Assembly: GCA_003054695.1 (NCBI GenBank)
Contig: QAZA01000010.1
Coordinates: forward strand, 283,602 to 347,601
Direction: 5' to 3'
DNA length: 64,000 nucleotides
DNA from: Verrucomicrobia bacterium LW23
Lineage (GTDB): Bacteria; Verrucomicrobiota; Verrucomicrobiia; Methylacidiphilales; UBA1321
Positions 1 to 64,000 of the stretch are shown here, piece after piece; position 1 is the stretch's first letter, and each line of letters opens with the position of its first letter. The notes under the pieces are model-generated. The model searched no databases. It was not told where the DNA came from and was given only the letters and a program-made list of their open reading frames with translations. Both the position numbers and the translations under genes were made by a program.

Positions 1-270
1 GAAGGCCTGACGATCCACACCGTTATCGCCGACCGCGGCTACGATGGCGACGCCGTGCTGCGCGCCATCCCCAACCCCGTCATCCCGCCTAAAAAGAACC
101 GTAAAATCCAGCGAGAGTACGACGAGCACCTCTACAAAGAACGCCATCTCATCGAGCGTATCTTCCTCTACCTCAAAAATTTCCGCAGGGTCGCCACCCG
201 CTACGACAAGCTCGCCTCCTCCTTCCTCTCCTTCGTCCTCATCGCAGCTTCCATGCTCTGGCTCAAGTGA
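1..270 (+). mobile_element. IS5-family transposase, 3' end only
   Basis: The reading frame is open from base 1, so the gene begins upstream of the window; about 89 C-terminal residues are visible. The segment ADRGYDGD holds the second catalytic Asp of the DDE triad, and the later stretch YKERHLIERIFLYLKNFRR carries the R...E...K region that supplies the third acidic residue in IS5-like transposases. The terminal residues form the usual hydrophobic helix (FVLIAASMLW). Cutting and joining of the IS ends is the known family role. The intact C-terminus gives no sign of decay, but the first catalytic Asp is outside the window, so activity cannot be judged. Confidence 0.88.
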
Positions 271-286
271 ATGTCGACAGCCTCTA
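271..286. repeat. putative right end of the IS element
   Basis: Directly after the transposase stop the sequence ATGTCGACAGCCTC is followed by TA. Read inward from the outside it begins GAGGCTGTCGAC, which resembles IS5-family termini, with TA as a possible target duplication. The left end is outside the window, so the inverted repeat cannot be confirmed. Confidence 0.3.
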
Positions 287-406
287 GACAAAATGTGCGC
301 GCCTCCGCCTCCAGACAGCGCGCAATCGCCCGGCCGACAGCGCATCGTGCGCGGGCGCGCCGGTTGGGACAGCGGCTTTTGGAGAATCTCAGAGAAACCT
401 GGCCGC

Positions 407-634
407 CTAATGGTGGCCGGAGTCGCTCATCGCGTTGCTGTTGTTCGCGGCAATCATCAGGTCCAGCACGCGGCGGAAGTCTTCCAGGCCGGGTGCGGGG
501 ATAATGATGGTATCGCGCCGCCCGTTGACGTCCTCCGTAATGCGCAGGAAGCGTCCGCGCGGGTTTTCTTTGAGATCGAACGAAAAGTTCTTCCGCTCCA
601 CTGCAATTTTCTCACTTCTCAATACATCATCCAT
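407..634 (-). CDS. PUR-like (DUF3276-type) small nucleic-acid-binding protein
   Basis: This 75-residue protein is basic and beta-rich: EKIAVERKNFSFDLKEN, then GRFLRITED, then a DTIIIP strand and a closing helix (LEDFRRVLDLMI). That beta-strand run plus amphipathic helix is the PUR repeat layout seen in DUF3276/PurA-like single-stranded nucleic-acid-binding proteins of Bacteroidetes and spirochetes. A single repeat would have to dimerise to make a full PUR fold. The ATG is preceded by GGAG seven bases upstream, which fixes the start. It stands alone between the IS end and the PAS gene. The family call rests on pattern and length; the exact ligand is unknown. Confidence 0.68.
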   Translation of the reverse strand: MDDVLRSEKIAVERKNFSFDLKENPRGRFLRITEDVNGRRDTIIIPAPGLEDFRRVLDLMIAANNSNAMSDSGHH

Positions 635-941
635 GTATGTACTCCATAATTGGCCCGGTTTCAGGCGGTTCTGATAAAGCTAAAGCGCGTGGGGAGGATG
701 TCAAATGCACGGCGGCGCCACCCCATCGTCATGATAACGTAACATGTTCTCCAGCAACGATCAAGCCCGCGTAAGCTTCGGCGGAATAAATCACAAAGAC
801 TGTGTTTTCCGGGGGGGATGGATTCGCTGTTGTAGCGACGGTACTGCTGCCATTGCAATTTGCAATACTCACAAGTAGATCATAACGAATATCACCCGTA
901 TCACATCGCGTGATTTCCGAAAGGAGAAGCCATGCCAAGTC
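635..941. other. intergenic region with a small palindrome
   Basis: There is no convincing gene on either strand. The only sizeable ORF (729-938, minus) begins at a TTG and matches nothing I know. A perfect 7-bp inverted repeat, ATTGCAA-T-TTGCAAT, lies at 852-866 and has the look of a protein-binding site. Confidence 0.4.
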
Positions 942-2027
942 TTAAATGTTGGCGCCAAAATCCAACGCGTCCGACGGCGGCTCGATCGGCCTGCCGCCAA
1001 TCCATCGCTCGCCGGAGCGGATGCCCTCAATGTGCGTTGTCGTGCCGTGCCATTTGACCACGTTGCCCGCCCCATCGCGGATCGGCTCCCCGCGAAACAG
1101 GAACCAGTGGAACGAGCCGTCGCGGCAACGCAGGCGCGCCTCGATCTCCCCCGGCCGGCCGGCCGCCAGGATGGACCGCCAGTAGCCCACCAGTCCATCG
1201 ATGTCGTCCGGGTGCACGGCAACCATCCAGCCCCAGCCGCACGCGTCCTCGTGTCGCATGCCAGTAAAGTCCAGCCAGCGCTGGTTAAGGAAATCGATCG
1301 CCCCATCCGGCTCGCCCGACCACACAAAGCCCGGCACGGTAGCCACAAACGTTTGCAATGTTTTGCGGTCTGCCCGCAGTTCATCCACGCGGGTTAGCAG
1401 CTCGTCAATCGTCCGCATACTGCTTTGCAAATCGCCGGATTGCCGGGCATCAAAACGCGCATGCTCCGTCACGTCGCGACAGCATACCACCACCCGCGCG
1501 CCGGCAGGGGCGGCACCGACGGCGATCCGGGCCAGCCGCGCCTCAATCACGCGGATCTCCCCGGAAGTTGCACAGCGACAACGCCATGAGACGGTCGCAG
1601 CCATCTCCGTCGCCCCAGACGGCATGTCGCGCGCCGGGGCGCACGGGTCGTCCATCAGCCCGGCGTCGCTCGCCGCCTTCATTGCCGCGGCCATTGCCAG
1701 CGCTTCCTGCGAGTCCAGCCAGGCCACCGGGGTGTGGATAGCCTGCGAGCGAGGCGCGACAGCATCCACCACAACGTCCGCAAGGCATTGCGTTACAAGC
1801 ACATCACGCGTGCGCCCGGCCATGCGGCACGCGGCGGGATTCGCCTCCACAATGCGGCCTTCGGCATCCGTGACAAAGGTGGCGTCGGGCAGCGCGTCAA
1901 AAATGCGCAAGCCTTTATCGCCCTCTCCGGAGCCCGTGGCCCCCCCCGCAGTGGCGCCGCTTGTGGCGACATTGCTGGAAGAGTCAGGGGCGTCGGTCAT
2001 AGGTCGTTCGCTCGAAACAAGATACAT
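942..2027 (-). CDS. two-PAS-domain protein without an output domain
   Basis: About 361 residues. A first PAS domain is seen near FDALPDATFVTDAEGRIVEA and ends with a PAC-like CRDVTEH. A short coiled region (IDELLTRVDELRADRKTLQ) follows. A second PAS of the PAS_3 type is marked by FVWSGEPDGAIDFLNQRW, VHPDD and the C-terminal WHGTTTHIE. In most proteins this order leads into a histidine kinase or GGDEF domain, but here only about 25 residues follow. It is therefore a stand-alone sensor, a partner for another protein, or a truncated kinase. Start: the ATG at 2027 has GGGG seven bases upstream; an ATG at 2000 (MTDAPDS) is the alternative, and the longest frame would need a TTG. Confidence 0.72.
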   Translation of the reverse strand: MYLVSSERPMTDAPDSSSNVATSGATAGGATGSGEGDKGLRIFDALPDATFVTDAEGRIVEANPAACRMAGRTRDVLVTQCLADVVVDAVAPRSQAIHTPVAWLDSQEALAMAAAMKAASDAGLMDDPCAPARDMPSGATEMAATVSWRCRCATSGEIRVIEARLARIAVGAAPAGARVVVCCRDVTEHARFDARQSGDLQSSMRTIDELLTRVDELRADRKTLQTFVATVPGFVWSGEPDGAIDFLNQRWLDFTGMRHEDACGWGWMVAVHPDDIDGLVGYWRSILAAGRPGEIEARLRCRDGSFHWFLFRGEPIRDGAGNVVKWHGTTTHIEGIRSGERWIGGRPIEPPSDALDFGANI

Positions 2028-2179
2028 GGTGTGCCCCAAATTATCGACACAATGCAGCCTTGTTTAAGCCCAGACTTGCCGCAATGCAATCGCGAATGCA
2101 CAGCGCATAAATGTGCGGAATATGTCATCACTGAAAAGCGTCGCCCGCCCGCACCCGGCGCGCCGCTCTACCGGGGAGG

Positions 2180-3331
2180 CTACTTCTCCTCGCCAAACCA
2201 CTTCTTGTTCAATTCATTTGTAAACCCTTGCTCCGCAAGCATCAGCATTACGCGGTTAATGCGCTCGCGAATCGTGCTGTCCTGCTGCAGGCCAAAGCCG
2301 TAGTTGCTGCGATCAAACAGCCCGCCCACCAGCGTAAGCCCGGAGTCCTTCGCGCGGGCCACCTCGTACTTCAGGATGGGTGAATCGTACACTACCGCCT
2401 TTACGTGCCCGGCCTGCAGCGCCTTAAGGCACGCGGGGATGGTATCGAGCTCCACGACAGTAACGTTGCGCCCGCCGTTGCCCAGGTACTTGACGGCCGT
2501 GCTGCCGCGGATCGTCGCCACCCGCTTGCCGGGCAAATCGTTCGGCCCGTTGATCTCCCCTTTGAGCGAGTTGAGTGTAAGCGTAGTGGTGAACGAGGCG
2601 GTAAGCAGGGAAAGCAACACAATACTCAGCAACATCCACGCAATGGCCACGATGCGCCCCCCGACGCCGATCGGCCCCTTGTTGTCCGCGCCGCCGACCA
2701 GCAGCGTGCTGATCGTCCACCAGAAGCTCTCCCACATGCCTTCCACATAGTTGGCGGGCCACATCTGGTCGTTGATTTTATGCTCAAACAACCACACCAG
2801 GTGGGAGATGACCAGCATGGTGAAGATCAGCAGCGCCAGCGCGCCAACAAATTGCAGGTTAAGCACTTGCGCCAGCGTGGACCAGATCATGTCCGTAAAG
2901 CTGGCCGGGCCCGCGTTTACCACAATTTGCAAGCCGCTCTCGTAAAAGGGCTGGGAAAAATCGATGCGATTTTCGCGCTCCGACGTAATGCTGAGCGCGC
3001 CGATCGCCACGTCCGCCTCACGCGCGGCAAGGGCGTCGACCATGTCGCGGGCAGAGGGCTTGACAGTCACCTCCAGCTCAAAGTTCTCCACACGCGCGAT
3101 TTCCTCAAAAAGCTCCATCGCAAAGCCTACGCGCCGGCCGTCCTTCATAAAGGAAAACGGCTCGAGATCGCGCGCGACAACGCGAAGCTTTGTGCGCTCC
3201 TTAACGGGCGCCGCGGAGGGATCGGCCGCGGCAGAAAAGCCGTTGGTGGCAGGCGCGTTAGTCTGCGCCTGAGAGAGTGTGTACGAGAAGCTGTAGACGA
3301 GGAAAAAGACCGCGAATACGAGTGTGCGCAT
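2180..3331 (-). CDS. ionotropic-glutamate-receptor-like ligand-gated channel
   Basis: 383 residues with the prokaryotic GluR0-type order. A signal peptide (to about residue 23, TLSQAQ) comes first. Then follow ligand-binding lobe S1 (about 45-140) with the agonist-anchoring LSITSEREN and DFSQPFY, membrane helix M1 (about 158-180), a re-entrant pore (about 198-222, WWTISTLLVGGADNKGP), M3 (about 225-250, SLLTASFTTTL, matching the SYTANLAAF gate region), and S2 (about 260-383). Glycine, glutamate or another amino acid binding outside would open the pore; the tetramer is inferred from the family. The filter is GGAD where K+-selective GluR0 has GYGD, so ion selectivity is uncertain. The start at MRTLVF is chosen because it begins the signal peptide; an upstream GTG would add 11 residues. 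Confidence 0.85.
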   Translation of the reverse strand: MRTLVFAVFFLVYSFSYTLSQAQTNAPATNGFSAAADPSAAPVKERTKLRVVARDLEPFSFMKDGRRVGFAMELFEEIARVENFELEVTVKPSARDMVDALAAREADVAIGALSITSERENRIDFSQPFYESGLQIVVNAGPASFTDMIWSTLAQVLNLQFVGALALLIFTMLVISHLVWLFEHKINDQMWPANYVEGMWESFWWTISTLLVGGADNKGPIGVGGRIVAIAWMLLSIVLLSLLTASFTTTLTLNSLKGEINGPNDLPGKRVATIRGSTAVKYLGNGGRNVTVVELDTIPACLKALQAGHVKAVVYDSPILKYEVARAKDSGLTLVGGLFDRSNYGFGLQQDSTIRERINRVMLMLAEQGFTNELNKKWFGEEK

Positions 3332-3437
3332 AGAGGGTGAGTGCCCGCTAGCATGCAACGGCACTGCGCGGTGTCAAGGCAATGTATTGGCCCTGCAAAA
3401 TTTGGTTACGGGTAAAGACATCACCCTGCTTATTAAC

Positions 3438-5687
3438 TTACGTAGCCCTCACAAACGGAGGCTCTTGTGCTTCCAAGGACGCCGGAGACGCCGGTGCGCT
3501 TTGCTCTGTCGCCGCGGATGCCGCAACCTTCGCCCCATCGCGCGCCGCCACGGCCGAGCGCGACACGCATCGGTACACCAGCCGGGGTTCAAGATTCTGG
3601 GCCAGAACGGGTTGCAGACCCGGGGGCAGCTCCGCGTCGCGCATGGCCCAGAGTTGGTCGTGCAGGGCGGTAAGGCCGGCCGTGTTGGTAAGCAGCTTGG
3701 CTCGCTCGGGATCGCTCAGCGCGTCCGGCCCCTCCTTCACCAGCTTGCGACGCAGCGCCGCCACATCGTCGGGCTCTGTAAACTCCTCCTGCGCAGCAAT
3801 ATCCGTGGCGGGTTTGCGCTTGCGCAGCAGGGCCAGATGCAGCGCAAGCCCAAAGGGGCTGACAAGTGCCTGCACCCACGGCGCCGTCGGAAAATGCGTC
3901 ACCGGCCTCACGTCGGCCAGACCGCGAAGCACCTCCGGCATATCTACCTCCTCCGGTACCGTAAAGATGCGCCACCGCATGGCCCAGGCGCTGACGCTGC
4001 CGTGGCTGGTTATCCACGCCAGGGGCACGGCCAGCACCCAGCCGATGAAGAGCGGCGAGTACCACCAGAACGAGTCCGGCAGGTAATGCCACGTAGCCGC
4101 GCCCACGCAGATGCCGAGGGCTGTTACCCAGCCGTACGTCAGCGCGCACTCGCTCAGGCTAAGTCCTTCGTCATCACGGTTTTGCGTGACCCAGGCCACC
4201 TTCTGGCCCAGCAAAATCTCGAAGACGAAGCGGGAGTGGAACAGCATCATCACCGGAGCAAAAAGTGCGGACAGGATGGCGTCAGCCCACCAGCTGGCGC
4301 TGAACGCGATAAAGCCGCCAAACTTGCGGCAGTTATCCAGATTGATAATGAAGCTGATGATTTTGGGCATGAACAACAGCACCAGAGTCAGCCCCAGCAG
4401 CTGCCAGGCAGGCTCTATCGGCCGGGTGATGACGCCGTCGCGCATTTCGTCCAGATACGGATTGCCAGGCACGCGGAGCATGCCGCTGATCCACGTAAGT
4501 GCCAGCAGCGCAAGCCATAGCGGGCTGCCCAGGTAGCCCATCAGCCCAAACAGAATGTGCAGGCGGTTGGCAAAATTGATGTCGCGCGCAAAGAGAAACC
4601 ACACGTGCTGCAGGTTGCCCTGGCACCAGCGGCGGTCGCGCTTCAGGGCATCGGTCAGGTGGGGCGGGCCCTCCTCGTAGCTCTCGTCAGCGTCGCAGGC
4701 AAGCCACACCTCGTACCCGGCTTTGCGCATCAGCGCGGCCTCCACGGTGTCGTGGCTGAGGATGTGGCTTTTGCCGGCCGTGGCCGGCAGCTCGGGCAAA
4801 TCGCAAAACGCCATAAACGGCGCCACGCGGATAATCGCGTTGTGCCCCCAGTAGCTGCCGCAGGAGAGCTGCCAGTAGTTCGTTCCTGTCGCAAACAGAC
4901 CGCCCGCGAGGCTGGTAGTAAACTGTAAAAACCGGCGGAAAAGCGTGGTACCCAACACCAGGCGCGGCAGCGTCTGGATAATACCGATGCTCGGCTTGGC
5001 CTCCATAGCGCGCACCATCCGCACCATCTCCCGGCCGGAGATGATGCTGTCCGCGTCAAACACAATCATGTAGCGGTAGCTCTGGCCCCAGTTGCGGCAA
5101 AAATCTGCAATATTGCCGCTTTTGCCATGCGTGTTGGGGTGGCGATGCCGGTAAAACACGCGGCCAAAGGCATTCCATTTGGAGCAAAAGCGAAACCACG
5201 CCCACTCCTCCGCCACCCAGGGATCCGCCTTGTTGGAGTCGCTGAGGATAAAGATATCGAACGACCCGGCGGCCCCTGTTTTCTCCAGGCTTTGCCAGAT
5301 CTTCTCGATACCGGCAATGACACGATCGATATTCTCGTTATACACGGGAAACAGCAAAGCCGTGGGAGGCAACGGCTTACCATGCGCCGGCCCGTCCTCC
5401 TCAATGGCGTGAGCCACGTCCAGAATGTTATATGGATGCCGGCTGAGAATCCCCGCCAGGCCCAGCACCGAGATGGCAAAGCCCGTGGCCAGCTGGGAAA
5501 ACAGCAGGATAAAGATGCCCAGCGCCAGCCATTCGGACCACAGCCACTCCTCCTTGCCCAGCGCCTGCGCGGCCAGCATGGCGCCGGCCAGGGTAATGAT
5601 CCCGGCCAGGCCAAGAAATACGGCGCGACGGGTAGAGAGCGTTTCCGGCGATATTTGCAGCAAATGTTTGTAACGTGCCGGGCTCAT
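3438..5687 (-). CDS. opgH: glucan biosynthesis glucosyltransferase H
   Basis: 749-residue inner-membrane GT2 enzyme that polymerises UDP-glucose into the beta-glucan backbone of periplasmic glucans. Membrane helices flank a cytoplasmic catalytic domain with LFPVYNEN, HGKSGN, the FDADS metal/sugar-nucleotide motif, HDTVEAALMRKAGY and RDRRWCQGN (the Q/RxxRW-type motif); each closely follows the E. coli OpgH pattern. It is shorter than the E. coli protein (about 850), lacking most of the N-terminal cytoplasmic extension, and has an Ala/Pro-rich tail. The start MSPARYK is chosen because its ATG overlaps the TGA of the upstream gene (ATGA) and has a GGGGGCG stretch in front. It is the last gene of the opgG-X-opgH operon. 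Confidence 0.92.
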   Translation of the reverse strand: MSPARYKHLLQISPETLSTRRAVFLGLAGIITLAGAMLAAQALGKEEWLWSEWLALGIFILLFSQLATGFAISVLGLAGILSRHPYNILDVAHAIEEDGPAHGKPLPPTALLFPVYNENIDRVIAGIEKIWQSLEKTGAAGSFDIFILSDSNKADPWVAEEWAWFRFCSKWNAFGRVFYRHRHPNTHGKSGNIADFCRNWGQSYRYMIVFDADSIISGREMVRMVRAMEAKPSIGIIQTLPRLVLGTTLFRRFLQFTTSLAGGLFATGTNYWQLSCGSYWGHNAIIRVAPFMAFCDLPELPATAGKSHILSHDTVEAALMRKAGYEVWLACDADESYEEGPPHLTDALKRDRRWCQGNLQHVWFLFARDINFANRLHILFGLMGYLGSPLWLALLALTWISGMLRVPGNPYLDEMRDGVITRPIEPAWQLLGLTLVLLFMPKIISFIINLDNCRKFGGFIAFSASWWADAILSALFAPVMMLFHSRFVFEILLGQKVAWVTQNRDDEGLSLSECALTYGWVTALGICVGAATWHYLPDSFWWYSPLFIGWVLAVPLAWITSHGSVSAWAMRWRIFTVPEEVDMPEVLRGLADVRPVTHFPTAPWVQALVSPFGLALHLALLRKRKPATDIAAQEEFTEPDDVAALRRKLVKEGPDALSDPERAKLLTNTAGLTALHDQLWAMRDAELPPGLQPVLAQNLEPRLVYRCVSRSAVAARDGAKVAASAATEQSAPASPASLEAQEPPFVRAT

Positions 5688-6325
5688 ACGCGCCCCCATT
5701 GTATGGCAAAAAACAGAACCCAAAAGACACAAAACCAGAAAAAGACGGCCTTAATCACCGGCCACCAGTCCCACCGCGGCGTCTCCGTCGCCAGCATGGC
5801 CAGCGGGCCGTAATCCATGGGGCGCGGGCTCATGCTGGCCAGGGAGAACGTGGGGCCGCGCATCACCATCTTCTCGCGCACTACGGCGCGCGTCTCCTCG
5901 GGCAGTGTGGGGTGCAGAAAATAGTCGGACCACTCCACCTGATCCTGCAGGACGAGCATCGCCAGGCGGCCGTTGATCTCCTTCTCGCCTCCCTCCTCCA
6001 GCGCCACGTCCTGCGCCAGCGCGCCAAACCACTCCTCGGCGGCGTGGTTTACGGCGGCCATGGCCATGGCGGTGGGGTGCATGCCCTTCCAACGGGGGTC
6101 GCTCGCGTCCACGCTGTCGATCACGCGGCCGGCCAGTCGCTGGATGCGGCGATCGCCCCGCAGACCGTGGCTGCGCAGGTACAGGCACAGGCGGCGGTAC
6201 GCCTCGTCCCACTCGGCGGAGCGGATGCGCGCCTCGGCCCCGGGCGACAGCATGGCGGTGGGGAAGGCGCCGACGCCGTCGGCGGGGGTGGAATCGGGCA
6301 CGTTGGAAAGGGTGGCAGCAGACAT
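5684..6325 (-). CDS. unknown membrane-anchored protein between opgG and opgH
   Basis: 213 residues, no family recognised. The first 185 residues are soluble and charged, with a helical region (EWDEAYRRLCLYLRSHGL) and a His/Glu-rich stretch (NHAAEEWFGALAQD). The C-terminus is a single Trp/Phe-rich membrane helix (WWPVIKAVFFWFCVFWVLFFAI). Its ATG overlaps the opgG stop (TAATG) and its TGA overlaps the opgH ATG, so the three are translationally coupled. Inference: a cytoplasm-facing regulatory or scaffolding subunit for OpgH. It may stand in for the N-terminal extension that this OpgH lacks. Confidence 0.72.
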   Translation of the reverse strand: MSAATLSNVPDSTPADGVGAFPTAMLSPGAEARIRSAEWDEAYRRLCLYLRSHGLRGDRRIQRLAGRVIDSVDASDPRWKGMHPTAMAMAAVNHAAEEWFGALAQDVALEEGGEKEINGRLAMLVLQDQVEWSDYFLHPTLPEETRAVVREKMVMRGPTFSLASMSPRPMDYGPLAMLATETPRWDWWPVIKAVFFWFCVFWVLFFAIQWGRV

Positions 6326-7839
6326 TAGCGATGCAGGGTATAGGTCCAGGTTTCGGTGGCGGGTTGCCCGTTGACGATGAGCCGGCAGCGTAACTCGTTG
6401 GGTGGCTGGTCTTTGCCTCGCTTCTTCACCACCATGCTCACGCGCCAGGTTTTGTCAAAATCGTTGCGCATCACCTTTACCTCGCCCAGGGTATCGGGCC
6501 GGGCCTGGATGTCGACTGTTGGTTCGGTAACGCCGTTCGGCAAACTCAGCCCGGCAAAATCCACAAAAATACGCGTATCTCCCTGGTCATCAGGGGCATC
6601 CAGCAGGGTCTGCTTAACGCGCGCCGTTGCCGGACGATGCTGGTTCTCTGTGTACCACGTCATGATGTAACTAATATCCAGCGTGGTACCGGCAGTAATC
6701 TTCTGTGCCGGCTTCCAGAACGCCACCACGTTATCCATATACTCGTCCTTCGTCACCAGCTGAATTAGCTCCACATGGCCCTCGCCCCAGTCGCCACGTG
6801 GCTCGATGTACACGCTTGGCCGCAGATGGTAGCGCGCCTCCAGATCCTGATAGCGCTCGAAGTCGCGATCGCGCTGGATCAGGCCGAAACCCTTGGGGTT
6901 GTTATCCTTAAAGGCGTAGTCCTGAATAAAAGGCTCCGCAATCAGCGGGCGCCACAGCCACTCGCCTTTGCCGGTTTGCATCAGCAGGCCGTCGGAGTCG
7001 TGCACCTCCGGGCGAAAGTTGGCATTCGGCGGTTTGGGATCGCCCTCGCCATACCAGTACATGCTCGTCAGAGGCGCCAGGCCCAGGCGTGCGACGTCGT
7101 TGCGAAAGTAGAGGCGGGCGCGGACTTCCATGCTTGTTTCATCGCCGGGCCGCAACGTAAACTCATAAGCGCCAGTGACATCGCGCCCCTCCAGCAAAGC
7201 GAAAGCCTGCAGCTTCTTCGCGTCGCGCTTAGGCTCCACCACCCAAAAAATGGAGAATCGAGGGAAATCCTCGCCCTCCAGCGTGTTGATCGCGATACCC
7301 CGCGCCGAAAGCCCGTATTGCTGCCCTTTGGCCAGTGCGCGAAAGTAGCTGGCGCCCTGAAACACCAGCGCCTCGTCCAGCACATCCATCCGGTTGAGCG
7401 GAAAATGGACGCGAAAGCCGGCGTAACCAATGTTGCCTATCTTGGCCGGATCCAGGAAATTCGTATTCTTTCCGTAATCGAAGTAGCTGGAGCTGAACCT
7501 GATAGAATGCGCGCCCTTCCCATCCACGCGCCGGATTTCCACCGGATCGTGCACGGTGTTGCCGAGGTGGAAGAAGCGGAGTTGAAACGGCAGCCCCTCC
7601 CGGCGCCAGATCGTGAAGTTGTCCCTCCAGCGGATATCACGCGCCTGATCGTAGTTGAGATTGCGTATAACCAGCGGAACCCGATTGGTTGCCGGCGCAA
7701 CATAAGGAGATTGCGACACACGCTGCGCTAGCGTATCAACATCCGTAAAGCTAAAAGGCGGGGGCGGAGGTGGAGAGTAGGTTAAATAAAGCGCAAGTAA
7801 AGTAAGTAAGCCCAGCCAGAGATGTAATCTTAAATTCAT
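6325..7839 (-). CDS. opgG: glucan biosynthesis protein G, periplasmic
   Basis: 504 residues, close to the usual OpgG/MdoG length. A signal peptide or anchor (LHLWLGLLTLLALYLTY) is followed by a proline run and the OpgG beta-sandwich. Typical segments are YDQARDIRWRD, FQLRFFHLG, the GFRVHFPLN stretch, GEDFPRFSIFWVVEP, SMYWYGEGDP, EVHDSDGLLM and the EPRGDWGEGHVELIQ region. OpgG acts in the periplasm on the nascent beta-glucan made by OpgH. The start at MNLRLH is preferred over the longer frame because it leads straight into the signal sequence and has AGGG upstream. First gene of the opgG-X-opgH operon. Confidence 0.92.
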   Translation of the reverse strand: MNLRLHLWLGLLTLLALYLTYSPPPPPPFSFTDVDTLAQRVSQSPYVAPATNRVPLVIRNLNYDQARDIRWRDNFTIWRREGLPFQLRFFHLGNTVHDPVEIRRVDGKGAHSIRFSSSYFDYGKNTNFLDPAKIGNIGYAGFRVHFPLNRMDVLDEALVFQGASYFRALAKGQQYGLSARGIAINTLEGEDFPRFSIFWVVEPKRDAKKLQAFALLEGRDVTGAYEFTLRPGDETSMEVRARLYFRNDVARLGLAPLTSMYWYGEGDPKPPNANFRPEVHDSDGLLMQTGKGEWLWRPLIAEPFIQDYAFKDNNPKGFGLIQRDRDFERYQDLEARYHLRPSVYIEPRGDWGEGHVELIQLVTKDEYMDNVVAFWKPAQKITAGTTLDISYIMTWYTENQHRPATARVKQTLLDAPDDQGDTRIFVDFAGLSLPNGVTEPTVDIQARPDTLGEVKVMRNDFDKTWRVSMVVKKRGKDQPPNELRCRLIVNGQPATETWTYTLHR

Positions 7840-7965
7840 GAATATATACCCTGTATCCCGACGCCGCGCCATTGGCCTCCCCGCGGCACCCATATCCCTG
7901 CAACAGCCCTGTTTATGAAGATAATGAATCAGACGGTCAACAGACTTTTACTAAACGTATTAGGA

Positions 7966-8115
7966 TTATTCGTAACGCCTGCCGCCAAACAGCTGAGAAA
8001 TCGTCATCATGACTATTGCAAACAAAAGAATGTGTACCAGCCCGCCGGCCGTAACCGAAAAAACAATTCCCGTAAGCCAAAGCAAAAGCAGGAAAGTGAT
8101 GGCCGCCCAGTACAT
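7966..8115 (-). CDS. 49-aa membrane protein, DUF5670/lmo0937-like
   Basis: A short ORF read directly from the sequence: MYWAAITFLLLLWLTGI, then FSVTAGGLVHILL and a second hydrophobic helix ending in LFGGRRYE. The two-helix plan with a central GG-x2-HILL turn and a short basic tail is the hallmark of the lmo0937/DUF5670 family of about 50 residues. The ATG has CGGAG at good spacing. Function of the family is unknown; members are frequent in stress-associated contexts. It lies 126 bp upstream of opgG on the same strand, with no sign of shared function. Confidence 0.75.
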   Translation of the reverse strand: MYWAAITFLLLLWLTGIVFSVTAGGLVHILLFAIVMMTISQLFGGRRYE

Positions 8116-8431
8116 AACAACGCTCCGTCGCAATAAGTAAAGATGAGAATGAAAGAAGATGATTCTAAACCGGCGTCAAATAGAAAGCGATGTGGCAGAC
8201 TGCCGCTGAATAATCACAAAAAGGTGACGCACAAAGCGTGCCAGTTGCCGCGCAGCGACCGCAAAAGCACCTGTGCCGTGGGAGCGCCACCCCACGCGCC
8301 GGTAGCAGAAAAGGGCGCCAGCTTGCGATTTGCCAAGCACCGTCGCAATCTGCACGCCCCCTAAAAATCGCAGCTTGCCATCACTTTGCCTTCCGAAACC
8401 GCTTGTGGTGTGCTTCAGTTTCAGCACGGCA
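8116..8431. other. divergent intergenic region
   Basis: This separates the leftward small membrane protein from the rightward Pro/Ala-rich protein, so it should hold both promoters. A 116-codon minus-strand frame here (8176-8526) overlaps the start of the rightward gene and shows no family features. I see no clear promoter or hairpin. Confidence 0.35.
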
Positions 8432-9625
8432 ATGTCGAACGACCACGATACATCCACTGGCGCAAGCCGGCCGGGAAAGTCCACGGGCACCCCTGACCCG
8501 CTTGTTTTATTGGCCTTTGCGGCCATGCTTGTGCTGGGGTTAGCTGTCCTTTACGTGCTTGGCCCGGTAGCGCCGCCTCTACCGCCGGAGCCCCTCAAGG
8601 TCGTCGCCACCAACGAGATAAAGTCGACCAACCAGCCACCTCGGCCGCCGTTTCACGCCCCGGCCATCGCGATCGACTCCGCACGTTTCGCCACCACGCC
8701 GCCGCCTGCACCAGTCGCCGCCACCAACGCCCCGCCCCGGCCGCCGGAAAAGGTGGATCCCGACGAGGAAGCGGTGACGAAACGCTTCCCCAATCCCCTG
8801 CCCGCCGCCGCGCCCGTGTTGCGCTTTGAGGAGTTTGCGAGCGCCGAGGTGGGCAAGGGAAAGCTTGTGCCGCCGGCCCTGGGCTCCCTGCAAAAGCGCA
8901 TCCCGCTACACATCGGGCGCAAGGGCGGATCGGATTCCTCCGCAACGCCGCCCCCACCTGGCCATCCCGGCGGGGCAACCAACGCGCCTCCTGTCGGGGC
9001 CGCGGCGCCGACCATCCGCCTCACGCTTGTCAAACTTACTCGGGATGAAGCACTTATACAGGCTGGCGCTGTGGATGCGCTGGAAGCCTACTACCTGGAC
9101 AGCGACACCGAAGCCGCCAGCATGTACCAGATCCGCCCGCCCGCCCCGCGCCTGCGCATCAAGCCGTCCGGCGCGACGCCCGGAGCCACGAACGCGGCGG
9201 CCACCAACGCGCCTCCCCTGCCCGCGCCAACAAATGCGGCGCCTGTGCCCGCCCCTGCGGTGCCGGGCGTTGATCCGGCCACTCCCGGCGCCGACAAATC
9301 CTCCGCGCTTACGGCACTGATGAACCGCGTCTCGCGCAGCGGACGGGTGGGCCCGGTGCGCTACCGTCTGCTGGAAATGCCGGACGCCAGCGCCGCGCAG
9401 AACATGCTGCAGCTGTGGCTCAGCCGCTTTGGCGGCGCGCGCCCGCGGACGGAGTCGTTTCCCCTGCCCGACAAGTCGGTCATCACCGCATACATTTTTG
9501 AGGCATCCCCCTCCACAATGGGCTGGGGGGTGGTGCTGTGGACAAACGGCACCACGGCCAACAGCCTCCTCATTCGGGGCAGCACCGTCTCGCCACGGGA
9601 TGTTTTTCTGCTGTTGCCCTATTAG
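8432..9625 (+). CDS. Pro/Ala-rich single-pass membrane protein, unknown
   Basis: 397 residues. After about 20 soluble residues (MSNDHDTSTG...) there is one membrane helix (PLVLLAFAAMLVLGLAVLYVL). The rest is probably periplasmic: long Pro/Ala linkers with repeated ATNAPP segments, an inner more regular region (IRLTLVKLTRDEALIQAG...) and a C-terminal module of about 100 residues (VGPVRYRLLEMPDASAAQNM to DVFLLLPY). The TNAPP linker style is common in verrucomicrobial envelope proteins. The start is set just ahead of the membrane helix; the longer frame would add an implausible Cys/Phe-rich segment. No function recognised. Confidence 0.6.
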   Translation: MSNDHDTSTGASRPGKSTGTPDPLVLLAFAAMLVLGLAVLYVLGPVAPPLPPEPLKVVATNEIKSTNQPPRPPFHAPAIAIDSARFATTPPPAPVAATNAPPRPPEKVDPDEEAVTKRFPNPLPAAAPVLRFEEFASAEVGKGKLVPPALGSLQKRIPLHIGRKGGSDSSATPPPPGHPGGATNAPPVGAAAPTIRLTLVKLTRDEALIQAGAVDALEAYYLDSDTEAASMYQIRPPAPRLRIKPSGATPGATNAAATNAPPLPAPTNAAPVPAPAVPGVDPATPGADKSSALTALMNRVSRSGRVGPVRYRLLEMPDASAAQNMLQLWLSRFGGARPRTESFPLPDKSVITAYIFEASPSTMGWGVVLWTNGTTANSLLIRGSTVSPRDVFLLLPY

Positions 9626-9661
9626 TTGGCAACCCTGCGTAACTCTTTGCTCGCCAAAATC

Positions 9662-10825
9662 TTATGCGCTACCTGACACAGCGCTGAGCGCCTTTTGCGA
9701 GCGCGAGACGCCCTGCCCCGGCTGCAGTGCCAGGATCTTGCCCGCAATGGCCCGCGCGGAGAAAAGCGTTTTGACGCGCGAGTGTCGCGCCGCCCGGTTG
9801 TTCCAGCTGGCCAGCATGCGACGCGCAGCAAGTTCCTGCAGGCCTTTGGCCAGATCCTTCACGTCACCAGCCTGAAATGTCAGGCAGTCCTGCGATCCCA
9901 GGTACTCGCGCAGGCCGATGCGGTTGGAGAGCAACACGGGCAGACCGACCGAGACCGCCTCCGCCGCGGCGATGGAGAAGGCTTCGTCGCCTATGGAGGG
10001 CGCCACGTAGGCGTCGGCGGAGCTGAGGAGCTCGCGCAGGTCGTCGTGGTCCAGCCGGCCGGTAAGGCGCACGTTCATCTCCACATCATGTTGCTTGATA
10101 AGGGCTTGCAGCTCCTTTAACTGCGGTCCGTCGCCGGCAATCTGGCAGGCCAGCTTCAGGCCGTTTTGGCGGGCCAGGGCAATCGCCTCAATCAGCGTGG
10201 CAAAGCCCTTCCAGCCCACCAGGCGGCCACTGGCGGCAAGGCGAAGCATGGTGGTTTGCTGCGGGGCGTCCGTCGTTGGCGCAAAGAACTCGGTATCAAC
10301 AGGATTGGGAAAAACGACCGGCCGCGATCCAACGCGCCGCAACGCCTGGTCCGCCACCGTATTGCTGACGGCGAACGCGGCATCCACCGTGGGGTAAAAC
10401 AGGCTGTCGCCCGGGTAAAAATCGGTGCCGTGCCAGCCCATGATGACGCGCATGGAGGGCTGGCTCAGCTTCCATCGCCAGGCTACGGGCCAGTCGAAAG
10501 GCTTTGCAAGTATGGCAACATCAAACTTTTCCGCAAGCCAGGCGCGATTGCACATCCACCCGAAATGGACGCGTTGCACCAGCCGCTGAAAGCGCGTGCC
10601 CAGGTTAAGGATGCGCCTGGTCTCCCAGTAATCGAAGAGCCGCAGCTGCAGTTTGGTGGTGCGGTGGCTGCGCCCGAACTTGGGTTTGCCGCCAAACAGC
10701 ACCACCTCGTGCCCCATCTCCTGCATCGCCTCGCCCACCGTAAAGGCAAAGCTTTCGATGCCGCCCACCTCGGTGGTGCCGGGGAGATCGAAGGTGGCGT
10801 TGGGGAGAAAAAAGCCAATTTTCAT
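9662..10825 (-). CDS. GT4-family (GT-B) glycosyltransferase
   Basis: 387 residues. The N-terminal domain opens MKIGFFLPN and contains GGIESFAF, the nucleotide-sugar enzyme turn seen in many GT4 proteins, then HEVVLFGG. The C-terminal donor domain has ASGRLVGWKGFATLIEAIA, AGDGPQL, VRLTGRLDHDDL and the EAFSIAAAEAVSVGLPVL loop, whose E-x7-E supplies the donor-binding glutamates. It probably adds a sugar to an envelope glycan; donor and acceptor are not predictable. The start MKIGFF is chosen because it begins the first beta strand. It faces the previous gene tail to tail. Confidence 0.85.
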   Translation of the reverse strand: MKIGFFLPNATFDLPGTTEVGGIESFAFTVGEAMQEMGHEVVLFGGKPKFGRSHRTTKLQLRLFDYWETRRILNLGTRFQRLVQRVHFGWMCNRAWLAEKFDVAILAKPFDWPVAWRWKLSQPSMRVIMGWHGTDFYPGDSLFYPTVDAAFAVSNTVADQALRRVGSRPVVFPNPVDTEFFAPTTDAPQQTTMLRLAASGRLVGWKGFATLIEAIALARQNGLKLACQIAGDGPQLKELQALIKQHDVEMNVRLTGRLDHDDLRELLSSADAYVAPSIGDEAFSIAAAEAVSVGLPVLLSNRIGLREYLGSQDCLTFQAGDVKDLAKGLQELAARRMLASWNNRAARHSRVKTLFSARAIAGKILALQPGQGVSRSQKALSAVSGSA

Positions 10826-11050
10826 GTACAAACGTGGAGCCAGCAGAAATGCCGCCCTCGTTGGCACGCGTCGAGCGGAAAAGCAAACATACGCCAGCAA
10901 AGCCCAACAAACGAGAGAATTCGCGCAAAATTATGGCGCTGCACCCGCCCACGGGCCGCGCCCCGGCAAATTGTGGACCAATCGGTTTAGACGCTACAAG
11001 TTTCCTTTTTAAGCCTTGACCATCGCTCCCATTTCGAGACATTTAGTCCG

Positions 11051-11830
11051 ATGCCTCGTTTTATCGATCTCAAGCAAGGGTTTGCGCAAATTGTCACGGA
11101 TCCCCACTGTCTGGCAAAGGTGTTGCTGGGTGGCTTCCTCCTGATCAATCCTTTTCTGCTCGCCTTGATTCCCACCTACGCGGCAGGGCTGGCGGACCCC
11201 AATGCGGCCGTCGGCTGGGTGCAACAGGTCTTCCCGTATATCCTTGCCTTTAACGTACTTACGTTCTGGTTTCCGCTCGGCTTTACCTACGAGGTTCTGC
11301 GCCGCGCCCGCTCCGGAAAGGGACGCCAGCTGCCGGACTGGTCTTTCTCCGTCCTGCCCCGCTATGCTTACGAGGGCTCCGTCAAACTGATCATCGCCAT
11401 CACCACCCTGCTTTTACCGGTAGGCGTTTATATGGGAGCGGTTTACGGTCTCTTCTTCCATTTGCTGGGCCTCCCGATGTCCCTGATGGCCATGTTTGTG
11501 CAGCCCATCATGCTGTTTGTCATCCCTTTTTGCGGCGTGGCGTGCTGCCGCTGGCTGGACGGCGCAGGTGTACTGGACTGCGCGTTCAACTATGCGGAGA
11601 ACATCCGCCTCTTTAAGCTGGGCTGGAAGGATTACCTGATTGCCAGCACCTTCCTCATCGGCGTAAATAGTGTAACCACAGCGTTTTACTACACCATCCC
11701 CTTTGGCGCCGTCTTCGGCCTTTGCCTGGTGGATACGTGGTTTGGCCCCATCTATGCGGAAACCGTCGCCACTGCTGCGCCGGTTGCGCAGCCCAAGGCC
11801 GAGCGAGTTCTCGAGACCTCCAAGGTCTAA
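11051..11830 (+). CDS. DUF4013 integral membrane protein
   Basis: 259 residues with about six hydrophobic segments. The pattern GGFLLINPFLLAL, then a long helix (YILAFNVLTFWFPLGFTYEV) and the polar motif LRRARSGKGRQLPDWS is the characteristic DUF4013 core (L-x-P-x-W after a basic loop). A later segment, CAFNYAENIRLFKLGWKDYL, matches the family's second half. Function unknown. No partner gene is coupled; it ends tail to tail with the RiPP-like operon. Confidence 0.72.
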   Translation: MPRFIDLKQGFAQIVTDPHCLAKVLLGGFLLINPFLLALIPTYAAGLADPNAAVGWVQQVFPYILAFNVLTFWFPLGFTYEVLRRARSGKGRQLPDWSFSVLPRYAYEGSVKLIIAITTLLLPVGVYMGAVYGLFFHLLGLPMSLMAMFVQPIMLFVIPFCGVACCRWLDGAGVLDCAFNYAENIRLFKLGWKDYLIASTFLIGVNSVTTAFYYTIPFGAVFGLCLVDTWFGPIYAETVATAAPVAQPKAERVLETSKV

Positions 11831-11894
11831 GCCAGGCCAGGCGGGCGCCCCAAGCCCAGCAGCGACAGCGCCGTCTCGCAAGGAGGCCGTACGG

Positions 11895-13148
11895 CTAGGA
11901 AGCCGTCGTCGCAACAGGTTGCTGCGCAGCCACTTCCGGTCGCAGGCGTTGGGCGGGCGCCGCCGTGGTTGTGGAGCCGCCCGGGCCCTCCGGCGCAACG
12001 GGGCGCGTGGCCCCAAGCAGAGCACGCTTGCGCAGTAATTGCCGGCCGTACTTCTCTGCCCGGCCAAAGACGGCTTTGTAAACTTCGCAGTACGGATCTT
12101 TGGCCTGCATCGTGCCGAGGGCGCTGTAGGTACGCACCGGGCAGCCGCCGTGGCAAATGCTCAGGTAACGGCAGGAGAGGCAGTCCTCTTCTTCCACCAG
12201 GCGGCGGGGCCGTTCGACAAACTCCTGCCGGGCGCGGCTGGTGCGCAGCATCCGCGTAAGGTCTTGCTCCTGAAAGACATTGCCAAAGAAATACTCGGGA
12301 TAGCTCGTCACCCAGCAGTCGCACTGGGCCACCGTTCCCTTGGAGTCCACCGAGATAAACTGGTTGGAGCAGTTCTCCTTCCAGATGCAGGGCAGGCGCG
12401 CAGTCTCCCCCGTAAAGTGGTGAATCAGCGCGTCAAAAGGCCCGAGGGCGACGCCCTTGTGGTGGCCTTGCTCCATCCACACGTCAAACAGCTCCGTCAA
12501 AAACTTTGCGAGGGCCGCGTTGTCCAGGATAAAACTGTTCTCGGACTCATTGGCCGGCCCTCCGGGGAACGGCGTGTTAACCTGAAAGTCTTCCAGCCCA
12601 AGCTCTTCCGTATAGTAGCGGTAGAACGCTTCGGCGCCGATCTCGAGGCTGGCCTGGTGCAGCACGGCAATCACCCCCACACGGATGCCCGCCGCCTGCG
12701 CCTCGCGCAAGCGCCGCGTCCACAGCGTTGTGTAGGAGTCCGCGCCGCCTTTAAGCAGCTTGCGATGGACGTTCGGGTAGTCCATGGATGTGCCCAGCGA
12801 TCCCTGGAACATGCTGTGGATCACCGGCTTCCATACGTCGGAGTAACTGACGAGATTGGTTTGCAGGTAGTGGATAAAGCGTTTGCCGCGAGCCGCAGCG
12901 GCCTCGTCCATTACCTTGCCGGCGTTAAGGAACCACTGCGCGCCCATAATCATCGCCTCGCCGCCCTGCCAGTAAATTTCGCACGCCTCCATCCCCTCAT
13001 GCTCCATGTGGTCCAGCAGGCGTTTGCTGAGGAGCGGCACCAGAAGTGCGGAAAGTTTGTGCGGCTCCTTATGCTCAAAGCAATAGTCGCACGCCACGTT
13101 GCACTCCGACGTGGGCAATAGGATAACACTGAAAACGCGTCCACTCAT
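11895..13148 (-). CDS. radical SAM/SPASM peptide maturase, GRRM-like
   Basis: 417 residues. The radical SAM site is CNVACDYC (Cys16, 20, 23) for the SAM-bound 4Fe-4S cluster, followed by YWQGGEAM, the GGEP-type SAM contact. The C-terminal SPASM domain has Cys254, 260, 276, 278 and then CLSCRYLSICHGGCP (Cys323, 326, 332, 336) with Cys354, enough for two auxiliary clusters. This matches anaerobic-sulfatase-maturase-like peptide-modifying enzymes. With the WVN-repeat precursor two genes upstream, the likely task is aromatic-to-side-chain carbon cross-linking (inference). The ATG overlaps the TGA of the companion gene (ATGA), which sets this start over a longer frame. Confidence 0.87.
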   Translation of the reverse strand: MSGRVFSVILLPTSECNVACDYCFEHKEPHKLSALLVPLLSKRLLDHMEHEGMEACEIYWQGGEAMIMGAQWFLNAGKVMDEAAAARGKRFIHYLQTNLVSYSDVWKPVIHSMFQGSLGTSMDYPNVHRKLLKGGADSYTTLWTRRLREAQAAGIRVGVIAVLHQASLEIGAEAFYRYYTEELGLEDFQVNTPFPGGPANESENSFILDNAALAKFLTELFDVWMEQGHHKGVALGPFDALIHHFTGETARLPCIWKENCSNQFISVDSKGTVAQCDCWVTSYPEYFFGNVFQEQDLTRMLRTSRARQEFVERPRRLVEEEDCLSCRYLSICHGGCPVRTYSALGTMQAKDPYCEVYKAVFGRAEKYGRQLLRKRALLGATRPVAPEGPGGSTTTAAPAQRLRPEVAAQQPVATTAS

Positions 13149-14086
13149 CGTTGCGCCTCCTCTTCCGCTTCGGCCAGGTCGGCCGCCATTTCGCGCGAGG
13201 CCGCGTGCAGCCTGCTGAAAAGCGAGCCCACGCCCTGGCACACGTAGTCGCGGTCCGGCCACTTGAAGTAGCCGCCGCACATCTCAAACCACTTGCATCG
13301 CGAGCACTCGGAGCCCTCCTCGACCAGCGACTGCATGTGATCCGTAACAAAATCAGCCAGCCTAGGGAGCTTCTCTGGCTCCACCGGGCGGTTGGTGCGA
13401 GGGTAAAGCGGCACGCCCTCGGCGTTGAGCCGCACGTAGAGCGCGGGGTCTTCTTCCAGAATAATCCATAGCGCGCCGGGCGGATATTTGCGCTCTCCCT
13501 CCTGCCCTTTTGCGAGGCCGGCTTCGGGCCGTGCCGACGCGTTGCCTGCTGCAACAGTTGCCGTGGCGGCAGAGTTTTCGCCTCCACTCTCATGCATCAT
13601 GGCCAGCACAGTATGGAACGGCTCCATCGGGGCCTCCACCATGGCGTGGTGCAGATAAAAGTCGGCCGCCTGCTCCAACTCGCGCACGACTTCGGCGGAC
13701 GGCTGACCGGGAACGATGCGTACCGGCAACCCAAGGGAACCCGCCAGGCGCACCGCCTTGGAGAAACCCGCCGAGGCAGGCATCGTAATGCGCACGCGGC
13801 GCACGGCATGCACGTCTACCAGGCGGTAGATAGCGGAGTACTCGACGGCCGGATTAAGGACAACGACGTCAAACGCAAGCTCGTCGCGCCCCTGGGCGGC
13901 GCGGGCCCACACGGAGGGATCGCCTATAAGTCCCTCCACCTCAACCCATTGCAAGGCAGGGGCCTGGCTTGTCAATACGCCCTCCATCTCCTCGGCGCGG
14001 GAGACAACCGCCGCGTGAGGCCAATCCTCCTGCCCGGACAGACTGGCTGCGGGCACGAGTGCAAGGGTTGAGGCGTTATGCAACAT
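13145..14086 (-). CDS. SPASM-like companion of the maturase, no radical SAM core
   Basis: 313 residues. There is no CxxxCxxC. The N-terminal 150 residues look like an alpha/beta domain (AFDVVVLNPAVEYSAIYRLV, VRRVRITMPASAGFSK, LGLPVRIVPGQPSAEVVREL), similar in style to the companion halves of split rSAM systems. The C-terminus has Cys261-x2-Cys264-x5-Cys270-GGYF and Cys283, a partial SPASM-type cluster motif. A low-complexity Ala/Gly linker separates the halves. It is translationally coupled to the rSAM gene by an ATGA overlap, which argues for a complex. Likely role: precursor binding or delivery, or an accessory cluster (inference). Confidence 0.68.
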   Translation of the reverse strand: MLHNASTLALVPAASLSGQEDWPHAAVVSRAEEMEGVLTSQAPALQWVEVEGLIGDPSVWARAAQGRDELAFDVVVLNPAVEYSAIYRLVDVHAVRRVRITMPASAGFSKAVRLAGSLGLPVRIVPGQPSAEVVRELEQAADFYLHHAMVEAPMEPFHTVLAMMHESGGENSAATATVAAGNASARPEAGLAKGQEGERKYPPGALWIILEEDPALYVRLNAEGVPLYPRTNRPVEPEKLPRLADFVTDHMQSLVEEGSECSRCKWFEMCGGYFKWPDRDYVCQGVGSLFSRLHAASREMAADLAEAEEEAQR

Positions 14087-14143
14087 GAGTCAACATACAG
14101 AAAGAAATGTGGATAAGCTCAAGGCAAACGGCTTCGTTTACGG

Positions 14144-14165
14144 GCGCGGCAACAGTTGTCGCCGC
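14144..14165 (-). promoter_or_regulatory. hairpin between precursor and companion genes
   Basis: GCGGC-AACAGTTGTC-GCCGC forms a strong stem in the 151-bp gap after the precursor stop and before the companion start. There is no T-run, so it is not a standard terminator. It could slow read-through or protect the precursor mRNA, giving more precursor than enzyme. Confidence 0.4.
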
Positions 14166-14237
14166 ACCCGGCTACCGGGCCGTACGCCCATGGCGCTGGC
14201 CCTGATCTGCAGCATAAGGGCTACAGTTACTAGCGGG

Positions 14238-14615
14238 TTACCAGCGGTTAACCCACGCGCCACCGCCACCGCCGCGACGATTGACCCAGCCGCCGCTACC
14301 GCCGCCGCCGTTAACCCATCCACCGCCACCGCCGCGGGCGTTGACCCAGCCGCCGCCGCCACCGCCGTTTACCCAGCCTCCACCGCCGCCGCGGCGATTG
14401 ACCCAGCCGCCGCCGCCACCGCCGCCGCCGCGGGCGTTTACCCAGCCCCAGGCGTTGGCACGGGGAGCACTGGCCAGCCAGCCGGCACCCACCACCGCAA
14501 GGATGGCGGCGCCCGACCACTTGCCGAGGCTCTGCAAAAAGCTGCGACGACCTTCCGCCAACTCGCTGCCGGCAACAACTGCCGGGGGAGTGGACGCTTC
14601 GTTATTTTCAGTCAT
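14238..14615 (-). CDS. Gly-rich WVN-repeat RiPP precursor (GrrA-like)
   Basis: 125 residues. An N-terminal 20-residue polar segment is followed by GRRSFLQ, a twin-arginine motif, a hydrophobic stretch and an A-x-A cleavage site (PRANA, residue 55). The rest is WGWVNAR and Gly runs carrying Trp-Val-Asn at residues 58, 71, 81, 90, 100, 110 and 121, spaced 9-13 residues, with Ala-Arg, Arg-Arg or Gly-Gly after each motif. It ends NRW. This is the plan of the rSAM-associated Gly-rich repeat (GrrA) precursors, and W-x-N fits the aromatic-x-x motif cross-linked by cyclophane-forming rSAM enzymes. The Tat signal suggests modification and folding in the cytoplasm before export. Confidence 0.85.
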   Translation of the reverse strand: MTENNEASTPPAVVAGSELAEGRRSFLQSLGKWSGAAILAVVGAGWLASAPRANAWGWVNARGGGGGGGGWVNRRGGGGGWVNGGGGGGWVNARGGGGGWVNGGGGSGGWVNRRGGGGGAWVNRW

Positions 14616-14639
14616 AGCAAGTGTTGAAAGGCGAAGGGG

Positions 14640-15137
14640 TTAGGCCTTGTCCGTGGCAAAGGTGGAGAAGTGCAGGGACGCAATCTTCCAGGCGCCGCCT
14701 TCCTTAACAAACGCCAGGGAAACATTCAGCGGGTAGGAGGCATCCTTGCCATCCTTCTTGGCCTTCGTGTCGCCCGCGACGGCCAGCCAGGCGGTGTCGC
14801 CCGTTACGGCGCCAATGCGGTGGCGGGATTCAAAGTCGTTATGCCCTTTGTCAAAGCTCTTGAAAAAGTTCTCGTACGCAACGGTCAGCTCTTCAGTGCC
14901 GCTCCACATCTCGCCGGGACCTGTCCCCAGCAGAACGCTCTTGGACGCGTAAACCTTCAGAACGCCCGGCAAATCGTGGTTGGTAAAGGCATCGTCATGC
15001 GCCTTCAGGAGAATGAAGAGTTCGGCGAATTCCTTCGGGACTTCTTTGGACTCGGCCGCGACCGCGGCGGCGGGAGCCACGGCCATGGCCGCAGCGAAAG
15101 TGGAAATTCCGGCAAAAATAGCTTCTCGACGATTCAT
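14640..15137 (-). CDS. exported NTF2/SnoaL-like (DUF4440-type) protein
   Basis: 165 residues. The N-terminus NRREAIFAGI plus an Ala-rich hydrophobic stretch ending AVAAES is a Tat-type signal. The mature part has the NTF2-like cone: a first helix (LFILLKAHDDAFTNHDLPGV), YASKSVLLGTGPGEMWSG, then strands DTAWLAVAGDT and YPLNVSLAFVKEGGAWKIASLHFS. Such folds hold small ligands or catalyse simple isomerisations; no catalytic dyad can be named here. It is the first gene of the RiPP-like operon, 24 bp before the precursor start, and shares its export route, so a role binding or finishing the exported peptide is plausible. Confidence 0.75.
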   Translation of the reverse strand: MNRREAIFAGISTFAAAMAVAPAAAVAAESKEVPKEFAELFILLKAHDDAFTNHDLPGVLKVYASKSVLLGTGPGEMWSGTEELTVAYENFFKSFDKGHNDFESRHRIGAVTGDTAWLAVAGDTKAKKDGKDASYPLNVSLAFVKEGGAWKIASLHFSTFATDKA

Positions 15138-15369
15138 AGGGATGGATCTGAAGGGGGTTAGTGCCTGAACTGAAGACTACAGACTACGGGCCAACTCCCC
15201 TATTGTGCTCCCTATCGCAATAATGTCAAGGCAGGCAAACCACTTTCACGCAACTGTATCCTTACCCATTAAAACTATGCAGCACCTGCACTATCCTGAC
15301 ATCTCCAGAAACGCAAACTTGAAGGTTGCCTGATGCCGCAGGAACCTGCATGATGCCCAACAGGTTGGC

Positions 15370-17322
15370 ATGAGTTCCCGTAATCCGGAAATCCAAATTA
15401 AGACAGGCTCCAGAATCGGCCACTACGTCATTGTCCAGAAGATTGCTGACGGCGGTATGGGTACCGTCTACAAGGCACTGGAGCCAATGCTGGAACGCTT
15501 CGTCGCGATCAAAGTGCTGCACCGCGACCTCGCCGCGGATCCCCAGCAACTTGCAAACTTTCGCGACGAGGCACGAAGTGTGGCCTCGCTGCGGCACGGG
15601 AATATCGTGCCCGTGCACTTCATCGGCCAGCAGGGTTCCCTTATCTATTTTGCCATGGCCTACATTGAGGGCCAGACGCTTGAACAGGTGGTAGATAGTG
15701 GCGTTACGCTGACACCGGATGTAGCCAAAAGCTACATGTACCAAGCCATTTCCGCACTGGAGCACGCCACGCGCTATGATATTGTTCACCTCGATATCAA
15801 GCCCAGCAACTTCCTTATCGACGCCTACGAAGTGGTGATGCTTACCGACTTTGGCCTGGCCCAAAAGGCCAGCCACGCGTCCAAGGACTCGCGCGAAATG
15901 TTCGGCACGCCCAGCTATTGTTCGCCCGAGCATATCTTTCAGCACGACACTGACTTACGCACGGACATCTACAGCCTTGGCGCCACGTTTTTCCACCTGA
16001 TGAGCGGGCGCCCACCCTACGAGGGCAAGACGAACCAGGACATCTGCCGCGGTCACGCCTTCCTCCCCTTCCCCGAGGAGGTGGCCCTGGATGCCGGAAT
16101 TCCTCGCGGCTGGGTGAACTTGTTGCAGAAAATGATGGAAAAAGAGCCCGCCAATCGCTTCCAAAATTATACGGAACTGCGTGAGGCTCTGGATGATATC
16201 GAAAATTTCCGGCATCGCCGCGAGACCGTCGCGCCACCCGATACCAACCGCCTGCGCGCCCTGCCCTCCAACACCAAAGCGCCGGAGATGATGTTCGGCA
16301 TCCTCCCGCCTGAGATCGTGGCGGAAGACGGAAAATACGAAATACGGAAAGTCTACAGCGCAGCCGAGGTGGAAGAAGCGTTGGTGCGCCGCGATAAGAT
16401 CCTCGGTCTCAACCTGTTACTGCCGGAAATAGCCGAGATGTGCCAGCCGCATGACGGCGACCTTGGCGACATCGTCAACACCATGGCGCGCCTGCCCGCG
16501 CTCAAAGCCACCATCTTCGAGCTTGCCGAATTTTTTGCCGCCCACCAGGGCGAGCAAGCCCCCGACGAAGCCACGGCCGTGGAGATCGTGGGCATTGGTC
16601 GCTGCCACAACCTCGGGCTGCTGTGCCTGATGCTGAAGAAAAAGTGGCAGCCCAGCAAACCGTTCGACTGGAGGTGCTTATGGCAACACATGGTCAGCAC
16701 CGGCCTGATCGTGGAAATGCTGTACGAGAAGCTGGGACTGACGCGGACCGGCCTGGAATTTGCCGCCGGCTCGCTTCACGACATTGGTAAGCTATTGTAT
16801 AGCGAGATGTTCCCCAACACCTATCCGGCAGCTCTCGTACAGGCCATGACGAACGACCAGCCGCTGCAGGCCAAGGAGAAGGAACTTTTCGGGCTCACCC
16901 ACTCGGAGATTGCGGAGCTCTGGCTGCGACGCCACAAAATCCGGCGAGCGCTTTCGGATGTCATTCTCTATCATGACAATCCGATCGCAATCCCCGAAAA
17001 GTCGGATCCCACCGGCATCGGCCTCGGCCGCCTGCTCGGCACTTCTTTTAACGGGCGCCAGCTTGCACATGCCGTTTGCTCGGCCAATCACCTGGCCAAG
17101 CACTTACGCCTGGGCTTCAGCGGCAGTACCTGGATGGAGCAGTGCGCGTGGGAATCCCATTTCAGCACACAATATCTGTGGCAGGCGCGCACCCGGCAAG
17201 ATCTTGACTGGAAGGCATTTGTGAAGTTTTTTAAGGAGGATTGCTCCACCTTCCCCATGCTCACGGCCGCGTACACGTTCGGCCCCCCTGCCGATGCCAC
17301 ATCGCGTCTGGGGCTGATGTAA
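15370..17322 (+). CDS. Ser/Thr protein kinase fused to an HDOD domain
   Basis: 650 residues, no membrane segment. Kinase domain about 19-285: glycine loop DGGMGTVYKA, VAIKVL (Lys48), catalytic HLDIKPSN (Asp142), DFG at 160-162, and SPE in place of APE. The HRD arginine is replaced by Leu, as in several bacterial kinases. A linker leads to a C-terminal HDOD-type helical domain (about 345-570) with AEMCQPHDGDLGDIVNTMARLPAL and a retained SLHDIGKLLY. HDOD domains usually act in signalling outputs. Expected role: cytoplasmic phosphorylation switch with an intramolecular regulatory or output module. Genes upstream run the opposite way, so it has its own promoter. Confidence 0.9.
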   Translation: MSSRNPEIQIKTGSRIGHYVIVQKIADGGMGTVYKALEPMLERFVAIKVLHRDLAADPQQLANFRDEARSVASLRHGNIVPVHFIGQQGSLIYFAMAYIEGQTLEQVVDSGVTLTPDVAKSYMYQAISALEHATRYDIVHLDIKPSNFLIDAYEVVMLTDFGLAQKASHASKDSREMFGTPSYCSPEHIFQHDTDLRTDIYSLGATFFHLMSGRPPYEGKTNQDICRGHAFLPFPEEVALDAGIPRGWVNLLQKMMEKEPANRFQNYTELREALDDIENFRHRRETVAPPDTNRLRALPSNTKAPEMMFGILPPEIVAEDGKYEIRKVYSAAEVEEALVRRDKILGLNLLLPEIAEMCQPHDGDLGDIVNTMARLPALKATIFELAEFFAAHQGEQAPDEATAVEIVGIGRCHNLGLLCLMLKKKWQPSKPFDWRCLWQHMVSTGLIVEMLYEKLGLTRTGLEFAAGSLHDIGKLLYSEMFPNTYPAALVQAMTNDQPLQAKEKELFGLTHSEIAELWLRRHKIRRALSDVILYHDNPIAIPEKSDPTGIGLGRLLGTSFNGRQLAHAVCSANHLAKHLRLGFSGSTWMEQCAWESHFSTQYLWQARTRQDLDWKAFVKFFKEDCSTFPMLTAAYTFGPPADATSRLGLM

Positions 17323-17383
17323 AGCGGCATCGTTACCCCTTGCGGCGCAGCTACTTAAAGGGAGGCGCAATCGCTCCATCGCC

Positions 17384-17968
17384 ATGGACATCATCACCTC
17401 GCGACTCCGGTTGCGCCGCTGGTCGCGCCACGATATTGTCCCCTTTTCGCTCATCAACGAGGACCCGCGCGTCATGCGTTTTATGCCGCGCACAATGAGC
17501 ATGGCCGAAACCAGGGAGTGGATCAACGTTATCGAAGCCCATTTTGAGGAGCACGGCTACGGCGTGTGGGCAGTGGAAAGACTTGATTCACAGAAGCTTA
17601 TAGGGTTCACAGGAATCCAGGTCCCCCGCTACGCCGCGGCGTTTACCCCTTGCGTGGAGGTCGGCTGGCGTTTCGCCTTTGAGGCGTGGGGAAACGGCTT
17701 TGCCACCGAAGCCGCGCACGCCGCCCTGGAATACGGCTTTTGCAAGGCAGGGCTGAGAGAAATTCTCTCCTTTACGGTGCCGGCCAATGAGAAATCCTGG
17801 CGTGTAATGGAGCGAATTGGCATGAGGCGCGACGAAAAGGCCGATTTTCACCATCCCGTTCTGCCTCAGGGACATCCGTTAAGTTTTCACTACCTCTATC
17901 GCATTGGCAAAGACGAATGGCTTCAGCGGTGCAATCCTCGCGCTACGCAGCAATCGGAAATACCGTAA
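17384..17968 (+). CDS. GNAT acetyltransferase, RimJ/RimL-like
   Basis: 194 residues. It starts TSRLRLRRWSRHDI, the RimJ/RimL opening, and continues with EVGWRFAFEAWGNGFATEA, which holds the acetyl-CoA pyrophosphate loop (WGNGFATEA in place of the usual Q/RGxGxA), and LREILSFTVPANEKSWRVMERIGM, the classic N-x-x-S-x-x-V-x-E-K/R-x-G-M finish. It would transfer acetyl from acetyl-CoA to an amino group; substrate unknown. Its last 26 bases overlap the end of kptA on the other strand. Confidence 0.87.
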   Translation: MDIITSRLRLRRWSRHDIVPFSLINEDPRVMRFMPRTMSMAETREWINVIEAHFEEHGYGVWAVERLDSQKLIGFTGIQVPRYAAAFTPCVEVGWRFAFEAWGNGFATEAAHAALEYGFCKAGLREILSFTVPANEKSWRVMERIGMRRDEKADFHHPVLPQGHPLSFHYLYRIGKDEWLQRCNPRATQQSEIP

Positions 17969-18506
17969 GGTATTGCGGCGGAACTGCATCCACAAGCCAC
18001 ACACCATTCTGCGTCTGAAAAAAGCGATGCCCGTCGCGATGCATGCGCCCTGTCGCCACCATTAGCACGATCGGCTTGCCGCGCCGACCACCCACACGCA
18101 CTGCAAAATCCACGCCGGGGGAAAGATGCACGTGCTGACGCCGCATCTTCATAAGCCCCTGTGCCATAATACTTTCCAGATACTCCGGTACGGTGCCATG
18201 GTAAAGCTCCTCCGGCGGCGCGGATGCCTCCAGCGCCAGGTCCACGCTTACCGAGTGCCCCTGATTGGCACGAATGCGCGAGCAATCCCCACTCAACGCA
18301 AAGCGTTGCTTATCATTGCTTTCCACAAGCTCCTCCAGCTCGGCAAAGCTTAGCGGCTTGCCGATGCGCGCCATGGCTTGCAGCAACTCGTCCACATCCA
18401 CCCAGCCATTCGCATCCAGTTGAATGCCAATGGATTCCGGCTGATGCCTCAGCACAAGACTCAGAAACTTGCTTTTGCGAACGTCCGAGCCCCAGCTGTA
18501 AGTCAT
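17943..18506 (-). CDS. kptA: RNA 2'-phosphotransferase (Tpt1/KptA)
   Basis: 187 residues, near the usual length. The N-terminal winged-helix part has KFLSLVLRHQPE and NGWVDVDELL, and FALSGDCSRIRANQGHS carries the first conserved Arg-x-x-(Q)GHS. The C-terminal ADP-ribosyltransferase part has LYHGTV, QHVHLSPGV and AVRVGGRRGKPIVL. KptA moves an RNA 2'-phosphate to NAD, giving ADP-ribose 1'',2''-cyclic phosphate and nicotinamide. It lies 12 bp behind purM on the same strand and probably shares its transcript; it overlaps the GNAT gene end to end. Confidence 0.92.
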   Translation of the reverse strand: MTYSWGSDVRKSKFLSLVLRHQPESIGIQLDANGWVDVDELLQAMARIGKPLSFAELEELVESNDKQRFALSGDCSRIRANQGHSVSVDLALEASAPPEELYHGTVPEYLESIMAQGLMKMRRQHVHLSPGVDFAVRVGGRRGKPIVLMVATGRMHRDGHRFFQTQNGVWLVDAVPPQYLTVFPIAA

Positions 18507-18518
18507 AGCAGCGTCAGC

Positions 18519-19556
18519 CTACTTCTTCTTGACGAGCTTGACCACGCCCTCGCCCGGGACAATCTCGCCAATGATCTTACCCTTCACGGTTTCCAACGCC
18601 TTCTTCACCTGGTCCTCGCGCACGACAATCGTCATGCCGATGCCCATGTTAAACACCTGGTACAGCTCACTGTCCGGCACCCCGGCGGTGCTGGCCAGGA
18701 ACTTGAAGAGCGGCGAAATCGTCCAGCTGCCCAGCTTGATTTCAGCATCCATCGTCTCCGGAAGCACACGCGGCAGGTTATCGATAAGGCCGCCGCCGGT
18801 AATGTGCGCGATGCCCTTGAGCTCCACGCCCGCAGCGCGCAGCGCGCGGATATCCGGCAGGTAGCTCACGTGCGTGCGCAGCAGCGCCTGGCCAATCGTC
18901 TCCTTGGTGCGCTGTCCGGGGATGAGATCACCCACGCGCATGGAAAGCTTGTTGAAGATCAGCTCGCGCGCCAGCGAGTAGCCATTGGTGTGCAGGCCGG
19001 TGGACGGGAGGCCGATGATCTTGTCCCCGACATTGATATTGGCTTTGCCATCAATCATTTGCGCACGATCCACCACGCCGACGATGCAACCCACCAGGTC
19101 GTAGTCGCTACCGTGATAAATGCCGGGCATTTGCGCCGTTTCGCCGCCAATGAGGGCGCAATTGGCCGCGGCGCACGCTCGGGTCAGTCCTTCGAGGATC
19201 TGCTTGAACATGTGCGGATCGAGTCGCGACGTACCGATGTAATCGAGGAAAAAGATCGGCTCGGCACCAATACACGCAATATCGTTAATGCAGTGGTTGA
19301 CAAGATCTTCGCCAATGGTGTCGTGCCGGTTCAGCAGCCCCGCCACCTTCAGCTTGGTGCCGACGCCGTCCACGCTGCTCACCAGCACGGGCTCCTTCAT
19401 CTGCGGAAAGTTCGCCAGGAAAAGGCCGCCAAATCCCCCGACGGAGCTGATAACTTCCGGGCGCCGCGTCTTGCTGACCATGGCTTCGATACCGGATTTG
19501 ACCTTGTTGCCGAGGTCCACGTCGACGCCGGCTTTGGCGTATGCTTTCGTGTTCAT
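18519..19556 (-). CDS. purM: phosphoribosylformylglycinamidine cyclo-ligase (AIR synthetase)
   Basis: 345 residues, the standard PurM length. The start MNTKAYAKAGVDVDLGN is chosen because YAKAGVD is the conserved N-terminal signature; the longer frame adds an implausible leader. Other marks are GGFGGLF, the catalytic/ATP-binding VDGVGTKLKVA, NDIACIGAEPIFFLDY, LIGGETAQMPGIY, and LPSTGLHTNGYSLAR. PurM closes FGAM to AIR with ATP in step five of purine synthesis, as a cytoplasmic dimer. The sequence AHITGGGLIDNLPRVLP is also conserved. Confidence 0.97.
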   Translation of the reverse strand: MNTKAYAKAGVDVDLGNKVKSGIEAMVSKTRRPEVISSVGGFGGLFLANFPQMKEPVLVSSVDGVGTKLKVAGLLNRHDTIGEDLVNHCINDIACIGAEPIFFLDYIGTSRLDPHMFKQILEGLTRACAAANCALIGGETAQMPGIYHGSDYDLVGCIVGVVDRAQMIDGKANINVGDKIIGLPSTGLHTNGYSLARELIFNKLSMRVGDLIPGQRTKETIGQALLRTHVSYLPDIRALRAAGVELKGIAHITGGGLIDNLPRVLPETMDAEIKLGSWTISPLFKFLASTAGVPDSELYQVFNMGIGMTIVVREDQVKKALETVKGKIIGEIVPGEGVVKLVKKK

Positions 19557-20017
19557 GTAAGGGGGGAGCGGGAGGGAGCGGATGCGGGGCGTTGGCTTTT
19601 TCCGGCAAACGGAAAGATTGGCGTCTATCTGCGGAAATCGCAAGGATTTGCCACCAAAATGTGCAGCGCTGGGTGCAGGCACGTGCCGGAAAGCAGTTAT
19701 AATGCCTAAAACGTGGCGATGGTAAAGATCGGATGCAGAGAAAGGCGCATCCTTTTTGCATACGGATAGGCTTCCGACAAGAACAGTTGATCCAACGCGC
19801 ATCGTTTGTTTCCTGCGGGATACACGCACGATTACACCTAAGTGCTTACCTTTGCGAATATTATCCATGTCTTATGCATATATATTAAAAGCCTGAAGCA
19901 AGTTATTCTCGCCCTCTTCCTTAACGCATCACAGCGCGCCACGCAGCCCGTGAAGGCCGATTATCGCCATGTCTTTTTGCTCGCCGCCCCGCGGCAACAC
20001 GCCTAGGATGGGCCTGC
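19557..20017. other. divergent intergenic region upstream of purM
   Basis: 461 bp between purM (leftward) and the methyltransferase (rightward). No gene was found. It holds AT-rich patches, including TTATAAT at 19697-19703 and ATGCATATATATTAAAA near 19875-19890, that could serve as -10 elements. I found no purine-riboswitch pattern. Confidence 0.35.
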
Positions 20018-20788
20018 ATGATGGGCATCGACTGGAAGCTGGCGGCTAACCTGGCCATTCGCGGCAAGTTCCTTACCATGGCGCGGATCGCCCGCGGCAA
20101 GCTGGACGCGCTGTCGATTGAGGATCCCGCCGCCATGCAGCGGGCCAACGAGGCCTGTTTCGGTTTCTCCAAACCGTTGCACTGGAAGTTTTTCCGTTGG
20201 GTCATGCGCACGCATCCCTGCCCCCGCATCCTCAACCTGGGCGTTTATCAGGGGCGCGATATCGCCTACATGGCCTATGCCAAACTGGCCGCGCTGGCCA
20301 GCGAGACCCCCACCGCCGCCGAGGCGGAATGGACGATTACCGGCGTGGATATTTTTGACGGCGACCCCGCTGGGTGTCCAAGCACAGATGGCACAGCGGC
20401 AACAACTTCCGTAAGTGAGCCAGCCTCCCCCGGCCAGCGCTTTGAGGGCGTGCCGCGCCCAACGCTGGCGCTGGCGGAGGAGAGCCTTCGCAACGCCGGT
20501 ATTGAGGAGGGCCGGGTGCGGCTGATTAAAGAGAGCGACGTGAACTTTCTGCGTACGTGTGGCCGGCAGTTCGACTTTATCTATGTCGATACGTCCCACT
20601 ACTTTACGGAGACTGTGGCAGTGCTGGAACTAGCAAGGGAGTGCCTGGCGCCGGGCGGAATGATTGCCGGCGACGACTATTTTGATCTGGGCCCTTGGGG
20701 GGTGGAGGCCGCAGTAAAAAAATGCTTCTCGCGGCATAAAGTTTTTGGCGGATACATCTGGCACGCAAGCCGGGAAGATTTTGTCTGA
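20018..20788 (+). CDS. class I SAM-dependent methyltransferase (Methyltransf_24-like)
   Basis: 256 residues. CPRILNLGVYQGRDIAYMA is the motif I glycine region for SAM, ITGVDIFDGDP gives the acidic residue after strand 2, and FDFIYVDTSHYFTETVAVLEL with LAPGGMIAGDDYF is the typical Methyltransf_24 motif IV/post segment. A short Thr/Ser/Ala-rich insertion lies between. The substrate is unknown; this family often modifies glycans or small metabolites. Two adjacent ATGs (20018, 20021) are possible starts. Confidence 0.78.
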   Translation: MMGIDWKLAANLAIRGKFLTMARIARGKLDALSIEDPAAMQRANEACFGFSKPLHWKFFRWVMRTHPCPRILNLGVYQGRDIAYMAYAKLAALASETPTAAEAEWTITGVDIFDGDPAGCPSTDGTAATTSVSEPASPGQRFEGVPRPTLALAEESLRNAGIEEGRVRLIKESDVNFLRTCGRQFDFIYVDTSHYFTETVAVLELARECLAPGGMIAGDDYFDLGPWGVEAAVKKCFSRHKVFGGYIWHASREDFV

Positions 20789-20956
20789 GCCATCGCAGGG
20801 ATTTTTGATATTCCACAACTAACTCTCCCACAATAGGTTGTATCTCCTCCAGAAACGTTCGTATAAAGAGATTTCCCTTTTCGCGAAATTCTTTGAACAT
20901 TCCGCCCTCAGTTCGGTCTTACTCTTTAGGTTTGGTATTCTCCTCCTGTTAGGCAG
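20789..20956 (+). other. untranslated stretch, possible small RNA or long 3' UTR
   Basis: This sits between the methyltransferase stop and a strong terminator. It has a TTGATA (20808-20813) with CACAAT about 18 bases on as a weak promoter, and a hairpin pairing AAGAGATTTC with GAAATTCTTT (about 20865-20895). No ORF is convincing on either strand. Confidence 0.3.
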
Positions 20957-20992
20957 CAAGCGGCACCTTTGGTCGGGTGCCGCTTGTTTTTT
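20957..20992 (+). terminator. Rho-independent terminator
   Basis: CAAGCGGCACC, an 8-base loop, GGTGCCGCTTG and a six-T run. It lies about 170 bp beyond the methyltransferase stop. It may end that transcript or a separate small RNA. Confidence 0.85.
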
Positions 20993-21025
20993 GCCCGGAC
21001 GCCGTCATCGTACGCGCCGCCGGGC

Positions 21026-21066
21026 ATAAAAAAGCCGCCATCCTGTGGACAGAATGGCGGCTTTAC
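21026..21066 (-). terminator. Rho-independent terminator of the SGNH hydrolase gene
   Basis: AAAGCCGCCAT pairs with ATGGCGGCTTT around a 12-base loop, with a six-T run on the minus strand. It lies about 35 bp after the SGNH hydrolase stop. The A/T flanks are nearly symmetric, so it could act in both directions. Confidence 0.85.
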
Positions 21067-21099
21067 TTTTATTACGTTAACGGGCTGCGAGGGGTTCGC

Positions 21100-21813
21100 T
21101 TAAGCGCCGATCGCGTAGCTGTACACATCGCTCACGGGCTTTTGCAACACGCTGGCCCACAACACGTAACCCTCGCGGGAGAGGTGGAGCTGGTCGTTCA
21201 TAAAATGCCCGTGGTTGCCGGCGGCCTGCGCCTCCAGCATGGGGGTGCAGATGTCCACAAAGTGGAGCAGGCGGGGCGATTCGGCGCACATGGCCTTGAT
21301 GCGGCGGTTCACCTCCAGCACCTGCTCGCGCAGCTCCAGCCGGGCGGGGCTCGGCTTAAGGGAGATAAAGACGACCGGAATGCTGCCAAGGTGGGTGCGT
21401 GTGCGGCGGACAATCTCGCGCCAGGACTGCACGACGTCGTCGACGGAGCGGCCGTGCACCAGGTCGTTCTCGCCCGCGTAGATGACGAGCATGGAGGGGC
21501 GGCACGGGATGACGAGGCGATCGAAAAAGAGGACCGCTTCGTCCAGATCGGAGCCGCCGAAGCCGCGGCCTACGACGGGAAGGCCGGGGAAATCGAGCGC
21601 CAGCTTGTCATTCCACAGGCGGATGGTGGAGCTGCCGTAAAAGAGAATGTTGCGGGCGGGCGGGGGCAGGTCGCGCGTAATGCGCTCCCATCGACGGATC
21701 TCGCCTTCCAGTGGGTGGGGTTCGGAAACGGGCTCAGGTTCGGTCGCCTGCTCGGCCACTTCGGCGGCGGGCAGGTCGGCTTCGAGCTCAATTTCCAGTG
21801 TCGGCATGTGCAT
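21100..21813 (-). CDS. SGNH/GDSL-family hydrolase
   Basis: 237 residues. The four SGNH blocks are visible: FYGSSTIRLW (nucleophile Ser), VVGRGFGGSDLDE (oxyanion Gly), YAGENDLVHG (Asn) and NDQLHLSREGY (Asp/His of the catalytic pair). The N-terminal 40 residues are acidic and Pro-rich, with no signal peptide, so the protein is probably cytoplasmic. It would hydrolyse an ester, possibly an acetyl group on a carbohydrate; the substrate is not predictable. Its own terminator follows. The start could be residue 1 or residue 3. Confidence 0.87.
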   Translation of the reverse strand: MHMPTLEIELEADLPAAEVAEQATEPEPVSEPHPLEGEIRRWERITRDLPPPARNILFYGSSTIRLWNDKLALDFPGLPVVGRGFGGSDLDEAVLFFDRLVIPCRPSMLVIYAGENDLVHGRSVDDVVQSWREIVRRTRTHLGSIPVVFISLKPSPARLELREQVLEVNRRIKAMCAESPRLLHFVDICTPMLEAQAAGNHGHFMNDQLHLSREGYVLWASVLQKPVSDVYSYAIGA

Positions 21814-21969
21814 ATAGTTTCTTGCGTAAGTGAGTCCTGCTACGTGTCTTGCGAGGAAGCCGGCATGTGTCTCGGCGGTTGCGGAGCGATGACGGCGACA
21901 CGGGGCCTGGGGGATCCAGGGGACTCTCCCTTCCTGATACTTCGACCCACAGCGCGCACAATAGAGGGG

Positions 21970-22596
21970 CTAGTGTGCGGTTACCGTGGGTGCATTCGAA
22001 GCGGTTTCGAGCGGGCCGGGATCGTCGGAATCCAGGGTGAGGTACAACCGGGTTCCCCGCACGACGTCTTCTTTGGGCAAACTGGTATGGAGGAGTAAGT
22101 GCTTGCCACGAGGTAAGTTACCTGGGGTGGAGCCTTCCTCTTCGACGACCGCCAGATATACAGACGTATCATCGTAGGAACCAATCACCTCCGACAGCCC
22201 CTCGCTCCCTGCCGAGCCCGTCAGCCGATAGCGCTGGCTCTCCACCAGCATCGACATCCCCGCAACGCCCGACCCCGCCAGTACAACGGCCGCCACCACA
22301 CAGGCCGAACGCGCCTGCATGCTCGTAAACATCTGAAACGCACGTATTAGCAAAAGCAAGCTGAAAACAAGCAGCCCCATCATACTGATAAGTGCAGCCC
22401 TTGTGCCACAACTCAGGGATTCCTGACACAAGGAACGGGGTGCCGGCCCTTCGATCCGCACTGTCACGGCCCTCGCAATCTCAGGCGCCTCCGCCGCAAG
22501 TTTGGCCTCCTCCCCCGCCTGGGACGTCAGCGATCCGCAGGCCAGGAAGGCCATGAGGACAGGCACGGACGTTTTGCTACAAAGAACGGGGGACAT
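21970..22596 (-). CDS. unknown exported/membrane protein
   Basis: About 208 residues. A signal-like start (SVPVLMAFLACGSLTSQAG) is followed by a short extracytoplasmic part with a Cys pair (SLCQESLSCGTR). Two membrane helices come next (LISMMGLLVFSLLLLI and CVVAAVVLAGSGVAGMSML), then a soluble tail with beta-rich content (TSVYLAVVEEEG, TRLYLTLDSDDPG). No family recognised. A TTG 27 bases upstream would extend it; neither start has a clear ribosome-binding site. It is separated from the SGNH gene by about 150 bp. Confidence 0.55.
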   Translation of the reverse strand: MSPVLCSKTSVPVLMAFLACGSLTSQAGEEAKLAAEAPEIARAVTVRIEGPAPRSLCQESLSCGTRAALISMMGLLVFSLLLLIRAFQMFTSMQARSACVVAAVVLAGSGVAGMSMLVESQRYRLTGSAGSEGLSEVIGSYDDTSVYLAVVEEEGSTPGNLPRGKHLLLHTSLPKEDVVRGTRLYLTLDSDDPGPLETASNAPTVTAH

Positions 22597-22769
22597 AAGA
22601 ATAAAGGGAAGAAAATGAAGCAAAAGGAATCTGCCGCAATTTAAACAAAATGCAACTCATTTCCAGACTGCCAAGTCCAGAACTGCGTTATTTGCGACAA
22701 CATAAAGCATTACTACATTGCCTTCGGTAAGAAGGAAGGAGGTTAACACAATGTTGTATACAAAGATAA

Positions 22770-22801
22770 AATGCCGCACCCCATAATGGGATGCGGCATT
22801 A
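22770..22801 (-). terminator. Rho-independent terminator of the TIM-barrel isomerase operon
   Basis: AATGCCGCA pairs with TGCGGCATT, with a second CCCAT/ATGGG pairing inside. On the minus strand it runs into TTTTATCTTT. It lies 30 bp after the isomerase-like gene. Confidence 0.85.
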
Positions 22802-22830
22802 AATGCTATACTTGCCTTATAGGTAACGCA

Positions 22831-23679
22831 TCACCGCTTAACGCACGCGCAATCGTTGTACGCAAGTCTCAGGGCCTCAACGGGATCGCCCTTCGGAACA
22901 AACTCGTGCCCGATAAATCCGCTATAGCCGGTTGCGGCAATTGCCCGGTACACCGCTGGGTAGTTGATTTCCTGGGAGGCATCTGGCTGGCCACGACCGG
23001 GGTTGCCGGCAGTATGGTAGTGCGCAATGTAGGGAGCGGCTTCACGAATGGTACGGATCAGGTCGCCCTCCATAATTTGCATGTGGTAGATATCATAAAG
23101 CAGACGCACCGCAGAGGAATCGGCCTGTTTGCAAAGCTCGATGCCCCAGCTTGTTGAATCGCCTTGATATCCTTTGTGATCCACCTTGCTGTTCAGTAAT
23201 TCCACCGCCAGGGTAACACCGGCCTCAAGAGCGGCGGGAGCGACCATTTGCAGTGTTTCCGCGGACGTCTCAAGTCCCTGCCTGTCATCCACATCGGCAG
23301 CGCGATCGCCCGTAAAGCAGATGAGAACTGGCACCGACCATTTCTTTGCTTTTGCAATGCGATCCAACAGCTCGTCTACAATGCGATTCCGGTTCTCGCG
23401 CCGGTTAAGGCCATCGCGCAGGGAGTCATGGCCTTTGGTTGTCACAACCTGTAGCCCACAATCTATCGCCATAGGCCATGATGCCTCATCCAGCATCTCC
23501 ACGCCGCTATACCCAATGCGGGCCGCCTCGCGCAACAGTTCCTGCGCGGGGGTGTTGCTGTTCCGACCAAAGCTCCACATCGTAAAGCTTTGTCGCAAAG
23601 CCCCTTGCGTTGCTGATTCAGCGGAGATCGACGCATTGCCGGCGGCAATGGAATCTGCTACGCCCGTGCTGCTCATCAT
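22831..23679 (-). CDS. hydroxypyruvate-isomerase-like TIM-barrel protein
   Basis: 282 residues. The Hyi-like xylose-isomerase fold is shown by RIGYSGVEML near the start, VTLAVELLNSKVDHKGY (first metal Glu and substrate loop), VRLLYDIYHMQIMEGDL (metal Asp, His), IAHYHTAGNPGRGQPD (metal His) and GYSGFIGHEFVPKGDP (last metal Glu). The enzyme would isomerise a small ketose or aldose using a divalent metal. Its ATG overlaps the TGA of the dehydrogenase gene, so the two are one operon and should act on linked substrates. The first 25 residues are Ser/Ala-rich and variable. Confidence 0.85.
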   Translation of the reverse strand: MMSSTGVADSIAAGNASISAESATQGALRQSFTMWSFGRNSNTPAQELLREAARIGYSGVEMLDEASWPMAIDCGLQVVTTKGHDSLRDGLNRRENRNRIVDELLDRIAKAKKWSVPVLICFTGDRAADVDDRQGLETSAETLQMVAPAALEAGVTLAVELLNSKVDHKGYQGDSTSWGIELCKQADSSAVRLLYDIYHMQIMEGDLIRTIREAAPYIAHYHTAGNPGRGQPDASQEINYPAVYRAIAATGYSGFIGHEFVPKGDPVEALRLAYNDCACVKR

Positions 23680-24698
23680 TCGCTCCTCCAGTCAAACAGG
23701 ATGCCCATCGTTGCGGCGCGATCGCGGTTGGCAATACCATAGGCATCGGCACACGCTTCCGGCTTAAACATATGCGAGGTAAGGTTTTGCATGGGAAAGC
23801 GGCCCGATTTCACCAGGCGGAAGAAATAGTCCGTAATTGTGGCATCGTGCCACTGCTCGTCGGTATGGCAGTCGTGCGCGCCGACAATCCGCAGGCCGCG
23901 ATTGATAACATCCGTGGTGAGAGTCTGTTGCGTTGGCTGGCCGGTATCGCCAAGCACCACAACGGTGCCAAAGCGCGCCGCCAGAGTCAGCGCGTGGGCA
24001 AACACCGCCGCGTGGCCGGTGCCGTCGATTACCACACGGGGCAACTGGCCGCCATTGGCCGCCAGCACCGCCTCGCGCGCCTCGCCAATCGGCAGCGAGA
24101 TAACCGCCGTGGCGCCGCCTTCGGTCGCTGCCTTAAGCCGGCCGGGCACGGGGTCCACCACAATAATGCTGGCGGCCCCGGCGGCCCGGGCCCAGCGCAC
24201 GCTCATTTGGCCAATGGGGCCGGCGCCGATGATGAGGACGGTGTCACCCAGCCGGTAGTCCGCAGCGCGAGCCCCCATGAACGCAATCTTGACGAGGCTG
24301 AACCACACGGCCTCCTCCCACGGCACTTCATCCGGGATGGGGTAGGTGAATTTTGCGGCCATCAGCGCGTGCGATCGATGTCCCGTACGATACGCAACAC
24401 GTTGCCCCACAAAGCGATCCGTCACGCCAGGGCCAACCTTCTGAATGGTGCCGACGAGCGTGTAACCGGGATAAAACGGGTACTTCACCCAGTTATCCCA
24501 GTGCGTGCCGGGATCGAAATTGCGGTTGAACACGATGTTCTCGGTGCCTGTGCTCATCAGGGAGAACTCGGTACGCGTCACCACCTGGCCTTCGCCGGGC
24601 TCGCCGGGGTCAAACGCCTCCAGGTGCAACTGCTGCTTGCCGGTGAAAACGATGCGCTTGGCGTGAAGCGCGGGGACTGCCGTGACGGGTTGTGTCAT
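23676..24698 (-). CDS. medium-chain (MDR) sugar/alcohol dehydrogenase
   Basis: 340 residues. FSLMSTGTE replaces the Cys-x-x-Gly-Thr-Asp zinc start of classical enzymes, as in the BchC/threonine-dehydrogenase-like MDR branch, and there is no four-Cys structural zinc lobe. The Rossmann part has DTVLIIGAGPIGQMSVRWARAAGA, IIVVDPVPGRL and VVVLGDTGQPTQ. It should be an NAD(P)-dependent oxidoreductase on a polyol or sugar derivative. The start MTQPVT is taken over a longer frame. First gene of the operon with the isomerase; AraC regulator 24855 diverges from it. Confidence 0.85.
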   Translation of the reverse strand: MTQPVTAVPALHAKRIVFTGKQQLHLEAFDPGEPGEGQVVTRTEFSLMSTGTENIVFNRNFDPGTHWDNWVKYPFYPGYTLVGTIQKVGPGVTDRFVGQRVAYRTGHRSHALMAAKFTYPIPDEVPWEEAVWFSLVKIAFMGARAADYRLGDTVLIIGAGPIGQMSVRWARAAGAASIIVVDPVPGRLKAATEGGATAVISLPIGEAREAVLAANGGQLPRVVIDGTGHAAVFAHALTLAARFGTVVVLGDTGQPTQQTLTTDVINRGLRIVGAHDCHTDEQWHDATITDYFFRLVKSGRFPMQNLTSHMFKPEACADAYGIANRDRAATMGILFDWRSE

Positions 24699-24854
24699 GC
24701 CACTATGTAAAGCATCGCAACCGCGCCTTACCAATTCGAATTATTGGCCATTCTTTGTGTTTTTCGTGGACAGTCAAGCCAACCGGGGGGAAGCTGGCAG
24801 GGAGCGCATGTTATAAATATCGTCGGAAGCTGCACCGCATCCACCCGCTCCACC

Positions 24855-25742
24855 ATGGCAAAGATCTCGCACACATCAGTCTCAAGGGCGCCCGTCCCCG
24901 CAAGCGTGGAAAGCGGGTCCGCATCGCCTTCGACGCGCAGCTGGGGCCGATTTCTTCAAGAACAGATCCATCTCCCGCCCCTGCGTCTGGTCAACGGTAT
25001 GCGGCACTCCATCCCAGGTGCCAACTATTGCCACATGCACAGCCATCGCGGACTTGAGGCGGTGTATCACCCTACAGGCCAAGGTGTTACGCGGCTGGAA
25101 GGTGGGCGAGAAATCCCTTTTCAGGAGGGTTGCGTTGTGCTGTATGCGCCGGGGGAAATGCACGACCAGACAATGAACTGCGCCGGCGACGATCTGTGCC
25201 TTCAGCTGTTGCTGCCCGCGGACGCGGTGCCGGTGGCCAAAGGCGGGCTATGCCTGCCGCGCCTGGCAGACGCCGATGTGGCCGCCGAGTTTGTGGCGCT
25301 CTCGAGAGGGCACACGCGGGTAGGCCCGATTGAGCAGGGCATCCTGAACATGCGGGCGACCGCCGCCGTGCTGCACGTGATTCAGGCGGCGCTGGCACGC
25401 GATGCCGTGACGCGTTGCTCCCCCGCGGAGGCGTACGTGCGGCGGGCGGAAAACTACATCAAACGCAATTTCCAAACGCTTGCGAGCGTGGAGGAGGTGG
25501 CCACGCATATAGGCCTTAGCTCCAACCATTTACGCCATCTCTTCAAGGAGCTTCGCGGGCGCCCGATGGTGCAGTGGGTGACGGAAGTTCGTATGGAGCG
25601 CGCCAAAAGCCTGCTCGTCAACTCCCGTATGCCGCTCAAGCAGGTTGCAAGGCATTGTGGTTTCAACGACGAGTACTATTTTTCTGCCGTTTTCAGGCGT
25701 CACAACCACATGGCGCCCGGGCAATATCGCAATCGGCATTAG
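24855..25742 (+). CDS. AraC-family transcriptional regulator, divergent from the MDR operon
   Basis: 295 residues. The N-terminal cupin-like sensing domain is seen in YCHMHSHRGLEAVYHPTGQG and VLYAPGEMHDQTMN. The C-terminal pair of helix-turn-helices includes SVEEVATHIGLSSNHLRHLFKE and MPLKQVARHCGFNDEYYFSAVFRR followed by PGQYR. The divergent placement makes it the likely regulator of the dehydrogenase/isomerase operon. The start is uncertain: the frame extends upstream to 24744, but the extra part is low quality, and ATG 24855 is the first sensible one. Confidence 0.87.
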   Translation: MAKISHTSVSRAPVPASVESGSASPSTRSWGRFLQEQIHLPPLRLVNGMRHSIPGANYCHMHSHRGLEAVYHPTGQGVTRLEGGREIPFQEGCVVLYAPGEMHDQTMNCAGDDLCLQLLLPADAVPVAKGGLCLPRLADADVAAEFVALSRGHTRVGPIEQGILNMRATAAVLHVIQAALARDAVTRCSPAEAYVRRAENYIKRNFQTLASVEEVATHIGLSSNHLRHLFKELRGRPMVQWVTEVRMERAKSLLVNSRMPLKQVARHCGFNDEYYFSAVFRRHNHMAPGQYRNRH

Positions 25743-26659
25743 GAGATTACCTTCCTCCGTTTATCTCCTTCGGAGACAAAGACTTGTCGGTACTCACGGG
25801 GTGTCATTCCGCGTTCGGTGAGGAAGGCGCGGCTAAAATGCGGGCCGTCGGCAAAGTTCAGCTCATGCGCCACTTCGGTTACGGATCGCCGCGAATCGAG
25901 CAAGAGGTTGCAGGCCAGGTGGATGCGCCGGCGCTGGTAGTAGCGCGCCAGGCTCATGCCCACACATGCGCTAAAACGCCGGGAGGCATGCCGCGGCGAG
26001 AGCCCGGCGTCCCGAACCGCAAGGGCAACAACAAACTCACGTCGTTGAGCCAGAGCAACTTCCACGGAGGCGAGCAGCCGCGCAACGTCCGCAGGCTGCG
26101 CTCCTGCAAGCTCTCCCTCCGTTCGCTCGAAGGCTGCCGCAAAGCGGTAGAGGATGCGAAGAAAGGTGGCGCGCAGAAAGAAGAGGGAGGGCGCCGGGCG
26201 GTCGATCTCGGCCATCAACTCCAGCATGTCGCGCCGCACGGCGCGCAACTCACGCGTTGCCAGGTCGAACTGAGCGACGCCGCGGTACGCGGGCTGCCCG
26301 TACAGGGCGTGCGCCAGAAAGAGGGGGACAATGGCGCCGGCGCTGGCATCCGCAAAAAGCAGCGTGTTCTGGACGAGCCACTCGCTAAGGTAGTAAATGT
26401 TGGTGGTCAACAGGTTACGCGTCTTTTCGAAAGCATGCACCTGCCCGGGCATAATCACGACAACGCTGCCGCGCCGGAGAGGGCGAACGCCATCCGCGGT
26501 GCGATGGAGCGCAGTGCCGTCGCGCACAACGACCAGCTCCGCAAACTCATGATCATGAGGCGCATAGTCGCCCTGGCCCACGTCGCTCAGCCGCACCGGC
26601 CGCCGGGCGCTCAGCCTGACGCAATCGTAATCCTGACTGATGCGAAAGAGCGGCTTCAT
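25739..26659 (-). CDS. AraC-family transcriptional regulator, divergent from ADP-ribosylglycohydrolase
   Basis: About 306 residues. The cupin part has YAPHDHEFAELVVVRDGTALH and VVIMPGQVHAFEK; the DNA-binding part has AGLSPRHASRRFSACVGMSL and RSVTEVAHELNFADGPHFSRAFL ending TPREYR. The ORF extends to 26821, but that would run through the start of the divergent gene. MKPLFRIS at 26659 leaves about 80 bp for the shared promoters; MAHKLP at 26740 is a less likely start. Its last four bases overlap the end of the previous AraC gene on the other strand. Confidence 0.85.
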   Translation of the reverse strand: MKPLFRISQDYDCVRLSARRPVRLSDVGQGDYAPHDHEFAELVVVRDGTALHRTADGVRPLRRGSVVVIMPGQVHAFEKTRNLLTTNIYYLSEWLVQNTLLFADASAGAIVPLFLAHALYGQPAYRGVAQFDLATRELRAVRRDMLELMAEIDRPAPSLFFLRATFLRILYRFAAAFERTEGELAGAQPADVARLLASVEVALAQRREFVVALAVRDAGLSPRHASRRFSACVGMSLARYYQRRRIHLACNLLLDSRRSVTEVAHELNFADGPHFSRAFLTERGMTPREYRQVFVSEGDKRRKVIS

Positions 26660-26738
26660 GCGGGTATGGCCGGAATCTTCAAGTAACAGCGCGATTTGAT
26701 TCAAGTAAAATCGGCGCGAGTATGGGAGCTTATGTGCC

Positions 26739-28742
26739 ATGACGGCAATGCCACAAACCACAATTCTTACGCTGCAATCCAAAATCCTCGGCTGCTGGAT
26801 GGGAAAGAACTGCGGAGGCACCCTTGGCGGTCCCCTTGAGCGAGCTTTCTCCGAGGTCGAGCCCTTTGATGTCTGGTTTTACCCCAAGATTCAGGAGGGA
26901 GGTATCCCCAACGACGACCTGGAAATGCAACTCATTTGGCTAAAAGCACTTGAGGAGGTCGGCGTGGGGCTGACGGCGCAGGATCTTGCGCATTACTGGC
27001 TGGATCACATCGGCTACAATTTCGATGAATATGGCCTCTCCATGACGAACCTGCGCCTGGGCCTGCGCCCGCCCGTGGCCGGTTATTACAACAACTTTTT
27101 CCGCGATTGCATGGGCTGCCCGATCCGCACCGAAATCTGGGCGTGCGTGGCGCCGGGCAACCCGCGGGTGGCGGCCCGATACGCCTTTGAGGACTCGGTC
27201 GTCGACCACGCGGGCGGCGAGAGCATCTATGGCTCGCTGTTTAATGTGACGGTGGAGGCGGCGGCGTTCAGTATCTCCGACACGCGAAAGCTTATTGAGA
27301 TAGGCCTGACGTACCTCCCCGATAAGTCGCTGACAGCCAGGTGCATACGGGCCGCCGTCGCCGCGTTTGACGCCGGGAAGGACTGGAAGGGGGCGCGCCT
27401 GGACGTGATTGCCGTTGGTGGCAGCCACAACTCTCAGTTTTCGCCACCCAACATCGGGTTTCAGGTAGTAGGCTGGCTGTATGGAAATGATTTTGGCGAC
27501 GCGCTTTGCAAAGCCGTTAATTGTGGCTATGACACCGACTGCACGGGCGCCACGCTCGGCGCCTGGCTCGGCATCGTCTCGGGCATCGAGCCGCTGCCGG
27601 AGCGCTGGACCAAACCGCTGGGCGATACCATCGCGACGAGCGAGCCCTGGGGATTGCAAAACATGTACGTGGGGTCCAACCCGGCGCCGCGCACCATTCC
27701 GGAGCTTGCGGACCGAATCATGAAGCTGATCCCGAAGGTCTCCGCCCACTTTGGCGCGCCGCCGGCGCCCGATAACATCGCTGCGATGTGCGCGGACTCC
27801 GAGATCCAAAAGCTTGTGGTTCAATCACCTACAATCATCTCCTTTGCGGTGACACCCAAGCTTGAGCTTCAACTGGATTACCGCGATACGCCCGCGATTG
27901 AGGCAGAAACGGCCAAGGCCATTGGCGTCTCTGTTACAAACAGTCATCCGACAACAGAATCTGCCGCAATCGCTTTCACCCCCCCAGGCCATTGGATTGC
28001 AGAGCCTTGCAAGTTTGACGTTACGATCAAGCCCGGCGAGACGTGGACCGGAGAAGTGACCCTTCGCTCGCCCCGGCGCTCGCTGGTGGACAACACGCAA
28101 TCGCTGCTGGTGCGCGTGCAGCCGCAGCGTCGGCCGGCCAACCCGGCGGTGGCCCTGGCGGTGGTAGGGGCCCCCGTTTACCTGCGCTCGGAGATCTTTC
28201 CGGCCGAAGGCCGCACGGCCGCGGAGCTCATCGCACAAGTCTTTGCGCCGGAGGCTATTGCGCATCCCTCCGCGCCCGACGACGTGCGAATTGATTCGCT
28301 GATGGCGCCGGAAGCCCGGGGCGGATCGTGGAGCACAGTCTATGCGCAGGGTAACGATATTGCCGTGTGCGTGCCGGAGTTCGTCGACGCAAGTGCCTGC
28401 GGTGTCGTGTATTTACGCGCTTTTCTCTACGCGTCGGAGGCGCAGCCGGTGTGGACGCACTTTAACCCGCGCGTTCCCGGCAAGCTCTGGGTCAACGGCA
28501 CCCTCGCCTTTCAGTGCACGGAGCACCGGCACCTGCGGCCGGCCGCCTGGGGCGCCGGTGAGGGCAGCATGGTGGGCGACGTTCCCTTCCGCGCCGGGTG
28601 GAACGAGCTGCTGATCAAAATGGCGACCGACGGCTCCACGCCAACCGGCCCGTTCGGCGCGCACCTGGTGCTAAGCAACAAGGTGCGCCGTTGCGAGGGG
28701 CTTACGGATGTGGTGTGGACGCGCTTTCCGTGGGATGTGTAG
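26739..28742 (+). CDS. ADP-ribosylglycohydrolase-fold protein with C-terminal beta-rich domains
   Basis: 667 residues. The first about 330 residues are ADP-ribosylglycohydrolase (DraG)-like: ILGCWMGKNCGGTLGGPLE, GGIPNDDLEMQ (first metal pair), AVGGSHNSQF and the C-terminal metal site CGYDTDCTGATLGAWLGI. The second half holds an Ig-like stretch (WIAEPCKFDVTIKPGETWTGEV) and a final jelly-roll-like domain (YLRAFLYASEAQ to NELLIKMATDGSTPTG). The classical role is removal of ADP-ribose, but this subgroup often occurs with sugar catabolism genes, so a glycoside or nucleoside substrate is possible. SD GGGAG precedes the ATG. No signal peptide. Confidence 0.82.
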   Translation: MTAMPQTTILTLQSKILGCWMGKNCGGTLGGPLERAFSEVEPFDVWFYPKIQEGGIPNDDLEMQLIWLKALEEVGVGLTAQDLAHYWLDHIGYNFDEYGLSMTNLRLGLRPPVAGYYNNFFRDCMGCPIRTEIWACVAPGNPRVAARYAFEDSVVDHAGGESIYGSLFNVTVEAAAFSISDTRKLIEIGLTYLPDKSLTARCIRAAVAAFDAGKDWKGARLDVIAVGGSHNSQFSPPNIGFQVVGWLYGNDFGDALCKAVNCGYDTDCTGATLGAWLGIVSGIEPLPERWTKPLGDTIATSEPWGLQNMYVGSNPAPRTIPELADRIMKLIPKVSAHFGAPPAPDNIAAMCADSEIQKLVVQSPTIISFAVTPKLELQLDYRDTPAIEAETAKAIGVSVTNSHPTTESAAIAFTPPGHWIAEPCKFDVTIKPGETWTGEVTLRSPRRSLVDNTQSLLVRVQPQRRPANPAVALAVVGAPVYLRSEIFPAEGRTAAELIAQVFAPEAIAHPSAPDDVRIDSLMAPEARGGSWSTVYAQGNDIAVCVPEFVDASACGVVYLRAFLYASEAQPVWTHFNPRVPGKLWVNGTLAFQCTEHRHLRPAAWGAGEGSMVGDVPFRAGWNELLIKMATDGSTPTGPFGAHLVLSNKVRRCEGLTDVVWTRFPWDV

Positions 28743-28763
28743 GGGGCAGGCGCCGCTCGGCGA

Positions 28764-29504
28764 TCAGGCCACGGCCCGCTGGAGAAGCTCGGCTTCGACG
28801 GCGGGGACGTCTTCGGGGCGATCGACGCCGCGGCAACGGAACTGCGTGGGCAGCACGAGGATGGGCATTCCGTTCTCCAGCGCGCGCAGTTGCTCCAGGG
28901 ATTCGGTCGTCTCCAGCATACTCGGCGCCCAGCTGACAAACTGCGTAAGTGCCTGGGCGCGAAAGGCATAGATGCCCACATGACGCCAGACCGTCATGCT
29001 GGGCGACCACGCTCGGGCAAAGGGTAGCGGAGAGCGCGAGAAGTAGAGGGCCTGGCGCGCGGTCGTTGTCACCACTTTTACCACCTCCGGGCTGCGCCAC
29101 TCGGCTTCGTCGTGGATGCGATGGGCAAGCGTGGCCATGGGGGTGGCAGGCGAGGCGGCAAGCCCCTCGATGAGGGCGTCAACCTCGCCGGCAGGCAGCA
29201 GCGGCTCGTCGCCCTGCACGTTGACGTAGATGTCGGCGGGGATCTTCGAGGCGACCTCGGCCATGCGATCGGTGCCGGAGCAATGGTCGGGGCTGGTCAT
29301 CACAACGGTGCCTCCGAACGCCGCGACGGCATCCGCAATGCGTGCATCATCCGTAGCAACAACCACTTGCGTTGCAGTTGCCGATTTGCTGACGCTTTCC
29401 CACACCCACTGGACGAGGGGCTTACCGGCAATCAGGGCCAGGCTTTTGCCGGGGAAGCGGGTAGAACCGTAGCGGGACGGTATGACAATAAGAGAACGAG
29501 ACAT
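28764..29504 (-). CDS. kdsB: 3-deoxy-manno-octulosonate cytidylyltransferase
   Basis: 246 residues, the normal KdsB length. VIPSRYGSTRFPGKSLALIAGKPL holds the CTP-binding loop, then VVVATDDARI, the SPDHCSGTDRMAEVA block, NVQGDEPL (metal Asp), YFSRSPLPFAR, and HVGIYAFR. It activates Kdo as CMP-Kdo for lipid A-core assembly, which supports an LPS-bearing Gram-negative host. The start MSRSLIV is preferred over a nine-residue longer frame. It converges with the ADP-ribosylglycohydrolase gene. Confidence 0.96.
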   Translation of the reverse strand: MSRSLIVIPSRYGSTRFPGKSLALIAGKPLVQWVWESVSKSATATQVVVATDDARIADAVAAFGGTVVMTSPDHCSGTDRMAEVASKIPADIYVNVQGDEPLLPAGEVDALIEGLAASPATPMATLAHRIHDEAEWRSPEVVKVVTTTARQALYFSRSPLPFARAWSPSMTVWRHVGIYAFRAQALTQFVSWAPSMLETTESLEQLRALENGMPILVLPTQFRCRGVDRPEDVPAVEAELLQRAVA

Positions 29505-29558
29505 GTAGACACTGGATGCCGAAGCATTCACTAAAGCGACGCAATTGCGTCTTGATAA

Positions 29559-30362
29559 TTAACGCGCAATAACTTCAAATCCCCGCTTTTCCCATGTTGT
29601 TTTAGCGGAATCCCTGCGAATAAAAGCAATAAAAGCTTCAGCATGTTTGAGCTGCTTTGTATCCTTGAGAATGGCAACAGGGTAGCTGATGAGCGGGCCG
29701 CCTTTAGAAGCAGGAAATTCCATGGCGACGGCAATCTTTTTGCTTACCAGTGCGTCAGTCTTGTAGATAAAGCCGGCGTCTGCGTGGCCGCTCTCCACGG
29801 CGCCCATGGTTGCCCGCACGTTTTCGCACGGAACCAGTTTGGGCTGAAGGACTTCGTACAGTTTTGCGGCTTCCAGATACTGCCTGGCGTAGATGCCGGC
29901 GGGGACGCTTTTGGGCTCCGCAATCGCGATTTTGCGCACGGCATTGCGGGTAAGATCCTCGATCGCGGAGGGGACTGCTTCGCCTGTGGCGTCGGCGGGA
30001 ACGACGAGGACCAACGTGTTGCCAAGGAGGGAAACGCGCGTGCCGGGCTTGAGTAACTCCTTCTGCTCCAACATGTTCATCTTGTCTTCGTCGGCGGAGA
30101 GGAAGATGTCTGCCGGCGCGCCTTCGGCGATTTGCCGGGCGAGAAGGCTGGAGGCGCCGAGGGAAAGCGAGACTTTGCATCCGGTCTCTTTCTCAAACGC
30201 TGCGGCCAGCTCCTCCAGGGACTCCTTGAGGCTGACGGCGGCGAGCACGCGGATCTCCACCCCAGCCTCGGTGGCGGTTGCGGTCGACAGCGGCCAGGCG
30301 GCATAGGCCAGCGTCAGGACGAGTGCGAGCAGGGCTGTTGGCCAGCTGATGTTGGCGTGCAT
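29559..30362 (-). CDS. modA: molybdate-binding periplasmic protein
   Basis: 267 residues. A signal peptide (TALLALVLTLAYA ... ATATEA) precedes VLAAVSLKESLEELAAAFEKETG, the ModA opening with its oxyanion-binding Ser. SLGASSLLARQIAEGAPADIFLSAD is the second binding segment, with IAEPKSVPAGIYARQYLE and ADAGFIYKTDAL as the later ones. No ModB or ModC gene lies within 30 kb either way, so the permease must be encoded elsewhere or the protein serves another oxyanion. Confidence 0.9.
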   Translation of the reverse strand: MHANISWPTALLALVLTLAYAAWPLSTATATEAGVEIRVLAAVSLKESLEELAAAFEKETGCKVSLSLGASSLLARQIAEGAPADIFLSADEDKMNMLEQKELLKPGTRVSLLGNTLVLVVPADATGEAVPSAIEDLTRNAVRKIAIAEPKSVPAGIYARQYLEAAKLYEVLQPKLVPCENVRATMGAVESGHADAGFIYKTDALVSKKIAVAMEFPASKGGPLISYPVAILKDTKQLKHAEAFIAFIRRDSAKTTWEKRGFEVIAR

Positions 30363-30440
30363 GGTGAAAGGATAGTCGCGACGCTGTGCAGGATCAAGAG
30401 TGAATACGGATTGTGTGAGAATAGTGAGAAGGAGTAACGC

Positions 30441-30836
30441 TTAACTTTCCTCCACCTTAACCAGTTTAGCCGGTTGTTCTGCAGCTTTTGTTTCTCCTAT
30501 ACTACTAAAGGAGACAGCAACAGCGGCAAGGATAAGGAGAAAGGCAATAAGATGCTTAAGTTGCAAAGCCTCCTGCAAATACCACCAGGCAAACAGGCTG
30601 AAGACGGTGAGCGAGATAACCTCCTGAATGATCTTAAGCTGATAAGCGGTAAGCAGCCCGTACGCCATGCGGTTGGCCGGTACCTGCAGGCAATACTCAA
30701 AAAAGGCGACAAGCCAGCTGATAAAGATAGCCACCACTATAGATGTATGCGGAGACTTAAGGTGCCCATACCACGCGTATGTCATAAACGCATTGGAAGC
30801 CACCAGCATTGTTATTGCGCAAACGATAAGCCACAT
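30441..30836 (-). CDS. DUF486/DMT-family small membrane protein
   Basis: 131 residues with four membrane helices. SNAFMTYAWYGHLK, ISWLVAFFEYCLQVPANRMAYG and QLKIIQEVISLTVFSLFA are the conserved DUF486 blocks. The topology resembles half-size drug/metabolite transporters that work as dimers. Substrate unknown. It stands alone between modA and the deoxyhypusine-synthase-like gene on the same strand. Confidence 0.88.
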   Translation of the reverse strand: MWLIVCAITMLVASNAFMTYAWYGHLKSPHTSIVVAIFISWLVAFFEYCLQVPANRMAYGLLTAYQLKIIQEVISLTVFSLFAWWYLQEALQLKHLIAFLLILAAVAVSFSSIGETKAAEQPAKLVKVEES

Positions 30837-30896
30837 AGAGTGAACCCTGGTTTGTGTAGAGAAGAGAATGTGTGTGAGCGGGCAAGCCTGTAATCA

Positions 30897-30945
30897 AAAG
30901 AAAAAGGCGAAGGCATCCATACCGGGGTATGGCACCTTCGCCTTA
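30897..30945 (-). terminator. Rho-independent terminator of the deoxyhypusine-synthase-like gene
   Basis: AAGGCGAAGG pairs with CCTTCGCCTT, with an inner CCATACC/GGTATGG stem and a T-run on the minus strand. It lies 20 bp after the stop codon. Confidence 0.88.
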
Positions 30946-30963
30946 TTCTTACTTACAGTTTGT

Positions 30964-31941
30964 TTACCAGTCCAGCAACATCGCAAAGATCAACGGCGCC
31001 ACGATCGACGCGTCCGACTCGATGATGTGCTTGGGCGTTTTCTCTCCCAGTTTGCCCCAGGTGATCTTCTCGTTGGGCACGGCGCCGCTATAGCTGCCGT
31101 AACTCGTCGTGGAGTCGCTGATCTGGCAGAAGTAACCCCATAGCGGTACTTCTTCGCGTTGCAGATCCTGGTGAAGCATTGGCACTACGCATATAGGAAA
31201 ATCGCCCGCAATACCGCCGCCGATCTGGAAGAAGCCCATGCTGTGCTTTTTTGTAACTTCGGTATACCAGTTCGCGGTTTCAATCATATACTCAATACCG
31301 GTACGCACCGTATGTACGTTCTTAACCTCGCCGGTAATGACATGCGATGCATACATATTGCCCAGTGTAGAGTCCTCCCAGCCCGGTACAATCATAGGCA
31401 GGTTCTTCTCCATGGCCGCATACATCCAGCTGTCCTTGATATCGATCTGGTAGCTGTGCTCCATCGATTTGTTTTTGAGGATACGCCAGAAGAACTCGTG
31501 CGGGAAATAGCGTTCGCCGGCGGCGTCGGCCCGCATCCACTCGGCCAGGATGGCGTCCTCGATGCGGCGCATCGCTTCCATCTCGGGGATGCACGTGTCG
31601 GTAACGCGGTTAAGGTGGCGATCGAGCAGGGCTTGCTCGTCGGCGGCGGTCAGGTCGCGGTAGTTGGGCACGCGGACGTAGTGGTCGTGCGCGACGAGGT
31701 TAAAGATATCTTCTTCGAGATTAGCGCCGGTGCAGGAGATGGCGTGGACTTTGTCCTGTCGAATCATCTCTGCCAAAGAGATGCCGAGCTCCGCGGTGCT
31801 CATCGCACCCGCCAGCGTCACGAGCATTTTGCCGCCCGAATCGAGGTGCGCCTTGTACGCCTCGGCCGCGTCCACCAGCGCGGCTGCGTTGAAGTGGCGA
31901 AAGTGATGCTTGATAAACTGCGTTATGGGACCTTGACTCAT
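30964..31941 (-). CDS. deoxyhypusine-synthase-family enzyme
   Basis: 325 residues. The NAD-fold marks KMLVTLAGAMSTAELGISLAEMI and AISCTGANLEEDIFN lie in the first third. Later segments are SWMYAAMEKNLPMIVPGWEDSTLGN, FFQIGGGIAGDFPICVVPML, SDSTTSYGSYSGAVPNEKITWGK, where the WGK lysine matches the catalytic Lys of eukaryotic DHS, and ESDASIVAPLIF. In eukaryotes and archaea the enzyme moves an aminobutyl group from spermidine to eIF5A. Bacterial homologues more likely use small amines, for example to make homospermidine. It has its own terminator; the upstream neighbour is the DUF1287 gene. ATG 31941 is preferred to an upstream TTG. Confidence 0.9.
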   Translation of the reverse strand: MSQGPITQFIKHHFRHFNAAALVDAAEAYKAHLDSGGKMLVTLAGAMSTAELGISLAEMIRQDKVHAISCTGANLEEDIFNLVAHDHYVRVPNYRDLTAADEQALLDRHLNRVTDTCIPEMEAMRRIEDAILAEWMRADAAGERYFPHEFFWRILKNKSMEHSYQIDIKDSWMYAAMEKNLPMIVPGWEDSTLGNMYASHVITGEVKNVHTVRTGIEYMIETANWYTEVTKKHSMGFFQIGGGIAGDFPICVVPMLHQDLQREEVPLWGYFCQISDSTTSYGSYSGAVPNEKITWGKLGEKTPKHIIESDASIVAPLIFAMLLDW

Positions 31942-32043
31942 AGAGGCCAAAATTAGGAGAGGCGCCGTCGCCGTTCAACGCTATAAAATGGCATGCTGCA
32001 AGATTTAACATGAGCGCCAAACTTGCCCCGATCGGCGCTGAGG

Positions 32044-32856
32044 TTATGGGCCTTTTCCGCCGCGATCGCCGTTGCGGATACGGCTGGGCTTGCCATAGTA
32101 GCGGTAGTGGCCGGTTATGGTGTAATCCATCAGCATATCCTCGTTCTGCGGGCCGGCGCCGATGTTATGCACAACGCAGTGGCGCTTGCCGTCGTCAGAA
32201 ACCCTTGTCACTACAATGCCTATGTGGGGTAAATCGCCCTTGGAGCGCAGGTTCCACGTCACCAGATCGCCCGGCAGGTAATCGGCGGGATTATCCGTAA
32301 CGGGCAGGCTGGCGCCCATGCGTTTAAAATACACCATTAGGTTGGGAACGCGGCGGTGGTCGATATTCGTATCCGGCTTGCGCAGGCCCCATTTGCGGGG
32401 GTAGAGGGCAAAGTTTTCCTTCATGTCCTCGTGCACTTCCTTCTGTAAGTCGATGCCCAGCAGGCGGTAACAGCGCACTACCTCGTCCGTGCACACACCC
32501 TTGTCGGCGGGGGGATCGCCCATCGGGTAGCTGAGGCGGAAGTAGGTGGGATCGTACGTTACCTGCAGCGTGGGGCGATGTTCCGCGGCGCGTATCAGCT
32601 TCTGCATCAAGGCTTTCTGCTCAGGCGTCTCGGCGGCGCGGGTAAAGCTGGGTGTGCCCTCCACCGTGGCGGGTGGGAGTGCGGGTGCCGCGGGGCTGGC
32701 GGGCGGCGCGCTTTGGTTCAGCTGCAGGGTGGGCGCGGCCTTGCGGGGCGCGTTTGCCGGCAGTGCAAAGGCCGTCACGCCAGCCAGGCAGGCCAGCAGG
32801 ATAAGCCCCGCAAACCGGACGAGGTTAAGGACGCCAAACGTAAAAGGGGGATGCAT
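32044..32856 (-). CDS. exported DUF1287 (NlpC/P60-like) protein
   Basis: 270 residues. A signal peptide (FAGLILLACLAGVTAFALP) and a Pro/Ala linker come first. The DUF1287 domain has YDPTYFRLSYPMGDPP, KGVCTDEVVRCYR (candidate nucleophile Cys), DLQKEVHEDMKENFALYP, NIDHRRVPNLMVYF, PGDLVTWNL and LPHIGIV (candidate His), ending HNIGAGPQNEDML...ITGHYRY. The Cys/His order is that of papain-like amidases acting on the cell wall, which is inference. The start MHPPFTF fits the signal peptide best. Confidence 0.88.
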   Translation of the reverse strand: MHPPFTFGVLNLVRFAGLILLACLAGVTAFALPANAPRKAAPTLQLNQSAPPASPAAPALPPATVEGTPSFTRAAETPEQKALMQKLIRAAEHRPTLQVTYDPTYFRLSYPMGDPPADKGVCTDEVVRCYRLLGIDLQKEVHEDMKENFALYPRKWGLRKPDTNIDHRRVPNLMVYFKRMGASLPVTDNPADYLPGDLVTWNLRSKGDLPHIGIVVTRVSDDGKRHCVVHNIGAGPQNEDMLMDYTITGHYRYYGKPSRIRNGDRGGKGP

Positions 32857-33312
32857 ACCGTACGCAGGAAAATGGGGAGAGATAGTGGAGGGCCGGTAAG
32901 GCTGGGACGAGGATCGCAAGGGTGCTTCCCCTTCTTACACTTTTTATTTTACGAGACGGCCGTCTAGTATGAGGGCCTCCAGACACCCTTGCTAAGGAGC
33001 GAGGCGCGGCGAGTATATTTTAAACCGTCCAGTACACTATATAAGATGGCATATTAAACAAACTGGTCAGTCCATTGGAAGGGGCATTTGTTTACTCAAT
33101 AAATTAATAATTGGCTCGTGGCCCATCAAAGCAATTCATGCTTTTTCTATTGACGTGCGCAAATAAGTTATGCCATATCAAGAGGCATAGAAATAGTAAC
33201 CCTTTCGATTTAATTGATAGTAAAACATTTTGCGCTAGCTGTTCGCTTTTATTGAACGAGACTATAAATCCAGAAGAGGCAAATCTAAGCGCGCTTAAGG
33301 AGGTGAGGCACG
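32857..33312. other. AT-rich intergenic region and csp leader
   Basis: 456 bp. The part next to the cold-shock gene (about 33005-33290) is clearly more AT-rich than the neighbourhood. It probably holds the csp promoter and a long 5' leader. ACTATAAATC (33261-33270) is a possible -10. A 12-bp palindrome AGACGGCCGTCT lies near 32955-32966. No gene seen. Confidence 0.45.
33297..33306 (+). promoter_or_regulatory. strong ribosome-binding site of the cold-shock gene
   Basis: AAGGAGGTGA is a full-length match to the 16S anti-SD, six bases before the ATG. It is exceptional in a window where most genes lack a clear site. Confidence 0.92.
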
Positions 33313-33543
33313 ATGGCAGAAGGATTCATCAAATGGTTCGACAACAAGAAGGGCTGGGGCTTTATCGCCCAGCAAAACGGCGGGGCCGATGTTTTCGTCC
33401 ATTTTTCCTCCATTAAAGGCGAGGGTTTCAAGACTCTCGACGAGGGCGATAAAGTGAAGTATGACGCCTTTGAGTCCGGCAAGGGCCTGAAGGCTGTGGA
33501 CGTCGAAAAGATCGAAGCAGCTTCCGGCACCGGTCAAAAATAG
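33313..33543 (+). CDS. CspA-family cold-shock protein
   Basis: 76 residues. [19 protein letters not shown] contains RNP1 (KGWGFI) and [17 protein letters not shown] contains RNP2 (VFVHF); the beta-barrel ends [13 protein letters not shown]. It binds single-stranded RNA or DNA and acts as an RNA chaperone. A perfect ribosome-binding site, an AT-rich leader and an adjacent terminator show a highly expressed single-gene transcript. The leader may be temperature-responsive as in other csp genes (inference). Confidence 0.96.
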
Positions 33544-33568
33544 TCGACGCCATGACTTGTCGTCGCCG

Positions 33569-33602
33569 AAAGGCGGTGCTCCCCGGGGAGCGCCGCCTTT
33601 TT
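33569..33602 (+). terminator. Rho-independent terminator of the cold-shock gene
   Basis: AAAGGCGGTGCTCCCC pairs with GGGGAGCGCCGCCTTT and runs into TTTTT, 25 bp after the stop. Confidence 0.92.
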
Positions 33603-33834
33603 GCGTTTTACACGGCTCGCCCCGCACGCTGTCTGGTGAGCGGCGAGCCCTCACGGGAATGCTGTTGAGCGCACGTGCGCGCGAGGCAGCCACTGCCGGC
33701 GCCCAGGGGAACACCCCGAACGCCGGCTTTGCAAGGAGCTTTGTTGCGAACGCAACGAACACAGCAAACGCAACAAGCTGAAGCTCAACACGCTGCCGCC
33801 ACCGGGCGGCCGTCAGCGTGTCAATGCGTGCTGG

Positions 33835-34935
33835 CTAGTCGCACTGCCCGTTGCCCTGGCCGGGCTTGAGCATCGTCGGCTGATCGCACGTGCTCTGAAT
33901 AAGCACACTCGTGCCCGTCGTGCTCGACTTCTCGAAGGACAGCATCACCTCCAGCACGTGCTGCGCCAGCGCGCCGCTCGCGCGGTGAGGGCGGCCCTCC
34001 AGGATGCCCGCCGCCATATCGGCCACGCCGATGCCACGGCGCACCTCGTCGGAGTGCGTATGCGGCACTTCCTTCCACTCAGTCTCGCCGGCAAGCTTTA
34101 CCTGCACCAGGCCGTCGAAGTTGTTGGGATCCGGCAACGAGAGGGAGCCCTTGCTGCCGTAAATCTCCAGCCGCGGCAGGTTGTGCGCGTGAACGTCAAA
34201 GCTCATACCCACCGTGGCCACAGCACCCGATACAAACTCCAGAGCGCCAGTAAGATGCGTCGGCACCTCGACGTTGATGATCTGCCCTTTCTTCGCCTCG
34301 CTGCCAATAACGCGCTGCGCAAACGAGGTGCGGGTGATGGCCGACGTGCGCTTGACGGGGCCCAGGCAACTTACCAGCGCGGTGAGATAATAGGGGCCCA
34401 TGTCCAGCATCGGGCCGCCGCCCTTCAGGTAAAAGAACTCGGGGCTGGGATGCCAGCCTTCCGGCCCGCGGCTCATCATAAACGCCACAGCGCCAACGGG
34501 ATCACCAAGTATGCCATCCTCAATCACTTTGCGACACGTCTGCAGGCCGCCGCCCAGGAAGGTGTCCGGCGCGCAACCCACACGCAGCCCCTTCTCCTCC
34601 GCAAGCTTCATCACCTCAAGACCTTCCGCCGTCTCCAGCGCAAACGGCTTCTCGCAATACGCGTGCTTGCCGGCCTGCAGCGCCCGGATGTTGATGGAAG
34701 CATGACTTTGCGGCACCGTAAGGTTCACCACAATATCCACTTCCGGATCAGCGAGCAGTTCGTCCGGCGAGTAGGACTTGCGAAGCCCAAACTCCTCCGC
34801 CCGCGCCTTGGCCCGCTCCAGATCGATATCCGCGCAGGAGATAACCTCCACGGACGAGAACGGTTTGCAGCCCTTGAAATAAGCCGGGCTGATATTGCCG
34901 CAGCCGATAACACCAACATTCAACTTCGATTTCAT
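33835..34935 (-). CDS. Gfo/Idh/MocA-family oxidoreductase
   Basis: 366 residues. The Rossmann start is VGVIGCGNISPAYFKG, then VDIVVNLTVPQSHASINIRALQAGKHAYCEKPFA with the EKP active-site motif. The C-terminal alpha/beta domain has GPMLDMGPYYLTALVSCLGPV, the D-x-G-x-Y/H catalytic pattern. It would be an NAD(P)-dependent dehydrogenase on a sugar or inositol; the substrate is unknown. A stem at about 33785-33822 (ACACGCTG/CAGCGTGT) follows the stop but lacks a T-run. Confidence 0.9.
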   Translation of the reverse strand: MKSKLNVGVIGCGNISPAYFKGCKPFSSVEVISCADIDLERAKARAEEFGLRKSYSPDELLADPEVDIVVNLTVPQSHASINIRALQAGKHAYCEKPFALETAEGLEVMKLAEEKGLRVGCAPDTFLGGGLQTCRKVIEDGILGDPVGAVAFMMSRGPEGWHPSPEFFYLKGGGPMLDMGPYYLTALVSCLGPVKRTSAITRTSFAQRVIGSEAKKGQIINVEVPTHLTGALEFVSGAVATVGMSFDVHAHNLPRLEIYGSKGSLSLPDPNNFDGLVQVKLAGETEWKEVPHTHSDEVRRGIGVADMAAGILEGRPHRASGALAQHVLEVMLSFEKSSTTGTSVLIQSTCDQPTMLKPGQGNGQCD

Positions 34936-35025
34936 AAAAAAGTATACTGCTCTGTATCTGCCATCTTTAATACCGAGACAACCCGCTTGCGAGCCGAAAA
35001 TGGCAAAAAGAGTTGCGAAGCCCGC

Positions 35026-38000
35026 CTACGCCAGCACCAGCCCCGGCGGTAACGCCTCGCCAAAGATGCCCGCGCGGTCCGACTTCTCGATGGGAATGAA
35101 GTCCTCCAGCGGCCGGATCTTGTCCAGCGACACGCCGCTCGACTCCAGCTTGTGCACAATGCGCGTGCGCAGCGAGGCATCCAGATCGATGCCCCGCACA
35201 TTAACAAGCCGCGCCGCTCTCAGGAAAAGCGGCGTTACTTCGCGAAAGACAGGCTCCGTCCAGTCCAGCGCCTTCAGCGGCTCAAACACGTCCTCCACCA
35301 GCTCGGGCGGCATAATGGACTCCGGCCCCGCGTGCAACGGCGTGCGATTCAGAAGTCGCCCAATGGCAACAAGATACGGATCGCACGGCGCAGCCTTGGC
35401 GGCCAGCGGTGCCATCTCCGCCACAAAGCGGCGCAGCAACTCGCGCTTCATGTCCAGCGGCAGGCGCTCCAGCGCACCGGCCATGCGCACCAGCTCGGCG
35501 TTCGGCGCCTTTTTACTCTCGCGAATGGCCGGCATCCACGGCTCCATGGCTGCCACCTGCCGCGCCGCATCCAGCCCGCCGGCCACGCGCCGCCACAAAA
35601 TCCACAGCTGCAGCCGGCACGGATCTTTGCCCGGAAAGGCTAACCCGTTCTCCCGCAACGCCCAAAGCTCGTCAATGCGCCGCGGGTCGCCCTCCGCCCC
35701 ATAGCCGGGGCGCAGCACGTAGCTGGTAAAGCCAAGCCACGTCTCCTCGTGCTCCATCGAGTTCTTGCGCAACGACATACACTCGTGCATCGCCGGCCAC
35801 AGCGCACGCACCAGCCCCAGATTCCACTCCTGCTTGGGCAGTTTCAGCACATCCTGCAGGCTCAGGAACAACTTCGTCGCCGTCAGCTTCTCGCGCGGGT
35901 TGACCGGGCGCGCAAAGGTCTTTTGCAGTAACCCCTTGGCGTGGTTAAGCTTATCCTCCGCCACATTGGGCTCCACCGCACTCCCCTGCCCGTCGCCGCC
36001 GCCATCGCCGCCGCCCTGCCGCAGGCGAAAATCCAGCTGCCAGCTTTTGCTGTGCGGCCACGAAGCATCGGCGGCATCGCAGAAAATCTGCAGCAGCCCC
36101 GTCTCCGTTACCCGGGCGCGAAGGTTGACGCGAACCAACCCCGAGCCCGGCGGACGCACGCCGGGCGGCAAGGCAATCGTCGTCTGAAGCGGCGGCAACG
36201 CGTGAAAAGCGTCCTCGTTCCACTCCACAATCTCGCCGGCGGCATCCGCCCGTCGGATAGACGTAAAAGGTTGAAACTTAACGTATTGCCCCACCCGCAA
36301 CTGCACATTCAGCGCGGAAACCGTCACATCCTCCCCGGCGCGAGTGCCACGTGGAAGCACACAAATAAGGCGCGAGGGCGCCGCCGGCTGATCCACCGCC
36401 GCCGCCGGTGACGAGGAAGAAGGCCCGGCAGCTGCATCCGCCGTATGTACCTCCAGATAAAGCCCTTGCGCCACCGCACTCTCGATGCGATGCAATTGCC
36501 GATGCACAAGCCACCCGTACCGCGCCGCACCACGCGCCACCGCCAGGTCGGGCTCGGCGTTATCCAGCACAATCGGGGCCGCGCCGCCCTGCCAGCTTGC
36601 AATCTGCTCCGCAATGCGTCGGCGCAGCACGGCGGGATGCAGCGTGCCACCGTTGTAAAGAATGGCATCCACACGCGGCTGCCCCTCCAGAAACGCCGCC
36701 AGGTGATGCGTCACCGCTCCATCCTCGGCGTACGGTAACCCCAACTCCTTCAACGCGATACGAGATTTTGCCGGGCGCGCCGCCGCGTCGCAGATCGGGA
36801 AAAAGCCGTCCAACACCAGATCCAGAATTTCGCCCCGCGTAATCTTTCCCGTCAGCGTCCCCGCCAGCAGACCGGAGCCTCGTCCCGGGACGCTGACACT
36901 GAAAACATCGTTACGCGGATCGTCCGTGGAAGGCGCTTCGGCCGGCGCTGCAAACTGTTGCTGCACCGGCACTTCCGTTGCCAGCACCTTCTCCTTCAAA
37001 TCGCGGCTGCGCGCTACCAGAAACTGCCACTGCTGCGGCGCCAGGGACTTGCCCTTGCCCGCCACCCGCGCCTCCAATGCATGCGCCAGCGCCAGGTCAA
37101 TATTGTCACCGCCAAGCAAAATGTGGTCACTCACCGCTACCCGGCGGATGTCGGGCTCCTTACGTGGCGCATTTACGGATTTACCTGCAGCCGTGGCACT
37201 TGCGGCGCGCCCTTCGGAAGCCTTCTCGTCCGAAAGCGCAAGATCAAAGAGACTGAAGTCCGAAGTCCCGCCACCAATGTCGACCACCAGAATCACGTGG
37301 CGACGGTCCGCAAGATCCGGCATCAGGCGCTGGAGATTCTTCGCGGCATTGGAGAGCTCCATCTCCGCAACACCTTCCTGCCCAGTCACTTGCGAGCCAT
37401 CTGCAGGAGCCGCCTCGTGCTCCTCGAGCCACCGGTAAAAGGCGGCCTGCGGCTCCTCCAGCAGGCGCACCCGCTCCGGAAAGCCGGCCGCAGCCGCCGC
37501 CTCCAACGTAAGCCGTTGCGCCGCAGCGTCAAAGGATGCAGGCACGGTGATCGTGACGTCCTGATTTGCAAACTTCGCGCCAGTCCCCTGTTCCGCAAAC
37601 CGTTGATTCCACGCGTTTTGGATATAGTTCAGCAACAACGCGGCCGCGCGGATCGGGCTGATCTTCTTCTCCGCTGCCACAGCGTCCGTTCCCCACGGCA
37701 AAAACGCCGCCGCGCGGTCCACCGCATGATGGCCGAGCCACGACTTGGATGAGTGCACCACCCTCTCCGGCGTCAGCGCCGCCTGATTGCGCGCCAACCG
37801 GCCCACCACCCACTCCTCTGCAGGGGAACTGCTTGCGCCCGAGGAAGTTGTGCCGGCGGCCCGTCCGCGAATCTGCTCTCGCTCGGCGTCCGTGGGTAGC
37901 CACAGGAACGAGGGCATACCGGCAAACTCCGCCATCGACGTCGGAGTCTCCCACTGCAACACAGGCAGACTGGAGGAAACCGCCGCCGCGTCATCAAGCG

Positions 38001-38067
38001 CGCAAAATGCTATCGCGCAATTGGTTGTGCCTAAATCAATGCCAATACTGTAGAGGGGCTGTGCCAT
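35026..38067 (-). CDS. very long Hsp70-family protein with DUF3731-like C-terminus
   Basis: 1013 residues. The N-terminal actin-like ATPase has SIGIDLGTTNCAIAF (phosphate 1), VTITVPASFDAAAQRLTLEAA, RLLEEPQAAFYRWL, ILVVDIGGGTSDFSLF (phosphate 2) and DAILYNGGTLHPAVLR (adenosine-type GG). Low-complexity Ala/Ser/Gly inserts break the domain at several points. A beta-rich region follows (about 630-720). The last about 280 residues form a helical domain typical of the DUF3731 type: EKLTATKLFLSLQD, ALWPAMHECMSLR, HEETWLGFTSYVLRPGYG. No J-protein or nucleotide exchange factor is adjacent. Probable specialised chaperone. Confidence 0.85.
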   Translation of the reverse strand: MAQPLYSIGIDLGTTNCAIAFCALDDAAAVSSSLPVLQWETPTSMAEFAGMPSFLWLPTDAEREQIRGRAAGTTSSGASSSPAEEWVVGRLARNQAALTPERVVHSSKSWLGHHAVDRAAAFLPWGTDAVAAEKKISPIRAAALLLNYIQNAWNQRFAEQGTGAKFANQDVTITVPASFDAAAQRLTLEAAAAAGFPERVRLLEEPQAAFYRWLEEHEAAPADGSQVTGQEGVAEMELSNAAKNLQRLMPDLADRRHVILVVDIGGGTSDFSLFDLALSDEKASEGRAASATAAGKSVNAPRKEPDIRRVAVSDHILLGGDNIDLALAHALEARVAGKGKSLAPQQWQFLVARSRDLKEKVLATEVPVQQQFAAPAEAPSTDDPRNDVFSVSVPGRGSGLLAGTLTGKITRGEILDLVLDGFFPICDAAARPAKSRIALKELGLPYAEDGAVTHHLAAFLEGQPRVDAILYNGGTLHPAVLRRRIAEQIASWQGGAAPIVLDNAEPDLAVARGAARYGWLVHRQLHRIESAVAQGLYLEVHTADAAAGPSSSSPAAAVDQPAAPSRLICVLPRGTRAGEDVTVSALNVQLRVGQYVKFQPFTSIRRADAAGEIVEWNEDAFHALPPLQTTIALPPGVRPPGSGLVRVNLRARVTETGLLQIFCDAADASWPHSKSWQLDFRLRQGGGDGGGDGQGSAVEPNVAEDKLNHAKGLLQKTFARPVNPREKLTATKLFLSLQDVLKLPKQEWNLGLVRALWPAMHECMSLRKNSMEHEETWLGFTSYVLRPGYGAEGDPRRIDELWALRENGLAFPGKDPCRLQLWILWRRVAGGLDAARQVAAMEPWMPAIRESKKAPNAELVRMAGALERLPLDMKRELLRRFVAEMAPLAAKAAPCDPYLVAIGRLLNRTPLHAGPESIMPPELVEDVFEPLKALDWTEPVFREVTPLFLRAARLVNVRGIDLDASLRTRIVHKLESSGVSLDKIRPLEDFIPIEKSDRAGIFGEALPPGLVLA

Positions 38068-38120
38068 GAGAACGGGAAACTGCGGAGTATTTCAAATCCC
38101 GCCCGCCACGTCGAGCCCGA

Positions 38121-38807
38121 TCAAAATTCCTCGCAATCCTGCCGGCGAAGCTGAGCGCCCTGAATCCCCTCCACCGCATGAAGCTCTGTCATTAAATCTA
38201 CTGCATTTCCTTCCCCCTTTAGGCGAGCTTCGTATGTATATTCCATCGTTCCCCCTTTACGTGGCGTGCCAACCGCGATTAATCTTCTGTCCACCAAGTG
38301 CATATCCAGTATTCCACCTGCCAACAGTTCCACCTTTTGAGAAACCAACGTGCGTATTACCAAAATATAGACGGGCGGCGCATCCGGAATGATATTGAGC
38401 TTGGACCAAAGCGCCGCCGATCCCACAACAATAATCCCTAACACCGCCACCCAGAGATTGTGCGAACCAACCGCCATACCGGTAATAACAGAGAACATGA
38501 CAAACGCCGTATCCTGCGTGTCCCTGACTACAGTGCGAAATCGCACTATAGATAAAGCACCCACAAGACTAAAGGCTCTTGCAGCGTTATCCCCGATAAC
38601 CTGCGTAACAATTGCAATAAGCACGCAAAGCAACATCAAGGTTGCAGGGAATGATGGTGCTATTGCTGTATCGCCACGCGTGTGGCGATACACTGCCGCC
38701 ACCACCATACCCAGCAACAAAGCTACAACAAATCGAAGGAATGTCGGCACAGGATCTATTGCAGATATTTGCGCAAATGGAGAAGTCAGTAATTCCGCGG
38801 GTATCAT
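38121..38807 (-). CDS. DUF4956 membrane protein
   Basis: About 228 residues with four membrane helices (FVVALLLGMVVAAVY; ATLMLLCVLIAIVTQVIG; AFVMFSVITGMAVG; WVAVLGIIVVGSAALW). FSLVGALSIVRFRTVVRDTQDTAFV is the signature of DUF4956. A cytoplasmic C-terminal domain with ACT-like strands follows (YTYEARLKGEG...LMTELHAVEGIQGAQL). The family commonly sits with CotH and a VTC-type polyphosphate polymerase; here CotH is the upstream neighbour on the same strand. A GTG at 38837 would add ten residues. Confidence 0.88.
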   Translation of the reverse strand: MIPAELLTSPFAQISAIDPVPTFLRFVVALLLGMVVAAVYRHTRGDTAIAPSFPATLMLLCVLIAIVTQVIGDNAARAFSLVGALSIVRFRTVVRDTQDTAFVMFSVITGMAVGSHNLWVAVLGIIVVGSAALWSKLNIIPDAPPVYILVIRTLVSQKVELLAGGILDMHLVDRRLIAVGTPRKGGTMEYTYEARLKGEGNAVDLMTELHAVEGIQGAQLRRQDCEEF

Positions 38808-38852
38808 AGCATGTTCTTCTAATGCAACTTTACGCACTTAACGGCTCATCAC

Positions 38853-40886
38853 TCAGGGCATGGGCGGAGGGAACGGCCCGCCGGGCGGAGGAAAGCCGCC
38901 GGGACCGCCGCGACCACCACCCGGGGGCATCGGAAACAGATCCTTCGCTATGCCCGACTGAAGTTGTTCCAGCGTCACAAAGCCACTCCCCTTCTCGTCC
39001 CACGCTCGAAAGAGGCGCGTCGTTTCCTTCGCCCACTCGGCGCGCGTCACTGCGCCGTTCCCATCCGCATCAAGCTTCGTAAACAGCTGCGGCGCAAGCC
39101 CTTCCGGGCCAGGTCCACGCATACCGCCACCTCGTCCACCCGGACCGCCAGGCCCGCCAAAGCCACGCCCGTCGGCCCTCGCAACCGGCTCGCGGCCGTT
39201 TAGCTGCTCCTCCACCGAGCGGGCCCTCGCCGTCACAAAGGTCTTGATTGCCTGCGCCATCGCTCGTCCGGGCCCCCGGCCATCGGGCCCGCCGCCGCCC
39301 GCCGGCGGGTTCCCGGCACCACTCACCGTGTACTCAAACCGCTCCATCTTTTCCTTGCTCTCCTGGGCCACCACGGGCCGCAGCACCACCGCCAGCTCAT
39401 CCACCTGCGAGGCAAGGCGAGAGGGCAGGAAAATGGTCTTCGAGAAGTCCTGCATGTACTTCATGTACAATTGCTTAAACGCGGCCACCTTAAACACTCG
39501 CTCGAGAAATCGGTTCTGCCCGCGCCAGGGCTGGCGAATGCTTAGATTCTCGACATCGCTCCCCATACCCATCTTTCCAAACGAGCCGTCCATATCCCAG
39601 GGGATAAACTGCAACTTATTGCAACCAGGATCGAGATAGATATAAAAATTCTGCCCCATTCCCAGGATACTATCCATTGTGGAAAGATACACCGTTACGG
39701 CCATGTATCGCGCAAACTGATCCAGATCCAGATACTCACCCACCTGTGCCTCAAACTCTTTATCATCCGCTTTTGTAACAAGCCGCGAGAAGTCCATCAT
39801 ACGCTTCTTGTCGTTGGCGGATAGCGCTACCTTGGGATCATAGATCTGATTGTAGGATTTCCAGTCATCGCCCAGATCTTTAAATAAATCATGGGTGGAT
39901 GGCTTGAAAATGGCCCCATCCTTTTTCGCTGTCCGGCTCTTAAAGAATTCTTTATCCACATCTTCAACAATCGTATATAATCCCATATAGTCCTTGTTGT
40001 ACTTACCCGGCACGGTAACATAAACCTGGGCATAGCTGGTACGAGGCGAATGAACTCCCGCATCGGCATATAGCCTGTAGGACAATACTTCATTCATCCA
40101 GCCGGGATCCATGACGTTGGAATGAAGATTAATAGTGCTGACTTCGTCCAGCTTCTGGCCCTTAACATACTTGTTCAGATCCAGCTTCATGGACTTTTTC
40201 AGAGAAGTGCGCGATGCCATAAAGGTGGAGTTTCCTTTATATCTTGCCGCAATCTCCTTAAACTCCTGCCCGCTAAAGTTCAGATCTCCCTTTACGAACT
40301 TGAAATCAATGCCCATCGATCCGGCAAGTCCGTTGCGACGGCCATCTTCGGCCTGAAAGCGCGGACCGCCGCCGCCCGGCCCGCCCGGTCGTGGAATCGC
40401 CGTAAGCGCTTCTCGCAGAGCATCCTGCGAAATGCTTTCCGTGGACGCCTTATCCGCTTTTGCGAAAAGGGCGTCGCTCGCGGAGGCAAACTCCTTTTCG
40501 GATAGCTTTCCATCCTTATCCGCATCGGCCAGCTTCATGACTTCCGGAGCCATAAACATGGCGGGCCCCATCCCGCCGCGACCACCGCCGCGACCGCCAC
40601 CGGGAGGCCCTCCGCCAGGGCCGGGGCCGCCGCCACCCGGCGCACCGGGAAATCGCCCGTTGGCCGGCGGCTTGCCCCCGTCGGGATCCATCGCCAGCCA
40701 GTTTTCGGCCGTAAACGTTAAGTGCACGGGCCACACCTTGCGGGCATCAAAAAGCTCCGTCGCTGTCTTGGGCGGTTGCTCGCGCACGGCCTCCCCCCGC
40801 GACAAAGCATAGGCGCAGGGCAGCACGAGAGCGCCGAGCACGGCAAGGTGGCAAATGTAACGGGTGGATGAAAATGAGCTCCGCAT
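38853..40886 (-). CDS. CotH-kinase-family protein with EF-hand motifs
   Basis: 677 residues. After a signal peptide (LAVLGALVLPCAYALS), a Gly/Pro-rich linker precedes an EF-hand pair (DADKDGKLSEKEF). The CotH core follows: RYKGNSTF, KKSMKLDLNKY, NLHSNVMDPGWMNEVLSYRLY, SYAQVYV, YMGLYTIVEDVDKEFFK, NFYIYLDPG and the catalytic-type FIPWDMDGSF. More Gly-rich linker and C-terminal EF-hands come last (KLDADGNGAVTRAEW, AWDEKGSGFVTLEQL). Spore-coat CotH is an atypical protein kinase; here the protein is exported and calcium-binding is suggested. It pairs with the downstream DUF4956 gene, 45 bp apart. Confidence 0.9.
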   Translation of the reverse strand: MRSSFSSTRYICHLAVLGALVLPCAYALSRGEAVREQPPKTATELFDARKVWPVHLTFTAENWLAMDPDGGKPPANGRFPGAPGGGGPGPGGGPPGGGRGGGRGGMGPAMFMAPEVMKLADADKDGKLSEKEFASASDALFAKADKASTESISQDALREALTAIPRPGGPGGGGPRFQAEDGRRNGLAGSMGIDFKFVKGDLNFSGQEFKEIAARYKGNSTFMASRTSLKKSMKLDLNKYVKGQKLDEVSTINLHSNVMDPGWMNEVLSYRLYADAGVHSPRTSYAQVYVTVPGKYNKDYMGLYTIVEDVDKEFFKSRTAKKDGAIFKPSTHDLFKDLGDDWKSYNQIYDPKVALSANDKKRMMDFSRLVTKADDKEFEAQVGEYLDLDQFARYMAVTVYLSTMDSILGMGQNFYIYLDPGCNKLQFIPWDMDGSFGKMGMGSDVENLSIRQPWRGQNRFLERVFKVAAFKQLYMKYMQDFSKTIFLPSRLASQVDELAVVLRPVVAQESKEKMERFEYTVSGAGNPPAGGGGPDGRGPGRAMAQAIKTFVTARARSVEEQLNGREPVARADGRGFGGPGGPGGRGGGMRGPGPEGLAPQLFTKLDADGNGAVTRAEWAKETTRLFRAWDEKGSGFVTLEQLQSGIAKDLFPMPPGGGRGGPGGFPPPGGPFPPPMP

Positions 40887-41135
40887 GGATGTAGCTGATG
40901 TTAAGAGGTTTACGACAGGACCCGCACTTTGGCACGGATACCACTGACGAGACCCATCCAACCACATCTACACGCGGCCATCCACGGCTTTGGGACGAAC
41001 AGCCCCCCGCCTGCTACGAATCGGCCCGTTGCAGGGACGAACTTTCCAGCTCACACCCGGCCAGTCGCTTCGGGTGAAATCTCCGACACGGCCATCCATC
41101 CGCAACTTACTCTTCATCAAGCGTTTACAAGCACA

Positions 41136-42026
41136 TTAATCGGCCTTCGAGGCTTTCGGAGTTTTGGGCACAGGGCGAGCTGTGGGAATAGACTCCGTCG
41201 AAACGGGGGTGGGGGGCGGTGCTTTATCAGCCGTCGTCTCTTTGTCTGATACGGAAGCTTTGTCTTTATCCGGGGCCGGCTCTGCTTTTGTATCTCGTAT
41301 ATCAATCCATGTACGGGATTTTGCGATCGAGCGGCCTGGGATCATGTTGGATATCAGCATTTGTTTGATTACATAAGCTTTACCCACCCGGGTTACTCCA
41401 TTTACTTCCACGCGCTTTATTACCTCGTTCTTTTCGTTGTAGCCATCCACGCGAAGAAATGCACCATAGTCCGAGCTAATCCAATAGCGGGCCTTGCTGA
41501 AACGGCTGGGGCTGTTGGGGTTAGGCTTGGCTTCAAACGCCCATGACTTCAGCGTTTTGATGCTGTCTGTGCCTAGTGTTTCCACAACATCCCAGCGGAT
41601 AAACTCGAGGCCTAGATCTTCGTAGGTAATGTCGGTATCCAGGATTTGGTCGAGACGGGCTTTTCCTGTCAGGTCTTCCCATTTATCCTGTGCGGAAGCA
41701 CGCTTTTGGACGACGGACTTCTCCGGGCTTATAACAACACGAATGTGCAAAGGTTCCTTCTGGAATTCGTAGATCATCTCGTACCCTTTTGTACGGAGAA
41801 TAATTGGGTAGGTTTTCGAGTTTGTGCGAATCTCGCCCATGAGCTCAAAGCCTGCCATGCGCATGTTGCCCCATATGCGGCCTTGCACAAACTCGATGGG
41901 AGGAACTTTGTCCTTCTCCTTCGCATTTGGCTCCGCAAGAAGGGGTTGCGTTGAAAGGGCGAGCAGCGCAGCGGCTGCGGCAAGGGTGCAGCGGATGGCG
42001 CGCACAATATCGGTAAGGCGTTGCAT
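41136..42026 (-). CDS. LolA-like outer-membrane lipoprotein-sorting protein
   Basis: 296 residues. A signal peptide (CTLAAAAALLALSTQPLLAEP) is followed by a beta-rich LolA/LppX-like fold: GEIRTNSKTYPIILRTKGYEMIYEF, LHIRVVISPEKSVVQKRA, DTDITYEDLGLEFIRWD (the D-T-D-x-x-Y-E-D-L hallmark), ARYWISSDYGAFLRVDGYN and RTWIDIRDTKAEP. A Pro/Lys-rich tail ends it. The role would be binding a lipid or lipoprotein in the periplasm. The start is placed before the signal peptide (MQRLTD); ATGs at 42104 and 42161 are in frame. Confidence 0.8.
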   Translation of the reverse strand: MQRLTDIVRAIRCTLAAAAALLALSTQPLLAEPNAKEKDKVPPIEFVQGRIWGNMRMAGFELMGEIRTNSKTYPIILRTKGYEMIYEFQKEPLHIRVVISPEKSVVQKRASAQDKWEDLTGKARLDQILDTDITYEDLGLEFIRWDVVETLGTDSIKTLKSWAFEAKPNPNSPSRFSKARYWISSDYGAFLRVDGYNEKNEVIKRVEVNGVTRVGKAYVIKQMLISNMIPGRSIAKSRTWIDIRDTKAEPAPDKDKASVSDKETTADKAPPPTPVSTESIPTARPVPKTPKASKAD

Positions 42027-42325
42027 GACATTAACTTGCGCGCGGCTCAAGCCTGTCCGGCGGTAGATGCAGGTGGCAGGGGGACGCGTTTCGGAAGCTG
42101 ACATAGCGTATTCCATAGCCGTCCTTTGCGCCAATGCCAAGCGGGAAACGTTGCGGCGCAAAGCGGTGAGTCAAATGTATGATAAGCGGGAATTTCCGGC
42201 AATGCCTTGCGTTAAACTTGAGTTATCCCGCCAATTCGCTTCAATACGCGAAGCGAGCGGGTCCGGTCGTTTTCACCTCTTCACTTTCTTATTCCCTTTT
42301 TTATTCTCTACTATAATCCAGACGT

Positions 42326-43795
42326 ATGAGCGCTCCGGGGTATCGCAAAAGGCTAACGGCGCTCCTTATTGGGCTTCTGTTGTTCCGCTTCTGGCTGGGT
42401 CAAAGCTTTGATATCACGGCCCGCGAGGCCTATTTGTGGCTGTTAACGCAGGATAATCACCTCGCCCCGTCGTACCTCAATCAGGGCCCGCTTACGCCCT
42501 GGCTCATGTGGCTGGGCACCGCGCTTTTTGGAGATACGGTTCTGGGTGTAAGGTGGTTGGCCGCCGTTATTTATACATGCAGCGGCTTTGTGCTTTTTTA
42601 TGGCGCCAGGCGGTGGTTTGGGGTGGATGTGGCGTTTTGGGCGGTGGTGGCATTTATCTGCATGCCCTTGTACGCGTGGAAGTTAACGCTGATGGGCAAC
42701 GCTGTGTGCTCCGTGGGCCTGATGACCCTGGCCATGTACACTTACCGTGAGGCAGTGAGCACCGGACGCCTGGCCTGGTGGGCGGCGGCGGGCCTGGTGA
42801 CGGGGCTTGCCCTGCTTGTTTCCCCCTACAACGGCATGTGGGGTGTGGGCCTGCTGCTTTTTTTGGCGATTGAGCCGAAACACGTGCGCCTTTTTACGCG
42901 GCCGGGGCCCTATATGTTCCTGGGCTGCACGGGTTTAATACTGGCGATTGCTTTTGGCATCAAGGTTGCCACCGGGGCGCCATACTCCCCCTTGCAGTGG
43001 AATAGCGTGAGCGCGGAGTTTGGCGGGGTTTACAATCCCAAGATCTTCTACCGCATCGAGTTCTGGATGATCGGCCCTGCCATGACCATGGCGCTGCTTG
43101 TGGCGCTGGCATTTGGCTGGAAGCAGGCCGTTACGCAGCGCCGTTACTCGCTTTTTCTGCTGATGTCCCTGCCCGGCATCCTGCTACAGAACCTGCTGGG
43201 CCTGTGGAAAAGCGGCGATGTGGAGCTGATTCCCGCGCTTTGCCTGCCCCTGCTGTTGCTTGCCGTCAATCTATGGGTTCACCTGGCGGAGAGGCGGCGG
43301 CTGTGGGAGAGCCTTGGCATTTTTGTGCTGGTGCTGGCCGCCGCGCAAACCATTGCGGGGCTTATACCTACGTCGGGCAAGGAGCTGAACAGCGGCCTGT
43401 ATACGCGATACAGCTGGAAGCGGCTGGCGATGAAAGTGCGGGCGGAAGGCAACAGCCGCGGCCTTATCAAGTGCTTTGCTTCGGACCCGGCGATTGCGAG
43501 TGCGCTGACGTTTTACTGGTACTCCGACAGCGGGCTCAAGGACATCTATACGCCGCAGGACACGGCGAATCCTCACACGATTTTTGATTTGCAACCCCTT
43601 GAGGCGGAACCTAATACGGATGGCATGTATATTGCGCGCAAAGCCGCGGGAGTTCAATTTCCCTGGCTGCAAAAGCAGTATCGGGAGATCAAGCCGTTCA
43701 GCAACGATCTGCCGGCGGACTACTCCGACGAGACCGAGGAGTTTGAGATTTACTCGTGCCGCTCGCCGTTTCGTGTCAACGTGCCGATCGACTAG
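42326..43795 (+). CDS. GT39/ArnT-like integral membrane glycosyltransferase
   Basis: 489 residues with about 10-11 hydrophobic helices. The first periplasmic loop has DITAREAYLWLLTQ, where the acidic residue of the GT39/GT83 active site sits (AREAYLW for the usual DEAxYW), and then LNQGPLTPWLMWLGTALFG. The C-terminal about 110 residues form a soluble periplasmic domain (GNSRGLIKCFASDPAIASAL to SCRSPFRVNVPID). The family transfers sugars from polyprenyl-phosphate donors to lipids or proteins; the acceptor is unknown here. Confidence 0.82.
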   Translation: MSAPGYRKRLTALLIGLLLFRFWLGQSFDITAREAYLWLLTQDNHLAPSYLNQGPLTPWLMWLGTALFGDTVLGVRWLAAVIYTCSGFVLFYGARRWFGVDVAFWAVVAFICMPLYAWKLTLMGNAVCSVGLMTLAMYTYREAVSTGRLAWWAAAGLVTGLALLVSPYNGMWGVGLLLFLAIEPKHVRLFTRPGPYMFLGCTGLILAIAFGIKVATGAPYSPLQWNSVSAEFGGVYNPKIFYRIEFWMIGPAMTMALLVALAFGWKQAVTQRRYSLFLLMSLPGILLQNLLGLWKSGDVELIPALCLPLLLLAVNLWVHLAERRRLWESLGIFVLVLAAAQTIAGLIPTSGKELNSGLYTRYSWKRLAMKVRAEGNSRGLIKCFASDPAIASALTFYWYSDSGLKDIYTPQDTANPHTIFDLQPLEAEPNTDGMYIARKAAGVQFPWLQKQYREIKPFSNDLPADYSDETEEFEIYSCRSPFRVNVPID

Positions 43796-43838
43796 CGGGG
43801 CGGGGCGGATCTCGCTGGGCCAAAACACAAGTATTTGT

Positions 43839-44069
43839 ATGCAAACATCTTATAGCGGTGGCGAGTGGTTCCTGGCGTTTGGCTTGCTTCTGCTGGTCGC
43901 CGGCATAACCCTATGGGCGATCCTTCCGGGCACGGGCGTACCGCCGCTGATGGGGCCGGCGCTGTTTAGCCTGGCGTTTGGCGGATGGTGCCTGTGGCGA
44001 CGGGGGCGGCCGAGCAGGGGCGGCGCTGGCGAGATTCTAATGATGGTGCGACGCAAAAAAGCGCGCTAA
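43839..44069 (+). CDS. small membrane protein, unknown
   Basis: 76 residues from the ATG at 43839. Two hydrophobic segments (WFLAFGLLLLVAGITLWAIL and GPALFSLAFGGWCLW) are followed by a basic tail (MMVRRKKAR). No family recognised and no strong ribosome-binding site. It is 43 bp behind the glycosyltransferase and may be co-transcribed. Confidence 0.5.
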   Translation: MQTSYSGGEWFLAFGLLLLVAGITLWAILPGTGVPPLMGPALFSLAFGGWCLWRRGRPSRGGAGEILMMVRRKKAR

Positions 44070-44088
44070 TGCGTTGACGCGTCGAGAC

Positions 44089-44952
44089 TTACGCCAGGTC
44101 TGCAAGATTGCGCAGCACCCACACCTGCTCCTTGGCGTAGGCGGGCGCGGAGCCCTCAAAGTCCGAGTATTCCGCCTCGACGTGGAAGCCGCTGGCAACG
44201 GCAAGACGGCGCATTTCGTAGCGGAACGTCCAGCGCAGCCGAACGGTTTCGGTCTCCTGGCGCAAGACGTTTCCGGCGGCGTCCTTTTCCGTAAAGCGCC
44301 ATTGCTCCTGAAAAAGTTGAAGCAATGGATCATTCTCGCGCTCAAGCACTTCCACCACCACCAGATGGCCCGTGCGGGGGTGTTTCATCTCGCGGATCAG
44401 CACAGTTTCGCGGCTCTTGCCGGGAAGCAGCATATCGTGGCGGGGATCGAACAGGTTGATGACGAGCCGGCCGCCGGGGACGAGATGCCTGCGAAGGCAA
44501 AGCATACACTGCTCCTGGACAGCGGCGCTCCACATCATTTGGAAGGAGCGAAACGGCACGCAGATAAAGGCAAATTTTGTGCCCAGATTAAAGTCCGCCA
44601 TATCCCCCAGGTGAAGATGGATGCGATCGCGCAGCGCGGGCGGGAGACCCTCGCGACGTGTCTGGGCCATCTGCAGCATCGCACGGCTGGCATCCAGGCC
44701 ATGTATTTGGGCATCAGTATGTTGCAACGCGTCTGCCATGGTAAACAGCACGCGGCCGGTACCGCACGCTACCTCCAGCACACCCGTGTTCTCAGTGCAG
44801 GCTTGCCTGGCGGCGTCTACGGACTCCACGGCAAGGCGCGCGTAAAAGGCGGCGTCCTGGTGGCTGCTTGCAAAGCCCAGGGAGGTTTGGTGATCGTAAA
44901 TCTCGGTATGCAGGCTGGGGCGCTCGTAAAAGAGGGGCGTTTCAAGTTTCAT
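44089..44952 (-). CDS. class I SAM-dependent methyltransferase
   Basis: About 287 residues. GVLEVACGTGRVLFTMADA is motif I, IHGLDASRAMLQMA gives the acidic SAM ribose contact, LHLGDMADFNLGTKFAFICVPFRSFQMM covers motifs II/III, and HLVPGGRLVINLFDP the post-motif. The C-terminal third is beta-rich (LQLFQEQWRFTEKDAAG... RLRWTFRYEM). Substrate unknown. An in-frame upstream start four residues earlier is possible. Confidence 0.85.
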   Translation of the reverse strand: MKLETPLFYERPSLHTEIYDHQTSLGFASSHQDAAFYARLAVESVDAARQACTENTGVLEVACGTGRVLFTMADALQHTDAQIHGLDASRAMLQMAQTRREGLPPALRDRIHLHLGDMADFNLGTKFAFICVPFRSFQMMWSAAVQEQCMLCLRRHLVPGGRLVINLFDPRHDMLLPGKSRETVLIREMKHPRTGHLVVVEVLERENDPLLQLFQEQWRFTEKDAAGNVLRQETETVRLRWTFRYEMRRLAVASGFHVEAEYSDFEGSAPAYAKEQVWVLRNLADLA

Positions 44953-45071
44953 GGCAAGAGGCACTTAGAAAGATTCGGGTAACCGAGAGCCGCGTGGAAA
45001 GCCGGCGGACACAACCATCGGAAGCCGGAGCGGCACGGGCAGTGGGGAAGATCCATCGCAATCGCCGGCGC

Positions 45072-46364
45072 TCAGGCCAGTGGCGACGAAGAGGAGAGCT
45101 CGGAGCCCTCCGCATCAGGCTGCACGCCGGATTCGGCGGGCACGTCGACAGCCGAACCAGCCACGAAGTCGCCGTTCACCATCACCATCAGCGGCTCTTT
45201 ACGGCTCTCGATGACCGCGGTGTAGGGATCGGCGACGCCGTCCCAGGGGTAGGCGGCCAGGTCGGCCCATGCGCCGGGGGAGATCTGGCCAAGGTGGCCC
45301 CGCTCGCCAAGCGCGAGGGCGCCGTTCAGCGTGCCCATCGCCATCCAGTCGCGGTCGGATATACCGGGGTTGAAATTGCGCGCTTCGCGAATCTCGGACC
45401 GCATATCCAGGGAGTTATTGCTGGCCAGGCTGTCGGTGCCGATGCAAATGTTGATGCCCGCCGCCCGCAAATCCTTCATGGGAAAAGGGTTATGGCCAAA
45501 ATACGTGTGGCACTTGGGGCAATGGATAACGGAGGCGCCGCTTTGCGCCAGGGCGGTCAGGTCGTAGTCCTCCAGATAGTTCAGGTGCACCGCCAGGCAC
45601 GACGACGTAAGTACGCCGTGCTCAATAAGATGCGAAAGCGGTGAGCCATGGCCGCAGTCGCTGTTGTCGCGCCCGAGCTTCTCGAGAAAGTCGTAAAGCG
45701 GGCCGCGCGCGTGCACAAACATTTCATGCTCTTCCACGGACTCCGCAATGTGCGTGGTAAACAGCATGCCCGTCTCCTGGCTGCAACGTTTGGCCAGGCG
45801 GTAGAGCTCGATCGACGTGGTGTAAGGGGCGTGCGGCGAGAGGCCGTACTTGGAGAGGCGCCCCGGGCGGCGGTCGAAAAAGTCGAGAGCGCCCTGCAGC
45901 GCCTCGTCGTTGTTGAGGCGGCTGCGTACGTCCATCAGCTCCATAAACCACCACACACGCAGCTGCATGTCGGGCAAGTGCGGCATCAGCTCGGGAAAGG
46001 CGGCAATGTTGGCGACAGAGGTTGTGCCGGACTCCACCAGCATGCGCGCGCCGTCGGTAATGGACTGCAGGAATTCCTCCGGCGTAAACTGCCGTTTGAG
46101 GGCGTTGATGCTTTTGATCCACTCGGTAAAGCTTGTACTACGCGTAATCGACCCGCGGAAGCACGTGTAGTCCAAGTGGCAATGCGCATTTACAAAGCCC
46201 GGCGCAAGAACGGCCTGGCCCAGATTCAATACCGTCTCACCTTGCCGGGGCGCGATCTGGCCGGCCGGCCCTGCGTCCACAATCGAGTGAGCTTCCACGC
46301 GAATGGCGCCGTCTTTCAGCGGCTCGCCAGTCATGGTAATAATGCGTGAAGCTTGGATGATCAT
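45072..46364 (-). CDS. amidohydrolase, aminofutalosine/adenosine-type deaminase-like
   Basis: 430 residues. The metal-dependent hydrolase motifs are PGFVNAHCHLDYT (HxH), GLSPHAPYTTS, FTTHIAESVEEHEMF (His, Glu), VHLNYLEDYD, the HCPKCHTYFGHNPFP loop, and IGTDSLASNNSLDMRSEI (metal Asp). This set fits the SsnA/TrzN/MTA-SAH-deaminase group; the HTxFAH-like loop and NNSLDM are also found in aminodeoxyfutalosine deaminases of menaquinone synthesis, but no other mqn gene is nearby. The start MIIQASRII matches the first strand. Confidence 0.85.
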   Translation of the reverse strand: MIIQASRIITMTGEPLKDGAIRVEAHSIVDAGPAGQIAPRQGETVLNLGQAVLAPGFVNAHCHLDYTCFRGSITRSTSFTEWIKSINALKRQFTPEEFLQSITDGARMLVESGTTSVANIAAFPELMPHLPDMQLRVWWFMELMDVRSRLNNDEALQGALDFFDRRPGRLSKYGLSPHAPYTTSIELYRLAKRCSQETGMLFTTHIAESVEEHEMFVHARGPLYDFLEKLGRDNSDCGHGSPLSHLIEHGVLTSSCLAVHLNYLEDYDLTALAQSGASVIHCPKCHTYFGHNPFPMKDLRAAGINICIGTDSLASNNSLDMRSEIREARNFNPGISDRDWMAMGTLNGALALGERGHLGQISPGAWADLAAYPWDGVADPYTAVIESRKEPLMVMVNGDFVAGSAVDVPAESGVQPDAEGSELSSSSPLA

Positions 46365-46714
46365 AAGTCGCAAACCTGTGGCACAGAGTAGTGCGCGCAC
46401 CGCCCTGGCAGGCGCATGGCCCGCCTGGCAACGTCAGCCCCTGCGAGGCAAGGATTTACGTCGACAACCGGGAAATTCGAACACCCCGGGGCGAGCGACG
46501 ATGCCACATTTTCATCAGTTGCGCCAATCACTCTTTTTTGACAAATGCATTTTTACCTGCAGCAACAGGCAACGCGCCCAATAGGCAATATCGTCAAACC
46601 AAGCGGGCATCTTTCGCAATTTATCGAGTGCGGCCACAATAAAATCGGCCAGTTTGTATAACGAAAGCGTGTGTTGGGCTTGCCCTTTGCTCCTTTTTTA
46701 CGCAAACTTTCCTG
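46365..46714. other. divergent intergenic region
   Basis: 350 bp between the amidohydrolase and the DUF1232 gene, so both promoters should lie here. A TTGACA occurs at 46538-46543, but no good -10 follows at standard spacing. No gene seen. Confidence 0.35.
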
Positions 46715-47119
46715 ATGGCCGAAGTAGCTCAATTCGTTCGTCACGGTTCTTCCAAAATCACAGCACGCACGCTGCAAAATCTTCTTAAGCAGCTGCCCAT
46801 GCTCAAGGTCGAGTTCACCCTCGTCTCCGCCCCGCAGTATCCGCATCTTGTCGATCAGCTCGAGCTCCTCGCCGACGTTGTCGAGGACTACGCCGAAGGT
46901 AAAGCGCCCGACCTGCCGCTCAACGCTGTCGCCGCTGCCGCGTTCGCTATCACCTACGCCCATCGCAAGCTGGACCTTATCCCCGATCTCGTTGCAGAGC
47001 AAGGACATGCGGATGACTCCGTTATCGTCCGCGCCGTGCTCATCGAGTTTGAGGTAGCCTTCCAGAAATACGCCGAGGCCCGCGGCCTGGACTGGGACGT
47101 TATCACCATCCAGAAGTAG
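46715..47119 (+). CDS. DUF1232 (YkvA-like) protein
   Basis: 134 residues. The C-terminal core AITYAHRKLDLIPDLVAEQGHADDSVIVRAVL follows the DUF1232 pattern (xxDLIPDxxxxxGxxDDxxxx), although more polar than the membrane-embedded versions. The first 60 residues are helical and basic (SSKITARTLQNLLKQLPML). Function unknown; probably cytoplasmic or peripheral. Confidence 0.68.
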   Translation: MAEVAQFVRHGSSKITARTLQNLLKQLPMLKVEFTLVSAPQYPHLVDQLELLADVVEDYAEGKAPDLPLNAVAAAAFAITYAHRKLDLIPDLVAEQGHADDSVIVRAVLIEFEVAFQKYAEARGLDWDVITIQK

Positions 47120-47235
47120 CTGCGACCCAGCCGCTTGCGCATTGCCCGCCAGGCTTCGATAGCCGGGCCAGGCAATGCGGTGAAGCGTGCCCATCACTTG
47201 CATCTCCCTGCATCCCCTTCCCTGTCCTTCCCCCT

Positions 47236-47934
47236 ATGCTCGACGCACTTATATGGCTCCACTCCAGGGAGTTCATCGATTTTGTCTTTAACTCCGGCGG
47301 TGTCCACATTGCGTTGCTCATTCTCTTCGCTATCATCTTTGCGGAGACGGGGCTGCTTGTCGGCTTCTTTCTGCCGGGCGATTCCATGCTGATTTTCGTC
47401 GGCGCTGCGGTCGGGTCCATCCGCACTTCCGCGGGGGAGCCCATTGCGGACATCTGGCTCGTCTACCTGGTGTTGATGCTGGCGGCGATTATTGGCGATC
47501 AGGTGGGCTATTACCTTGGGCTCAAATCGGGGCCGGCCATCTTCAGCCGCGAGGATTCCCGCTTTTTCAAAAAGAAGTACGTGCAGGAGGCGCACGAATT
47601 TTACGTTAAACATGGCGGCCGCGCTATTATTCTGGCCCGCTTCGTCCCCATCCTGCGCACCTTTGTCCCCTTTATGGCCGGCGTGGCGGATATGCCGTAC
47701 AAGTCGTTCGTCTTCTACAATATAGTAGGCGGCATTATTTGGGTAACCTCGCTGCTGTGGCTGGGCTACGCGCTCGGCAAAAGCCCCGTTGCCATCTACC
47801 TCGACAAGATCATCCTTGTCGTCATCGTCCTCTCCGTACTGCCGCTGATTATCGGCTTTGCCCGCCGCTTTTTGCCCGGCAAGGCCGCCCCGGGTGCAGT
47901 CGAGGCGGAGAAGGCGGTACCCTCCGCGGATTAG
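47236..47934 (+). CDS. DedA-family (SNARE-associated/VTT) membrane protein
   Basis: 232 residues. FAETGLLVGFFLPGDSMLIFVGA is the N-terminal re-entrant-loop signature with E and PGD. AAIIGDQVGYYLGLKSGP and the FYVKHGGRAIILARFVPILRTFVPFMAGVADM motif, with its essential Arg-F-x-P-x-x-R, follow. DedA proteins move phospholipids or undecaprenyl-phosphate across the inner membrane. The gene is followed by psd, matching a lipid setting. Confidence 0.94.
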   Translation: MLDALIWLHSREFIDFVFNSGGVHIALLILFAIIFAETGLLVGFFLPGDSMLIFVGAAVGSIRTSAGEPIADIWLVYLVLMLAAIIGDQVGYYLGLKSGPAIFSREDSRFFKKKYVQEAHEFYVKHGGRAIILARFVPILRTFVPFMAGVADMPYKSFVFYNIVGGIIWVTSLLWLGYALGKSPVAIYLDKIILVVIVLSVLPLIIGFARRFLPGKAAPGAVEAEKAVPSAD

Positions 47935-48009
47935 CGGAAAAAGCGGCCCCCCTCAAAATGCGCGGCGACGATTGCAACCCGTGCAGCCGTTTGCTATCGT
48001 CGCGCCCCT

Positions 48010-48678
48010 ATGCCTCCGTCCGCCGCGCGTGAATGCCTCCTCTTTCTCATCCCCCTGGCCGTTGTCTCTCAGTTACTTGGGGCGGGATTTTACTTTGGGG
48101 GGTCCAACCTGTGCCTTGCCGGCTTCTTCGTTACGCTCGTCCTGATGGCGGCGGTTGCCGCGTTTTTCCGCGATCCCGACCGGCAGGTTCCTGAGGATGA
48201 ACAACTTGTGGTTGCGGCGGCTGACGGACTGATCGTCGGCATTGAGGACATGACCGAGTCGCCCTTCGGCCCCGGCGAGTGGAAGCGCATCGCCATTTAC
48301 CTCTCCGTGTTTGATGTGCACGTGAATCGTATGCCGGTCAGCGGCAAGGTGTTAGATACTTTCTACAAGCCCGGCAAGTTTCACGACGTCCGCGACCCGC
48401 GCTGCAGCCTGGCCAACGAGTACCTCGCCTGGCTCATCGAGTGCCCGGCCGCCACCGGCGGCAAAGTGGTGGTACGGCAGATCGCCGGCCTCGTCGCACG
48501 CCGCATCGTCGCCTTCTCCAGCAAGGGCGACGAGCTCGAACGCGGGCATCGCTTTGGCATGATCCGCTTCGGATCGCGCACCGAGATTTACCTGCCGCCC
48601 GACGTGGAAGTGCTGGTAACCATGGGCCAGCGCGTCTGGGGCGCGGCCACGCCCATCGCCCGGCTGCCGCATAAGTGA
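48010..48678 (+). CDS. psd: phosphatidylserine decarboxylase proenzyme, short archaetidyl type
   Basis: 222 residues. Two N-terminal membrane segments precede FFRDPDRQVP, ADGLIVGIEDM, WKRIAIYLSVFDVHVNRMPVSGKVLDTFYKPGKF (active-site His region), ANEYLAWLIE and GMIRFGSRTEIYLPP, where the Gly-Ser bond is self-cleaved to give the pyruvoyl group on the small alpha chain. It makes phosphatidylethanolamine. A pssA usually follows psd of this type; here the next gene is a ROK kinase. Confidence 0.94.
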   Translation: MPPSAARECLLFLIPLAVVSQLLGAGFYFGGSNLCLAGFFVTLVLMAAVAAFFRDPDRQVPEDEQLVVAAADGLIVGIEDMTESPFGPGEWKRIAIYLSVFDVHVNRMPVSGKVLDTFYKPGKFHDVRDPRCSLANEYLAWLIECPAATGGKVVVRQIAGLVARRIVAFSSKGDELERGHRFGMIRFGSRTEIYLPPDVEVLVTMGQRVWGAATPIARLPHK

Positions 48679-48743
48679 TGTAACGGCCTGCACGCAAACA
48701 CGCATCCGATCTCAACTCATCTTATTCTCCAACAACCACTTCT

Positions 48744-49664
48744 ATGAGTTCCCATATTCTCGGCATCGACCTCGGCGGCACCAAGATTGAGGGCGCGCTG
48801 CTGCACCGCGACAACATCCAGACGCCCCTGTGCCGCACCCGCGTGCCTACCGAAGGCACCCGCGGCTACAAGCACATTCTGCACCAGGTAGTAACACTGT
48901 GCCGCTCCATCGAGGACCAGACCGGCCAGCCGCTGCCACGTAAAATCGGCATGGGCACGCCGGGCATCACGACGCCGCGCACAGGGCTGCTCAAAAACTC
49001 TAACACGCAGTGCCTCAACGGGATGCCGCTGAAGCAAGACCTTGAGGACCTGCTGGGCGTCGAGTTTGTGATGGCCAACGACGCCAACTGCTTCGCCCTG
49101 GCCGAGGCCACCTATGGCGACGCGAAAAACTTCGAGACGGTGTTCGGCGTCATTCTCGGCACCGGCGTCGGCGGCGGACTCGTCGTCAACGGGCGCGTGC
49201 TGAACGGTTGCCACGGCGTGGCCGGCGAGTGGGGTCAGCTGACGATGCCGGGCGACCCCGGCGAGGCAACGCCCGTCTCGCCTCACGGCGCCGCGGGAAC
49301 CATTGAGGCGTACATCGCCGGGCCCGCCCTGGAGGCCTACTATGCCGGGCGCGCCGGTACGCGCGTAAGCCTGCGCGAGGTAGCCGAGCGCGCCGCAGCC
49401 GGTACCGACGAACACGCCGTGGCGACGATTGACCGCCTGACCAGCCGTTTTGCCCGGGCCATCTCCCTCATCATCCACGTGTTTGACCCGCACGCCATTG
49501 TGCTGGGCGGCGGTGTGGGCAATATCGACGCCCTTTATACGGCGGAAACGCGGGAAAAGATTGCGCAATGCGTGTTTGGCGGCGAATTTACAGCCGAGAT
49601 TGTGCGCCCCAAACTGGGCGACAGCGCCGGCGTTTTCGGCGCCGCCATGCTGGCCGCCGACTAG
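48744..49664 (+). CDS. ROK-family sugar kinase lacking the Zn-finger cysteines
   Basis: 306 residues. ILGIDLGGTKIEGALL is the phosphate-binding start, GMGTPGITTP and NSNTQCLNGMPL the substrate region, ANDANCFALAEATYGDA holds the catalytic Asp, and VILGTGVGGGLVVNGRVLNG and GEWGQLTMPG are ROK signatures. Where typical ROK kinases have CxCGxxGCxE, this one has SPHGAAGTIEAY, so the structural zinc is probably lost. Expected role: ATP-dependent phosphorylation of a hexose or N-acetylhexosamine. Confidence 0.9.
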   Translation: MSSHILGIDLGGTKIEGALLHRDNIQTPLCRTRVPTEGTRGYKHILHQVVTLCRSIEDQTGQPLPRKIGMGTPGITTPRTGLLKNSNTQCLNGMPLKQDLEDLLGVEFVMANDANCFALAEATYGDAKNFETVFGVILGTGVGGGLVVNGRVLNGCHGVAGEWGQLTMPGDPGEATPVSPHGAAGTIEAYIAGPALEAYYAGRAGTRVSLREVAERAAAGTDEHAVATIDRLTSRFARAISLIIHVFDPHAIVLGGGVGNIDALYTAETREKIAQCVFGGEFTAEIVRPKLGDSAGVFGAAMLAAD

Positions 49665-49695
49665 AAGTAGCTGCTACTGAGCTGCCCATGCTACT

Positions 49696-50505
49696 ATGAA
49701 TGCGAAGCTGGCCCTCTATACACAAGTCCTTAAAATCGGGCTGCAGGGAACACTTGTGTATAGATGGAACTTTCTCATTCGCAGTGTCGGAAGCTTCCTT
49801 CCTTTGCTGTGCTCCATGTTTCTATGGGGCGCGGTGTTTGAGAATCAGGAAACGTTTGGCTCCTACACGTATCAAAGCATGATCAGCTATTTCATTCTGA
49901 TCATGATGCTGGACGCATTCACGTCGCCTACGGAGGATGATTTTCAGATTGCGGGAGAGATCAAGGACGGCCTCATTAATCAGGTATTGCTAAAGCCACT
50001 CAACTACCTGTCGTACCGCTTCGTGCTGTATCTCTCCGCACGTGCTGCGTATATGGCCGTTGCTGCATTGCCCTTGTTTATCTTTTGCCTGCTGGTACAG
50101 CACTACCTGAGTGTGGTTCCCATCTCCAGCACGTTACTTCCTACGCTGCTGGCACTCGTCGGCTCGGCGCTCCTGCAATTTCTTATGACGTATACCACGG
50201 CCATGCTCGCATTCTGGCTGCTGGATATCGGGTCCGTTGTCTTCATTGTCTATTCCGTAGAGCACCTGGCCGGCGGGCATATTTTTCCGCTGGATGTACT
50301 GCCGCCGCAACTCTATTCCATCTGCATGGCACTGCCGTTTGCGTACCAACATTACTTTCCCGTTGCTGTATGCCTTGGCAAGCTGGAAGGCGAGGCGCTT
50401 TACCAGGGTCTGCTGATGCAATGGTTCTGGATAGGCTTCTTTTATCTTTTTGCACAGGCTATGTGGAATCGCGGTCTCCGTTCCTACACAGCCGTTGGCG
50501 GATAA
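49696..50505 (+). CDS. ABC-2-type permease (ABC2_membrane_6/DUF990-like), rightward
   Basis: 269 residues with six hydrophobic helices. KIGLQGTLVYRWNFLIRSVGSFLPLL, SYFILIMMLDAFTSP, EIKDGLINQVLLKPLNYLSYRF and FAYQHYFPVAVCLGKL match the layout of this permease family (I-x-x-G-x-(I/L)-x-x-x-L-x-(K/R)-P). Two such permeases plus an ATPase normally form one operon; here the partner is convergent and only 3 bp away, and no ATPase is adjacent. The substrate is unknown. Confidence 0.85.
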   Translation: MNAKLALYTQVLKIGLQGTLVYRWNFLIRSVGSFLPLLCSMFLWGAVFENQETFGSYTYQSMISYFILIMMLDAFTSPTEDDFQIAGEIKDGLINQVLLKPLNYLSYRFVLYLSARAAYMAVAALPLFIFCLLVQHYLSVVPISSTLLPTLLALVGSALLQFLMTYTTAMLAFWLLDIGSVVFIVYSVEHLAGGHIFPLDVLPPQLYSICMALPFAYQHYFPVAVCLGKLEGEALYQGLLMQWFWIGFFYLFAQAMWNRGLRSYTAVGG

Positions 50506-50508
50506 ACC

Positions 50509-51297
50509 TTACGAAGACGCACTGCTGTATCGCGACAGCCCAAACTGAAAGAAGACAGCCGACATGGCAAATAGCATTGTTGCCAACCCCACAAAGATAA
50601 ACGCCTGCGGCCACGGATTGCCGTGAATCCATACATCCACAGGCACGTTGGCAACTAACAGCATCGGGAAAATCCAGGTAAAGATAAAGCGAAAGACTCC
50701 CTTTACCGCTTCGCGGGGAATACGGGAAAACTGGAACGCATTGTAATAGACATTGACAAGCCCCTGCGCTTTTGTAATCCAGAAAGCCAGCGTCATTAAA
50801 GCAAGCATCAGGCTGTAGTGCACAACAACGCCCGTCATCACCATCAGGATGTACAAGACGACATTGCTGATACTGAACTCCACCGGCACCTGCATTGCCG
50901 CGTAGATGCATAGCACAATAGCAATCAGGCAATTGACCATCCCGCCCATATCAAACTGCCGCGTGCTTACCAAAAACTGTGTGGAAACGGGCTGTATCAG
51001 ATAAAAATCGAGCTTGCCTGTACGTATATGCTCGGGCAACTGATAGAGGTTAATGAGCAGGAATGCACTGAACAACTGATGAATAAGATGGGCCGTGCTG
51101 ACGAGCAGCACCATCTCCCACTTGCTCCATCCGGCCACGCTATCCACCTTAAAATAAAGCACTTCCACAAACGCAAGCTGAAGGCAAAACCACGACAGAT
51201 CGACAATGATCCACAGGATAAAGTTTGCCTTGAACATCAACTCCCGCGCCAGGGAGTATCGGATCTGTGCAAGCCAGAGGTTCAGATATCGCGACAT
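50509..51297 (-). CDS. ABC-2-type permease (ABC2_membrane_6/DUF990-like), leftward
   Basis: 262 residues with six helices. LAQIRYSLARELMFKANFILWIIVDLSWF, LINLYQLPEHIRTGKLDFYLIQPVSTQFLVSTR and VFRFIFTWIFPMLLVANVPVDVW follow the same family pattern as the previous gene: RTGKLDFYLIQP corresponds to IKDGLINQVLLKP there. The two together would make a heterodimeric exporter membrane part. It is encoded on the opposite strand, tail to tail. Confidence 0.85.
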   Translation of the reverse strand: MSRYLNLWLAQIRYSLARELMFKANFILWIIVDLSWFCLQLAFVEVLYFKVDSVAGWSKWEMVLLVSTAHLIHQLFSAFLLINLYQLPEHIRTGKLDFYLIQPVSTQFLVSTRQFDMGGMVNCLIAIVLCIYAAMQVPVEFSISNVVLYILMVMTGVVVHYSLMLALMTLAFWITKAQGLVNVYYNAFQFSRIPREAVKGVFRFIFTWIFPMLLVANVPVDVWIHGNPWPQAFIFVGLATMLFAMSAVFFQFGLSRYSSASS

Positions 51298-51357
51298 CCT
51301 TGCTTCTCCCCAGACAGCACGCCGGGCGGTTGCTTTACCTGTACAAAGATGTACAGC

Positions 51358-51813
51358 TTAGCGGCCTTCCGCCTTCTCAATAATGCTTATAAATGCTTCC
51401 GGAGATGTAACAGCCATCAGCTCCTCCCGAAGCTCTGGTTTTTTCAGAATGCGGACCAGGCCGCCTACTGCTAACAGATAATCGGTTACCATCCGTTTAG
51501 GTGTACCGATAACGAAGATAAGTTTAACCACCTGCCCACAGTTTTCGAACAGCACGCCCTGCTCGCTGCGGCCTACGCAAAGGATCATGCCTTTCAGGTG
51601 ATCCGTGCGCGCGTGGGGAAACGCGAGCTCGTTGCCAAGGCACGTGGGCTCCAGCCGCTCGCGCACCAGCAACTCCTCGTAAAAGCCCTCGAACTGGAGC
51701 AGCAACGGGTTCGATTTGGCCAGCAGCGCCACCTCGTGGATGGCCGGGCATCGCTTGAAGTTCTGGAGAGAGAGCGTAATTTGCTCGGGCTTGAGGAGGC
51801 TGCTGATATGCAT
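51358..51813 (-). CDS. PTS EIIA (fructose/nitrogen-type) domain protein
   Basis: 151 residues. NELAFPHARTDHLKGMILCVGRS contains the phospho-accepting His (FPHAR). The flanking strands (KLIFVIGTPKRMVTDYLLAVGGLVRIL) and the closing helix (SPEAFISIIEKAEG) are of the PtsN/FruA-A type. No permease (EIIBC), HPr or EI is adjacent, so it is more likely regulatory, as in the PTS-Ntr branch, than a sugar transporter part. Confidence 0.88.
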   Translation of the reverse strand: MHISSLLKPEQITLSLQNFKRCPAIHEVALLAKSNPLLLQFEGFYEELLVRERLEPTCLGNELAFPHARTDHLKGMILCVGRSEQGVLFENCGQVVKLIFVIGTPKRMVTDYLLAVGGLVRILKKPELREELMAVTSPEAFISIIEKAEGR

Positions 51814-52037
51814 GAGCTACTTCGTCCGGAAGCGTTGATAGTGGGAGGAGAGGAGTGCCATTCCATCGCGTCCCCCTCGGGCAGTCAATCCCAAACCTTG
51901 GAGAAAGATGCAGGGGAGGCAACGGAGCGATGTGCGGAGGCGGCGGCGTGTGCCGTACTGCAAATCTAGCATAGATTTCGCATCCGTCGCGCGCGGCAAT
52001 TGCGCAACGCGTGCACGGCGGGCAGGTGCGCCGCGCG

Positions 52038-53123
52038 CTACTCCCAGGCCAGAGCGCGCTGGCGCATCCAGTGGTCCACAATAACGAGGCGCGCCATCGC
52101 CTCCACCATCGGCACAGCGCGGGGCAGCACGCACGGGTCGTGCCGGCCGCGGGCCTTCAGCTCCACCGCTTCTCCTTCGGTCGTCACCGTTTGCTGCCCC
52201 TGCGAGATGGTGGCCGTAGGCTTAAACGCCACGCGGAAAACGATATCCTCACCGTTGGAGATGCCGCCCTGCACGCCGCCGCTGCGGTTGCTCGTTGTGC
52301 GCACGCGGCCGTCCTCCATCACAAACGGGTCGTTATGCTCGCTGCCCTTAAGGCAAACGCCGGCAAAGCCGCTGCCGATTTCGAAACCTTTGCTGGCCGG
52401 CAAGCTCATCATGGCGGCGGCCAGGTCGGCCTCCAGCTTGTCAAAAACCGGCTCTCCAAGGCCCGGCGGCACGTTGCGAATGACACAACATACCACCCCA
52501 CCAACGGAATCGCCCTGTTTGCGCACGTTTTCGATAAGCTCGATCAGCCGCGGCGCCTCCGCCGCCACTGGCCAGCGGACAATGTTGCTCTCCACCTCAC
52601 TAAATATAACATCCGAGGGGGAAATATCGCTCGTGATGTTGTAAATCTGCTGCACAAAAGCAACAACCTCAAACTTAGGCACAAACTTGGCCAGCACCTC
52701 TTTGGCGATAGCGCCGCCCGCCACGCGCCCAATCGTCTCGCGCGCGGAGGCACGGCCGCCGCCCTGCCAGTTGCGGATACCGTACTTGGCCTGGTAGGTG
52801 TAATCCGCGTGCGAGGGCCGGTACATCGTCTCCATCTCGCGATACGCGCTCGGCCGCTGGTCCTCGTTGCGCACCATTATGGAGATGGGCGTGCCGGTCG
52901 TCATACCCTCAAACACCCCGGAGAGAATGGTGCACGTGTCCGACTCCTTGCGAGGCGTAACAATGCTGCTCTGCCCCGGGCGCCGGCGATCCAGTTCCGT
53001 CTGTATAGTGCTCTCTGTCAACGGGATGCGTGGCGGACAACCATCCACCACCACGCCGACTCCACCGCCGTGGGACTCCCCCCAGGTATTGATGCGAAAA
53101 AGATGACCAAACGTATTAGGCAT
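52038..53123 (-). CDS. aroC: chorismate synthase
   Basis: 361 residues, the standard length. [29 protein letters not shown] is the first signature (catalytic His in GESHG), then [56 protein letters not shown], and [13 protein letters not shown] with [25 protein letters not shown]. It makes chorismate from EPSP with reduced FMN, the last shikimate step. The ATG at 53123 begins the conserved N-terminus; the longer frame is spurious. Confidence 0.97.
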
Positions 53124-53278
53124 GAGAAAAGGACAGCGGCTTCGCGACTTCGACCATTTCGAACCCCTGAAAGCGTGCTGAAGCAAGTAAACTATGCTAA
53201 CAGTTTCCGCCCCAAAGCCAATGCGAAATTGCGCCGCTGCCGCACCCAGGCACCCTCCCGAGAGGCTGCCCTGTATCG

Positions 53279-55252
53279 CTAGTTGTCGCCGCCGGCAGGC
53301 ACGTCGCCGGGAATATCGCCCGGAACGTTGCCCGGAACATCCCCGGGAGCCCGCCGCGGCACCGCGGGGGTGGGCGGCGCATTGGTGTTGCCGCCGGCGC
53401 TGGGTCCGTCGCCAGGGGCCGGGGCCTTCGCGCTTGTGGTTACCGGCGGGGCGTCCAGCAACGCAAAGTCCTCTCCCGCAAGGGCAAACACATACGGGTC
53501 GCCCTCCACCTGGGCATAGTGCATGCCGCCGGGCAGCGTTCCGGAGCCCACGCGAAGCACGGCCTTCTTCACGCCAGGGTTGGTCGCGTCGCCCTCGGCG
53601 GCTACCGTCGCCACGATGTCGGGTGTGTCCAACCCGTACTCCGGCTTGGCCAAGCCAACCCATTGCGCCCCACGAAGTTGCGTTATCACCTCGGCCAGCT
53701 CCTCAGCCCGCACAATGTCGACGGGAACGTTCGGCACATCGCACACCAGCTTGCCATCCACGCGTTTCATTTCGTAGCTGCCGGACTTTTTCCGGACCTG
53801 AAGCGACACAAACCGGTCGCGATTGAGCGCGATGGCCTGGGGATGGCGCAGCGCAAGTGCGTTAGACGGAATGCCTTCGAAAAAGACGTCCGACGTGGAG
53901 ACAACGGCCGGCTCGAAGCTGTTGCGCACAAAAATCTGGCCCTTGTCCACCTTGCCGAACATAAGCTCAAACGCCGACGCAACCTTCTCATTCTGAAGCA
54001 CAAAGGAGAGTTTGCCCTGTGGCGCATCAAATCCGTACGTCGCGAGATCGGTGGTGGTGTCCTTCACAAATTTTTCCGCTTGCTCTGACAAAATCCTGCG
54101 GATCATCTTATCGACAACCGCTTTATCGGCGCGCCATGTATTGTCGCCCGATTTCAGATCCCAGCCCGTCTCCTTGTTCGCCGTCAGGGTGAAGGAATCG
54201 CCACCCTTCTGCACGGTCAGTCGACGTATGTCGTTGGCAGCGAAGGGAAAAAGGCGACGGTCGCGCACGTCGCCAAGTCCGTGCAACAACTGCTCCACGC
54301 TGTTAAGGGAAATGGTAAAAACCGACGTCGTACCCGGCTTCCACGCGTACACCAGATTCGGCTTGTCCGGCACTGCAGAGCCAATCTCCAGAGCGTGCTC
54401 CGTGGTACCCACCTTCGCCGTCGGGTCGGGCAGCCCGCTCGGCGTTTGCGGCGAGAGCACCACCCAAATGTGCGCGGAGGGGCTGCTGAGACCGTAGGTG
54501 CTGGGATTGGGGCTAGTATCCGTCACAAAGTCCACAGCGGTAAGGCCTAACATCAGTTTCAGCCAGTTGCGCACTTTATTTACATCCGCGCGCACCTGCA
54601 CCGGCTTTTGCAGCATCCACCCGCGCACCGCGGAGACGTTGATTTCGCTCTCGCGCTCCACCTGGCCGGAGGCGTTGAGGATGCGTACGCCTGCCGTCGT
54701 GGTGAGCGCGGCGTTAAAGTCGAAGAGCGTGCGGCTGCGCAAGTCCGCCAGGCCGGTTTCCATCGCGCGCTTCAGGTCCAGGCTGACGAGGCGCACGGGC
54801 TCCTGCGAGGCGCCGGACGAGCGCGCGTAGGCCAGGTTGTTGGCCGCCACGTCGCGCCCCAGCAACAACTCGTGCGTCTTACCGGCGGCCCGAAAGGTGA
54901 CGCGGATGGCGGGCGGCTCCAGGTTCCAGGACTCCAGGCTACCCGGCTTGAGGGTGCCGACCGGGATCTCGCGCCGGTGCTCCGCCGTCGCAAGTTGTTG
55001 CAGCAGAGGACCTACGCTATTGGCATCGGCCAGCGTACGCACGGGCTCGGTCACAATCCAGCGGTCGCCGTCCTTCTCCAGCGCGACCGTGCCTTTGGAG
55101 TTGACGAGCTTGAGGTACGTAACCGCTTCGGGCTTAACGTCATATAAAATGCGGGACCCGGGTGTGACCGGGCCGCTTTCGGTGCCCAGCCACCAGGTCA
55201 CCACCAGCCCAAGGGCCGCGATCAGGACATACATCCAAGTGCTAAGTCGCAT
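53279..55252 (-). CDS. DUF4340 protein of the Gld-type ABC locus
   Basis: 657 residues. One N-terminal membrane helix ([18 protein letters not shown]) is followed by repeated DUF4340 units: [57 protein letters not shown] and further strands such as [17 protein letters not shown]. The tail is low complexity with GDVPGN/GDIPGD repeats. The bulk is periplasmic. Its start is 24 bp from the end of the GldG-like gene, so it is the last gene of a four-gene operon. Function unknown, presumably an accessory of the exporter. Confidence 0.85.
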
Positions 55253-55276
55253 AACAAGAAAGGCTTACAAAAGTCG

Positions 55277-56788
55277 TCAGCGGCGGCGCGAGTACCAGAT
55301 AAACAGGCCCAGCGACATCGTAATCAGCGGCACCACCAGCAGGGAAAGCCAGTTAATCGTGCTTTCCTGCAGCGGCGTCACGCCCATCGGGTACTCCATC
55401 GGCTTTTTGGAGGTGATGCCGTTGGCGTACTCGCGGTGCAGCATCCAGTTCAGGCAGTTCAGGAAAAAATCGGTGCCCAGCGCGGCGGAATCCGCCGTGG
55501 CCAGGAGGTAGGTGGACGAGCCTATGACAACCAGGCGAGCGCCAGTCTGCGTCTCGCCGGGGATATCGCCCTCCGAATAAGCGGCCGCGACAGTCAGCGG
55601 GCCGGCCTTGTCGGAGCCCTCATCCAGCCTGGAGGGCGATTGCGTAAAGTTGGTCTCTCCATAATTATCGGCCTGCGTCTCCATCAAATAAGTCACGCGG
55701 GGGCTTGCCTGTCCATCGGGGCCATCGAGCAAACGCATACTGCGAATGTTGGGAATAATCATGGCCTTACCTCTAAAGCTTCGCGAGGCGGGGTGATCTG
55801 CAAACACAGTGACAATAGCTCTGTTCTTTCCCGGGCTGTCGGTAGGTCTTTTGACAACATCATTATGGAGAGCAATCTGATAACGCTGAATCATCGTTTC
55901 GAGGCCTGATGTTACGCCGGGATCCTGCATCAAAAACACTTTGCCCCGGTTCTCCAGATAAGCGCCGATTGCGGCAACTTCATCCGGGTGAAGGCGGTTT
56001 TGAGGGCCGGCAATCACAAGGGCGCTCGCGTCATCGGGCACCTTGGGCGAGCCAATAAGGCTAAGTGGCACGGGCTCAATGCTTTCCCGGGCCAGCCTAG
56101 CCTGCATCCCGCCGGCGCTGCCCATGCCGCCAATATCGCTGATGGAGCGCTCGCCGTGTCCTTCCAGAAAGTAAACGCGGGCCGGTTTGTCTTCTATCAG
56201 AGACTGGATGGCACCTGTGAACTGCTGTTCCGCACGAAACTCCGTAATAGCGCGATTCTTCTCAAGCGGCGAGTTGTAGGTTGCAATATCGCCTTCATAC
56301 ACAACCTTACTGCGGCTGGTTGTGGCTGCATCACCAATGCGTGCACGCATCTGAAAGGCAACCACATTCTCATTGCCGCGAAAGTTAAAGGTCTCTGCCA
56401 GCGCTTCGACTATACTTTTATCGCCAAGCACCGGGTCAACATCTTCAATCGTCAGCTTATCGCCGGCAATGTCCTTATACTCTTTAAGCAGGGCAAGAAC
56501 CTGACCATGCAATTCGCTCTTTTGATCAGTCATGCATACAACTACATTCACCGGCGATGGGAGATTCTTCAGGACGTTGCGCGTTTTCTCGGAGATTTCG
56601 TAGTAGCGCGAAGGGGAAAGATCCTTACGTATGTAATACTTCTTACCCACGTAGTTAATCATGATAAAAATCGCCAGCATCGCCACCGCAGTGATGACAA
56701 TTTCCAGATTACCCTGAAAGCGCGCAGCACGCGCAGAGAGCGCGGGCTGAGGAGTCTGAGCTGATGTACGTTTGTTGCTCTTGGCCAT
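55277..56788 (-). CDS. GldG-like ABC-exporter auxiliary protein
   Basis: 503 residues. An N-terminal helix (IVITAVAMLAIFIMINYVG) precedes KKYYIRKDLSPSRYYEISEKTRNVLKNLPSPVNVVV, the GldG hallmark (R-x-D-L-T/S-x-x-x-x-Y-x-x-S-x-x-T). RVYFLEGHGERSI, DDASALVIAGPQNRLHPDEVAAIGAYLENRGKVFLMQDPG and ATADSAALGTDFFLNCLNWML belong to the IFT52-like domain. A C-terminal helix returns to the membrane (LLVVPLITMSLGLFIWYSRR). It sits between the GldF-like permease and the DUF4340 gene. Confidence 0.88.
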   Translation of the reverse strand: MAKSNKRTSAQTPQPALSARAARFQGNLEIVITAVAMLAIFIMINYVGKKYYIRKDLSPSRYYEISEKTRNVLKNLPSPVNVVVCMTDQKSELHGQVLALLKEYKDIAGDKLTIEDVDPVLGDKSIVEALAETFNFRGNENVVAFQMRARIGDAATTSRSKVVYEGDIATYNSPLEKNRAITEFRAEQQFTGAIQSLIEDKPARVYFLEGHGERSISDIGGMGSAGGMQARLARESIEPVPLSLIGSPKVPDDASALVIAGPQNRLHPDEVAAIGAYLENRGKVFLMQDPGVTSGLETMIQRYQIALHNDVVKRPTDSPGKNRAIVTVFADHPASRSFRGKAMIIPNIRSMRLLDGPDGQASPRVTYLMETQADNYGETNFTQSPSRLDEGSDKAGPLTVAAAYSEGDIPGETQTGARLVVIGSSTYLLATADSAALGTDFFLNCLNWMLHREYANGITSKKPMEYPMGVTPLQESTINWLSLLVVPLITMSLGLFIWYSRRR

Positions 56789-56810
56789 GTTGAAAGTGTA
56801 AAGAGGAAAA

Positions 56811-57596
56811 TCAGCTTTGCAGACGACGTGCAAGCAATGCCCGTTGAGTCAGGAAGAGCATCAACATGGTACCGGATACGTAAAGTACAACCGGCCGTGT
56901 ATCAAATATACCCCGGGCAAACGTTGTCAGGTGCTCCAGCGCACTCATATAGGAGGCAATCTCGCGAACATCCAGTGTAAAGGAGAAGCCGAAGACAGCA
57001 ATCTTCCAGGGATCCAGATTAAGGTAACTAAGCAAGCCTATGCAGAAGTAAACAAAGATAAACACAAAGGCAAGAATAGCTGAAACGATCTGATTGCGTG
57101 TAATAACCGATGTAAATATACCCACTGAAACAAAAAACATACCGAACAGAAAGATAGCAAGAAATGTAAGCGTAGCAGGCCATACATAAAACGGCACGGG
57201 CGGATTTGTCAGCACATGCAGGTAAAACACGTTGACGGCCAGCGGAACCCACGCAAGCGTATAGAAAATTAGCGAGGCCGTGTACTTGGCAAGCACCACT
57301 TCCCACTCGCGGATGGGTGCGGTAAGCAGCATTTCCATCGTGCCCATCTTGAATTCCTCCGCAAAAGTGCGCATCGTCATTACCGGCACCTGAAACATCA
57401 CAAGTATCCAGAACGTAGGCAGAGTTGCAGTAGCCTGCAGTACGGATATGGATGTAACGTTTTGCTGATTAATTGCGGAGAAGCAATAGACAAAAATTGC
57501 GCTGATACTGAATGCGCATGCCGTAAGTACGGCATAAGCAACAGGAGACACAAAAATACTCCAGAGTTCTTTTTTGAGTAATGTCCAGTAAGCCAT
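56811..57596 (-). CDS. GldF-like ABC-2 permease
   Basis: 261 residues with six helices. LLKKELWSIFVSPVAYAVLTACAF is the GldF/NosY-type start, followed by MRTFAEEFKMGTMEMLLTAPIREWEVVLAKYTASL (the E-x-x-x-G-T-x-E-x-L-L-T-x-P motif) and later helices. It pairs with the ATPase 84 bp upstream and the GldG-like protein 22 bp downstream. Confidence 0.92.
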   Translation of the reverse strand: MAYWTLLKKELWSIFVSPVAYAVLTACAFSISAIFVYCFSAINQQNVTSISVLQATATLPTFWILVMFQVPVMTMRTFAEEFKMGTMEMLLTAPIREWEVVLAKYTASLIFYTLAWVPLAVNVFYLHVLTNPPVPFYVWPATLTFLAIFLFGMFFVSVGIFTSVITRNQIVSAILAFVFIFVYFCIGLLSYLNLDPWKIAVFGFSFTLDVREIASYMSALEHLTTFARGIFDTRPVVLYVSGTMLMLFLTQRALLARRLQS

Positions 57597-57679
57597 GGTT
57601 AACGTCGTCCTGTGTACGTAGCAGATGCTCCATAGGCCGGCCGTTGTTTCGCCCGGTTATGTTATACATCTTGAATGTA

Positions 57680-58609
57680 CTAATCCTGTGTAAGCTCCAC
57701 GAATGCTTCTTCCAGCGTTGCGCGGACTGTCGTCATCTCACGCAATTGCCATTGTTCCTTCAAAATAGTCTGGAAGATGTTGTCGCGAACATCCACCCCC
57801 GGCGCCGAATAAACACGTACGGTGCACCACCCTTCCTCGTGGGGAATAGCTTCCACGTCTTCCACCTCCTTCACAGCTTCCAGCTTGCTGATAAGAGCTT
57901 CCTTTGCTGCCTTTACTTCAAGCTTGAGGTAGTGGCCGCCTCGTACCATACGGGTAAGATTTTGCGGAGTATCCGCTTTCTCAATACGACCGCGATTGAT
58001 AATAATAACGCGAGTACACAGCATCTCCACTTCGGAAAGTATGTGTGTAGATAGCAGGATGGTATGGTGGCTGCTCAACTCCTTCACCAGCTCGCGGGCC
58101 GCGCGGATCTGGGTGGGATCAAAGCCGGCGGTCGGTTCGTCCAGAATCAGCAACTCGGGCTCGTGGATCAATGCATCTGCCAGAGCCACACGCTGTTGCG
58201 TACCTTTGGAGAGCGTGCCGATGATCGTCCGCTCCAGGTCGCCCAGCTGGCACAGCTGCTTTACGGCGTCCATGCGGGCGCGTATGCGGCGCGACGGGAT
58301 TTTCTTGAGCTCCGCACGAAAGCGCAGGAACTCATTAACCCGCATGTCCGGGTACATCGGCACTTTCTCCGGCATGTATCCAATCCGCTTGCGGACCTCC
58401 AGAGATTCGGTCACCACGTCGAATCCGGCAATGGTTACCTTGCCGTCAGTGGGCGGCAGGTATCCGGAGAGGATGCGCATCGTCGTGCTTTTGCCCGCGC
58501 CGTTGGGACCGAGCAGGCCGACAATTTCGCCTTTCCGTACCTCAAACGTGAGGTTTTGGATGGCGCGGTGGCCGGAGTAGCTTTTGGAGAGATTCTGGAC
58601 GTCGATCAT
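57680..58609 (-). CDS. GldA-like ABC transporter ATPase
   Basis: 309 residues. Walker A is GPNGAGKST, the signature is LSKGTQQRVALADAL (LSKGT for LSGGQ, as in many GldA/CcmA-type ATPases), Walker B is LLILDEPTAGFDP, and the switch His is LLSTHILSEVE. The last 90 residues form an extra alpha/beta domain (YLKLEVKAAKEALISKL to TVRATLEEAFVELTQ) as in DrrA-like exporters. It heads the operon of four genes and energises the GldF/GldG complex. Confidence 0.95.
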   Translation of the reverse strand: MIDVQNLSKSYSGHRAIQNLTFEVRKGEIVGLLGPNGAGKSTTMRILSGYLPPTDGKVTIAGFDVVTESLEVRKRIGYMPEKVPMYPDMRVNEFLRFRAELKKIPSRRIRARMDAVKQLCQLGDLERTIIGTLSKGTQQRVALADALIHEPELLILDEPTAGFDPTQIRAARELVKELSSHHTILLSTHILSEVEMLCTRVIIINRGRIEKADTPQNLTRMVRGGHYLKLEVKAAKEALISKLEAVKEVEDVEAIPHEEGWCTVRVYSAPGVDVRDNIFQTILKEQWQLREMTTVRATLEEAFVELTQD

Positions 58610-58816
58610 GTCTGGGAGGTGCCGTCGGGCGCCGATGCGGGCGCGGCGACGAAAGTTGCATTACACAGATGCATGAAAACTGTGTCAAGGCCCCATATTG
58701 CAAAGATGTGCGGCGCGGGCAATGGCGACAGTTGTGCAACATTGCGCCGCCTGGCATGCTTCATCGACAGGAAGCTTTTGCTTCGCGCCGGCGTTGTGCT
58801 AAAATGAGTGCTAGAG

Positions 58817-59434
58817 ATGAATACGACGCCTGATCCCGCTCAAGCTCAATGCTCATTTGAGAGTCTCCTGCTTCGCGAGTACACGCTGGAGCCGGGGCTG
58901 CGCGACGAAGCGAAATTGCCAGGTCGCGTGGCGGAGCGCACGCGCCGCGTTACGGAACCCCTTCTCAACGCGCTGGATATGTTGATGAAGAAGCAGGCGG
59001 CGACCGTTCCGCCCACGTTTAACCCGGGCTTTGACGTGCCGCTGAGCGCCCTGCGCGGCTTGATTGAGCGCGCGGGCGAACACGATACCGCTACGGTGCT
59101 TACGCGCGCTTTTACGGATTTCCGCGAAGGCATTCTCTCGTCCTCGCGCCGCTACATCTCCTGCTGCCGTACGGCCCTGGTTTTTGCGATGCAGGGCAAG
59201 CATGAGAACGCCTTCGCCTCGCTGCGCACCGCCTCGCAGGTCAACGACGGCTGGGCGCGGCATCACCACCTGTACGGGCTGATTCACGGCGTGCGCGGCG
59301 ATCGGGAAAAAGCCGCGTTTGAGCTGGGGATGGCCCAGGCGCGCGAACCCTTTCCGGCGGCGCGCAAGCGGATTGAGGATGCGTTGCGAGCGGCGAAGGA
59401 TCCGAATTACTGCTTTGAGTTTCACACCGCGTAA
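58817..59434 (+). CDS. unknown helical protein with a TPR-like end
   Basis: About 205 residues, no signal or membrane helix. The N-terminal half is charged and helical (RDEAKLPGRVAERTRRVTEPLLNAL). The C-terminal part YISCCRTALVFAMQGKHENAFASLRTASQVNDGWARHHHLYGLIHGVRGDREKAAFELGMAQ has the Ala/Gly/Tyr spacing of two tetratricopeptide repeats. No family recognised. A GTG nine bases upstream is in frame. Confidence 0.6.
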   Translation: MNTTPDPAQAQCSFESLLLREYTLEPGLRDEAKLPGRVAERTRRVTEPLLNALDMLMKKQAATVPPTFNPGFDVPLSALRGLIERAGEHDTATVLTRAFTDFREGILSSSRRYISCCRTALVFAMQGKHENAFASLRTASQVNDGWARHHHLYGLIHGVRGDREKAAFELGMAQAREPFPAARKRIEDALRAAKDPNYCFEFHTA

Positions 59435-59468
59435 GCCCCCAATACCGATATAACTGCTGCCAAAGACT

Positions 59469-60110
59469 TTACGCACGCTTTTTACAGACGATAACCCACG
59501 CGGGCGGAAGATTGAGGTGCACGCGGTCGACGCTGACGCAGTCGAAATGCCTGGCCAGGCAGCTTTTAAGCACAAGTGTGTATTGAAACAGAACAAAGCG
59601 CCCGTCCGGACGCAGCGCAGTGCTCACCTCCGTCAGAATGCAGTCGCGCAGCGGCCCAGGCAGGCTGGTGAAGGGGAGGCCGGAGATGACGTAATCCAGG
59701 CCGGCGGTAATGCCGGCAGTTGCTACCGCGGTAGTAAGTTGTGCGGCGTCAGGGTGGTGGCTGAAGTGCGGAAACTCGAGTGCGAGGCGCCGGCGCATCA
59801 TCTCATCTTTCTCAAATACAAGCACTTGCGGGGCGGCGGGGGATGGTGAACTGACGGGGAAGGCCGCGCTGGGCGTTTGCACCCGGCCCTGCAGGTGATG
59901 GGCGATGCCACGCGTAAAGACGCCCGTCCCCGCACCAAGCTCCGCCAGCGCGTTGCACCGCGACCAATCGACCCGGGCCATAATGGCGCGCGTAAGGTAT
60001 CGCGAGCTGGGGATGACACTGCCTGTACTACGCGGCGCCAGCAGAAACCGGGCGAGGAACAGGGCGCGTTCGCGGATAGTTGCGGAGGTATTCATCCGGG
60101 TTTGGCCCAT
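59469..60110 (-). CDS. phospholipid-methyltransferase-like (PmtA/LigE-type) SAM enzyme
   Basis: 213 residues. LFLARFLLAPRSTGSVIPSSRYLTRAIMARVDW is the characteristic PmtA-type N-terminus (P-x-x-T-G-S-V-x-P-S-S). ALAELGAGTGVFTRGIA is the SAM motif I, and LDYVISGLPFTSLPGPLRDCIL and FVLFQYTL are the later motifs. It could methylate phosphatidylethanolamine, made by psd at 48010, though related proteins methylate other substrates. An Ala/Pro insertion lies after motif I. A second ATG (60095) is possible. Confidence 0.82.
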   Translation of the reverse strand: MGQTRMNTSATIRERALFLARFLLAPRSTGSVIPSSRYLTRAIMARVDWSRCNALAELGAGTGVFTRGIAHHLQGRVQTPSAAFPVSSPSPAAPQVLVFEKDEMMRRRLALEFPHFSHHPDAAQLTTAVATAGITAGLDYVISGLPFTSLPGPLRDCILTEVSTALRPDGRFVLFQYTLVLKSCLARHFDCVSVDRVHLNLPPAWVIVCKKRA

Positions 60111-60281
60111 GATTTAGCAGGCGGACAGGCAAAGCGCGACACTATTTTGGCGGCGATGAGCGAGGCCGCGGAGAGGTGTCGGCAACGCGCCAGGGCCTGC
60201 GACGGGCATGAGGGTGGGGCCGGGAGTGGCGCGGCTTTGCGGCCAGGCTCTGCGCTCGCGCGCAACGGCCGAGCTCTGCGG

Positions 60282-60737
60282 CTAAGCCTCAGCCTCCGGG
60301 GCCTTGCCCGACGTAAGTCTGTGCCACGCTTTAAGATAGCGCTTCATGCGCTCAACGTCGCGCTCCGTCACGGCCCTGTTGCGGCGCAGATCCATGTTGT
60401 CTTCCAGGTCGCCCAGCTTGACTTCCATGCTCAGTGCGCTCCCGGCGCTGCGCTCCACAAACTCCTCGTAGGTTTCTGTCTCGCGACGTGTCACGCGATC
60501 CAGCGCTTCCAGAATATGCTCCGCAAAGCCTTCAGCGCGAAGCTCTTCGAAGCCCCAGCGGTGGGGTGGAACGCTATCCTCCACCACATCGTGCAAAATG
60601 GCCACAATCCGCGCGTCGTCGGACCGCATTTTATGCATAATCCGCAGAGGGTGAAGGATATACGGTTGCCCGCTTTTGTCCTTGAATCCCTTGTGAGCCT
60701 GCACGGCAATCTCAAGCGCGCGTTCGATTGTAGCCAT
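60282..60737 (-). CDS. HD-domain hydrolase, MESH1/RelA-hydrolase-like
   Basis: 151 residues. IERALEIAVQAHKGFKDKSGQPYILHPLRIMHKM and ARIVAILHDVVEDS give the His...HD metal site; KLGDLEDNMDLRRN supplies the distal Asp (usual K-x-A/G-D-x-x-x-N). This is the single-domain small alarmone hydrolase pattern. Expected action: removal of pyrophosphate from ppGpp or a related nucleotide, in the cytoplasm. The synthetase domain is absent. Confidence 0.88.
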   Translation of the reverse strand: MATIERALEIAVQAHKGFKDKSGQPYILHPLRIMHKMRSDDARIVAILHDVVEDSVPPHRWGFEELRAEGFAEHILEALDRVTRRETETYEEFVERSAGSALSMEVKLGDLEDNMDLRRNRAVTERDVERMKRYLKAWHRLTSGKAPEAEA

Positions 60738-60764
60738 AATGGTTTGATGATGAGGTTGTTGTGT

Positions 60765-61226
60765 TTATCCAGGTCCGTACTTTATGGGAAACAGGAGAAT
60801 AGAAACAAGCGCAACGCCGGCGGTTACCACGTTCGCGCCGAGAAACATCCAGAAAAACTTCCAATTGCCGGGAACGAGAAAAGCGTACCTGATAATAACC
60901 CACTCTATTGTAAAACTGAAACAAGCCGCGAGAAGCCCCGTGGCAAGCCAGTCAAGCGAGGTAAATGCCCAATGCAATGAGAAATACAGGAAAAGGGGCT
61001 CGATAAAGAACTCCATGATGAGCCCCGCCCAGGCAAACAGGAGAACCCCTATGATTGCAGAAGCAATGTTGGCAGCGAACGCAATCAGAAAGCTCCGGCC
61101 CCACGAGAAGCTCGTAAGCCAGCAGATCACAACCGTTTCGATCCCGAGTCCAAGCGGAATTGCCCACCAGGAGTAATAGCGCTCGCTCAGGAAGACTGCC
61201 GGCCAGATCAAATTGGCAAGGTACAT
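60765..61226 (-). CDS. unknown four-helix membrane protein
   Basis: 153 residues, strongly hydrophobic: WWAIPLGLGIETVVICWLT, SFLIAFAANIASAIIGVLLFAWAGLIME, WLATGLLAACFSFTIEWVIIRYAFL and FFWMFLGANVVTAGVALVSILLFP. No family recognised. It lies 27 bp upstream of the HD gene on the same strand, so they may be co-transcribed. Confidence 0.65.
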   Translation of the reverse strand: MYLANLIWPAVFLSERYYSWWAIPLGLGIETVVICWLTSFSWGRSFLIAFAANIASAIIGVLLFAWAGLIMEFFIEPLFLYFSLHWAFTSLDWLATGLLAACFSFTIEWVIIRYAFLVPGNWKFFWMFLGANVVTAGVALVSILLFPIKYGPG

Positions 61227-61389
61227 AGTCTCTCCCTTCCATGCTTAGCCGCCCCACGCAGCTCCGTTCTCTGACTCCATCCGCAGCATGCCCTGCCCTT
61301 ACCTGTATTGCGGACACCAGGCGGGCAGGTTCGTGCAAGTGCTCAGCCTCACGCCGTCAGCGGAGACTAGTCACTCTCCATCAAAGCCT

Positions 61390-62670
61390 TTACGTCGCCG
61401 CCAGCGCCGGCGCGGTGGCGCCGGCGATGCCCGCGTTTGGCGTAAACGGCTTGCCTTTGCTCTCCAGCCCAAACGCGTCGTGCACCGCCTGGGCGCCTTG
61501 GATGGCCGTCTCCTGATCGACCACAACGCTGATCTTGATTTCACTGGTGCTGATCATCTGCACATTCACGCCCGCCTCGGAAAGCGCGCGAAACATCGTG
61601 GCCGCGACGCCGCCGTGGGAGCGCATGCCGATGCCGACGACCGACAGCTTGCTGATGCCGTCCTTTGCGGTGTATTCGCGCGCACCTACCTCAGCCACAA
61701 CGGGATCGATAACCTTACGCGCACGCGCCAGGTCGTCCTTGTTGATCGTGAATGTGATGTCGGTTGTCCCTGCCAGCGATACGTTTTGCACAATCATATC
61801 GATGTTCAGCGACGCCTCCGCCAGCGACGAAAAGATGCGCGCGGCCACGCCCGGCTTGTCCGGCACGCCCGCAATCGTCACCTTGGCCTGGTCGGGCTGC
61901 ACACTAACTCCTCGCACTACAACATGTTCCATCGATTTGTTCTCCTCTCGGATGATCGTACCTTCGTTATCGTTAAAGCTGCTTCGTACTTCAAAAACCA
62001 CGCCAAACTTTTTGGCAAACTCCACGGAGCGCGCCTGCATCACCTTCGCGCCAAGGCTCGCCAGCTCCAGCATTTCGTCGTAGGAGAGCTCCGCTATCTT
62101 GGTGGTATTGCGTACTTTACGCGGGTCCGCCGTATACACGCCGTCCACATCCGTGTAGATCTGGCAAACGCTGGCCTTCAGCACGGCCGCCAGCGCAATG
62201 GCGGTGAGATCCGAGCCGCCGCGGCCCAGCGTTGTAATGTTGCCGGTCGTCGACTCGCCCTGAAAACCGGCGACGATGACGACGTTGCCAGCGTCCAGAA
62301 ACTCGTGTACACGCTTGGGCGTAATGTTGGCAATTTTGGCTTTGGTGTGGATGCCGTCCGTCTGGATGCCCGCCTGCGCGCCGGTCAGCGACACGGCCGG
62401 GACGCCCATGCCGTTCAGGGCCATGGCGGTCAGCGCAATGGTCGTCTGCTCGCCGGTCGCCAGCAGCATATCCATCTCGCGCTCAGTGGGTTCCGGATTT
62501 ACTTTGCGGGCCAGCGCAATCAGTCGGTCGGTCTCGCCGGACATTGCGGAGACGACGACCACGACCTGGTGCCCCTCCTTGTGCCACCGCGAAACGCGGC
62601 GTGCCACATTGCAAATGCGATCGGGGTCGCCGACGGAAGTGCCCCCGTATTTCTGAACGATAAGAGCCAT
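61390..62670 (-). CDS. lysC: aspartate kinase
   Basis: 426 residues. The kinase domain starts IVQKYGGTSVGDPDRI, with VVVVSAMSGETDRL, LLATGEQTTIAL, TTLGRGGSDLTAIALAA and IYTDVDGVYTADPR. Two ACT domains follow (TIAGVPDKPGVAARIFSSLAEASLNIDMI and VVGIGMRSHGGVAATMFRALSEAGVNVQMISTSEIKISV), the lysine/threonine feedback sites. It phosphorylates aspartate, feeding lysine, threonine, methionine and diaminopimelate. The start MALIVQK is chosen; the longer frame is spurious. Usual length for the alpha form. Confidence 0.97.
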   Translation of the reverse strand: MALIVQKYGGTSVGDPDRICNVARRVSRWHKEGHQVVVVVSAMSGETDRLIALARKVNPEPTEREMDMLLATGEQTTIALTAMALNGMGVPAVSLTGAQAGIQTDGIHTKAKIANITPKRVHEFLDAGNVVIVAGFQGESTTGNITTLGRGGSDLTAIALAAVLKASVCQIYTDVDGVYTADPRKVRNTTKIAELSYDEMLELASLGAKVMQARSVEFAKKFGVVFEVRSSFNDNEGTIIREENKSMEHVVVRGVSVQPDQAKVTIAGVPDKPGVAARIFSSLAEASLNIDMIVQNVSLAGTTDITFTINKDDLARARKVIDPVVAEVGAREYTAKDGISKLSVVGIGMRSHGGVAATMFRALSEAGVNVQMISTSEIKISVVVDQETAIQGAQAVHDAFGLESKGKPFTPNAGIAGATAPALAAT

Positions 62671-63083
62671 GGATGTAAAAGGGAAAGCTGTCATTGATAG
62701 CATATCCCGTCCATAAGGCAAGCGAATACCTTGCTGGGGCAAAAGTTGCCTTGCCAAAGCGCGGGAAGGCCGACACGAGGGAGCGCTATTTTGGGACTAC
62801 TAAATATGAACTATTCAATTGCAAAGGATCGTCTTTCCTGTATCCTGACAAAAGGTAGAAAGAGTGTTAGAGTATACAATTCCCCCGCTTCACCCAGGTC
62901 GATTGTTCGGAGCCATTCTCGGAACTCCCGTAAATTCCTCTCTAAAGAGTGGACTTTTGCATGCGAAAAATGGCAAGCTTTACACCACTCGCCTTTTTCT
63001 GCGTTTTGCGTAGAAAGCCGCTGAGAACGACGTAATCCCGGCAACGCAAGTGAGTCACTGCACAGCAACCCTTTGGCACAGGC
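62671..63083. other. divergent intergenic region upstream of lysC
   Basis: 413 bp between lysC (leftward) and the alpha/beta hydrolase (rightward). I found no lysine-riboswitch pattern, hairpin terminator or gene. A 330-codon minus frame that crosses this region is the antisense of the hydrolase. Confidence 0.4.
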
Positions 63084-64000
63084 ATGAAACTCGAGGTCAT
63101 CCGAATGCTGCCGGAGAAAAGGGCCGACCGCCCTGCCCTCCTGTTTGTGCACGGTGCCTGGCAGTCCGCGTGGATCTGGCAGCACCTGTGGATGCCCTAT
63201 TTTGTCAGCTACGGCTACCCCTGTTACGCCATAAGCCTGCGCGGCCACGGGCAGAGCGAAGGCGCAGAACGTGTTCGTAATACGACACTTATGGAGTACG
63301 CGGGCGACGTGCTGCGCGTGATGAGCCAGATGGACGAAGTGCCCGTCCTCGTCGGCCACGACATGGGGGCCTATGTCTGTCTTAAGGCGCTCGAGAGCCT
63401 CTCCGCGCCCGGCGCCGCACTGCTCGCTCCCGTTCCGCTTTACGGCTCGCAATTTAAAACGTTGATGCGCAACGCGATGAAGAGGCACTGGTGGGCTACC
63501 GTTCGCGCCGGCCTTTCCGGCCGCGCCCTGGAGTTTGTGAAGACGCCCGGCGTGTGGCGCGACCTCGCCTTTGCCCCCGATACGCCGCCCGATATTGCCG
63601 CCAACACCGCCCTGCGCCTGCAGGAGGAAAGCCATGCCGTGATGCGCGATCTCAGCGGCCGCGTGCCCATTTATAAGGATCGCATCCGCACCCCCATCCT
63701 CGTCATGGGCGGTACGGAGGATCGCCTGACGCCCATGGAAAGCGTGGCCGAAGTAGCCCGCTCCCTGGACGTACCCTGCGAGCGCATGCCCCGCATGGGC
63801 CACTGCCTGATGATGGAGCCCCGGTGGCGAGAAGCCGCCGTGCGCCTGCAGGACTGGCTGGAAGGCCGAATCCCTCTGCGCAACCCCATGGGCTCACGCG
63901 CCGGCCACACCATCGAGCCCGTGCCCATTGATCTGGACCTGGGCGAAGACGACGCGGATGCCTCGGAGTACGGCTACGATGGCGACCCCGAAGACACCCT
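63084..64000 (+). CDS. alpha/beta hydrolase with Asp nucleophile, 3' end outside window
   Basis: The frame is open to the end of the window (305 codons). LLFVHGAWQSAWIWQ is the oxyanion HGxW segment, SLRGHGQS the usual strand-4 turn, VLVGHDMGAYVCLKALE the nucleophile elbow with Asp in place of Ser, MGGTEDRLTPMESVAEVA the acid Asp, and RMGHCLMMEPRW the catalytic His. An Asp nucleophile is typical of epoxide hydrolases and haloalkane/fluoroacetate dehalogenases, so one of these chemistries is possible. The acidic tail (DLDLGEDDADASEYGYDGD) after residue about 280 is unusual. No signal peptide. Confidence 0.86.
   Translation, partial: MKLEVIRMLPEKRADRPALLFVHGAWQSAWIWQHLWMPYFVSYGYPCYAISLRGHGQSEGAERVRNTTLMEYAGDVLRVMSQMDEVPVLVGHDMGAYVCLKALESLSAPGAALLAPVPLYGSQFKTLMRNAMKRHWWATVRAGLSGRALEFVKTPGVWRDLAFAPDTPPDIAANTALRLQEESHAVMRDLSGRVPIYKDRIRTPILVMGGTEDRLTPMESVAEVARSLDVPCERMPRMGHCLMMEPRWREAAVRLQDWLEGRIPLRNPMGSRAGHTIEPVPIDLDLGEDDADASEYGYDGDPEDT

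Follow-up and report, generated by a model that had tools for sequence, protein, structure and literature searches.

The window, a 64,000-nucleotide stretch of a Verrucomicrobia bacterium LW23 contig, carries a cassette of four genes with the following features.

11895-15137, minus strand: four-gene cassette encoding, in order, an NTF2-like protein, a WVN-repeat precursor, a companion protein and a radical SAM/SPASM maturase
15202..15229, minus strand: promoter-like site TTGACA-16-CACAAT, some 65 bases upstream of the first gene; a consensus match only
14640..15137, minus strand: NTF2-like (SnoaL_3) protein, 165 aa, first gene, with an MNRR.. signal-like N-terminus ending in AxA
14238..14615, minus strand: precursor, 125 aa, with a Tat-type leader and a Gly-rich core of seven WVN repeats
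14532..14549, minus strand: twin-arginine motif R23-R24-S-F-L-Q of the precursor leader
14241..14450, minus strand: predicted mature core, following A53-N-A55, the putative cleavage site being placed by the AxA
13145..14086, minus strand: companion, 313 aa, a pseudo-radical-SAM/SPASM protein without CX3CX2C
13238..13306, minus strand: putative companion cluster site C261-X2-C264-X5-C270-X12-C283, a ligand set like that of auxiliary cluster II, invariant in 14/14 homologues
11895..13148, minus strand: radical SAM/SPASM maturase, 417 aa, with the radical SAM motif and a full SPASM cysteine set
13080..13103, minus strand: radical SAM cluster motif CNVACDYC (C16, C20, C23), invariant in 12/12 sequences
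12087..12389, minus strand: maturase SPASM region, C254...C260...C276-D277-C278...C323-X2-C326-X5-C332-X3-C336...C354, all cysteines invariant

An earlier note on this DNA had described four co-directional genes here, and all four were recovered at these positions. For the maturase, 13148 (MSGRVF...) is a more likely start than 13280, where a longer GTG open reading frame begins; the former gives a 4-base overlap with the companion stop and has a GGAGG-like site. One promoter-like site was found, compared with 0.5 expected in shuffles, and no Rfam elements were detected at window positions 10000-18000.

A search of a genome contig collection recovered the complete set, in the same order, at 13 further loci, which belong to Verrucomicrobiota and to two MAGs labelled Eremiobacterota. 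All 14 maturase loci show the identical gene order; in two of them, a contig end truncates the NTF2-like gene. The hosts are mostly soil and water Verrucomicrobiota, with genera that include Chthoniobacter flavus and Prosthecobacter. Furthermore, separate searches of a 388-genome phylum sample with the companion, maturase, precursor and NTF2-like families each led to one and the same pair of genomes, G000 and G271. Two weak matches to the precursor profile in other genomes of this sample (G371 and G158; E ~1e-4) look spurious, one covering the Tat-leader half only and the other lying inside an 8129-residue frame. With the exception of these two matches, the four families are coextensive in the sample. 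In the loci and phylum sample examined, the companion and NTF2-like genes were in every case associated with WxN precursors. A precursor family common without an adjacent SPASM enzyme would have spoken against the earlier reading; across the 388 genomes, the precursor occurred only with the operon. The one exception encountered is a decayed second copy in a genome that also holds an intact operon; it lacks the maturase, and its companion has decayed as well. An all-against-all comparison of flanks found no flanking gene common to at least three loci and no conserved extra peptidase or transporter beside the cassette; flanks were shared only between the two Eremiobacterota-labelled MAGs. The four-gene set is a real unit, and the interpretation as a RiPP-type operon is supported. 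A viral origin was also considered, and two scans of viral contigs with the companion and maturase found no relative.

The precursor is, as first described, a Gly-rich protein with seven WVN repeats, which lie in the predicted core region at precursor residues 58, 71, 81, 90, 100, 110 and 121 and are encoded by varied synonymous codons (GTA/GTC/GTT and AAC/AAT). Its 14 homologues have RRxFL, GKWS and W-x-N in common. Within the core, only W-x-N is conserved, in the form W-[V/I/L/F]-N, and the spacers vary (GGGG or GPRRG). Across the 14 precursors, 72 of the 74 core Asn residues occupy the Trp+2 position (72 of 93 Trp residues), whereas 2000 shuffles within the cores gave 9.5 on average and never more than 19; the W-x-N pattern is far beyond chance. 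Arg follows the Asn in 55 of these 72 repeats, and Gly, Ala, Trp or Ser in the other 17, including the WVNG of the window.

The precursor probably has a Tat signal peptide as its leader, because RRxFL is present in 14/14 precursors; the protein also has the hydrophobic stretch and AxA expected of a Tat substrate. Correspondingly, one homologue scored 15.0 on TIGR01409, near but under the cut-off of 16.7, and a TatC gene is present in 14/14 cassette genomes. Tat export had previously been assigned to the NTF2-like protein. Its NTF2-like nature is confirmed by Pfam PF13474 (SnoaL_3; 58 bits, cut-off 22; 1.4e-15), but a 12-member alignment reveals only a weak MNRRxxI version of the motif on this protein, and the clear Tat motif is that of the precursor. 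To judge from the sequences, Tat-type targeting is thus a newly recognised feature of the precursor, and not just of the NTF2-like protein. In the 388 genomes, the NTF2-like family does not occur outside the two genomes that carry the rest of the cassette; its position and fold suggest its role.

Neither Pfam nor NCBIfam has a family that the companion matches above cut-off. Its AF2 model (pLDDT 86.6) has a predicted barrel and SPASM fold over most of its length, and the top Foldseek match was anSMEcpe (probability 1.00). VIA Z values for the model were 13.5 for ChlB, 12.9 for anSME, 11.3 for TigE and 10.9 for 5why (~255 residues), and 8.2 for the next match. In an alignment of 14 homologues, the only invariant cysteines are C261, C264, C270 and C283, which align with maturase residues C323, C326, C332 and C354 (hhalign E 3.2e-5), and CX3CX2C is absent. 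By prediction, the companion is therefore a pseudo-radical-SAM/SPASM protein over its full length, in which exactly four ligands, those of one auxiliary cluster, have been kept. Its earlier description as SPASM-like without a radical SAM core stands in that the cluster motif is absent, but is incomplete, because a radical-SAM-like barrel minus that motif is predicted. Its role is suggested by position and modelled fold.

The maturase is, as claimed, a radical SAM/SPASM enzyme with both CX3CX2C and the SPASM auxiliary cluster cysteines. It scored 55.8 bits on TIGR04085 (cut-off 27; 5e-15) and shares 71-77% identity with 11 other full-length homologues; C16, C20, C23 and eight SPASM cysteines are invariant in the 12 sequences. 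Its predicted structure is poor (pLDDT 64). The best-scoring models both fell below their cut-offs: DynA (NF041298) at 145 bits (cut-off 450) and the anaerobic sulfatase maturase (TIGR03942) at 143 bits (cut-off 349), on which the anSMEs of relatives reach 467-519 bits. The GrrM/OscB model (TIGR04261) gave 83 bits (cut-off 310), and reached the 1e-23 level at best across all 12 homologues. Plasmid records yielded no DynA/DarE reference sequences. In a tree with GrrM, XyeB, FxsB, YhhB and anSME sequences, the cassette maturases form their own clade with 100/100 support, outside the GrrM/XyeB/FxsB/YhhB group, whose own support is only 87/70; cassette maturases and anSMEs fall in separate clades (100/99 and 100/100). 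Forcing the maturase and GrrM into a joint clade lowered lnL by 19.5 (AU p 0.032), so that their grouping is mildly disfavoured.

The cassette probably produces a multiply cross-linked, exported Gly-rich peptide, in which Trp-Asn cyclophanes are formed on the WxN motifs before Tat export; the chemistry is proposed by analogy with OscB/GrrM. The designation of W-x-N as a motif cross-linked by GrrM-type enzymes agrees with a review, according to which OscB links Trp C7 to C-beta of Asn/Asp at i+2 (PMC11002830). Plasmid-borne precursors linked to GrrM carry the same aromatic-x-Asn repeats (Phaeobacter WLN/WSN/WNN/WHN), and the cassette precursor shows the triceptide pattern of repeated aromatic-x-x with a conserved third residue beside a SPASM enzyme. 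In the proposed pathway, the companion would pair with the maturase in the cytoplasm and bind the leader and/or relay electrons through its single cluster; a candidate recognition site is GKWS, which follows the Arg pair and is invariant. Intermolecular electron transfer via an auxiliary cluster is described for PapB, though not with a dead paralogue (PMC10470005). In each repeat, the maturase would then form a bond between the Trp ring and C-beta of the Asn at i+2, as OscB/GrrM does, giving three-residue Trp-Asn cyclophanes with a loss of 2 Da per repeat, for up to 7 repeats here. The rigid, modified peptide would exit via Tat, a route for folded substrates (PMC10924467), signal peptidase would cleave after AxA, and the exported NTF2-like protein may bind or handle the peptide outside the cytoplasm. 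A cassette peptidase or transporter would be unnecessary.

Other linkages (i to i+3, Trp-Arg, ether or oxidation) are possible, because the maturase falls outside every characterised cyclophane family and comes closest to the models for DynA and the anaerobic sulfatase maturase. That such a modification, whether Trp-Arg at +3, a dynobactin/darobactin-like Trp-x-x-(N/R) bond, a Trp-Trp ether or oxidation, is installed by a DynA/anSME-related enzyme is unlikely overall, even though both models score well above GrrM and the tree does not place the maturase with the GrrM/XyeB/FxsB group. Many motifs are WxNR, which makes the Arg at +3 a further candidate partner; however, the 17 repeats with another residue there keep the Asn fixed, and the Asn that dynobactin joins to Trp is at i+3 (PMC11002830), whereas that of the cassette is always at i+2.

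The earlier note suggested that the cassette may be a new branch of the GRRM systems, a proposal that is not supported. The Gly-rich W-x-N core would fit a true GRRM/OscB system in which GrrM has diverged, the precursor is a GrrA and the third gene has been replaced. The GrrA/OscA1 model (TIGR04260, cut-off 31 bits) does not match the window precursor; its C-terminal half weakly matches some homologue cores at 20.6-21.2 bits, the best of them (21.2) below cut-off. Against this, the maturase and all its tested homologues score low on the GrrM model, the 100/100 clade and the AU result separate the enzymes, the same genome encodes a separate GrrM-family enzyme of 437 bits, and the leader is Tat-type. 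The absence of a recognisable GRRM-type third gene was borne out, as no GrrP model in NCBIfam matched the four cassette proteins or the two neighbouring genes. A true GRRM/OscB system is consequently highly improbable. It is scarcely credible that the WVN protein is exported unmodified as a Gly-rich structural protein and that the enzyme acts elsewhere, for instance on a sulfatase or the NTF2-like protein. Structural proteins often contain Gly-rich repeats and the maturase has anSME-like cysteine spacing with a Cys-Asp motif, but the cassette lacks a sulfatase gene, the precursor and maturase families are coextensive, W-x-N is conserved where the spacers are not, and the second copy without a maturase also has a decayed companion.

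The Trp-Asn cyclophane reading can be extended, tentatively and with some doubt, to a split radical SAM system. Here, the dead paralogue would be an obligate partner, reading the Tat signal peptide as a RiPP leader and adding an auxiliary Fe-S cluster, and the active enzyme would install a chain of Trp-Asn cyclophanes on a structural or signalling peptide; the rigidity of the finished product would explain the need for Tat. The cassette maturases add to the SPASM enzymes a distinct clade with substrates of the W-x-N type, an indication that Trp-Asn cross-linking has had more than one origin, or more than one spread, within this group. Because the companion keeps a single auxiliary-cluster ligand set and no other, the cassette makes a clean case for asking what radical SAM partners without catalytic activity do. 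Stapling a peptide enzymatically and exporting it by Tat would also be an unusual strategy, and one that is testable in an ordinary laboratory host; searches for the native product may be feasible since Chthoniobacter flavus and Prosthecobacter are among the hosts.

No published description matching the cassette was found in a literature that covered few supplementary tables or subscription papers; relatives could be included in clusters 19 and 63 of PMC9062424, which are unnamed and have Aro-Asn/Aro-Xaa-Asn peptides. The anSMEs share the SPASM cysteine pattern and Cys-Asp motif (residues 276-277) of the maturase, and both the closest solved structures (4k36/4k37) and the protein that Foldseek matched to the companion are anSMEs, but the cassette has a WxN repeat peptide as its substrate-like partner in place of a sulfatase. 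Together with anSME, the dynobactin/darobactin maturases (DynA, DarE and DarW) are the top-scoring models for the cassette maturase. The dynobactin enzyme also joins Trp and Asn, but in W-x-x-N, and the cassette differs further in lacking DarBCD-type transporter genes and in its long, repetitive precursor. The triceptide systems (GrrM/OscB, XyeB/XncB, FxsB and YhhB) similarly place a radical SAM/SPASM enzyme beside a repeated aromatic-x-Asn precursor. In contrast to these, the cassette maturase forms a separate clade below every curated cut-off, and is accompanied by a pseudo-radical-SAM partner, an NTF2-like protein and a Tat-type leader, with no GrrP-like match. The companion resembles the pseudo-radical-SAM proteins of other RiPP systems (e.g. 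TIGR04347), which are radical-SAM/SPASM-like, lack the radical SAM cluster and are encoded beside an active maturase; it differs in matching no such NCBIfam/Pfam model and in keeping only the putative auxiliary cluster II ligands.

The four genes are a real, conserved unit. In the window (G000:C10:283602-347601 of the 6.6 Mb source assembly), they are arranged in the following order of transcription:

Window 15137-14640, - strand: NTF2-like gene, first
Window 14615-14238, - strand: precursor gene, second
Window 14086-13145, - strand: companion gene, third
Window 13148-11895, - strand: maturase gene, fourth

Intergenic spacing down the cassette is 24 bases, 151 bases and then a companion–maturase overlap of 4 bases, and a sigma-70-like match lies ~65 bases upstream of the NTF2-like gene. 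The precursor–companion gap (window 14087-14237) is the longest, and no terminator-like site was found within it.

A genome_contigs scan with the maturase alignment as query returned 13 loci, all containing the four genes in identical order; in two of them a contig end truncates the NTF2-like gene. Their hosts are a Prosthecobacter debontii MAG, Verrucomicrobium sp. BvORR034, Chthoniobacter flavus Ellin428, Chthoniobacteraceae and unnamed Verrucomicrobiota MAGs, one MAG titled only 'bacterium' and two MAGs labelled Candidatus Eremiobacterota. Identity to the window copy is 71-77% for maturase homologues, 41-69% for precursors, 38-52% for NTF2-like proteins and about 38-51% for companions; no flanking gene is common to three or more loci. 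Among 388 genomes of the phylum, the companion, maturase and NTF2-like families are each confined to the source genome and one other (G271). The precursor profile gave two extra weak matches there (E about 1e-4), one spanning the leader half only and the other within an 8129-residue frame. The distribution is patchy, as the 60 nearest genomes contain no cassette relatives.

The two Eremiobacterota-labelled loci (L012 and L013) have chromosomal flanks in common with each other but not with the verrucomicrobial loci; some of the flanking genes resemble ribosomal protein S2 and EF-Ts. The maturases of both loci fall within the verrucomicrobial clade. This pattern is compatible with horizontal transfer, provided that the MAG labels are correct. 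The genome carrying locus L009 also contains a second, decayed copy (L063, G445:C94:7500-14500, at 1085-2807), in which the NTF2-like and precursor genes are intact, the companion is broken by frame changes and no adjacent maturase was found. It would seem that the companion is not retained without a maturase.

Fourteen precursor homologues share an N-terminal RRxFL...GKWS...A stretch. The earlier note had assigned a Tat signal to the NTF2-like protein; it is the precursor that bears the stronger, classical motif, and all 14 cassette genomes encode TatC. In the cores, 72 of 74 Asn residues lie two residues past a Trp, against a mean of 9.5 and a maximum of 19 after within-core shuffling. Between Trp and Asn stands I, V, L or F (N once), and Arg directly follows Asn in 55/72 repeats. 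Spacers are of two types, GGGG or GPRRG (loci L006, L009, L011 and L016), with W-x-N constant in both. The seven WVN units of the window precursor are encoded by varied synonymous codons.

The companion matched no family model. An AlphaFold model based on 14 homologues is of good quality (pLDDT 86.6), and the companion's best structural relatives, over nearly the whole length, are radical SAM/SPASM RiPP maturases and anSME (Z scores: ChlB 13.5, anSME 12.9, TigE 11.3, 5why 10.9; following row 8.2). Its invariant cysteines are limited to C261-X2-C264-X5-C270-X12-C283, which pair with maturase C323, C326, C332 and C354 in profile comparison (E 3.2e-5) and which, in anSME terms, are the ligands of auxiliary cluster II. 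The companion lacks those of cluster I and of the SAM cluster. The predicted fold and single retained ligand set, with no CX3CX2C, argue that the companion is a pseudo-radical-SAM/SPASM protein, probably holding one cluster. The earlier description of a SPASM-like companion without a radical SAM core thus holds for the absent motif, but the protein is more than a detached SPASM domain. In Chthoniobacter flavus (L014, 7200-7300), the start of the companion is out of frame with the rest of the gene, reflecting either a draft-genome frameshift or a damaged gene.

Three radical SAM and eight SPASM cysteines are invariant in the maturase, whose nearest solved structure by sequence is anSME. It scores 145 bits against the DynA model (cut-off 450), 143 against anaerobic sulfatase maturase (cut-off 349), 124 against DarW, 105 against DarE, 83 against GrrM/OscB (cut-off 310), 70 against YhhB and 59 against both XyeB and FxsB. 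In a 39-sequence tree, the 12 cassette maturases included form a single clade (support 100/100), anSMEs a separate one (100/99), and a third unites GrrM with XyeB/FxsB/YhhB (87/70). Grouping the cassette maturases with GrrM was mildly rejected in this tree, which contains neither DynA nor DarE (AU p 0.032).

Elsewhere in the source genome, a GrrM/OscB-family enzyme (L019:4291-5529 (-) / G000:C11:314901-315992; 437 bits, cut-off 310) represents a second radical SAM peptide system; its adjoining genes are unrelated, one being ExbD-like, and no recognisable Gly-rich precursor lies beside it. On large Pseudomonas/Vibrionaceae plasmids (L064, NZ_CP093017.1 49-64 kb; L081, Vibrio vulnificus; L085, Photobacterium), type IV pilus/type II secretion-like genes adjoin three to five radical SAM/SPASM genes in a row; the Pseudomonas set also has a small protein with the C-terminal end CHTACHGACHGACHG. 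Such sets look like a system of their own, for radical SAM peptides or for pilin modification. A GrrM-linked precursor on a Phaeobacter plasmid (L073:2633-2977), not recognised by the GrrA/OscA1 model, has a Sec-like leader and a tail dense in aromatic-x-Asn (WLN, WSN, WNN, WHN, FSN, WGN).

OscB links Trp C7 to the Asn C-beta at i+2 (PMC11002830), and aromatic-x-Asn precursors adjoin annotated GrrM genes on plasmids. Because of these parallels, the maturase would most likely form one Trp-Asn cyclophane at each W-x-N. The companion would most likely position the leader and/or relay electrons. The product may be rigidified in the cytoplasm and then exported via Tat, a route suited to it since Tat transports folded substrates (PMC10924467). 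The earlier placement in a GRRM branch is not supported at family level, by either model score or AU test, but survives in spirit: W-x-N peptide maturation would gain a new branch in this cassette.
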